Below, piece by piece: positions 1 through 33,530 of a stretch of DNA of 33,530 nucleotides. The stretch is from positions 1 through 33,530 of the forward strand of contig JAKAKE010000144.1 of assembly GCA_021824625.1 (NCBI GenBank), given 5' to 3'. This stretch comes from Bacteroidota bacterium (GTDB taxonomy: Bacteria > Bacteroidota > Ignavibacteria > Kapaibacteriales > UBA2268). Below the pieces are notes generated by a model. It ran no database searches and had not been told where the DNA came from. It was given only the letters and a program-made list of their open reading frames with translations. Position numbers and translations under genes: made by a program. Within the stretch, counting starts at the first letter, position 1. Every line of letters begins with the position of its first letter.

Positions 1-91
1 CAGGTATGTTGCAAATAGTCTCATATCTCCAGGTTTTACTGATTAGGTTTACAAGAAAAATACCGAATCTATGTGATAATTTTAATCCCAT
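1..91 (-). CDS. Partial lysophospholipid acyltransferase-like (DUF374) protein, N-terminus only
   Basis: An ATG at 91-89 opens a frame that runs off the left edge, giving about 30 residues with a hydrophobic FGIFLVNLI stretch followed by KTWRYE. That pattern resembles the N-terminus of the DUF374 family, membrane-associated acyltransferase-like proteins often found near lipid A genes. The start codon overlaps the lpxB stop codon (TAATG), so the two genes are probably translationally coupled and co-transcribed. The context, directly after lpxB, fits a lipid or lipid A acylation role, but this is inference. Only 30 residues are visible and the catalytic motif lies outside the window. The frame is sound; the family call is moderate. 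Confidence 0.55.
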   Translation of the reverse strand, partial: MGLKLSHRFGIFLVNLISKTWRYETICNIP

Positions 92-1200
92 TACCATTTC
101 AATTCTTTGATTATAAGTTCTGCAGCACGTTTTGACGCACCTTTTTCACCGAGCATTTTTCTTATTCCGGAAAATTCATTCTGCATTTCATCATACCTGT
201 TTCTGTCGCCGAGTAATGAAATAATTTCATTTGCAATAGTTTCAGGTTTTGCATCTGACTGTATAAATTCATTTACTACTTTTTTACTGGCGAGTATATT
301 GACAAGGGATATATTATCGAGTTTAACTAAGTGTTTTCCAAGTGAATATGAAATTGAAGACGTTTTTAAAATCATAGTAAAGGGCATACAGCACAATGCC
401 GCTTCAAGTGTGGATGTTCCGGTTTTTACAATTCCTGCATAAGATTTTTTCATCAGAGATTTTGAATCATCCCACAGTTGCCATTTATCAAAATCCCTTA
501 AATATGGTTCGTACTCATTTTTATTTACAGTTGGAGATATTGATAACCCAAATTCCAATTCAGGTTTTTCTTGTTTTAATAAATGGGCTATTGAATTAAA
601 TAAAGGCATGTGCTTTACTATTTCCTGTTTTCTGCTTCCGGGAAGAAATGCAATGAGATTTTTATTTCTACTATTATTATTTGGAATTTCTGAAAATTCA
701 GGATTATCGAGAAGTGGATGACCCACGAATTCAGTTCTGATATTGTATTTCGTGAAAAATTCAGTTTCAAAAGGGAAAACAGCTAAAAGCAAGTCAGTAA
801 CAACTGCAAGTTTCTTTGCCCTGCCTTTTCCCCAAGCCCAAAGTTGCGGAGCTATGTAATAAATAACGGGTATTCCGATTTGTTTTGCGTGTTCGGCAAG
901 ACGGATGTTGAATCCGGGATAGTCAATAGCAATTAATACCTCTACTTTTTCATCGTTCAATCTTCTTGCACAATTCTTTATCAGGTTTCTGAAAAAGAAA
1001 TACTTCTTTGCGACTTCCCAGAATCCGACAACGGAGACTTGCTCTAAGCTCACAAGAGGATTCAATCCTTCATTGCACATGGCATTGCCGCCGATTCCAA
1101 TAAACTCAATATCAGGTGCCAATGACTTCAGTTCAGCCATCAGCCTTGCACCATGAGCATCACTCGAAGGGTCGCCTGCCGATATGAATATTTTTTTCAA
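91..1200 (-). CDS. lpxB: Lipid-A-disaccharide synthase
   Basis: LpxB (GT19) condenses UDP-2,3-diacylglucosamine with lipid X to form the lipid A disaccharide at the inner membrane. At 369 aa the length is close to the family norm. Family landmarks are visible: the N-terminal FISAGDPSSDAHGA segment (a variant of the usual AGExSGDxHGA), APQLWAWGKGR near residue 120, FVGHPLLDN near 160, LPGSRKQEI near 190, and a C-terminal TGTSTLEAAL nucleotide-sugar binding segment near 265. The ATG start at 1200 is the first in frame and gives the expected MKKIFISAG N-terminus. It is followed, with a one-base overlap, by a DUF374-like gene. Its presence shows an LPS-bearing outer membrane. No clear promoter is seen in the 97 bases upstream. 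Confidence 0.95.
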   Translation of the reverse strand: MKKIFISAGDPSSDAHGARLMAELKSLAPDIEFIGIGGNAMCNEGLNPLVSLEQVSVVGFWEVAKKYFFFRNLIKNCARRLNDEKVEVLIAIDYPGFNIRLAEHAKQIGIPVIYYIAPQLWAWGKGRAKKLAVVTDLLLAVFPFETEFFTKYNIRTEFVGHPLLDNPEFSEIPNNNSRNKNLIAFLPGSRKQEIVKHMPLFNSIAHLLKQEKPELEFGLSISPTVNKNEYEPYLRDFDKWQLWDDSKSLMKKSYAGIVKTGTSTLEAALCCMPFTMILKTSSISYSLGKHLVKLDNISLVNILASKKVVNEFIQSDAKPETIANEIISLLGDRNRYDEMQNEFSGIRKMLGEKGASKRAAELIIKELKW

Positions 1201-1297
1201 GATTTTATATTTTCAGTCGAATTTATTTTTAAATAGTACCAGTTTGATTAAAACAAAATGAGGAAAATAAGTGAGTTTTTACTTTGGGAAAAACAAT

Positions 1298-1567
1298 TTA
1301 ATAAATATCACTTCTCAATGCAATTTCATGAACTATTATGATTTGATTATTTTTATCAAAACTCAATATTATTCTGATATTTCCCTGTCTTAGTCTATAA
1401 AAACCTTCCCATTCTCCACTTAATTTCTTTATGTCAATATTTACAGATTCATTCTTAATAATCCATTGATTGAGGCTATTCAGTTTATCTTTACTTTGGT
1501 TTGATAATTTATTATCAAGCTTATTAAAGAATTTAAGAGCATTGCGGTTGAATTGAATTTCCCACAT
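1298..1567 (-). CDS. RelE/ParE-family toxin
   Basis: An 89-aa protein with the size and layout of RelE/ParE toxins: an N-terminal strand (WEIQFNRNALKFF), two helices, then a basic strand region with YRLRQGNIRIILSFD and a C-terminal IIIVHEIALRSDIY. Family members are ribosome-dependent mRNA endonucleases (RelE) or gyrase poisons (ParE). The arginines of the YRLRxGxxRI segment are typical of the RelE branch, but the sequence alone does not settle the target. Its ATG (1567-1565) overlaps the stop of the upstream gene by one base (TAATG), so antitoxin and toxin are probably translationally coupled. Length and core are intact, so it is probably functional. Confidence 0.8.
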   Translation of the reverse strand: MWEIQFNRNALKFFNKLDNKLSNQSKDKLNSLNQWIIKNESVNIDIKKLSGEWEGFYRLRQGNIRIILSFDKNNQIIIVHEIALRSDIY

Positions 1568-1764
1568 TAAATATCAACCTTTACATATTCTTGTTCCTTG
1601 TACTTATCAGGTGAATGAAACAATTGTTTTACTTCTTCCATATCCTCATCATCGGCAAGGGGAATGAGACTTAGTTTTAAATCGAGCATTTTTTCATCAA
1701 ATACTTCTGAAACTGCTTTTTTTATTAAGTCATAGAATTGTTTTTCTTCTACTTCCACCATCAT
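1567..1764 (-). CDS. Putative antitoxin of the RelE-type module
   Basis: A small acidic protein of about 65 aa encoded directly upstream of the toxin, with a one-base overlap. I place the start at the ATG at 1764 (MMVEVEEK), because the longer frame to 1788 uses TTG. It has a helical N-terminal half (FYDLIKKAVSEVFDEKM) and an acidic C-terminal half (LADDEDMEEVKQLFHSPDKYKEQEYVKVDI), as expected for an antitoxin that wraps its toxin. I do not recognise a DNA-binding fold such as RHH or Phd. The call therefore rests on size, charge and position. Autoregulation by the pair is likely, but no operator is evident. Confidence 0.6.
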   Translation of the reverse strand: MMVEVEEKQFYDLIKKAVSEVFDEKMLDLKLSLIPLADDEDMEEVKQLFHSPDKYKEQEYVKVDI

Positions 1765-1853
1765 AAAAAGCTCACAATAAAGAAACAAATTTTATTTAAT
1801 GTTATAACGTATTCTTATTATTTTCCTTTTAACATTTGAAATAATTAATTAAT

Positions 1854-2453
1854 TCATAATATTGTTTTCAAAAACTCCACAAGATTCCTTACCGCTTTGC
1901 CTCTGTGGCTGAGAAGGTTTTTCTCTTCTGGACTCATCTCGGCAAATGTCTTGTCGAAGCTATCGGGTACAAATATTGAATCATAACCGAAACCGTTTGC
2001 ACCTCTTTCTTCATCAATTATTTTTCCACTGCATATTCCTTCTATATACTCAGCTTTTCCTTCATCAATATAGCAGATGACAGTCCTGAACCGGGCTGTG
2101 CGTCTTTCTTCTGGAATTCCATTCAAAAGATTCAAAACTTTCTTTCTGTTCTCTGCATCGTTGCCATGCTCACCTGAATATCTCGCAGAATTCACTCCCG
2201 GTTCACCCTTCATTGCATCAATTTCTAATCCTGTATCATCAGAAATCGAAGGAATTTTTGTCAATGAATAAAACTCAGATGATTTCAGGAAAGCATTTTC
2301 TTCAAGTGTGCATCCTGTTTCCTCAATATCAATTGATTTATTCAAAACATCAGTAGGGGTAAATATTTCAAATCTACCGGGAAATTCTCTGTCGAGGATT
2401 TCTCTAATCTCCCTTACTTTATGCTGATTATTTGTTCCGATTAATAGTTTCAT
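1854..2453 (-). CDS. rdgB: RdgB/HAM1 family non-canonical purine NTP pyrophosphatase
   Basis: This enzyme hydrolyses dITP, XTP and ITP to monophosphates, keeping deaminated purines out of nucleic acids. The start at 2453 gives a 199-aa protein beginning MKLLIGTNNQHKVREI, the expected (A/G)TxNxxK phosphate-binding N-terminus. A longer frame to 2498 only translates part of an intergenic inverted repeat and is rejected. Other landmarks are SISDDTGLEIDAMKGEPGVNSARYSG near residues 65-90, the GANGFGYDSIF loop near 155, and the C-terminal EMSPEEKNLLSHRGKA signature. Length is typical of the family. It lies downstream of meaB on the same strand, separated by about 100 bp that hold the inverted repeat. 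Confidence 0.95.
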   Translation of the reverse strand: MKLLIGTNNQHKVREIREILDREFPGRFEIFTPTDVLNKSIDIEETGCTLEENAFLKSSEFYSLTKIPSISDDTGLEIDAMKGEPGVNSARYSGEHGNDAENRKKVLNLLNGIPEERRTARFRTVICYIDEGKAEYIEGICSGKIIDEERGANGFGYDSIFVPDSFDKTFAEMSPEEKNLLSHRGKAVRNLVEFLKTIL

Positions 2454-2469
2454 TTTTAATTTTTCTTTT

Positions 2470-2548
2470 GTCATTCTGAGAGTAACGAAGAATCTCATAA
2501 AGTTTGTCTGTATATTAAAAGGAGATTCTTCACTTCGTTCAAAATGAC
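2470..2548. repeat. Imperfect 27-bp inverted repeat (REP/MITE-like) between meaB and rdgB
   Basis: The left arm 2470-2496 (starting GTCATTCTGAGAG) and the right arm 2522-2548 (ending TTCAAAATGAC) are near-perfect reverse complements around a 25-bp AT-rich centre, sharing the AACGAAGAATCTC / GAGATTCTTC core. It resembles the widespread TCATTCTGAGCGAAGAATCT-type palindromic intergenic repeat seen in many environmental genomes. In RNA it would form a long hairpin between the meaB and rdgB coding regions, where it could act as a stabiliser or attenuator. It also explains the spurious N-terminal extension of the rdgB frame. Confidence 0.8.
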
Positions 2549-2550
2549 AC

Positions 2551-3666
2551 CTATTTATTTCTAAAATATCCCTTCATCAATTCATTTACTGCATTCGTAG
2601 GAGTGATTTTTCCTTCTAATAATTTCTTATCAATTTCAATTCTCTTTTTCTCAACTTTTGAATTGTTGTAGAAGCGGTTTTTCAGGGATTCCTCTACCAT
2701 AGCATATACCCAGTCGAGTGTCTGCTCCCTTCTACGCAAATCGAATACGCCTGATTTCTTTATTTTCTTTTCAAAATCATTTATCATATTCCAAAGCTGT
2801 TCGATTCCAAGCCCAGTTAATCCGGAACAAGTGAAAACCTGTGATTCCCAGCCTTCAGTAGCAGGTAAAAGGTAATGAACTGCCTGCTTGTATTGTTCTT
2901 TTGTTAGATTAGCCGATTTTATATTATCTCCGTCAGCTTTATTTATAGCGATTGCATCGGCAAGCTCGACAGCACCTTTTTTGATTCCCTGAAGCTCATC
3001 GCCACCACCGGGCAAAATGAGAAGAAGATAGAAGTCAACCATCGAACGGACTGTGATTTCGCTCTGCCCCACACCTATTGTTTCGACAATAATAATATCA
3101 AATCCAGCCGCCTCGCAGAGCATTATGGATTCACGTGTCTTGCGGGTTACACCGCCAAGTGTACCTCCTGATGGGGAGGGCCTTATGAAAGCATTCGGAT
3201 TCCGTGAAAGATTTTCCATTCTCGTTTTATCGCCGAGTATAGAGCCGCGGGAACGGCTGCTGCTCGGGTCAATAGCAAGAACGGCGACTTTGTGTCCCTG
3301 ACTGCAAAGATAAGTTCCAAATGATTCAATGAATGTGCTTTTGCCTACACCCGGAGCGCCTGTGATTCCTATTCTGATTGATTTTCCTGTGTTGTGGAGT
3401 ATTTTGCCAAGCACTTCCTGTGCTTTTTCTATATGCTTAGGCGAATTACTTTCGATTAGTGTTATTGCTTGTGCGAGTACAGTTCTGTTATCTACAATCA
3501 CACCATTAACAAAATCATCTGTTGTTATTTTTTTTGTTTTGTTTGTGTCCTTTGTTTTTTTCTTTAGTGTTGAATCACTTACACCATCAAGAACCTGAGT
3601 GGCAAAGCCCTTTCCTGAGCTTGCCCATTCGGGTTTACTTGATTTTATTTTCTGCTTTTTTGTCAT
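2551..3666 (-). CDS. meaB: Methylmalonyl-CoA mutase-associated GTPase MeaB (ArgK family)
   Basis: MeaB is a G3E-family GTPase that gates cobalamin loading and protects methylmalonyl-CoA mutase from inactivation. Visible motifs are the P-loop GAPGVGKS near residues 103-110, AIDPSSSRSRGSILGDKTRM near 134-153, ETIGVGQSE near 195, and the NKAD base-recognition motif near 243. I use ATG 3666 (371 aa); the frame extends only to a TTG at 3672. The protein is longer than the roughly 330 aa of E. coli YgfD because of a Lys-rich N-terminal extension of about 50 residues. It lies downstream of scpA on the same strand, but a Kelch gene separates them. No good ribosome binding site is seen, as is common in Bacteroidota. 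Confidence 0.93.
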   Translation of the reverse strand: MTKKQKIKSSKPEWASSGKGFATQVLDGVSDSTLKKKTKDTNKTKKITTDDFVNGVIVDNRTVLAQAITLIESNSPKHIEKAQEVLGKILHNTGKSIRIGITGAPGVGKSTFIESFGTYLCSQGHKVAVLAIDPSSSRSRGSILGDKTRMENLSRNPNAFIRPSPSGGTLGGVTRKTRESIMLCEAAGFDIIIVETIGVGQSEITVRSMVDFYLLLILPGGGDELQGIKKGAVELADAIAINKADGDNIKSANLTKEQYKQAVHYLLPATEGWESQVFTCSGLTGLGIEQLWNMINDFEKKIKKSGVFDLRRREQTLDWVYAMVEESLKNRFYNNSKVEKKRIEIDKKLLEGKITPTNAVNELMKGYFRNK

Positions 3667-3683
3667 AAACAAATTAATAATAA

Positions 3684-3720
3684 ATTGCCCCCTTTTTCAA
3701 AGGGGGTTCGGGGGTTTTCC
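3684..3720. repeat. C5/G5 hairpin repeat, copy 1
   Basis: An ATTGCCCCCTTTTTC - AAAGGGGGTTCGGGGG - TTTTCC unit upstream of meaB. The CCCCCTTT and AAAGGGGG arms form an 8-bp stem around TTC. Near-identical copies lie at 16837-16874 and 17084-17120. This type of low-complexity hairpin is a common intergenic repeat in environmental Bacteroidota and related genomes. It lies between the meaB start and the 52-bp tandem repeat. Confidence 0.85.
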
Positions 3721-3733
3721 TTATACCCCAAAT

Positions 3734-3902
3734 CTATAAATATGCCGCAACTACGTTGCTCTTTCTTGTTACTATGGTTTCTTTTCTATAAATATGCCGC
3801 AACTACGTTGCTCTTTCTTGTTACTATGGTTTCTTTTCTATAAATATATCGCAACTATGTTGCTTTTCAAAATTGAATTGCGTAGCAATGACATATTTAT
3901 AA
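3734..3902. repeat. 52-bp tandem repeat plus inverted CTATAAATAT-type elements
   Basis: Two exact 52-bp units (3734-3785 and 3786-3837) each start CTATAAATATGCCGCAACTA and contain the small palindrome GCAACTACGTTGC. A third, diverged start at 3838 (CTATAAATATATCGCAACTA) is followed by an oppositely oriented element at 3878-3902 (TTGCGTAGCAATGACATATT plus TATAA). The 3838-3902 pair therefore has terminal inverted repeats. It belongs to the same family as elements near 16.9, 17.15 and 21.2-21.4 kb. It lies between the broken Kelch gene and meaB, a gap without genes. Confidence 0.85.
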
Positions 3903-3958
3903 CACAATCAATTCCTAGATATATAGAATCACATAGTGATGGTATATTTACGTTTATC

Positions 3959-5237
3959 TCACCTGCTAATCAACACCTTCGCTACTTCAACATAATTGTT
4001 TTGATGTGTTAAGAGAAAATATAATCCATTAGACAATCCGCTCACATCAATATTAATAATCGTATTATCACCATCAACAATCACATCTTCTTTTTCTAAT
4101 AATTTCTTTCCGAATATATCGTATAGTTGATTATCCAATTTACCTACATTATAGGATTTTATTTTCAGTTTATTTTCATTATCAGAAATTATATAAGAAT
4201 TGAAATTACCACTGGATGAATAGTATTCTTCTATGTATTCATTTGGTTGAAGTGTAAACAGCCAAGAATCATTATACAAAATTCCTTCTTTTCCATCAGC
4301 ACCTCCAAATAAAAAAATTCTATTTTCACCGAAATTGACAATACCATGTGCATATCTACCATCAGGTTTTATTGTTGTCTGAATATTTTGCCATGACGAA
4401 TCAACTAAATTAAATAGCCACATTTCATCATAATGGCCATAAGAATCATGATCTCCACCCCAAAAAACAACCTCATTCTTTCTAATATTTGCCATAGAAG
4501 AATTCACAATAATACCAGGGTTGGTTTTGGGTTCTATTTTAATCCATTTTTTTTTATAAAAATCAAAAAGCCAAGTTTCAACTAAATACCCGAATTGCCA
4601 ACCACCATAAAATAAAACTTTTTAAGAATCAATTTGTGCCATTATCGCTTCTTCGCAAGAAGGTGGTCTTTCATTATTATTAATTTGAATATAAGTCCAA
4701 TTATTTTCTTCTAAATTGTAGAAAAAAGTGTAGTTAACATAATCTCCAGCACCAATATCTCCACCAAATAATAATACTATATTATCTGAAATTTGCGATA
4801 ATACAAAATCATAAATTGGGGGGGGGCATGCTAGGTTTCATATCAGTCCAAGTAAGTGTTCCCAAATCGAAAACCCAAGTATCATTAATTATTTCAGAAT
4901 TATTGCTTTCAAAACTTTCACCACCAAATAAAAGAACTTTGTTTTTAGATATTCTAGCTATTTGATGGCCAATTCTCCTACTTGGATGAATGTCATTTTG
5001 AATTTCTGACCAGGAATTTAATTGGAAATCATAAATCCATGTTTCATCAAAAATCATTTTATCATTTTTACCACCAAAAAGAATTACTTTTTCTTCACCT
5101 ATTTCTGCCATTCCGAAAGACCATCTTGGAGATGGTGAATTTGTTGGTTTTAGTTCTTCCCAAATACCTGTTTGTGCATTTGAATAAAAAATTATTGAAA
5201 TAAAAAATAATAGTGACATTGATAATTTCTTTTTCAT
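3959..5237 (-). pseudogene. Secreted Kelch beta-propeller protein with T9SS sorting domain, disrupted
   Basis: Starting at ATG 5237, a signal peptide (MKKKLSMSLLFFISIIFYSNA) precedes Kelch repeats with hallmark motifs VILFGG, VLLFGG, VLLFGG, VLFYGG, VVFWGG and IFLFGG: six blades, one complete propeller. The C-terminus (DVSGLSNGLYFLLTHQ through KVLISR) is a T9SS type-A-like sorting domain. Two lesions break it. A G9 run at 4818-4826 (C9 on the coding strand) shifts the frame to a TGA at 4811-4809, and removing one C restores the frame. An in-frame TAA lies at 4624-4622, inside the fourth blade motif, where a Lys codon would fit. Repaired, the protein would be about 425 aa. It starts 6 bases after the scpA stop. 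It is either a recent pseudogene, a phase-variable gene, or carries sequencing errors. Confidence 0.85.
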
Positions 5238-5258
5238 TATTCACTATTCGTTATTCAC
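5237..5258. repeat. Short direct repeat at the scpA stop / Kelch start junction
   Basis: On the minus strand GTGAATAA occurs twice, 6 bases apart (plus-strand TTATTCAC at 5251-5258 and 5237-5244). It covers the last codons and stop of scpA and the start of the Kelch gene. It may mark the joint where the Kelch gene was joined to scpA, or may be a short intergenic filler repeat. Confidence 0.6.
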
Positions 5259-7442
5259 TTTATTAAACAGTTCTTCCATCACTTTCTCTGCCGCAGCAGG
5301 TATAACCGTTCCCGGACCGAAGATGGCACTTACTCCTGCATTGTAAAGATATTCGTAATCTTGAGGAGGTACAACGCCTCCCACAACAACCATAATGTCT
5401 TCCCTTCCAAGCTTTTTCAGTTCATCAATTAGTTGAGGTACAAGTGTCTTGTGTCCACCAGCAAGAGAGCTTGCACCGACAATATGCACATCATTCTCTG
5501 TTGCCTGCCTTGCTGTTTCATCGGGTGTCTGGAATAAGGGACCAATATCAACATCAAATCCGAGGTCTGCGAATGCAGTAGAAATTACCTTCGAGCCTCT
5601 GTCATGCCCATCCTGTCCCATCTTTGCAACGAGAATACGCGGGCGTCTTCCTTCTGCTTTTTCAAATTCATCAGTCATTTTTCGTACTTTTTGAATTTCT
5701 TCTTTTCCTGAAAATTCAGAACTATATACACCTGAGATTGACCGGATTATAACTTTGTGCCTTCCAAATACTTTCTCAAGAGCATGGGATATTTCGCCGA
5801 GGCTTGCTCTTGCTCTTGCGGCTTTGATTGACAAATCGAGAAGATTGCCTTCACCGGTTTTTGCCGAATGAGTCAGTGCATCGAGTGCTTCGTTCACTTT
5901 ATTTTCATCTCTTGACGTTCTCAATTCCTTCAATCTTTTTATTTGTTGTTCCCTGACTAAAGTATTATCAACTTCGAGAATTTCAATCGGGTCTTCAGTT
6001 TCAAGCTGATATTTATTGACTCCAACAATAACTTCCTTGCCTGAATCAATTCTTGCCTGGCGTCTTGCAGATGCCTCTTCTATTCTCATTTTCGGCAGTC
6101 CTGTTTCGATTGCTTTTGTCATTCCACCGAGGGATTCAACCTCCTGGATATGCCCCCATGCCTTGTGCATAAGCTCGTGTGTCAGCCTTTCGACATAGTA
6201 AGAACCGGCCCAGGGGTCAATCACGCTGCATATTCCTGTTTCCTTCTGAATATATAACTGAGTGTTGCGTGCAATCCTTGCTGAAAAATCAGTTGGCAAG
6301 GCAATTGCCTCATCCAAAGAATTTGTATGCAGTGATTGAGTATGTCCCATCACTGCCGCCATAGCTTCGATGCAAGTTCTTATTACATTATTAAAAGGGT
6401 CTTGTTCAGTAAGGCTCCATCCGGAAGTCTGGCAGTGAGCCCTGAGAGCCATTGAACGTGTATCTTTGGGATTGAACTGTTTGATTAATTTTGCCCAAAG
6501 CATTCTTGCGGCTCTAAGCTTTGCAATTTCCATAAAATAGTTTTTTCCTATTCCCCAAAAGAAAGAAATACGAGGTGCAAAATTATCTATATTAAGACCA
6601 GCTTTCAATCCGGTTCTGACATATTCCAAACCGTCAGCAAGTGTGTAGCCCATTTCTAAGTCGGCTGTAGCACCTGCTTCCTGCATGTGGTAACCCGAAA
6701 CAGAAATACAGTTGAACTTCGGCATATTCTTAGAAGTATAGGCAAAGATATCTGTGATTATTCTCATCGAAGGTTCTGGAGGATAAATATATGTGTTCCT
6801 CACCATATACTCTTTCAGTATGTCATTCTGAATTGTTCCTGAAAGCTGTTTCTGATTGACTCCCTGCTCCTCCGCAGAAACAATATAAAAAGCCATAATG
6901 GGCAGAACTGCACCATTCATTGTCATCGAAACCGACATTTCGTCAAGTGGGATTTCTTTGAAAAGGATGTTCATATCGAGAATGGAATCAATAGCAACAC
7001 CTGCTTTTCCGACATCGCCGACTACACGCGGATGGTCTGAATCATATCCCCTGTGCGTAGCAAGGTCAAACGCCACAGATAATCCCTTTTGTCCTGCGGC
7101 AATATTCCTGCGATAAAAAGCATTACTTTCCTCTGCAGTGGAAAATCCTGCATACTGCCTGATTGTCCATGGGTTTGTAATGTACATTGTCGGATAAGGT
7201 CCCCTGAGAAAAGGCGGGACACCTGCACCAAATTCAAGATGTTCCAACCCTTCAAGGTCATCTGCTGTATATAAAGGTTTAATAAGAATGTTTTCAAGAG
7301 ACTTATGAGAAAGCTCCTCAATTGATTTACCTGTTTTCTTTTCAAGTTCTTTTTTCCATTTTTTCAAATCAGGAACATTTAAACCTTCCTCAAACGGGAT
7401 TTTTGTAAAATCAGGGAATTTATTTTTATTTTTTTCAGTCAA
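5244..7442 (-). CDS. scpA: Methylmalonyl-CoA mutase, B12-binding catalytic chain
   Basis: The adenosylcobalamin-dependent enzyme that interconverts methylmalonyl-CoA and succinyl-CoA in propionate metabolism. The 732-aa chain has the complete TIM-barrel domain: GPYPTMY with the active-site Tyr near 87, [13 protein letters not shown] at 91-103, and [11 protein letters not shown] near 250 with the catalytic His. The C-terminal B12-binding domain begins near 598 and has the DGHDRG motif (DxHxxG) at 611-616, whose His displaces dimethylbenzimidazole as lower cobalt ligand. It is therefore a catalytic chain. It could be homodimeric, as in E. coli Sbm, or the MutB partner of a MutA encoded elsewhere, since no small subunit lies beside it. 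A TATTTTTG promoter box lies 35 bases upstream of the start. The Kelch gene and meaB follow. Confidence 0.96.
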
Positions 7443-7476
7443 TTCTCAACCGAACAATTTTATTAAACATAGATTA

Positions 7477-7484
7477 CAAAAATA
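7477..7484 (-). promoter_or_regulatory. Putative -7 box TATTTTTG for scpA
   Basis: Minus-strand TATTTTTG matches the Bacteroidota sigma-70 TAnnTTTG element and ends 35 bases before the scpA ATG. No TTTG -33 element is found at the ideal spacing, so support rests on the box, its position and its recurrence before other housekeeping genes here. Confidence 0.5.
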
Positions 7485-7507
7485 GTTAAATAACAATCAA
7501 GATTTTA

Positions 7508-8797
7508 TTACTGTAAGAAAAATTTATATGCAGGGATTATTTTTATTAAAATTTTATCAATTTGTAATTCTTTCTCCTCATCTAATGTTACAATAGTACC
7601 TTCCTTCATTTTAAAAAATTTGCAGGCATCTAACAGTCCCTTGATTTCTCTCTGGAATGTTTTATCATCGCCGATATCATAACAAACCTGTATTATTTCC
7701 GAAACTTTATCTTTTGAAAAAACAACAAAATCACATTCAGATTGATTTTTATAAAAATACATATTATTCTCATATTTTCTTCTCAAATATAGGAAAACTG
7801 AATTTTCGAGCAATTTCCCATAATCATTGAAAAAGCTGAATGACAAAGTATTTACAAGGCCATTATCAATTATATAAACTTTTTTTTCTGTATTATTTTG
7901 TTTTATAATTGACCTGCTGAATTTCGACAATTTGAATGAAAAGAATACCGATTCCGACCAATCGAAAATATCATATATAAGATTTTTTGGAACTTTATAT
8001 CCTGATGATTTGATTTCATTGTAGATTTTATTAATTGAACAAAGACTTGAAAGGTTTGATACTAATCTTTTGAGAAAATATTTAAGTACCTGCGTGTTAG
8101 ATATATTATACCGCTCGATTAAATCTTTATAAAGAAGCACATAATAGTATTCTTGCAGTGTTTTCTCTCTTATATCATCATCCATTTCGATAGTTTCGGG
8201 ATATCCCCCTTTAATTAAATAGTCCTTGAATTTATTTTTTAGAATAGCTTTATTTTTTACCCCATTCACTGAAGAAGTAATATCTAAAAAGTTCAGATAT
8301 TCTTTATATGATAAAGGAAAAACTTCTGTTTTAATTGTTCTACCTCTCAAAGCAGTAGCTATGTCACTGCTCAAAAAGCTGGAATTAGAACCAGTAACAA
8401 ATACATTTTTTGATACACTATCATATATCCTTCTTATGAATTTTTCCCAATCGGGCATATTTTGAATTTCATCGAAAAAGAAATAACAACCGGATAAATC
8501 AATTTCCGGGTATAGTTCTGTATATGATTGCAAAATTAGTTCAGTTTCTCCTCTTTCGAAGTTTAATCTTTCATCTTCTAAGTTAAAATAAAGTATTTTT
8601 TCTTTGCTTACTTTCGTTTTATAAAGTTCCTGAATTTTATCAAGCATTGAATATGTTTTACCGCTCCTGCGTGGGCCGATAAGTGTAATTATCTTATTGG
8701 TATTTATAGGGATATTAATTGAACGTGATTTCACTCCAGTTAATGATGAAGTGTGAAAATCCACGATAATATCTTTTATGAAATCCTTTTTATTCAT
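7508..8797 (-). CDS. AAA ATPase with DUF4143-type C-terminus
   Basis: A 429-aa protein from ATG 8797 (the frame extends to a TTG at 8812). It has a Walker A GPRRSGKT near residues 41-48, a Walker B-like CYFFFDEIQNMPDWEKFIR near 105-123, and a sensor-like FVTGSNSSFLSS segment. A C-terminal region (FSRSIIKQNNTEKKVYIIDNGLVN; LLENSVFLYLRRKYENNMYF; ECDFVVF) matches DUF4143, which looks nuclease-like. These ATPases are widespread, laterally mobile and patchily distributed; their role is unknown, although links to toxin-like or defence functions have been suggested. It is a single-gene unit between scpA and the divergent rplS, and looks intact. Lys and Asn richness and low GC fit recent transfer. 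A repeated motif lies directly upstream. Confidence 0.85.
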   Translation of the reverse strand: MNKKDFIKDIIVDFHTSSLTGVKSRSINIPINTNKIITLIGPRRSGKTYSMLDKIQELYKTKVSKEKILYFNLEDERLNFERGETELILQSYTELYPEIDLSGCYFFFDEIQNMPDWEKFIRRIYDSVSKNVFVTGSNSSFLSSDIATALRGRTIKTEVFPLSYKEYLNFLDITSSVNGVKNKAILKNKFKDYLIKGGYPETIEMDDDIREKTLQEYYYVLLYKDLIERYNISNTQVLKYFLKRLVSNLSSLCSINKIYNEIKSSGYKVPKNLIYDIFDWSESVFFSFKLSKFSRSIIKQNNTEKKVYIIDNGLVNTLSFSFFNDYGKLLENSVFLYLRRKYENNMYFYKNQSECDFVVFSKDKVSEIIQVCYDIGDDKTFQREIKGLLDACKFFKMKEGTIVTLDEEKELQIDKILIKIIPAYKFFLQ

Positions 8798-8801
8798 AAT
8801 A

Positions 8802-8856
8802 CAAATATACAAAAGTTTCTCTTTAAAGAAGAAACTTATTGTAAAAAGTTTCTCTT
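8802..8856 (-). promoter_or_regulatory. Possible promoter and operator of the ATPase gene
   Basis: The 13-mer AAAAGTTTCTCTT occurs at 8811-8823 and again at 8844-8856, 33 bases apart (about three helical turns). The first copy forms part of an imperfect palindrome at 8814-8836 (AGTTTCT..CTTTAAAG..AGAAACT). Minus-strand TATATTTG (TAnnTTTG type) at 8809-8802 lies only 4 bases before the ATG, so transcription from it would give a nearly leaderless mRNA. The arrangement resembles an autoregulatory operator overlapping a promoter, but no regulator is identified. Confidence 0.35.
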
Positions 8857-8912
8857 ATTTTGAGAAGCTTTATTGCATATTATTAGTATTTATCGGTATT
8901 TTATTGAAATAT

Positions 8913-8944
8913 TTTGGTTAAAATATAAAATAGCAGTATTTTTG
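8913..8944 (+). promoter_or_regulatory. Bacteroidota-type sigma-70 promoter of rplS
   Basis: TTTG at 8913-8916, then 20 bases, then TATTTTTG at 8937-8944. This matches the Bacteroidota consensus TTTG-N19-21-TAnnTTTG exactly. The -7 box ends 27 bases before the rplS ATG, leaving a short leader. It is the best promoter match in the window. Confidence 0.7.
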
Positions 8945-8971
8945 TAGCTCTATTATTTTGAAGGAATAAAA

Positions 8972-9352
8972 ATGAACCAGATGATGTTAATAGAATCAAT
9001 GGCTAAAGAGCGTGCCATTGATGTAAGAAAGCAAAAAGACGGAGATAATTACGTCGAAGTGCCTGACTTTAGGCCTGGTGACACAGTTAATGTCGCTGTA
9101 AGAGTAGTCGAAGGTGAAAAGGAAAGAATCCAGAATTTCAAAGGGATTGTTATCGGCAGGCATGGGAGCGGCATCAGTGCAACATTCCGGGTAAGAAAAG
9201 TATCAAACGGAGTAGGTGTCGAAAGGGTATTTCCACTCTTTTCACCAATGCTCCAGGGAATCGAACTTGTACGTAAGGGTGCTGTCCGCAGGGCAAAACT
9301 TTATTATCTTCGTGGAATGTCGGAACGTAAAATCAGACAGAAACTTAGCTAA
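8972..9352 (+). CDS. rplS: 50S ribosomal protein L19
   Basis: A 126-aa protein with the L19 core: [30 protein letters not shown] near residues 32-61, then [18 protein letters not shown] and a basic C-terminus ([14 protein letters not shown]). L19 sits at the 30S-50S interface. It starts at ATG 8972 with GAAGGA about 10 bases upstream. In many bacteria rplS ends an rpsP-rimM-trmD operon. Here it stands alone, with its own strong promoter and an immediate terminator. Length is typical, with a short C-terminal tail. Confidence 0.97.
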
Positions 9353-9371
9353 TAAATATTTAAAATTTAAA

Positions 9372-9404
9372 AACGGCGGCAGTAATCTGTTAGCCGTTTT
9401 TTTT
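9372..9404 (+). terminator. Rho-independent terminator after rplS
   Basis: AACGGC (9372-9377) pairs with GCCGTT (9393-9398), with a small CAG-TAAT-CTG inner stem, followed by eight T (9397-9404). It lies 20 bases past the rplS stop and ends 21 bases before the next gene, separating the two transcription units. Confidence 0.8.
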
Positions 9405-9425
9405 ATCTAAAACCGAAGGGGTAAT

Positions 9426-10313
9426 GTGAAAATTTCGGGATTTACATTTGTTAGAAATGCACTTTTGTTCGGTTACCCGATTTATGAATCTTTACATTCA
9501 CTTATTCCTTTATGTGATGAAATCATCATAGCCGCCGGCAAATCGGATGACCATACAATTACCTATCTTAAAAGTTTTCAGAACATTAAAATTAAAATTT
9601 TGGAAACCGAATGGGATAATTCTCTTCGGGATGGCGGATTAATTTATTCACAGCAAACCAATATTGCACTTAATGAATGTAAAGGAGATTGGTGTATATA
9701 TCTTCAGGCTGATGAAGTTTTACACGAAGAGGATTATGATATAATTATTAATGAAATAAAATCTGCTGATTCAAAGCCGAACATTGATGGCATTCTTTTT
9801 CGATATTTACATTTCTATGGTTCTTATGATTATATAGGTACCGGAAGGCAGTGGTACAGAAGAGAAATCAGGGCTTTTAAAAACACGGGAAATGTTATTT
9901 CATGGGGTGATGCACAGGGATTCAGAATTAAAGAAAATAGTAAAATCAGAAAACTGAGAGCTATGCAAACAAACGCAAGAATTTTTCATTATGGATGGGT
10001 GAGGCCACCTCAAACACAAAATTTGAAAATTAATCTAACACAGAAATATTATAATAATAATGTCAAATTTGAATCAGAATCGTTGGATACCGGGCAAAAC
10101 TTTGATTACGATTCAGCTCATGAACTCGAAAAATATCAGGGTACTCATCCCAAAATAATGTTGAACCGTATTGAAATGGATAATGAATGGACAAAATATT
10201 TCAATCCTACAAGATTGAAAAAGAAACCTTTAATTATGAAAATAACCGATAATATAGAAAAGTCATCCGGTTGGAGAATCGGCGAATTCAAAGATTTTAT
10301 AGAGGTAAAATAA
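9426..10313 (+). CDS. GT2-family glycosyltransferase
   Basis: A 295-aa GT-A fold transferase. The N-terminal KISGFTFVRNALLFGYPIYE plus CDEIIIAAGKSDDHT segments form the nucleotide-sugar half, and WCIYLQADEVLHEED near residues 90-105 supplies the metal-binding acidic motif. A C-terminal half (GTGRQWYRREIRAFK, GWGxAQGFR-like and HYGWVRPP) is typical of a small GT2 subgroup found in polysaccharide loci. The start is GTG at 9426, preceded by GAAGGGG 4-5 bases upstream, which supports this start. Donor and acceptor are unknown. It is convergent with the next three genes and lies just behind the rplS terminator, so it may have its own promoter or rely on readthrough. Confidence 0.85.
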   Translation: MKISGFTFVRNALLFGYPIYESLHSLIPLCDEIIIAAGKSDDHTITYLKSFQNIKIKILETEWDNSLRDGGLIYSQQTNIALNECKGDWCIYLQADEVLHEEDYDIIINEIKSADSKPNIDGILFRYLHFYGSYDYIGTGRQWYRREIRAFKNTGNVISWGDAQGFRIKENSKIRKLRAMQTNARIFHYGWVRPPQTQNLKINLTQKYYNNNVKFESESLDTGQNFDYDSAHELEKYQGTHPKIMLNRIEMDNEWTKYFNPTRLKKKPLIMKITDNIEKSSGWRIGEFKDFIEVK

Positions 10314-10376
10314 AATCATTTCATAACTTATTAGCCTCTAAATATTCGGGTTAAAATAATTATTTATCTTTTTGAG

Positions 10377-11114
10377 TTACAGCTTTTCTTTGAACTTCAT
10401 ATAAGGGCCGTCAAATACAGCAGAATCAAAAGAATTGTTATTATATTTTTTTCTTAGATATTCTAAAGATAAATAATAGTTTTCATCAAAGTTGCCGGGG
10501 CTATAATGAGTTGCCTTAAAATTAATAATTTTTGTTTTAATATCATGATTGATTTTAGCATAAGAGGATAAATCCTCAGAATACAAATGCCAGTCTAAAT
10601 TTTCATCAAATTTATAATTTATATTTTTTATTAAACTCGAATGTATAATAAAACAACAACAATCGAGAGTATCAACTAATTCTAAATATTTCGCTTTGTA
10701 TCCTGCTAATTTATGCTTACCATTTTCTTCTACATAAATTTGACCTTTCAATCTCATCTTTTTTGTAAATCCGATTCTGCATTTTTTAATTTTAATGCCG
10801 TACATTCTTAAAAAAAATACGAATTGATTAATAGTTTGTGCACCGATAGGCCCATAGATACAATTTTTATCTAAGTTTCCAAGTTTTGGTTCTATACTTT
10901 CATGTATCTCAAAATCCTGATGACAAAAAACAATCCAGGTATCATCTTTCATCTTATTATTTATATAATCATTAAACCGCTTTGTGACAGGTATATTGTC
11001 AGTCGTGTTATCATACATAATCAAATTATGTTGATTGACATTTTTATTATTCACGAAACATTTCTCATATAAATCGGGATCATTAACTACTGTTACTAAA
11101 TCAATATTTATCAT
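10377..11114 (-). CDS. GT2-like glycosyltransferase (Glyco_tranf_2_5 type)
   Basis: A 245-aa protein starting MINIDLVTVVNDPDLYEKCF, a GT-A-like opening. WIVFCHQDFEI near residues 80-90 replaces the DxD region, as in the glycosyltransferase-like PF13712 group. A later LVDTLDCCCFIIHSS then FDENLDWHLYSEDLSSYA segment gives the acidic acceptor-side motif. It is the last gene of a three-gene minus-strand set and starts 5 bases after the upstream GT2 stop. The sequence is very AT-rich and Lys/Asn-rich compared with aspS or scpA. The specific sugar and even full catalytic competence are uncertain. Confidence 0.7.
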   Translation of the reverse strand: MINIDLVTVVNDPDLYEKCFVNNKNVNQHNLIMYDNTTDNIPVTKRFNDYINNKMKDDTWIVFCHQDFEIHESIEPKLGNLDKNCIYGPIGAQTINQFVFFLRMYGIKIKKCRIGFTKKMRLKGQIYVEENGKHKLAGYKAKYLELVDTLDCCCFIIHSSLIKNINYKFDENLDWHLYSEDLSSYAKINHDIKTKIINFKATHYSPGNFDENYYLSLEYLRKKYNNNSFDSAVFDGPYMKFKEKL

Positions 11115-11119
11115 ACATT

Positions 11120-12052
11120 TTATTCGAAATTAATTTTTTGTTTAAACCTCAGACTGTCTTTCATCGGCGCTCCCATAAGAACAAAAATTCCAATTTTAAA
11201 GTAGTCGAAACTCTTATAGAATTTTCTTATATTTTTAAGTAAGTAATAGAGTTTCAATATTAAAACTTTTGGAAATTTATAAAATTTCCTGTAAAAATAA
11301 AACAGAGAAATATGGAATTCTTTTAGTACATCAATGTTGTAATTTGTACTGCCTCCGTTAACATGTATAAATTTTGCAGAAGGAACAAGATATGTAACAT
11401 ACCCTTCTAATGACATTCTTTTGCAAATATCCTCCTCTTCAGAATAAAGAAAGTAATTTGTATCGAATCCGCCTATTTCAGCAAAATACTTGGCTCTTAT
11501 AAACATGGCACTTCCGGTAATTACCGGAACAGCGATAGGGCTTTGATACCCGACATGTCTCGATGGATACTTTTGGGGATGAAAAAATCTTACTGCTAAA
11601 TGGCCAAGCAGCCTAACCGTAATATCTGGAAAGTAAGTAAAGGATGGTCGAAATTCTAAATCAGGTGAAAACATCTGTGCAGTACATAAAGCTGCATTTG
11701 GTGTTTTTTCCATGAAATCGGTAAGAATTTTTATTACATCATTTAAGAGAATGCAATCATTATTCAGAAATAAATAATAACCTGTATTTTTATCGGCAAA
11801 TTGAAAGCCATACATATTGCCGCCTGAAAATCCTAAATTAATCCGGCTTCTTATTATTTTTAAATTTTTTATGTTACTCAAGATACTAAGCTTTTCAAAT
11901 TCATCTTTGATAGAATTATTATCAACAATTATGATTTCATATTTCAAATTAATAGTTGTTTTGATTATTGAGTTGACACATTCAATTGTATAATTACTTG
12001 AGTTATAATTTAAGATAATAATAGTAACATCTATTGAATTATTTATATTCAT
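11120..12052 (-). CDS. GT2-family glycosyltransferase (rhamnosyltransferase-like)
   Basis: A 310-aa classic GT2: DVTIIILNYNSSNYTIECVNSI at the N-terminus, EIIIVDNNS near residue 40, LGFSGGNMYG near 75 and YYLFLNNDCILL near 90-103, where NND is the metal-binding triad. The acceptor half follows with GSAMFIRAKYFAEIGGFDTNYFLYSEEEDICKR near 180-212. The layout matches WbbL/RfbF-type rhamnosyl- and related transferases of O-antigen or surface-glycan synthesis at the cytoplasmic membrane. It sits between the GT87-like gene (21-base gap) and the GT2-like gene (5-base gap), so the three probably form one operon. The sugar specificity cannot be read from the sequence. Confidence 0.88.
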   Translation of the reverse strand: MNINNSIDVTIIILNYNSSNYTIECVNSIIKTTINLKYEIIIVDNNSIKDEFEKLSILSNIKNLKIIRSRINLGFSGGNMYGFQFADKNTGYYLFLNNDCILLNDVIKILTDFMEKTPNAALCTAQMFSPDLEFRPSFTYFPDITVRLLGHLAVRFFHPQKYPSRHVGYQSPIAVPVITGSAMFIRAKYFAEIGGFDTNYFLYSEEEDICKRMSLEGYVTYLVPSAKFIHVNGGSTNYNIDVLKEFHISLFYFYRKFYKFPKVLILKLYYLLKNIRKFYKSFDYFKIGIFVLMGAPMKDSLRFKQKINFE

Positions 12053-12073
12053 TTCTAATTATAAAAAATAATT

Positions 12074-13270
12074 TTACAAAATAACTGAATTGTTTTTTTT
12101 GTACTTTCCAAATACTAATTGGTAATAAAGTAAAACACAAATAAATATTGCAGGAATTGCTTTCAGTACAAAAGGTTTAATTAAATGTTCTCTAATATAT
12201 GGCGGGAATAAATCAGTAGGAGATAAAGATGTTAATATAAAGGCTAAAATTATGAGAAGAAAGTTAAGAGGTTTTTTCTCCTGGGTGAAATACCAAATAC
12301 CAATTCCGCACATAGCTATAACAAATGTAGGTGACTCTGCTTTATGATTAAATATTATAACCCAAATCAAAATCAATGCAAAGTATAATAATCGAAAAGT
12401 AATCTCATTCCATTTTTTATATTTAATGAGAGGAACTATAAGAAGGATGCTTCCAACCAAAATAATAATATTATTTCCCGGATTAAGTCCGAACCATGTT
12501 CTCAGCCAGCCCATTACCGATAATCCAATTGATTCGGAGTAATCTGTTGTGAGTAGCTTGAACCAGCTTTTATAAATGAAAATAAGTTGGTCTATGTTTA
12601 CAAATATTAGAGGTATAAACAAAAAAACTATTATCCACATTAAAGACCACAAAATAAATTTCAATTTATCAGGGTAGAAAATAACAATAGCAAACGCTAC
12701 TACTCCGAATATTTTAATTAACACACTTAATACAAGAAAAAAAGAAGCCCATAAAGGATTTTTCTTTTCTAAGAATACAAAACCGAACAACATCAAAGCA
12801 AGTGTTAATCCATTGCTTTGGGCATTTTGAATCGAAGTCATCAATTCAATTAAAATAAACCAAAGTAAAAATGCCTTCAATTCAATTTTTATTCCGGGTA
12901 ATAATTTGATAGCAAAAAATAACGGAATAAAATTTGTCAGGTTCCATAATATCAATCCCAGAATTTCCGGAAGATAAGCATAGAAACCCATAAATACTGC
13001 AAATGCAGGACTGTATTTGAATAAATCCCAATGATTTTGCGGGTAATATAAATATAAATCCTTGTTTTCGATTAAGTGAAAAAATGAGTATTTGAAAGTC
13101 AGAAAGTTGTTATAATGAGTTGTTAATACACCACTCATTACTTTCGGACCCTCGAAATATTTTATAACACTTGCTGTAATAATCAATACAGAAAATAAAA
13201 TAAGAATAAACCAAAGATTACCGGTAAATCTGAATAAAGGTTTTATTTTTGTATAAATATTTGAAGCCAT
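12074..13270 (-). CDS. GT87-like (DUF2029) polyprenol-phosphate-sugar glycosyltransferase, membrane protein
   Basis: A 398-aa integral membrane protein with roughly ten hydrophobic segments (for example LWFILILFSVLIITASVI near residue 20 and IFICVLLYYQLVF at the end). After the first segment comes a periplasmic-type loop with YLYYPQNHWDLFKYSPAFAV near residues 72-92, the signature of the DUF2029/GT87 family. Members transfer mannose or other sugars from polyprenyl-phosphate donors on the outer face of the membrane. The start is ATG 13270. It is the first gene of the minus-strand glycan set and is divergent from the GT9 gene, with a 175-base AT-rich gap between them. Acceptor unknown. Confidence 0.75.
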   Translation of the reverse strand: MASNIYTKIKPLFRFTGNLWFILILFSVLIITASVIKYFEGPKVMSGVLTTHYNNFLTFKYSFFHLIENKDLYLYYPQNHWDLFKYSPAFAVFMGFYAYLPEILGLILWNLTNFIPLFFAIKLLPGIKIELKAFLLWFILIELMTSIQNAQSNGLTLALMLFGFVFLEKKNPLWASFFLVLSVLIKIFGVVAFAIVIFYPDKLKFILWSLMWIIVFLFIPLIFVNIDQLIFIYKSWFKLLTTDYSESIGLSVMGWLRTWFGLNPGNNIIILVGSILLIVPLIKYKKWNEITFRLLYFALILIWVIIFNHKAESPTFVIAMCGIGIWYFTQEKKPLNFLLIILAFILTSLSPTDLFPPYIREHLIKPFVLKAIPAIFICVLLYYQLVFGKYKKNNSVIL

Positions 13271-13445
13271 TTATTTTATTAAGATAAAGTTTAATTATTT
13301 ATAAAATCCAAAATTATGAATTTGTAAATAAAATTATTATTATTTTTTGGTATATCATAGAAATGAGTAATTCTAATATTTATGAGCATATTTGTAAAGC
13401 AGCAAGATTATTTCTTTTACGATTTTTTTTAATAATTAATTAAAA

Positions 13446-14387
13446 ATGAAACTCCTTTTTATTCAACTTGGCAGAATCGGTGATATGGTGCTTCTGACTT
13501 CAGCTTTTAAGGCTCTGAAGGAGAAGTACCCCGATTCTATTATTGATGTATTAGCCGGAAGAAAAAATTATCAGATATTAAAGGATAATCCAAAAGTCAA
13601 TAATATTATTATATTCAATAAATCACCATTTAAATTAATACAAACAATTTCAAAAATCAGTAAATTAAAATACGATTTTTACATTGACCCGAAAGACCAC
13701 CACTCAACTGAAGGCAGATTTATTGCAGGATTTGTCAAATCTGCAAAAAAAATTGGATTCAACGGATATAAAAGAAAAATCTTCGATATTTCTATTCCGT
13801 CCGATATTGAAAATTCGGGTTTGCATAGTATAACAAGAATATTCAATTCTTTAAAACCATTGTCAATTTCTATTGGTGAAACAATTCCCAAACCCGAACT
13901 TTTTACAAATTCTGATTCTGAAGAATATGTGAATTCATTTCTTGGTGAAAATGAAATTGATAAATTTATTTTAATTAATCTGTCGGCAGGAAGCAAAAGC
14001 AGGATGCTATCAGTTGAGAAGTGGACAGAATTATTAAATAAAATCATAAATGAAAATAGGTCGGTTCTTTCTTTTGCTCCGGCAGAAAATGAAATGGCAA
14101 TCGAACTTTCAAAAAGTTTTAACAATTTGAATTTGTTTCAATCACGCTCAATCAATGATGTAATTTCATTGGTAAAAAAAACAAAATTACTGATAACACC
14201 AAATACATCACTTGTTCATATTGCATCAGCATTCGATACACCTATTATTGCTTTTTATAATTCTGATGATGAAGATTGCAGAAAATTCAGGGCTCTCAGT
14301 TCGAAACAAAAAGTAATATTTTTAAGTGAAAACATGGATGATTTAAAGGAAAATGAAATCGAAAATATATTATCAACTGAGCGATAA
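13446..14387 (+). CDS. GT9-family glycosyltransferase (heptosyltransferase-like)
   Basis: A 313-aa protein beginning MKLLFIQLGRIGDMVLLTSA, the GT9 signature seen in ADP-heptose:LPS heptosyltransferases WaaC, WaaF and RfaQ. The C-terminal half has FILINLSAGSKSRMLSVEKW near residue 175 and LLITPNTSLVHIASAFDTPIIAFY near 252-275, the usual donor-binding region. Family members add heptose to the LPS inner core from the cytoplasmic face. Given lpxB and the neighbouring GT genes, LPS or another surface glycan is the likely acceptor, but the donor is not certain. It is transcribed divergently from the GT87-like gene. Confidence 0.85.
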   Translation: MKLLFIQLGRIGDMVLLTSAFKALKEKYPDSIIDVLAGRKNYQILKDNPKVNNIIIFNKSPFKLIQTISKISKLKYDFYIDPKDHHSTEGRFIAGFVKSAKKIGFNGYKRKIFDISIPSDIENSGLHSITRIFNSLKPLSISIGETIPKPELFTNSDSEEYVNSFLGENEIDKFILINLSAGSKSRMLSVEKWTELLNKIINENRSVLSFAPAENEMAIELSKSFNNLNLFQSRSINDVISLVKKTKLLITPNTSLVHIASAFDTPIIAFYNSDDEDCRKFRALSSKQKVIFLSENMDDLKENEIENILSTER

Positions 14388-14502
14388 AGAAGTAAGTAAA
14401 TTAATAAGAAGAAGGTATTGAGAATATTAACACTGATGAAATAAAAAAAATTATTTTTTAGTTATATTCGTTTACAACAAAATAAATTAATTTAGGTACC
14501 AA

Positions 14503-14745
14503 ATGAAACCGACTTTTACAGCATTGATAGAACGCGAAAATGACATGTATGTGTCTCTTTGTCCTGAATTAGACATAGCCAGCCAGGGCTTCTCAATTGA
14601 AGAAGCAAGGACGAATTTAAGAGAAGCAATTGAACTTTTCTTCGAATATGCTTCTGATGAAGAAATAAAGCAAAGAATAAAAAGCGAAATTTACATTACA
14701 CCAATTGAGGTAAAAATTGGGGAAACTGCAAATACTGTCAGCTAA
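14503..14745 (+). CDS. hicB: HicB-family antitoxin
   Basis: An 80-aa protein with the partial RNase H-like HicB fold: FTALIERENDMYVSLCPELDIASQG, then the conserved helix FSIEEARTNLREAIELFFEYA. It lacks the C-terminal RHH or HTH DNA-binding domain of longer HicB proteins and belongs to the short UPF0150 type. It starts at ATG 14503 with no strong ribosome binding site. It overlaps the downstream HicA gene by 29 bases and precedes it, the antitoxin-first order. It neutralises the HicA mRNA interferase by direct binding. Confidence 0.85.
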   Translation: MKPTFTALIERENDMYVSLCPELDIASQGFSIEEARTNLREAIELFFEYASDEEIKQRIKSEIYITPIEVKIGETANTVS

Positions 14746-14935
14746 GGATTTATGTAAAATTCTTGAATCACATGGTTTTGTTTATTTAAGGCAGAAAGGC
14801 AGTCACATCATTATGCAGAAAAAAATGGCTGAAAGCACTGTTACAATTCCTGTTCCAAATCATAAGGAAATTAAAATCGGTACTTTATTATCAATAATAC
14901 GACAATCAGGTTTATCGAGAAACCTTTTCGAATAA
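14717..14935 (+). CDS. hicA: HicA-family toxin (mRNA interferase)
   Basis: A 72-aa protein with the small dsRBD-like HicA fold. LSAKDLCKILESHGFVYLRQ is followed by KGSHIIMQK with the catalytic His at residue 30, then TVTIPVPNHKEIKIGTLLSIIRQSGLS. I accept the TTG start at 14717: the resulting MGKLQILSAKDL matches the usual HicA N-terminus, and GAGG lies about 8 bases upstream. It lies inside the end of hicB, so its translation is probably coupled. HicA cleaves mRNAs when freed from HicB. All expected residues are present and it is probably active. Confidence 0.85.
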   Translation: MGKLQILSAKDLCKILESHGFVYLRQKGSHIIMQKKMAESTVTIPVPNHKEIKIGTLLSIIRQSGLSRNLFE

Positions 14936-14965
14936 GAATGATAATCCACACACTTCAAAATTTCT

Positions 14966-14973
14966 TATTTTTG
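14966..14973 (+). promoter_or_regulatory. Putative -7 box TATTTTTG for aspS
   Basis: TATTTTTG ends 31 bases before the aspS ATG and matches the TAnnTTTG element. A TTTG at the ideal -33 position is missing, so the call rests on sequence, spacing to the gene and recurrence. Confidence 0.5.
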
Positions 14974-15004
14974 TAAAAATTTATTCCACTTTACATTTTA
15001 CATT

Positions 15005-16771
15005 ATGAATTTTCTAAAAAGAACCGATACATGCGGAAGTCTTCGTAAAGAAGATTGTGATAAAATTGTAATACTGAATGGCTGGGTGCAAACAGTTCGC
15101 GACCTCGGCGGCTTAATCTTCATTGACTTGCGGGACAGGTACGGTATCACTCAACTTGTTATACATCCCGAAACCCAGTCGGAGCTTGCCGAAAGGTCGA
15201 AGGAAATAAAATCCGAATTTGTGATTTGGGCAAAAGGCAAAGTCCGAATGAGGGAAAATCCCAATCCGAATATTCCGACAGGCTTAATTGAAATTCTCCT
15301 CGAGGATTTTGGAATTATAAGCAAAGCTGAATTACCGCCATTCGAAATTGTGGATGACATAGGTACAAGCGAGGAAATAAAACTTAAATACAGGTTCCTC
15401 GATTTACGCCGCCACAGCCTTCAAAAGCACTTCATTGTCAGGAATGATGTGTACCAGGTGGTTCATAAATATTTCAACGAAAATAATTTCATAGAGGTAG
15501 AAACACCTTTCCTAATGAAATCCACTCCCGAAGGTGCCAGGGACTATCTTGTGCCAAGCAGGATTTATAAAGGAAGGTTTTATGCTCTTCCTCAGTCGCC
15601 CCAATTATACAAGCAAATACTGATGATGGCTGGATTCGACCGCTATGTGCAGATTGTTAAATGCTTCCGCGACGAAGACCTGCGTTCTGACCGTCAGCCG
15701 GAGTTTACTCAGGTTGACCTCGAAATGTCATTCATAGAAAGAGATGATATTATCTCGATGACCGAAGGATTTTTTGCAAGATTATGGAAAGAAATACTTG
15801 ATGTTGATGTACTGACGCCATTTCTCAGGATGAGCTACAATGATGCAATGAACCGCTTTGGCAGTGATAAGCCCGATTTGAGATTTGAACTCGAATTAAC
15901 AGACATTTCTGACTTAGTAAAAAATTCTGAGTTTAAAGTATTTTCCGACACAGTGAGTAGTGGTGGAGTTGTCAAGGTTCTGAATGCAAAAGGATGTGCT
16001 GAATTTTCACGTAAAAAGATTGATGAATTAACTGAACTTGCAAAAAAATACGGAGCAAAAGGAATTGCATGGCTGAAAATTGTTGATGGTGAAATTAATT
16101 CTCCAATAGCAAAATTTCTAAAAGAAGATGAAATTGAGGAAATAAAAAAACTTACAAATTGCGAAAACGGAGACCTCCTTTTATTCTCTTCGGATAAATG
16201 GTCGAGAGCTTGTACTATACTCGGTGCGTTGAGACTTGAAATTGCAAGGAAGACAGGAATAATAGATTCTGTAAAAAATAAATTTTCATTTCTCTGGGTT
16301 CTCGATTTTCCTCTTCTTGAATTTGACGGGGAATCCGGGAGGTATGCCGCAATGCACCATCCGTTCACATCGCCCATGGATGAAGATATTAATTTACTCG
16401 AAACAGAACCCGGGATAGCAAAAGCTAAGGCTTATGATATTGTCATCAATGGTGCTGAAGTTGGCGGAGGAAGCATAAGAATTCACAGTAGGGAAATTCA
16501 GGAGAAAATGTTCAAACTTCTCGGACTCAGTAAAGAAGAAGCTGATGCTAAATTCGGATTTTTGCTTGAAGCTTTGAAGTATGGCTGTCCCCCGCATGGA
16601 GGCATAGCTCTGGGTTTGGACAGGATAGTTATGACTTTGACAGGCACCGAAAACATCCGTGACGTAATTGCATTTCCCAAAACAACGAGTGGTTTGTCGT
16701 TGATGGACGGAGCGCCGTCAAATGTTGATGAAATGCAATTAAAGGAACTTGGATTAAAAATTATTGAATAA
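15005..16771 (+). CDS. aspS: Aspartyl-tRNA synthetase
   Basis: A class IIb synthetase of 588 aa, the normal length of the bacterial type. In order: an OB-fold anticodon-binding domain (GWVQTVRDLGGLIFIDLRDRYG near residues 26-47), the catalytic core with motif 2 (FRDEDLRSDRQPEFTQVDLEM near 219-239), the bacterial GAD insertion (near 285-405, KVLNAKGCAEFSRKKIDEL), and motif 3 (GIALGLDRIVMTLTG near 530-545). It charges tRNA-Asp; whether it also misacylates tRNA-Asn cannot be judged here. It starts at ATG 15005 behind a TATTTTTG box. Its last 27 codons and stop are repeated downstream at 16918-17001. Confidence 0.97.
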   Translation: MNFLKRTDTCGSLRKEDCDKIVILNGWVQTVRDLGGLIFIDLRDRYGITQLVIHPETQSELAERSKEIKSEFVIWAKGKVRMRENPNPNIPTGLIEILLEDFGIISKAELPPFEIVDDIGTSEEIKLKYRFLDLRRHSLQKHFIVRNDVYQVVHKYFNENNFIEVETPFLMKSTPEGARDYLVPSRIYKGRFYALPQSPQLYKQILMMAGFDRYVQIVKCFRDEDLRSDRQPEFTQVDLEMSFIERDDIISMTEGFFARLWKEILDVDVLTPFLRMSYNDAMNRFGSDKPDLRFELELTDISDLVKNSEFKVFSDTVSSGGVVKVLNAKGCAEFSRKKIDELTELAKKYGAKGIAWLKIVDGEINSPIAKFLKEDEIEEIKKLTNCENGDLLLFSSDKWSRACTILGALRLEIARKTGIIDSVKNKFSFLWVLDFPLLEFDGESGRYAAMHHPFTSPMDEDINLLETEPGIAKAKAYDIVINGAEVGGGSIRIHSREIQEKMFKLLGLSKEEADAKFGFLLEALKYGCPPHGGIALGLDRIVMTLTGTENIRDVIAFPKTTSGLSLMDGAPSNVDEMQLKELGLKIIE

Positions 16772-16836
16772 AATAAATTTCAATAGCTCCATCGTGGAGT
16801 CATAACATAACTTATACGAAAAAAAAATCCCAGGAA

Positions 16837-16874
16837 GATTGCCCCCCTTTTTCAAAGGGGGTTCGGGGGTTTCC
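16837..16874. repeat. C5/G5 hairpin repeat, copy 2
   Basis: GATTGCCCCCC, TTTTTC, then AAAGGGGG, TTCGGGGG and TTTCC, with six C instead of five. It follows aspS by 65 bases and could form a stem-loop in the aspS transcript, possibly helping 3' end formation. Confidence 0.85.
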
Positions 16875-16887
16875 TTTTATGATTGTT

Positions 16888-16916
16888 CTATAAATATGGC
16901 GTTCCTACGGAACTTT
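16888..16916. repeat. CTATAAATAT-type palindromic element
   Basis: CTATAAATATGGCG followed by GTTCCTACGGAAC (stem GTTCC/GGAAC) and TTT. It forms the junction of the two aspS-end duplication units. The same ends with different stem sequences occur at 3734-3902, 17137-17166 and 21189-21419. Confidence 0.8.
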
Positions 16917-17002
16917 GAGTGGTTTGTCGTTGATGGACGGAGCGCCGTCAAATGTTGATGAAATGCAATTAAAGGAACTTGGCCTAAAAATTATTGAATA
17001 AA
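16917..17002 (+). pseudogene. Duplicated 3' fragment of aspS (last 27 codons and stop)
   Basis: An 86-base copy of 16687-16772 with two differences, GGA TTA changed to GGC CTA. Both are synonymous (Gly-Leu), so the fragment still encodes the exact AspS C-terminus. It has no start codon or upstream coding sequence and is not expressed as a gene. The synonymous-only divergence suggests it came from, or once was, the end of a functional aspS allele. Confidence 0.85.
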
Positions 17003-17083
17003 TTATCATTTCGTGATTGAATTATATGTGAGCTCCATTTGAGCGGCATATCATTTTTACGCTTTAAAAAAAAATCCAAAGAA

Positions 17084-17120
17084 GATTGCCCCCTTTTTCA
17101 AAGGGGGTTCGGGGGTTTCC
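17084..17120. repeat. C5/G5 hairpin repeat, copy 3
   Basis: GATTGCCCCC, TTTTTC, AAAGGGGG, TTCGGGGG, TTTCC. It sits in the second duplication unit and corresponds to copy 2 in the first; the preceding A-run and ATCC are shared. Confidence 0.85.
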
Positions 17121-17136
17121 TTTTATATCACTCACC

Positions 17137-17166
17137 CTATAAATATGTTGTTCCTACGGAACTTTT
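17137..17166. repeat. CTATAAATAT-type palindromic element
   Basis: CTATAAATATGTT followed by GTTCCTACGGAAC and TTTT. It is the equivalent of the element at 16888-16916 and closes the second duplication unit. Confidence 0.8.
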
Positions 17167-17672
17167 TCTCAATGTAACATTTCAAAAATAATATCTGTTA
17201 TTAATAGTATTAAAACATTGCGGTTAATAATTGCGTTTTTCATTTCGTAATTCTTTTATTATTAATCATAAATTTCATCTAAAATATAATGATTACTAAA
17301 CACAATAAAATAAGGCTTTATTTTATTAAAATACAACAATTAACAGGACAATTTAAATTTCACTTGCATATTTCTTTTTTTTTTACTTATTTCACGTTTT
17401 GTAATTGGTGTGAACATTATATTATATTAATTAAACTGGAAAAGAAGGGAGAATTCAGTAGAAAAAACGACTTTATATTCACAGAAAGTTAGAGCTCAGA
17501 AAAAATATTTTCGTTTTTTTTGAGACCTTTTCTATTCTCATGTGTCATTTATAGACTGAAAGTGCGCATTCTTAAAAATTATGTTTTAAAACAGTGCAAA
17601 AGTGAGGATAGAAGCTGATTTTGGGAAATTTATCGCATTTTATTAAAAAATATATTATCAATCACAATCTAT

Positions 17673-17678
17673 GGAGGT
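17673..17678 (+). promoter_or_regulatory. Strong ribosome binding site GGAGGT
   Basis: GGAGGT lies 6 bases before the ATG of the 1124-aa secreted protein. Perfect Shine-Dalgarno sequences are rare in this window, so this gene may be translated at a high rate. Confidence 0.7.
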
Positions 17679-17684
17679 CTAATT

Positions 17685-20600
17685 ATGTTTAAGAAAATTA
17701 CTTATTTGGCAATTTCGATTGCTATGCTTCTATTAATGTCTTATGGAGAAGCAAAATCACAGGGTACGCCAATGCCTGTGCCAACTTACCAAACCTGGGG
17801 TGGGTATTATTATTATCTTTACGGTTATTTCTTCACTGCTCCGGTAAACTTCTGGATAGTCAGGGCAGAGGTTCTTGTAGGTCCCTCTACCGGTAACCAG
17901 AGCATTGAAATTTATCGAATGACCCAGAATCCATCATACTGTGGACAATTTTTTTGGGGACAAGCTAATTATCCTTATACGCCCGGACTTGTACCTCTTT
18001 GGTCAGTAAGAAACAGCAGTATAAGCGGGCCAATTAATATCAACCAGGGGTCTGCATACCCAAGCGGCACAATACAAGATATATATTGTACAGCCGGCAC
18101 TACTTATTATATTCACGGAAATAGAGCTAATTATTACAGTAGTATGGGGTCTTATGGTTATGGATTTAATTCCAGTATTGCTGGAATACCTGTCACTCTT
18201 TGGGGAGGATTCGTGTATAATTTTAACTATATGTATAACGGTTGGAGTGATTACGGATATATGTATAGAAACTGTTATTACTATGTAGGAAGAACACAGA
18301 TTTATTACATGCTTCCATGCTATATTTATGTTACTCAAACGACAGGCGGGACAATCGCTCCCGGAGCAACTTATGGGCCTTTCAAGCCGGGAACCAACGT
18401 CAATCTGGATTACACTGTAACACCGGTCTCGGGCAAGCATATCGTTGATGTTACATTAAACGGTGTAACTGTCGGCACAATTACAAGGCCTGTTCACACT
18501 CAGCATTTCGGGATTGTGAATACAACACAAACATTAAGTGCAACTTATGGCAACAAGATTGTTGCTACCGGTTATGGTGCATCACTGAATCCAACCGGTA
18601 CATCCTACTTTGTAACCGGCTCGAATCCGAGCTATCTTGCTACACCCTTCCCGGGTGCTTTTATATCAACAATTACTGCAACCGGTGATATAACCGGTGT
18701 TGTAAACGTTCCGGTTCTTAATGGCGGTGCGGGACAGACAATTGCTCTCGGTCAGCCGGGCTATCCTTTTGGTGGACTAAACGAAGACTGGACCTTGGAT
18801 GTTGTATGTATGATGAACCTGTTCACATCCGTTGAACCACACGGAACTATCAATCCGATTGGCTCGACCGATATTGTTTGGGGAACTCAATTCCCCGTTC
18901 AGATTTTACCTGATTTGAACTACAAAGTTAATAATTTGTATGTTGACGGGTTTGATGTTATGGACCCGACACTGCCGGGCTATCCGAAGCCGGGGCTCGA
19001 TTTAACGGCATGGCCCGTCGTTACATATACGATTGACATGTCCTATTCACATACGGTTCATGCCACATTCTTTGCATGGGAAATTACTCCCGAAGTTGTA
19101 GGTATCGGAGGTACAATTGAGCCTCCTGACCGTGTCAGAGTGGCTGAACATGGCCAGTATCCGTTTGTTGTAACTCCTGATTTGGATTACAGTATTGACT
19201 CTGTCAAAGCAATTAATTTATCAAACGGCAATGTTACTGTGGTTGGCAACATCCCTATTCATGGCGGATTACAATATCTGTTCCAAAACATTGTAAATGA
19301 CTGGAAACTTCAGGCATTATTTAAGATTGACAGGTTCAATGTCGTTGTCAAAAACTCACGTGTAATAGAAGGCGGCAAGATATTCCCGACAGGAACATTA
19401 AACCCTGCAAGCGATGATGGTTTGATAGTCGTTAATTCAGGCACAGACCTTAACTTCAAAATAACACCCGACATTGGCTGGAATACATCTGATGTTCTTC
19501 TTGATGGAGTAAGTCAGGGTGTGGTAACGGATCTGCCCTTAACAACAATCAGGGCTGACCACGAAGTTGAAGCCAGATTCCAGAGAATCAGCTTCACAAT
19601 TACTGCAACTGCAGGAAATCACGGGATGATTTCTCTCGAAGGATGGGAAGAACCTGTTCCGGCAAGTGGTGAATATCCTGCATTCTACGGAGAAAATGCG
19701 AGATTTCTTATTGCTCCCGACCATGGCTACAAGCTTAGTGAACTAAAGGTTGACGGTAATGTAAAAAATCCTGAACTTGAATACAGCTTCTATTATGTTA
19801 CGGATAACCACAGCATTACTGCATCATTTGTACCGATGAACAGGTACACAATAACCGCAACTGCAGGAACGGGCGGCACTATTTCACCTAACGGTGCAGT
19901 CAGCGTTGTCGAAGGTGACAACCAGGCATTTACTTTTACTCCGAATGCAGGCTATGAAATTGCAGATGTATTGATAGATGGGACCAGCGAAGGCCAGAGA
20001 ACAGATTATGAATTTACAAATGTTACGGCAGACCATACAATCGAAATCATTTTCAACCCGATTGTTACTTATGAAATACAATGCGAGTTTGTTTCGATGC
20101 AGTTGGTTTCCGGACAGCCTTTCGATATAAAGGTAATATGCGTTGACCAGGCAACACAACAGCCAATCAATCCTATTGCACCTATGAATGTTACAATATC
20201 TTACGCAGGAAACCAGGGAACTTTGTCAGGTACACTACAAGGTACAATACCGGCAAATGATAACAATGTTATAATTTCCGGCATAGTATTTACAAACAGC
20301 AGCGGCGAAGCAAATGTTAAGCTTATTTCAAGTGCATCAGGTTTGAAAGACTGCAACTTGACAGCAAACTTCCTTGCACCTGAACCGTTGACACAAGATG
20401 GAAATATTCAGTTCACCAATGCACAAACTTATTACAATAAAGAAGGAATTGCATTAACAAAGGCAACATTAGTCTGGACAGCCGGTGACGGCACGAAGAG
20501 ACTGTTGGTATTCTCAACGAGTCCAATCACTTCAGCCGAATATCCTAAGGATGGAAGCAGTTATACACCAAATACAACTTATGGAAGCGGTGATGCGATT

Positions 20601-21059
20601 GGAGGAGCCTTTGTCGTATTCAGTAATACCGGTAATACTGTTGATGTGGATAATCTTGATTCAGGTACTGTGTATTATGTCCGTCTATTTGGATTTAACG
20701 GTGACTTATCATTAGCAAATTATAATACAAACGAAGGAACCGGTAATCCTTATGACTTCCCGTTTACAGATGTCGAGGATACATATATTGCAAACGGATT
20801 CCAGGTAACACCTATATCGCCAAACCCGGCATTCTTTGATATTATGTTCAATCTCAATGTAAGCACAGCATCTGCGTTTACAATCGAGGTGGCAGACCTT
20901 CAGGGAAGAATAGTCGCCGGCTACTGCAATAAGAAATTCTATGATTATGGAAATTACCATGTTGCAATACCTGTAACGAAGCTTGCTTCCGGCTCGTATA
21001 TACTCAAGATATACAACGGAACAGACTTTGCATACCAGATATTCACAATCGTTCGCTAA
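17685..21059 (+). CDS. Large secreted protein with InlB-like B-repeats and T9SS sorting domain
   Basis: A 1124-aa exported protein. A signal peptide (MFKKITYLAISIAMLLLMSYGEAKS) is followed by a Tyr/Gly-rich, Cys-containing region to about residue 205 that I do not recognise. About seven repeats of 80-90 aa follow (residues about 211-791) with the divergent InlB B-repeat pattern, clearest in YTITATAGTGGTISPNG, FTFTPNAGYEIADVLIDG and VTADHTIEIIFNP. Then come an Ig-like region (about 795-905, VSGQPFDIKVICVDQATQQP), an FnIII-like region (about 906-1030, KRLLVFSTSP, SGTVYYVRLFGFN) and a C-terminal T9SS type-A-like domain (ISPNPAFFDIMFNL through IFTIVR). It is probably an outer-surface adhesin or structural protein. 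It has a strong ribosome binding site and a strong terminator. Confidence 0.85.
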   Translation: MFKKITYLAISIAMLLLMSYGEAKSQGTPMPVPTYQTWGGYYYYLYGYFFTAPVNFWIVRAEVLVGPSTGNQSIEIYRMTQNPSYCGQFFWGQANYPYTPGLVPLWSVRNSSISGPININQGSAYPSGTIQDIYCTAGTTYYIHGNRANYYSSMGSYGYGFNSSIAGIPVTLWGGFVYNFNYMYNGWSDYGYMYRNCYYYVGRTQIYYMLPCYIYVTQTTGGTIAPGATYGPFKPGTNVNLDYTVTPVSGKHIVDVTLNGVTVGTITRPVHTQHFGIVNTTQTLSATYGNKIVATGYGASLNPTGTSYFVTGSNPSYLATPFPGAFISTITATGDITGVVNVPVLNGGAGQTIALGQPGYPFGGLNEDWTLDVVCMMNLFTSVEPHGTINPIGSTDIVWGTQFPVQILPDLNYKVNNLYVDGFDVMDPTLPGYPKPGLDLTAWPVVTYTIDMSYSHTVHATFFAWEITPEVVGIGGTIEPPDRVRVAEHGQYPFVVTPDLDYSIDSVKAINLSNGNVTVVGNIPIHGGLQYLFQNIVNDWKLQALFKIDRFNVVVKNSRVIEGGKIFPTGTLNPASDDGLIVVNSGTDLNFKITPDIGWNTSDVLLDGVSQGVVTDLPLTTIRADHEVEARFQRISFTITATAGNHGMISLEGWEEPVPASGEYPAFYGENARFLIAPDHGYKLSELKVDGNVKNPELEYSFYYVTDNHSITASFVPMNRYTITATAGTGGTISPNGAVSVVEGDNQAFTFTPNAGYEIADVLIDGTSEGQRTDYEFTNVTADHTIEIIFNPIVTYEIQCEFVSMQLVSGQPFDIKVICVDQATQQPINPIAPMNVTISYAGNQGTLSGTLQGTIPANDNNVIISGIVFTNSSGEANVKLISSASGLKDCNLTANFLAPEPLTQDGNIQFTNAQTYYNKEGIALTKATLVWTAGDGTKRLLVFSTSPITSAEYPKDGSSYTPNTTYGSGDAIGGAFVVFSNTGNTVDVDNLDSGTVYYVRLFGFNGDLSLANYNTNEGTGNPYDFPFTDVEDTYIANGFQVTPISPNPAFFDIMFNLNVSTASAFTIEVADLQGRIVAGYCNKKFYDYGNYHVAIPVTKLASGSYILKIYNGTDFAYQIFTIVR

Positions 21060-21083
21060 TTCCCATAACGGGATAATATTAAT

Positions 21084-21118
21084 GCGGGCTGAACTTCTGT
21101 TCAGCCCGCTTTTTTTTT
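21084..21118 (+). terminator. Rho-independent terminator after the 1124-aa gene
   Basis: A perfect 11-bp stem, GCGGGCTGAAC (21084-21094) and GTTCAGCCCGC (21099-21109), with a TTCT loop and nine T. It lies 24 bases beyond the stop codon and is the strongest terminator in the window. Confidence 0.93.
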
Positions 21119-21140
21119 GGTCGAAATAAATTTAATGTAC

Positions 21141-21368
21141 GGGATATGCCGTCAATATAAGACTCGATTTATTTTTGTATTTAATTTTCTATAAATATAC
21201 CATCCCTACGGGATTCAAAAAAAAATAGCACCGTAGGTGCGGCATATTTATAAAATGGGATATGCCGTCAATATAAGACTCGATTTATTTTTGTATTTAA
21301 TTTTCTATAAATATACCATCCCTACGGGATTCAAAAAAAAATAGCACCGTAGGTGCGGCATATTTATA
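21141..21368. repeat. Two 116-base direct repeats of an inverted-repeat element
   Basis: 21141-21252 and 21257-21368 are identical over 112 bases (offset 116). Each contains CTATAAATATACCATCCCTA with the stem ATCCC/GGGAT (21189-21216, 21305-21332), an A-rich centre, and an opposite element GCACCGTAGGTGC plus GGCATATTTATA (21228-21252, 21344-21368). The outer ends are inverted (CTATAAATAT versus ATATTTATA), giving a MITE- or BIME-like design with two different stems. Confidence 0.88.
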
Positions 21369-21393
21369 GCAATGAAAATGTCCAGCGATACAG

Positions 21394-21419
21394 AGCTCAA
21401 TATGAGCGTCATATTTATA
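21394..21419. repeat. Diverged CTATAAATAT-type element, minus orientation
   Basis: AGCTCAATATGAGC followed by GTCATATTTATA. The end is that of the family, but the stem is GCTC/GAGC. A related AGCTCCATTTGAGCGGCATA lies at 17031-17050 in the second aspS-end unit. Confidence 0.65.
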
Positions 21420-21433
21420 TAATGGTGCTATTC

Positions 21434-24400
21434 TTATCTTTCAATAATAATTGCCTGCCTTTGAATGGCAAGTCCATTTGTTATTTCAATAAAATAAACA
21501 CCTGATGGAATATCAACAGGAGACCAATTAATTCGATGACTGCCTTTATTTAAAAATCCCGTGAAAATATTATTAACTCTTTCACCAAGAAGATTGATTA
21601 AATTAAATTCAATATGCGAATCTTTATCAATCAAAACCTCAAAATTACCGGTTTCATTAACAGGATTTGGAAATATAAATATTTTGAAGCCACCCAATAA
21701 ATTTGTCTCATCAACACTGTTGAATTTGTCAGTAGTGAATTTCCATGTATTTGACCAATCGGTTGTTCCGGCGGTATTGGACGCACTAACGTGCCAGTAG
21801 TAATCGGTTTCAAATTTAAGATTAGAGTAGTAAATGGATGTGCCTGGAACGGAAGATACATCAATTGCTTTTGTCGAGAAATCATTAAACTCCGATAGCT
21901 GTGCATTATAACTATCTGCACCGGGTATTGATTGCCATGTTAGCAAACCGTTAGCCATGATTTTAATTGCATTTTGTGCGGGAGAAATCAGCGATGGTGT
22001 GGCTATTCTTGTTGTAAAAACCCATACATCCGACCATTCGCCCGTTCTGTCAGAATTTTTACCTGCTACCCTCCAGTAAAACTTAGTATTATTATCGAGA
22101 TTGTAATATTTATAAGTTGTATCGGTAATGCTATTATCATTGATAACTACCGGATTGAAATCTGCGGATTTTGAAATTTGCAGATTGTAATTTGCAGCAC
22201 CATTAACCGGCTTCCAAACCAGGGTGTCGCTAACGTGTACAAAATTATTGCCATTGGGAGGAGCCGATAATAATGGCGGTGAAAGTGAAGTTGAAAAATT
22301 CCATATAGATGACCAGTTGCTCCAGGCCGTCCCTTTCTTTGCCCTTATTTGCCAATAATATTTGGTATTATTTTTTAGGCTGCTGTAATTATATGAATTT
22401 GCAGTTAATGTCGAATCATTAATAAGATTGGTACTGAAGTCTTGAGTTGTTGATAATCTTATGTGATATAAACTTGAACCGTTAAGTATATTCCACCGAA
22501 ATTCAACGATTAACGGAATACCGCTTTCATTGTTTTGGGGAAACAATAATGTTGGAGCATCGAATGATGTTGTAAAAGTCCCTGTTGATGACCATTCACC
22601 GGTGTTGTTCGTTGATTTCCCGCTTACTTTCCAGTAATATAGGTTGTTTTTTTTCAATCCTCTGTAATTATAGCTTGTACCTGTCAAAGTAGAATCGTTA
22701 ACATTCGTTGGTGAGAAATCCACATTCTCCGAAAGCATCAATTTGTATAATGCGGCTCCCGATACTGTATTCCATATTAATAATCCGCTGTCAGGGCTTA
22801 CAGTTTCATCATTAATTGGTGAAACAAGGGTAGGAGGAGCAAGTTGGGTTGTGAAATCTCTTGCCAAAGACCAGTAGCCGTCACCATCCGAATTATGGGC
22901 AGAAACCTGCCAATAATATTTAGTATTATTAACCAATCCGCTATAACTTTGACTAACGCCTGGAATTTCCGTTTGGTTAATTGAGGTTGTATTGAATGTA
23001 ATATCTGTGGAAACCTGTAAATTAAAATTCTGAGCCTGATTGACACTTAGCCATTCAAACGTTCCGCTGGCGGGAACACCCGTTGAATGATCCGCAGGTG
23101 AAAGTAAGACGGGTGCCGCAAGAATCGTTGTGAAATCCCAAGCCGGAGACCAGTTGCTAATGTCATAGTCATTTATCGAACTCACTCTCCAAAAATATAC
23201 TGTCCCGAATTCAAATCCGCGAAATATAAAGAAAGTATCTGTAACATTGGACTGGTCATAAATGTTAACTGAAAAATCAGGAAATCTCGATATTTGCACC
23301 CTGTAACTATTTGCTATTGGATTTTTATTCCATGAAACATAACTGCTGTCCGGTACTCTTTTAGTATGATTTAGCGGAGAAAACAACAGAGGCGGGCCAA
23401 CTTTCGTACTGAAATTCCAGACATCCGACCATTGCCCTGTACCGCCCGGATTTGATGCATTTACCCGCCAATAATATTTACTGCTTGGGCTTAAAGCATC
23501 AATATCACTTGTTGTTCCCGTTATATTTAATATATTCTTTATGATGTTCGAAAAGCCGGGTGTGTCCGATACCTGCAAGCTATATGTATCGGCTCCGTAA
23601 ACCGATGACCAGCTTAGAGTCAGGCTTGTATCCTGAGAATGGGCATTATTAACGGGAGAAACAAGAGTGGGGCTGTCAAGGCTAATTCTGAAATTCCAAA
23701 TAGCGGACCAATCGCTCGTATCAATGGCAGAATGAGTTTTCACACGCCAGTAATACCTTATACCATGCGATAAGGGAGCAGATATTTGATAAGCCGTGTC
23801 AGTCAATCCTGTCAGATTTATTAATGGCGATGACACATCCGATTGGGTGGAAATTTGTAAATCGTAAGTTAATGCATCGTTGCTTTTGTACCATACAACC
23901 AGGGGAGTGGTATTAATTCCATCAGCACCGTTTACCGGTAATTTAAGTGTAGGAGGCATCACTCCGAAGCCGATTTTAAATGAGATGGTAGCAGCTGCTG
24001 AACTAACATCATACAAAATCAAACCTCCATTGTTACCATTGTATAGGAAGCATGAGGGATTTGTAGCATCGTTGATGGCAGTTCTGCCTACATCCGCACT
24101 CAAGTGCGCCTGGTTGATATTGCCGTTAGCACTTGGTGTTCCGTTTACTCTATAAATATATACCTCATCGGGAGGGCCTTCCTGGTTACCGTTTCCGGCG
24201 TCGGTTTTTATTCTATAAACAATAAGTCCCGAACCCGGCACCGAACTCTCAAAGGTACCTGTTTTTCTTCTGTATTCTACAACAAAATACTCGGTGGTAG
24301 AAAAAGGCGAATTAATCCTAAAGCAATTATTTGTTGATGAGGTAAGAGGATTCAACTGATAAGTACCTGATGTTGTTATGAGAGGTATTGAAGAAATCCA

Positions 24401-25513
24401 ATTCCCATATTTATATTTCATAAAGGCACCCATATGCTCCGGCGGGTCCAAATCATATTCCATAATATCCCAATAACCTACAGGCGTCTTACCGTCATAT
24501 CCGTAATGATATAGGTCGGGAGCGCCGAATGTATGGAACATTTCATGGCTCAAAACCCCGGCATCAACGACAGTTTGGAGCTGAAGGTTATAATTCCAAA
24601 CGACCTTGCTGTTTATCGTTACATTATATGAAAATAAACTCCATTTATGGGGCCAGAGCAGGTCAGACCAGCCACCCGGTGCACCATAAACGACAAAACA
24701 AACATTATCAACAAAACCATCTCCGTCGAAATCAATATTTAGTCCGGTAGGTATCTGCGATTTTACTGCGTTCACAGCATCTTTTAATAATGTATGTTCA
24801 CGTGCAGTTCTTTCATTACTGTTATTATAACCAATTGTATTGTTGACCGGGTGGTATGGTTTATAATAATTCCTGACGTGGCTGTCCTTATATGATAAAA
24901 CCGTTGCCCCGGGAATCGGATAATAAGTTGAGTTCACAGTTACAGAGTTATAGGAGGCTTCTAAATAATAAGCCTTCATCGAAGCTTTATCAGTAGCATT
25001 GAACATATCATTATATGTGCTGATTGGGTCGGTAAACTCAGATTCATCGTTAAATCTGATGAAAACGACTAAGTTATTAATATTACCGGTTACTTGTATG
25101 GTTTCGGATTTTTCCTTTTTGCCCGGTTTTTGTGCTGCCTGATTAAACAGCTTAGCCTTTTCATAGATTGTTTCCGGGGCTATTGTCAGCCATTTTTCAA
25201 TACCAAGTTTATCGGGGTCAATCGTTCCGACAATTTTATTGCTTGAAACAAGTTCATCGTTTACTTTATCAGCGTAAACATAATAGCCTGTTTTTTGGTC
25301 GGCAATAATTGTATAGCCATCCTTGTCATGCAGCCAGTTGTAATACTCATCACCGCTTGCAAAGCAATGGACAATCGTACCGTTAGGCTGTGTTATTGTT
25401 TGAGGAACATTACGAAGATATGCGGCATTCGAAATAATTGATGCGGCAATTGTTAAATGTATTATATATGATATAAATCTAAAATTCCTGATTAAACCTG
25501 AAGTACTAAACAT
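21434..25513 (-). CDS. M6-family metalloprotease with eight FnIII-like repeats and T9SS sorting domain
   Basis: I use ATG 25513 (1359 aa) because GGGAGG lies 10 bases upstream; the frame extends only to a TTG. A signal anchor/peptide (FISYIIHLTIAASIISNAA) precedes a propeptide-like region. The catalytic domain has FDGDGFVDN, a Ca-loop-like motif near 262-270, zinc motif HEMFHTFGAPD with the first HExxH at about 323-327, and a Met-turn-like YWDIMEYD near 347-354. It resembles immune inhibitor A-type M6 peptidases. Eight repeats of about 92 aa follow (about 520-1265), each with PxLxSPxN, YxLQxS and YYWRVxA...W.FTT features. The protein ends in a T9SS type-A-like domain (IFPNPVNETG through AIIIER). 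It is probably a secreted or surface protease; substrate unknown. Confidence 0.9.
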   Translation of the reverse strand: MFSTSGLIRNFRFISYIIHLTIAASIISNAAYLRNVPQTITQPNGTIVHCFASGDEYYNWLHDKDGYTIIADQKTGYYVYADKVNDELVSSNKIVGTIDPDKLGIEKWLTIAPETIYEKAKLFNQAAQKPGKKEKSETIQVTGNINNLVVFIRFNDESEFTDPISTYNDMFNATDKASMKAYYLEASYNSVTVNSTYYPIPGATVLSYKDSHVRNYYKPYHPVNNTIGYNNSNERTAREHTLLKDAVNAVKSQIPTGLNIDFDGDGFVDNVCFVVYGAPGGWSDLLWPHKWSLFSYNVTINSKVVWNYNLQLQTVVDAGVLSHEMFHTFGAPDLYHYGYDGKTPVGYWDIMEYDLDPPEHMGAFMKYKYGNWISSIPLITTSGTYQLNPLTSSTNNCFRINSPFSTTEYFVVEYRRKTGTFESSVPGSGLIVYRIKTDAGNGNQEGPPDEVYIYRVNGTPSANGNINQAHLSADVGRTAINDATNPSCFLYNGNNGGLILYDVSSAAATISFKIGFGVMPPTLKLPVNGADGINTTPLVVWYKSNDALTYDLQISTQSDVSSPLINLTGLTDTAYQISAPLSHGIRYYWRVKTHSAIDTSDWSAIWNFRISLDSPTLVSPVNNAHSQDTSLTLSWSSVYGADTYSLQVSDTPGFSNIIKNILNITGTTSDIDALSPSSKYYWRVNASNPGGTGQWSDVWNFSTKVGPPLLFSPLNHTKRVPDSSYVSWNKNPIANSYRVQISRFPDFSVNIYDQSNVTDTFFIFRGFEFGTVYFWRVSSINDYDISNWSPAWDFTTILAAPVLLSPADHSTGVPASGTFEWLSVNQAQNFNLQVSTDITFNTTSINQTEIPGVSQSYSGLVNNTKYYWQVSAHNSDGDGYWSLARDFTTQLAPPTLVSPINDETVSPDSGLLIWNTVSGAALYKLMLSENVDFSPTNVNDSTLTGTSYNYRGLKKNNLYYWKVSGKSTNNTGEWSSTGTFTTSFDAPTLLFPQNNESGIPLIVEFRWNILNGSSLYHIRLSTTQDFSTNLINDSTLTANSYNYSSLKNNTKYYWQIRAKKGTAWSNWSSIWNFSTSLSPPLLSAPPNGNNFVHVSDTLVWKPVNGAANYNLQISKSADFNPVVINDNSITDTTYKYYNLDNNTKFYWRVAGKNSDRTGEWSDVWVFTTRIATPSLISPAQNAIKIMANGLLTWQSIPGADSYNAQLSEFNDFSTKAIDVSSVPGTSIYYSNLKFETDYYWHVSASNTAGTTDWSNTWKFTTDKFNSVDETNLLGGFKIFIFPNPVNETGNFEVLIDKDSHIEFNLINLLGERVNNIFTGFLNKGSHRINWSPVDIPSGVYFIEITNGLAIQRQAIIIER

Positions 25514-25797
25514 TTCTATGCCGCCTCCCAATCAATGGCTGAATATTTAATGAATAATAAATTTGCTTTCCCAACACCTAATCTTTGTATAATTTTATTT
25601 TAAACGGATTGAAACTCTAATTATTGGTATATATGCAATCCTTAATAATTTTTTCGGATAAAAAAATAAGAAAAAATATTTTGTTTTCAAATAAGAAAAT
25701 TTTACATTAATCGTCTGGCAAAAAGATGTGATAAATTAAAACTCTGTGAATTGAAATTCATGGCTGATAAAATGATTTTAAAGTTAAATCAAATTAT
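25514..25797. other. Divergent promoter region of two giant secreted-protein genes
   Basis: 284 AT-rich bases between the divergent protease and 1410-aa genes. I find no exact TAnnTTTG box on either strand; near misses with shifted spacing (TAATCTTTG at 25579-25587) exist. No repeat of the families seen elsewhere occurs here. Confidence 0.5.
25524..25529 (-). promoter_or_regulatory. Ribosome binding site GGGAGG deciding the protease start
   Basis: Minus-strand GGGAGG at 25529-25524 lies 10 bases before ATG 25513. It sits inside the longer TTG-started frame, so the ATG is preferred. Confidence 0.65.
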
Positions 25798-28700
25798 ATG
25801 AGAAATTTGTACTCGATAATAAAAATATTACTTTTAACATTTTTACCTCTGGCTTCTTACTCACAGTCATGGAATAAAGTGAGTACAATTCCTCCGCCTT
25901 ACAACTCAAACTATTGGCTTGATGTTTTCTTTTTACCTTCTAACCCTGATTATGGCTGGATATGCGGGTATAGGGGACAGGTCATCAGGACAAGCGATAG
26001 AGGCAAAACCTGGGCAGGTGCAATAGTTCCATTTGCCGACCATCTTGAAAGCATACACTTTACTTCACCAACCGTAGGATATACATCAGGAGTCCAAGGT
26101 ATATTCAAATCAACAAATGGAGGAGCCTCATGGAGGGATATTACTCCACCCAATGCTTTTACTCTTTGGGGTTGTTATTTTCTTAATGACAACTATGGAA
26201 TTACTGCCGGTGAAGGTTGCCAGGGAACACAAAAATTCTTTCTTACAACAAACGGTGGGGCAAACTGGACTTTATTTATTGATTCGGTACCAAATTCGGG
26301 TATGACCGACATCATGCTCTATCCGTCAGGACTGGGGTATGGTGCAAGCAGCGGTAAAATCTGGATTACTAACGATTCCGGGGCAACATGGAGTGTTTAT
26401 CTGACATCGGGGGCTAATATCTGGCAGGAAGAAATAACTAACATAGGGCCTTCATTTCTTGTTCCTGTCGCAGGAACTTCTTGTTCAGGGCAAGGCAATA
26501 GCGGCGGTATGCACTTTACAACAAACGACGGAGCGTCTTGGAATAGTTTCTCAACACTTTACCCAATGTTCGGAACTTTTCTTATTTCTCAGAATACTGG
26601 CTGGGCTTGCGGATTTAACCGGGAAGTCTATTATACATCAAACGGCGGACAGACTTGGCTCATCCGTAACTGCGGCATAGACAACGGCAATCTGGATGAT
26701 TTATGGTTCATCACTCCAAACGAAGGCTGGGTTGTCGGTGAAGGTGTTTATTACCTCGGTCCTGACAGGCAGGACGTTACAAGGTTGAACATGGTCTTTG
26801 GGGATGTTTGCCTCCCTGGTTCAAAGTATGACACTTTATGGGTGAAAAACCATTCATTCAATAATGCAGTGATGGTTGCAACAAATCTTTACGGTGTTAA
26901 TTTTGAGGATTTTAATATTGTTTATCCCCCGGGCGGATTTCCGGTTACTGCCTGCGATTCTCAGATGGTTATTGTTCAATTTAAACCCCTAAATGCCGCT
27001 GATAACAAAAATGCTAAACTTGATATAAATGTAATCGGTGGAAATAATTTCACAATTGACCTTCTGGGGAATGGTAAAAATATGACAACCGTACCTGAAG
27101 ATTCCTTGCTCGAAATTAATCCCGCATATTGCGGCATGACAACAGTTGATTCATTGAAATGGACTGCCTCCAGCCCCGACAACAAAATTATATCTATTCA
27201 AAAAATTGAGGGCAGTTATGAAATAGTATCTGAATCGCCGCCCCCAATCAATGTTTATACTATTGGAGTATATACATATTTCTCTGCATCTCCTTCCGAT
27301 ACAGGCTTGTTTACATCAAGGTTTAAATTTACAATTTCACCATGCTCAAAAGATACAATTATCACTGTTACAGCTTATGGTGTATCACCGATAATAACGG
27401 CTGAAGACAGAATATTGTTTAACCTCAATTGCAAATTATCAGAACTGGACACTATACCTGTATATAATACAGGAAACAGCGAACTGATTATTTCCGATTA
27501 TTATTTCAATACCACAAACACTGCCTTTGCGTATATAGGCTGGACAAGCGGCAGAACTCTGCCTTTAACGGTTAATCCGCTTGAAGCAGACTCTTTGATT
27601 ATTAAGTATGAACCGCCAATAAGCGGCTCACATAGTGCCGTTTTATACCTGATTAATAATGATTCAACTTCTATTCGTGGAAGAAAAAATCCTTTTTATA
27701 TCTCATTCAACGGTATCGTTACATCGACCGATATTAAACCAAAAGATACGGTCTTGAATCTGAATGATATTTGCCTTGGAGATTCGACAATACTCAATGT
27801 ACCGATGAAAAACAAAGGTGATTTAACGGCAATAGTGCAAAATCCGATTTATGATAACACTGTTTATAGAATTTCAGTTCAGGGAAAATCATTCCCGTTC
27901 CAGATGAAAACAAATGATTCGGTTAATTGCCGGATAGCTTTTAAACCAGTCACTGCACGACAATATAGTGATACAATTTATATCTATACTCTGCCGTGCA
28001 ATGAAATTATGAGAATAGTTATTAATGCAAACTGCGTTGATTCATACATCACTGCTGAACCCGATTCAATCACAGGTGTAATTCAAACAGGATTGCCTTT
28101 GAGAAAAACTGTAACCGTTCATGCTTTTGGCAATATTCCAATGAGCATAACCGATATAAAATTTAATCCTCTGAGACCTGATTGGACAGTCACTGCATCA
28201 CCGGCTTTGCCATATAATATTAATGCAGGCGACAGTGTGGATTTTACAATTGATTTCACCTCAACACGCGATACAATTCTGAACAGCAGGCTGGTATTCA
28301 GACTTGACAGCTACTGCCCGATGGAAACGGGTTTACCTGTTAATATATCAAGCCACAGCGTCTGGCTCCTGACTTCTGCCGACTCTATAGGATTCGGGTA
28401 CAGTAAATGCACTGCAGGTATTATATACGATACGCTTACGATTACAAATTCCGGTTCACTGGAGGATACATTAATCAATCTTGAGATACAGCCGCCGGTA
28501 ATCCCTTTTAATATTGTGAACATGCCTGCGCTTCCCCACATCTTGCCTTCAGGTGCAGTTGAAGAGTATATAATAGCTTTTGATTCATCTGTCGAAGGAA
28601 TTTTCACCGGTAAACTTGTGATTGATACTAAGAATTTAAGAGGATTGCCAATTAATCTTCCTTTGTCGGGAGAATTCAGGAAAGTTCTGACTACTCCCGA

Positions 28701-30030
28701 TGCAGTCAATTTTGATTATTCAAATGTCGAGCCATGCAATGACACAATTATAAAAACATTTTATATTAAAAATACCGGCACAATTGCGGATTCTCTTACT
28801 ATCAGCAGAACCGAAAATCAGCTGGGATTTGAAATTATCCCATCTGCAAATCTTGCAATTCCATCCGGTGACAGTTCGCTGATTTCTGTTTTGCTAATTC
28901 CTTCAATGTTTAGTGTCGAAGGAACATTCAGTGAAAAATTTATTCTAAACAGCACAGTTTGTCCGAACACACATACAGTTGATGCATCGGTAAATATCAT
29001 CAAGCCAAGACTAACAATTGACCCGATGAAACTTGACTTTGGAAATGTCTGGATTGATGATTCACTCTTAAAATATATTGACATAAGAAATGAAAGTAAT
29101 ATCAATAAGAGTGTAACTAATCTTGCGATTATTCCTTCCTCCTTGCAATTTAAATTTAATGCTAAGTTTCCGCTTAATCTTGCACCAAATGACTTTGTCA
29201 GAATACCGTTAATCTTTACTTCCAGGACTGAAGGAAAAGAACAATGCCGCTTTGAATTAATCGAAGAATCAATTTGCATTGATACAAGCTATGTCGAACT
29301 GACGGGAAACGTTCCGCCTGAAGTATATAATACATCGGTGAAAATCGGCAACTACAGGGCTGAACCGGGCGACACTATCACTATTGAAGTGGAGTTGCTC
29401 GATGAAATTCCGAGAGTAAAACCTGACCGGCTCGATTTTGCATTATCTTTTGATAAAATGTTGTTCTATCCATTGAGGGTGCTGGCAAAATTCAGAAACT
29501 CAAGACAACCTGTTAATTACAAATATTATCCCGATACATTAAAGATGTCAATAGATAAACAATATTCGGAACTTCTCTTTCAGGAATCCGGAAATATTAT
29601 TTTTATCGAGGGTATGGTGCTGAAATACTATCCCGATTCAACGGGACTTTTCATAACAAAATTCAATCCTGTAACTAATAAAGTTGTAAATGTCAGCAAA
29701 ATTGACGGCTCGCTCAAAGCATTGAATATTTGCCCTGCAACAGGAGGCCTCTTAATCGAGCTTGTAAACAACCTTAAGTTAAGCCTCGATGAAACTGTTA
29801 TCAGTACAGGCCATTTGAAAATTGAGGTTTTAATTCCCGAAGAACAGGCAATTACTATTGAAATCTGGGATATGATGGGTAACAGGGTACACAATGAAAA
29901 AATCATAATTAAAAATGACAGCAGGTCATTCGATATAGACGTTTCAAATTTATCAAATGGAGCATATATCCTAACCATTAAATCAGACAAGTATTATTCT
30001 GCAAGAAATAAATTCATTATAATCCGCTAA
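25798..30030 (+). CDS. Giant secreted protein: Ycf48/BNR propeller, Ig-like repeats, cohesin-like domain, T9SS domain
   Basis: A 1410-aa exported protein. The signal peptide (MRNLYSIIKILLLTFLPLASYS) is followed by an Ycf48/BNR-like propeller (about 24-330) with repeated motifs such as GWICGYRGQVIRTSDRGKTW, GIFKSTNGGASW, FFLTTNGGANW and REVYYTSNGGQTW. Residues about 340-1165 hold many Ig-like units of choice-of-anchor D/ASH type, with recurring motifs such as DSTILNVPMKNKG, DTLTITNSGSLED and FDYSNVEPCNDTIIKTFYIK. A cohesin-like strand set follows at about 1171-1310 (VKIGNYRAEPGDTITIEVEL), and a T9SS type-A-like domain ends the protein (SNLSNGAYILTIKS through KFIIIR). It is probably a surface or secreted scaffold. 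No enzyme motif is seen. Confidence 0.85.
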   Translation: MRNLYSIIKILLLTFLPLASYSQSWNKVSTIPPPYNSNYWLDVFFLPSNPDYGWICGYRGQVIRTSDRGKTWAGAIVPFADHLESIHFTSPTVGYTSGVQGIFKSTNGGASWRDITPPNAFTLWGCYFLNDNYGITAGEGCQGTQKFFLTTNGGANWTLFIDSVPNSGMTDIMLYPSGLGYGASSGKIWITNDSGATWSVYLTSGANIWQEEITNIGPSFLVPVAGTSCSGQGNSGGMHFTTNDGASWNSFSTLYPMFGTFLISQNTGWACGFNREVYYTSNGGQTWLIRNCGIDNGNLDDLWFITPNEGWVVGEGVYYLGPDRQDVTRLNMVFGDVCLPGSKYDTLWVKNHSFNNAVMVATNLYGVNFEDFNIVYPPGGFPVTACDSQMVIVQFKPLNAADNKNAKLDINVIGGNNFTIDLLGNGKNMTTVPEDSLLEINPAYCGMTTVDSLKWTASSPDNKIISIQKIEGSYEIVSESPPPINVYTIGVYTYFSASPSDTGLFTSRFKFTISPCSKDTIITVTAYGVSPIITAEDRILFNLNCKLSELDTIPVYNTGNSELIISDYYFNTTNTAFAYIGWTSGRTLPLTVNPLEADSLIIKYEPPISGSHSAVLYLINNDSTSIRGRKNPFYISFNGIVTSTDIKPKDTVLNLNDICLGDSTILNVPMKNKGDLTAIVQNPIYDNTVYRISVQGKSFPFQMKTNDSVNCRIAFKPVTARQYSDTIYIYTLPCNEIMRIVINANCVDSYITAEPDSITGVIQTGLPLRKTVTVHAFGNIPMSITDIKFNPLRPDWTVTASPALPYNINAGDSVDFTIDFTSTRDTILNSRLVFRLDSYCPMETGLPVNISSHSVWLLTSADSIGFGYSKCTAGIIYDTLTITNSGSLEDTLINLEIQPPVIPFNIVNMPALPHILPSGAVEEYIIAFDSSVEGIFTGKLVIDTKNLRGLPINLPLSGEFRKVLTTPDAVNFDYSNVEPCNDTIIKTFYIKNTGTIADSLTISRTENQLGFEIIPSANLAIPSGDSSLISVLLIPSMFSVEGTFSEKFILNSTVCPNTHTVDASVNIIKPRLTIDPMKLDFGNVWIDDSLLKYIDIRNESNINKSVTNLAIIPSSLQFKFNAKFPLNLAPNDFVRIPLIFTSRTEGKEQCRFELIEESICIDTSYVELTGNVPPEVYNTSVKIGNYRAEPGDTITIEVELLDEIPRVKPDRLDFALSFDKMLFYPLRVLAKFRNSRQPVNYKYYPDTLKMSIDKQYSELLFQESGNIIFIEGMVLKYYPDSTGLFITKFNPVTNKVVNVSKIDGSLKALNICPATGGLLIELVNNLKLSLDETVISTGHLKIEVLIPEEQAITIEIWDMMGNRVHNEKIIIKNDSRSFDIDVSNLSNGAYILTIKSDKYYSARNKFIIIR

Positions 30031-30172
30031 AACCGCAGGACACAGCAAACAACATCAACAATCAGGACAAAGAAATCCGGGCCTTCGAGGAATAAAATTT
30101 TATTATAATAAGCTCTATCTTAAGAATTTATTCAAAGATGACATAAATTCAAATAAATAATCCGGGTTAAAT

Positions 30173-30469
30173 TTATTTAAGAAGCTCCATGTTAAATTCG
30201 ATGCTAAGTTGAGTCAAACCGTTTTTCTCTTTATCAATGAAATCCCTGACCACAGGTTTAATATAAACATTGTCAACAGCCCGTTCGGCAAGACTTTTTG
30301 CAACAAGGCTTGACATAGTTTCGAGTGTTGCCGCTTTATTGAGAACAATCATTTCCTTGCCGTTAATGACACAATAACCGCCGCGGAAATTTCCTTTTTC
30401 TTTTTTTACGGTAATGCCCGATTCCTGTGCAATGTTTAATAATTCGTCGAATATTTCTTTAAGCTTCAT
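30173..30469 (-). CDS. Conserved hypothetical protein, 98 aa
   Basis: I do not recognise this protein. It is a soluble alpha/beta-looking protein: an N-terminal amphipathic helix (MKLKEIFDELLNIAQESG), then strands in FRGGYCVINGKEMIVLNKAA, a helix (MSSLVAKSLAERAVDNVYI) and a C-terminal TQLSIEFNMELLK. Its ATG overlaps the end of the upstream membrane-protein gene by 11 bases, with GAGG about 7 bases before the start, so translation is probably coupled. The compact, well-ordered composition and the overlap support a real gene. Confidence 0.7.
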   Translation of the reverse strand: MKLKEIFDELLNIAQESGITVKKEKGNFRGGYCVINGKEMIVLNKAATLETMSSLVAKSLAERAVDNVYIKPVVRDFIDKEKNGLTQLSIEFNMELLK

Positions 30470-31052
30470 TTTCTACCTCACCATCATTAACATCATCATC
30501 CCATTCGTTGGGTTCGTATTCCTTCCTCGACTTGTCGAGTGGACGCCAGACAACAAAAATAATTGCCGTAACAAATGCGAGAAAAGACATAGTAGAAGGA
30601 ATTGCCATTTTAGTAAATCTGAACATAAAATAGTTATTAATAACCTTGTCTGTAAATTTTATTAATTCATTCCCAAAATACATTCCCAAATTCAGTTCCA
30701 TATCGAGATAAATCAAAACAAGTTCAATTGGAGCAGTAATAAAAACAAGGACAAATGCCATGAAAAGCCAGCCTCTTTTCTTCAAATATCTTCTCCAGTA
30801 GGCACACAAAATAATGGATGAAATAAGTGCCACTCCATAAGCAATATCGGTATATACAGCACTTATTGCAAATAGCCTGACAGTTTCCATTTTTTGCATA
30901 TCGGAATAATAGCTTTTCATTGTTAGAGCAGTCCCCGGCTCAAACAAGTCATAAGCAACAGTAGTTCTTATCACCGACCCTCCGAACCAGATAAAAAATC
31001 CGAGTATCGCCAAAGTCAGTATTATCCTTGAAGTTTTTGTCTTATGCCGCAT
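30459..31052 (-). CDS. Four-helix membrane protein of unknown function, 197 aa
   Basis: Four hydrophobic segments are visible: IILTLAILGFFIWFGGSVI near residues 10-28, DIAYGVALISSIILCAYW near 69-86, GWLFMAFVLVFITAPIELVLI near 93-113, and STMSFLAFVTAIIFVVW near 153-169. A charged tail rich in Asp and Glu (EYEPNEWDDDVNDGEVENEA) ends the protein. I know no function for it. It is divergent from murF, with 148 bases between starts, and is the first gene of a two-gene unit with the 98-aa protein, which suggests a functional partnership. Confidence 0.75.
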   Translation of the reverse strand: MRHKTKTSRIILTLAILGFFIWFGGSVIRTTVAYDLFEPGTALTMKSYYSDMQKMETVRLFAISAVYTDIAYGVALISSIILCAYWRRYLKKRGWLFMAFVLVFITAPIELVLIYLDMELNLGMYFGNELIKFTDKVINNYFMFRFTKMAIPSTMSFLAFVTAIIFVVWRPLDKSRKEYEPNEWDDDVNDGEVENEA

Positions 31053-31157
31053 TAAGTCTTATTCTCTTGATAATATCAAAGCAAATTTACAAAAACATTT
31101 ATTCAACTTTTCCACAATTTAATTTGAATTTAAAATTATATTTCCCATCAAAATATA

Positions 31158-31165
31158 TATTTTTG
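31158..31165 (+). promoter_or_regulatory. Putative -7 box TATTTTTG for murF
   Basis: TATTTTTG ends 35 bases before the murF ATG and matches TAnnTTTG. A TTTG is present upstream (31123-31126), but at 31 rather than about 20 bases, so the -33 element is doubtful. Confidence 0.5.
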
Positions 31166-31200
31166 AAATTTGTAATATTCACTGAATTAAAGATTATAAA

Positions 31201-32604
31201 ATGCTACCTAACAACGCAGGATTTGATAAATCCGACTTACTGACAATTTTCAGCAACGATTCATTCATTAATTTACCCGGGAATTTCATTTGTTCGGGTA
31301 TTTCAACCGATACGAGAACTATTAAAAAAGGAGAAATATTTATTGCACTTTCGGGTGAAACAAGCGATGGACATTCAAGAATTGCTGATGCATTTAACAA
31401 AGGTGCAATTGCTTCAATCATTAATAGAGATTGGCACATTCAATACAAAGAAAATTCATCTCAAACATTTATAGTTGTACCCAACACATTAACCGCATTG
31501 GGTAGTTTGGCTAATTACCATAGAAAGCGGTTCAATATCCCAGTAATTGCTATCGGTGGAGCTAACGGCAAGACTACAACAAAAAATATTACAGCACATT
31601 TGCTTTCTCAGAAGTATTGTTTGCTTAACACTTATGAGAACTTTAATAATCAGATTGGTGTACCGCTCATGCTTTTGCAGATGACTAACCGGCATGAAGC
31701 TGCATTGCTGGAAATGGGAACAAACGAACCCGGAGAGATTTCAATCCTTTCTTCAATTATGGAACCTACTCACGGTTTAATCACAAATATTGGAAGAGAA
31801 CATCTTGAAAAGCTTATTGACCTCGATGGTGTTGAACAGGAAGAAACAACACTTTTCGGTTTTCTCGCAAAAAGGAATTCAACTGCATTTATAAACTTTG
31901 ATGACACAAGACTTAAAAAATATTACAGGTTATTTGAAAATGTAATATCATTCGGGATTGATGAAGAAGCTGATGTCAAAACAAATATTGAAATGGATTC
32001 CGAATTACACCCAAATATGAATTTTTCTATTGGAGAAAGAAAATTTACTGCAAATCTTCAAACAATTGCTTATACAACAGGATTAAATGCTTTAGCAGCA
32101 ACATCTATTGCAATTGCTTTCGGATTAAGCGATGATGAAATTGTAAACGGGCTTGAAAGTTATTTACAAGCACCTGGTCACGGATACGGCAGGATGATTC
32201 TCGAAGAAATTGGAAAAATAAAGATTATAAATGATTGCTATAATGCAAATCCGGATTCGATGGCAGCAGCATTGAAAACATTAGACAAATTCAAGGCAAA
32301 AGGAAAAAAATATGCAATACTTGGCGATATGAGGGAACTTGGTGAAGCATCTCACGAGGAACATTGTAAATTATTAGATATGGCATCCGATATAGCTGAT
32401 TTAATAATGGTAACAGGTGATGAAATGAAAAAAGCGGTGGATAAAGGTTCAACTAAAGCAATAGAATATTTTTCATCAAAAGAAGAATTAGTGTCAGAAT
32501 TGAAAAACCGAATTAGAGAAGGGGATGTGCTTCTAATCAAAGGTTCCCGCGGCATGGCAATGGAAAAAATTATTGAAGAATTGAAGAATAATTTGGGAAC
32601 ATGA
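31201..32604 (+). CDS. murF: UDP-N-acetylmuramoyl-tripeptide--D-alanyl-D-alanine ligase
   Basis: MurF adds D-Ala-D-Ala to UDP-MurNAc-tripeptide in the cytoplasm, completing the peptidoglycan precursor. The 467-aa protein has the N-terminal uracil-binding domain (SGISTDTRTIKKGEIFIALSG near residues 30-50), the ATP-binding P-loop IGGANGKTTTKN near 117-128, NFNNQIGVPL near 143, MGTNEPGEI near 172, and the C-terminal domain with INDCYNANPDSMAAAL near 342-357 and ILGDMRELG near 375. ATG 31201 fits the family. It is followed 117 bases later by mraY on the same strand, the usual dcw-cluster order. murE is not directly upstream; instead two divergent unknown genes precede it. Confidence 0.95.
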   Translation: MLPNNAGFDKSDLLTIFSNDSFINLPGNFICSGISTDTRTIKKGEIFIALSGETSDGHSRIADAFNKGAIASIINRDWHIQYKENSSQTFIVVPNTLTALGSLANYHRKRFNIPVIAIGGANGKTTTKNITAHLLSQKYCLLNTYENFNNQIGVPLMLLQMTNRHEAALLEMGTNEPGEISILSSIMEPTHGLITNIGREHLEKLIDLDGVEQEETTLFGFLAKRNSTAFINFDDTRLKKYYRLFENVISFGIDEEADVKTNIEMDSELHPNMNFSIGERKFTANLQTIAYTTGLNALAATSIAIAFGLSDDEIVNGLESYLQAPGHGYGRMILEEIGKIKIINDCYNANPDSMAAALKTLDKFKAKGKKYAILGDMRELGEASHEEHCKLLDMASDIADLIMVTGDEMKKAVDKGSTKAIEYFSSKEELVSELKNRIREGDVLLIKGSRGMAMEKIIEELKNNLGT

Positions 32605-32721
32605 ATAAATCTTTAATAATAGACTGTAGTTTTGGAAATTCAATGGTGGTACACAAATTGCAGAATAAAAATCGTTAATTAGTAATAAGAATTGTAATAA
32701 CTTCAAAAAATAGGATTGTAA

Positions 32722-33530
32722 ATGCTTTACTATCTTGCATTATGGATTAGACAGACACTTCATACTCCGGGATTCGGTGTGTTTCAGTACATCACTTTCA
32801 GAGCCGCTGCTGCTGCAATAACTGCTCTTATAATCAGCTTTGTTTTTGGACCAAAAATAATCCGTGCTTTAAAAAGAAGGCAAATCGGTGAACAGGCAAA
32901 ATCTGAACTTACTGATATTGGTAACCATTCAAGTAAAGCAGGAACTCCGACTATGGGTGGATTGATAGTTCTCTTAGCTCTGCTCCTTCCTACTTTACTT
33001 TGGGCTGACATAATGAATATGTTTGTCATCCTCATTTTTGTAACTACAGCATGGCTTGGTGCAGTTGGATTTCTGGATGATTATCTGAAAGTAATAAAAA
33101 AACTTCCAAATGGATTGATAGGCAAATACAAGCTTGCAGGACAGATTACAATCGGTTTAATTGTCGGTTCAATAATTTTCTTCATACCGGAACTATTTTC
33201 AAAAAACTTTGATAAGTTTAATACACTGACAACTATTCCATTTGCAAAGGATTTCAACTTTGATTTCGGATGGTTTTACATACCCGTTGTAGTATTCATA
33301 ATCACTGCAACATCAAATGCTGTTAATCTGACAGACGGCTTGGACGGACTTGCAATTGGTACTGTGGGTATAGTAACACTTGCACTTGGTATCATCAGCT
33401 ATGTTACAGGCAATGCTGTTTTTGCAGACTACTTAAATATTATGCATCTTAGAGGAACTGATGAGCTTGTTATATTCTGTTCTGCCCTCGAGGGTGCATC
33501 CCTCGGATTTGGTAGGTTCAACCCGTACCC
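32722..33530 (+). CDS. mraY: Phospho-N-acetylmuramoyl-pentapeptide-transferase, 3' truncated by the window end
   Basis: MraY transfers phospho-MurNAc-pentapeptide to undecaprenyl phosphate, forming lipid I in the inner membrane. ATG 32722 opens an uninterrupted frame of 269 codons to the edge. It shows the N-terminal ITFRAAAAAITALIISFVFGP helix, HSSKAGTPTMGGL near residues 73-85, GFLDDYLKV near 114-122 with the Asp pair, GKYKLAGQ near 134, and NAVNLTDGLDGLA near 200-212. The hydrophobic pattern fits a ten-helix enzyme of about 360 aa, so roughly 90 residues are missing. The last 15 codons depart from the family (SALEGASLGFGRFNPYP), which may reflect poor sequence at the contig edge. Confidence 0.93.
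   Translation, partial: MLYYLALWIRQTLHTPGFGVFQYITFRAAAAAITALIISFVFGPKIIRALKRRQIGEQAKSELTDIGNHSSKAGTPTMGGLIVLLALLLPTLLWADIMNMFVILIFVTTAWLGAVGFLDDYLKVIKKLPNGLIGKYKLAGQITIGLIVGSIIFFIPELFSKNFDKFNTLTTIPFAKDFNFDFGWFYIPVVVFIITATSNAVNLTDGLDGLAIGTVGIVTLALGIISYVTGNAVFADYLNIMHLRGTDELVIFCSALEGASLGFGRFNPY

What the first reader, a model, noticed from the sequence alone, without database searches (positions are those of the whole stretch)
17685..30030. Three consecutive giant T9SS cargo genes covering 12 kb
Three proteins of 1124, 1359 and 1410 aa with different middle domains (B-repeats; M6 protease with FnIII-like repeats; propeller plus Ig-like repeats) share similar C-terminal sorting domains and lie side by side in alternating orientation. 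With the Kelch gene there are four T9SS cargos in 33 kb. They may form a surface assembly, for example an adhesin, its processing protease and a scaffold.
Basis: inference. Interest (0 to 1): 0.5.

Follow-up and report, generated by a model that had tools for sequence, protein, structure and literature searches.

The report
Three neighbouring secreted surface-protein genes
Three large neighbouring genes encode proteins that carry the export tag used to send proteins to the cell surface of an Ignavibacteria-type bacterium; they stay near each other within the genus but only one is found widely, so they look like ordinary separate surface proteins inherited as neighbours rather than parts of one machine.

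Summary
Three intact ORFs (1124, 1359, 1410 aa) lie at 17685-30030 in +,-,+ order, each with a T9SS type A tail above the Pfam and NCBIfam cut-offs. The fourth cargo, a Kelch gene, is broken in this assembly. The genome has at least 150 such tails; triples this close are near chance (13 seen, 8.2 expected).

The trio is nevertheless inherited: in 3 of 3 congeners AspRS lies within 2 kb of a P0001 copy and P0002-P0003 are divergent neighbours. The P0001-P0002 junction is direct in one congener and inferred in a second from group II intron halves at contig ends. P0002-P0003 are also paired in a sister genus, with a 38-bp conserved island between them.

An assembly is not shown. P0003 (Ycf48-like propeller, HYDIN-type Ig chain, cohesin-like module, 16 invariant cysteines) is near full length in 28 of 40 genomes; 23 of those lack P0001, and 16 of the 23 show no M6-covering P0002 match. 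M6 relatives of P0002 occur unlinked elsewhere. No dockerin passes its cut-off. Most likely these are three independently acting cargos, the last two possibly co-regulated. New member of a known kind; modest interest.

The parts
17685..21059 (+). P0001, 1124 aa: Tyr-rich N-terminal region (by eye), divergent InlB B-repeats, T9SS type A tail; adhesin-like
20814..21026 (+). T9SS sorting tail of P0001
21084..21109 (+). terminator-like hairpin (11 pairs, 8 GC) plus T run after P0001
   Evidence: in G003 a similar hairpin is followed by the likely 5' end of a group II intron
21130..21425 (.). intergenic repeats: 116-bp unit twice (96% identical) with ATAAATATRCC...CTACGG palindromes
21434..25513 (-). 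P0002, 1359 aa from ATG (1365 aa from TTG at 25531): M6 metalloprotease, FnIII-like repeats, T9SS tail
24212..25069 (-). M6 protease domain of P0002 (residues 155-440 in 1365-aa numbering)
   Evidence: TIGR03296 E 2.1e-40, 139.4 bits against cut-off 110.8
24533..24547 (-). HExxH zinc motif HEMFH (residues 329-333)
   Evidence: H329, E330, H333 invariant in the 10 rows aligned
21446..21676 (-). T9SS sorting tail of P0002
25679..25716 (.). 38-bp island conserved in the P0002/P0003 divergent intergenic region; candidate promoter or operator
   Evidence: 34-36 of 38 identical between congeners against 51-72% in the rest of the alignment
25798..30030 (+). P0003, 1410 aa: Ycf48-like propeller, about 8 HYDIN-type Ig domains (count by eye), cohesin-like module, T9SS tail
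25867..26742 (+). Ycf48-like propeller of P0003 (residues 24-315); most conserved part
   Evidence: PF14870 E 9.7e-10; mean pairwise identity 0.54 and 42 invariant columns in 23 orthologues
26773..29301 (+). HYDIN / choice-of-anchor-D Ig-like chain of P0003 (residues 326-1168; boundaries set by eye)
29326..29718 (+). cohesin-like module of P0003 (residues 1177-1307)
   Evidence: profile of 23 orthologues matches cohesins 1g1k (3.4e-6) and 2vn5 (4.3e-6)
29806..30021 (+). T9SS sorting tail of P0003
15005..16771 (+). aspartyl-tRNA synthetase (named by eye from the sequence, no family search); synteny anchor upstream of P0001
3959..5237 (-). broken Kelch cargo gene (two ORFs, 142 and 182 aa)
   Evidence: one-frame relative L108:14443-15735

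Best explanation
These are three separate T9SS cargo genes that sit together by descent in one genus; they do not encode a dedicated machine. Each protein would leave through Sec by its N-terminal signal (inferred from sequence), cross the outer membrane through the SprA translocon, lose its C-terminal tail and stay on or near the surface (pathway recalled from work on other bacteria). P0001 would be an adhesin-like filament of B-repeats that has extra copies and recombines in the congeners. P0002 would be an active zinc metalloprotease of family M6 held on a chain of FnIII-like domains. P0003 would be a disulfide-stabilised rod of HYDIN-type Ig domains that displays a strongly constrained Ycf48-like propeller head, and it is an old surface protein of the order. 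P0002 and P0003 may be expressed from a shared divergent regulatory region.
For: Tails over the cut-offs. SprA over its cut-off in the same genome, in pieces on two contigs. At least 150 tails, and triples near chance frequency. Genus-level synteny. P0003 near full length in 28 of 40 genomes, 23 of them without P0001 and 16 of those without an M6-covering P0002 match. In a class sample of 197 genomes P0003 is near full length in 28 of the 34 listed order-level genomes, plus one split at contig ends. Across 23 P0003 loci no neighbour family except P0002 (5 loci) recurs in more than 3 loci; one same-genus pair shares its whole neighbourhood. M6 zinc motif invariant in the 10 rows aligned. Propeller identity 0.54 against 0.24-0.34 for the Ig domains, and 16 invariant cysteines in 23 rows. 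Conserved 38-bp intergenic island.
Against: P0001 and the closest form of P0002 occur in the same 5 genomes and stay linked in the genus, as a functional unit would. P0003 has a cohesin-like module, often a protein-binding one (binding role recalled). In G021 another FnIII-type cargo lies directly upstream of P0003 (28% identical to the FnIII half of P0002), so this kind of neighbour may recur. In G013 the M6 relative and P0003 both stop at contig ends and could be neighbours. Four of the five linked genomes are one genus, so linkage may reflect recent ancestry only. Expression, secretion and tail cleavage were not tested.
Confidence: 0.62

Rival explanations
1. A dedicated surface assembly: P0001 the adhesin, P0002 its processing protease, P0003 the scaffold that holds them.
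For: Genus-wide linkage, and P0001 and the closest form of P0002 in the same 5 of 40 genomes; cohesin-like module in P0003; conserved divergent intergenic island.
Against: P0003 occurs without P0001 in 23 of 28 genomes; P0001 is not beside P0002 in G015 and has further copies away from this locus in G001, G002 and G003; no dockerin over the cut-off; cargo triples are near chance frequency.
Confidence: 0.13
2. A P0002-P0003 functional pair only: the M6 protease and the propeller rod are co-expressed from a shared divergent promoter and act together, while P0001 is a bystander.
For: Pair adjacent in 5 of 5 genomes with the closest form of P0002, across two genera; 38-bp island 34-36 of 38 identical between congeners against 51-72% in the rest; possibly also adjacent in G013 (contig ends).
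Against: M6 relatives of P0002 and P0003 are not adjacent in G022, G018, G007 and G010, the last with an M6/FnIII relative covering residues 23-1267; the island may serve P0003 alone; in G015 it is only 27-29 of 38 identical.
Confidence: 0.22
3. Chance placement: the neighbours mean nothing, because cargo genes are so dense that triples are expected and genus-level linkage is recent ancestry. This overlaps with the best explanation, so the odds do not add to one.
For: 13 triples against 8.2 expected, P 0.09; five consecutive cargos at C143.
Against: The trio stays in place while nearby genes moved: relatives of the two small genes downstream of P0003 in the window lie in G002:C47, about 4 kb from the relative of the window's first gene (91-1200), not beside P0003.
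Confidence: 0.35

Closest known systems
T9SS type A sorting-domain cargos (TIGR04183 / PF18962)
   Same: All three tails score over both cut-offs; SprA is in the genome
   Different: Nothing in the tails sets them apart; at least 147 others occur in this genome
M6 family metalloproteases (TIGR03296; immune inhibitor A type)
   Same: Domain over the cut-off, HExxH motif invariant in the 10 rows aligned
   Different: Pfam's Peptidase_M6 model is under its cut-off (17.5 of 22); carries a long FnIII-like chain and a T9SS tail
Ycf48/HCF136 photosystem II assembly propellers
   Same: Propeller of P0003 matches PF14870 and, by profile, solved Ycf48 chains (8am5, 1.2e-16)
   Different: T9SS cargo with Ig chain; the full-length Ycf48 model PRK13684 is far under its cut-off (45.5 of 326)
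HYDIN / choice-of-anchor D Ig domains (NF012200)
   Same: 100.7 bits against cut-off 45; HYDIN is the top PDB match by profile and ciliary central-apparatus chains lead the fold search
   Different: Bacterial surface context; TM-scores of the fold matches are low (0.18-0.34 by query length in the first 21 rows)
Cellulosomal cohesin / scaffoldin
   Same: Residues 1177-1307 match cohesins by profile (3.4e-6)
   Different: One module only, no dockerin over the cut-off in the genome, low-confidence model there
InlB B-repeat adhesins (Flg_new_2, PF18998)
   Same: 37.1 bits against cut-off 23.6
   Different: T9SS tail; no solved relative by profile up to E 0.01

Membership tests
T9SS type A cargo | C-terminal sorting domain over curated cut-off | tested here: met
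   PF18962 and TIGR04183 for all three
T9SS type A cargo | T9SS translocon in the genome | tested here: met
   TIGR04189 SprA over cut-off, fragments on C123 and C49; other components not searched
T9SS type A cargo | N-terminal Sec signal peptide | tested here: inconclusive
   hydrophobic N-termini seen by eye; no signal predictor was run
T9SS type A cargo | secretion and cleavage of the tail | not testable with these tools
   needs proteomics
M6 metalloprotease | M6 domain over cut-off | tested here: met
   TIGR03296 139.4 of 110.8; Pfam Peptidase_M6 17.5 of 22, not over
M6 metalloprotease | HExxH zinc motif | tested here: met
   H329 E330 H333 invariant in 10 rows, from 10 of the 14 genomes with an M6-covering match
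Ycf48 photosystem II factor | full-length Ycf48 model | tested here: not met
   PRK13684 45.5 of 326 bits; fold family only, PF14870 38.6 of 27
cellulosome scaffoldin | cohesin module | tested here: inconclusive
   profile match 3.4e-6 to 1g1k; no Pfam cohesin match up to E 0.1; model mostly under pLDDT 70 there
cellulosome scaffoldin | partner dockerins in the genome | tested here: not met
   PF00404: no match over cut-off, best 15.2 of 22.9
T9SS attachment complex (PorU/V/Q/Z) | identity to PorZ or PorU | not tested
   considered from memory because PorZ has propellers; no search was run
group IIC intron at G003 junction | group II intron RNA and position after an intrinsic terminator | tested here: inconclusive
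   RF00029 at L083 17-93 over threshold; contigs C6 and C45 run from a terminator-like hairpin into a GTGTGCC start, recalled as a group II 5' end, for which Rfam gave no match; subclass not tested; terminator preference seen in passages of PMC4424553

The most novel reading that the evidence does not exclude
P0003 and its shorter paralogue (785 aa at G000:C223) are the core surface pair of this order: T9SS-exported rods that both display the same strongly constrained Ycf48-like head, and the long one also carries a cohesin-like docking module. The head would bind one conserved partner (glycan, secretion-complex part or other cargo), making P0003 a general surface hub to which lineage-specific cargos such as P0001 and P0002 attach.
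Probability: 0.12. Interest if true: 0.55.

Novelty: new member of a known kind. Interest (0 to 1): 0.25.

Why it matters
The trio as such changes little. It shows that adjacent T9SS cargos are expected in a genome this rich in them, so adjacency alone is weak evidence for an assembly. The useful by-product is P0003: in the 23 orthologues aligned it keeps one length (1394-1433 aa) and 16 invariant cysteines, with a head domain far better conserved than the rest, which makes it a sensible target for asking what these bacteria show on their surface. It is not unique in breadth: a control M1-peptidase cargo has matches in all 40 genomes searched, many of them partial.

Tried and rejected
Obligate assembly: rejected as the main reading because P0003 occurs without P0001 in 23 of 28 genomes, and in 16 of those no M6-covering P0002 match was listed at E up to 1e-60. 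Cellulosome-like docking: no dockerin over the cut-off. Chance alone: overlaps with the main reading; not adopted because the block persists in the genus.

Order-only family: my note said P0003 is full length only in the order. Checked again, one search also shows four genomes of another family of the class (G042, G052, G061, G070) with open frames of 1554-1617 aa covered in two stretches (about 270-300 bits each), so a diverged form exists outside the order. My note ('at least 30 of 40') is wrong: the recount is 28.

Repeats as cargo markers: ATAAATATRCC...CTACGG repeats flank cargo genes on C40, C39 and C223, but on C6 and C68 lie between genes that do not look like cargos (by eye, no family search). 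The 38-bp island was sought in the 139 sequences held (1.26 Mb, overlapping loci included). Outside the P0002/P0003 intergenic regions of the five genomes only matches with 7 or more mismatches to its 26-base core appeared; the reversed core gave 10 matches, best 6 mismatches.

P0003 N-terminal model (residues 1-860) failed: mean pLDDT 35.6 with a 4-row alignment, so the propeller rests on profiles alone. The C-terminal model (850-1410) had mean pLDDT 67 and pTM 0.39; its first fold matches are ciliary central-apparatus chains at low TM-score. P0001 has no solved relative by profile up to E 0.01. G013: contigs C360 and C413 end at the starts of the M6 relative and of P0003, without overlap. 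The sigma-70-type scan was at its shuffled background (50 found, mean 53.2).

Controls: a 739-aa cargo is a multi-copy family (matches in 27 of 40 genomes); a 683-aa M1-peptidase cargo has matches in 40 of 40. So order-wide relatives are not special to P0003. Only these two control cargos were tried.

Papers: Ignavibacteria with type IX secretion 4 papers, group II intron with IIC and terminator 23, Kapabacteria with T9SS 1, choice-of-anchor D with sorting domain 0, Ycf48 with Bacteroidetes 0, T9SS/cargo/gene cluster/cohesin 1, a five-term T9SS search 8. I saw listings with starts of abstracts, plus passages of PMC4424553 and PMC6247017; no paper was read whole.
Full report
WHAT IS THERE. The three ORFs are as described: P0001 17685-21059 + (1124 aa), P0002 21434-25531 - (1359 aa from ATG, 1365 from TTG) and P0003 25798-30030 + (1410 aa). 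P0001 has divergent InlB B-repeats (PF18998, 37.1 bits, cut-off 23.6). P0002 has an M6 protease domain (TIGR03296, 139.4 bits, cut-off 110.8) and FnIII-like repeats. P0003 has a YCF48-type propeller (PF14870, 38.6 of 27), choice-of-anchor-D / HYDIN Ig domains (NF012200, 100.7 of 45) and, by profile, a cohesin-like module. All three tails pass the Pfam and TIGR04183 cut-offs. The genome encodes SprA over its cut-off, split over contigs C123 and C49. The fourth cargo, the Kelch gene, is broken in this assembly by a frame change at a run of C and an in-frame stop; a 430-aa relative with one open frame exists in G001.

IS THE CLUSTER MORE THAN CHANCE? The genome (3.58 Mb, 231 contigs) gave 150 tails above the cut-off; only 150 of 222 candidates were scored, so this is a lower bound. 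With 150 tails placed uniformly on an unbroken genome, 8.2 triples within 8,992 bp are expected; 13 were seen (P = 0.09). The Poisson P for 4 or more in a 33.5-kb window is 0.054. Contig C143 has five consecutive same-strand cargo genes in 7 kb. The cluster itself is therefore unremarkable.

THE ORGANISM. NCBI places the first in phylum Ignavibacteriota.

CONSERVATION OF THE TRIO. 40 genomes were searched (own plus 39 relatives). P0001 is near full length in 5 (G000-G003, G015); G016 and G022 have only C-terminal matches. P0002 matches over at least 80% in one stretch in the same 5. M6-covering matches occur in 9 more genomes (G005, G007, G010, G012, G013, G014, G018, G021, G022); the one in G010 covers residues 23-1267 at 41%. 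P0003 matches over at least 80% in one stretch in 28 (counted from its list); 23 of these lack P0001, and 16 of the 23 have no M6-covering match. P0002 and P0003 are divergent neighbours in the 5. AspRS lies 0.7-1.9 kb from a P0001 copy in the window and in 3 of 3 congeners; ORFs of at least 80 aa intervene in G001 (one) and G003 (two), and the P0001 copy is cut by a contig end in G001 and G002. The P0001-P0002 junction is seen directly in the window and in G002:C24, where a P0001 C-terminal part is convergent with P0002. In G002 the end of C47 (AspRS-P0001) overlaps the starts of C24 and of C91 by exactly 141 bases, which fits P0001 copies sharing an identical stretch, perhaps in tandem. In G003, contig C86 starts with group II intron sequence (RF00029) just beyond P0002, and contig C6 runs from a terminator-like hairpin after P0001 into a GTGTGCC sequence, as does C45 at another P0001 copy. 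The simplest reading is an intron sitting between P0001 and P0002. Class C introns insert after terminators (passages of PMC4424553), but the subclass was not tested. In G001 the contigs end near the junction and do not decide it. In G015 P0001 is not beside P0002. In G013 the M6 relative and P0003 both stop at contig ends. P0001 has further copies or pieces in G001, G002 and G003, one copy in the window's genome and one in G015.

REGULATION. The 266-bp P0002/P0003 intergenic region holds a 38-bp island (25679-25716) that is 34-36 of 38 identical between congeners, against 51-72% in the rest of that alignment. In G015 it is 27-29 of 38 identical, against 44-50%. It was not found elsewhere in the sequences held. 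It may be a promoter or operator for one gene or both; the sigma-70-type scan of the region was at its shuffled background.

P0003 IN DETAIL. 23 of the 28 long orthologues were aligned; G005, G013, G026, G033 and G035 were left out. Lengths are 1394-1433 aa. Mean pairwise identity is 0.54 in the propeller, 0.24-0.34 in the Ig domains and 0.21 in the tail. 16 cysteines are invariant (domain boundaries set by eye). A class sample of 197 genomes gave near full-length matches in 28 of the 34 order-level genomes listed, and one more split at contig ends; 5 of the 34 have only a propeller match. Outside the order 10 genomes matched at E up to 1e-80; in four of them (G042, G052, G061, G070) two stretches together cover most of the profile in open frames of 1554-1617 aa, a diverged form. 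A shorter family (785 aa in G000) shares the propeller at 46%. Across 23 P0003 loci, P0002 is a neighbour in 5; other families recur in at most 3 loci, except that the same-genus pair G027/G036 shares its neighbourhood. In G021 an FnIII-type cargo lies just upstream of P0003.

MECHANISM. Shown by sequence: tails, translocon, M6 motif, Ig and propeller homology, linkage. Inferred: Sec export, T9SS passage, tail removal, surface display, disulfides, protease activity, adhesin role. I judge three independent cargos most likely. A P0002-P0003 pair is the best rival with a mechanism, and the full assembly is less likely, because the widespread P0003 does not need the other two.

VERDICT. Observation confirmed, interpretation partly supported. 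New members of known kinds; modest interest.

Noticed in passing
window 3736-3808, 16890-16910, 17139-17159, 21130-21425; also G000 contigs C6, C39, C68, C142, C223: Interspersed and tandem palindromic repeats (often about 51-bp units, ATAAATATRCC...CTACGG core); 26 pattern matches with up to 2 mismatches in G000, 0-8 in each of 23 relatives, none with the reversed control pattern. On C142 more than ten related copies stand in tandem.
   Followed up: partly
window 3959-5237: Kelch-type T9SS cargo gene broken by a frame change at a run of C and an in-frame stop, so pseudogene or assembly error; a one-frame relative exists in G001.
   Followed up: partly
L083 17-93; L106 and L105 first bases (G003): Group II intron sequence beside P0002, and intron-like starts after P0001-family terminators, at contig ends of the congener G003.
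   Followed up: partly
L039, L082, L107 (G002:C91, C24, C47): P0001 copies share an identical 141-base stretch at contig ends while two of their C-terminal parts are 78% identical overall, suggesting recent recombination among copies.
   Followed up: partly
L116 3-7031 (G000:C143): Five consecutive same-strand T9SS cargo genes, three of the four junctions overlapping by 4 bases, operon-like.
   Followed up: no
L109 6680-9037 (G000:C223): 785-aa protein sharing the P0003 propeller at 46%, with a T9SS tail match below the Pfam cut-off (19.5 of 27). Of 34 order-level genomes listed, 26 have both a near full-length P0003 and a propeller-only match, a 27th has both with P0003 split, 5 only the propeller match and 2 only P0003.
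   Followed up: partly
G000:C136 (L117 919-2970): M1-peptidase T9SS cargo with matches in 40 of 40 genomes, used as a control.
   Followed up: partly
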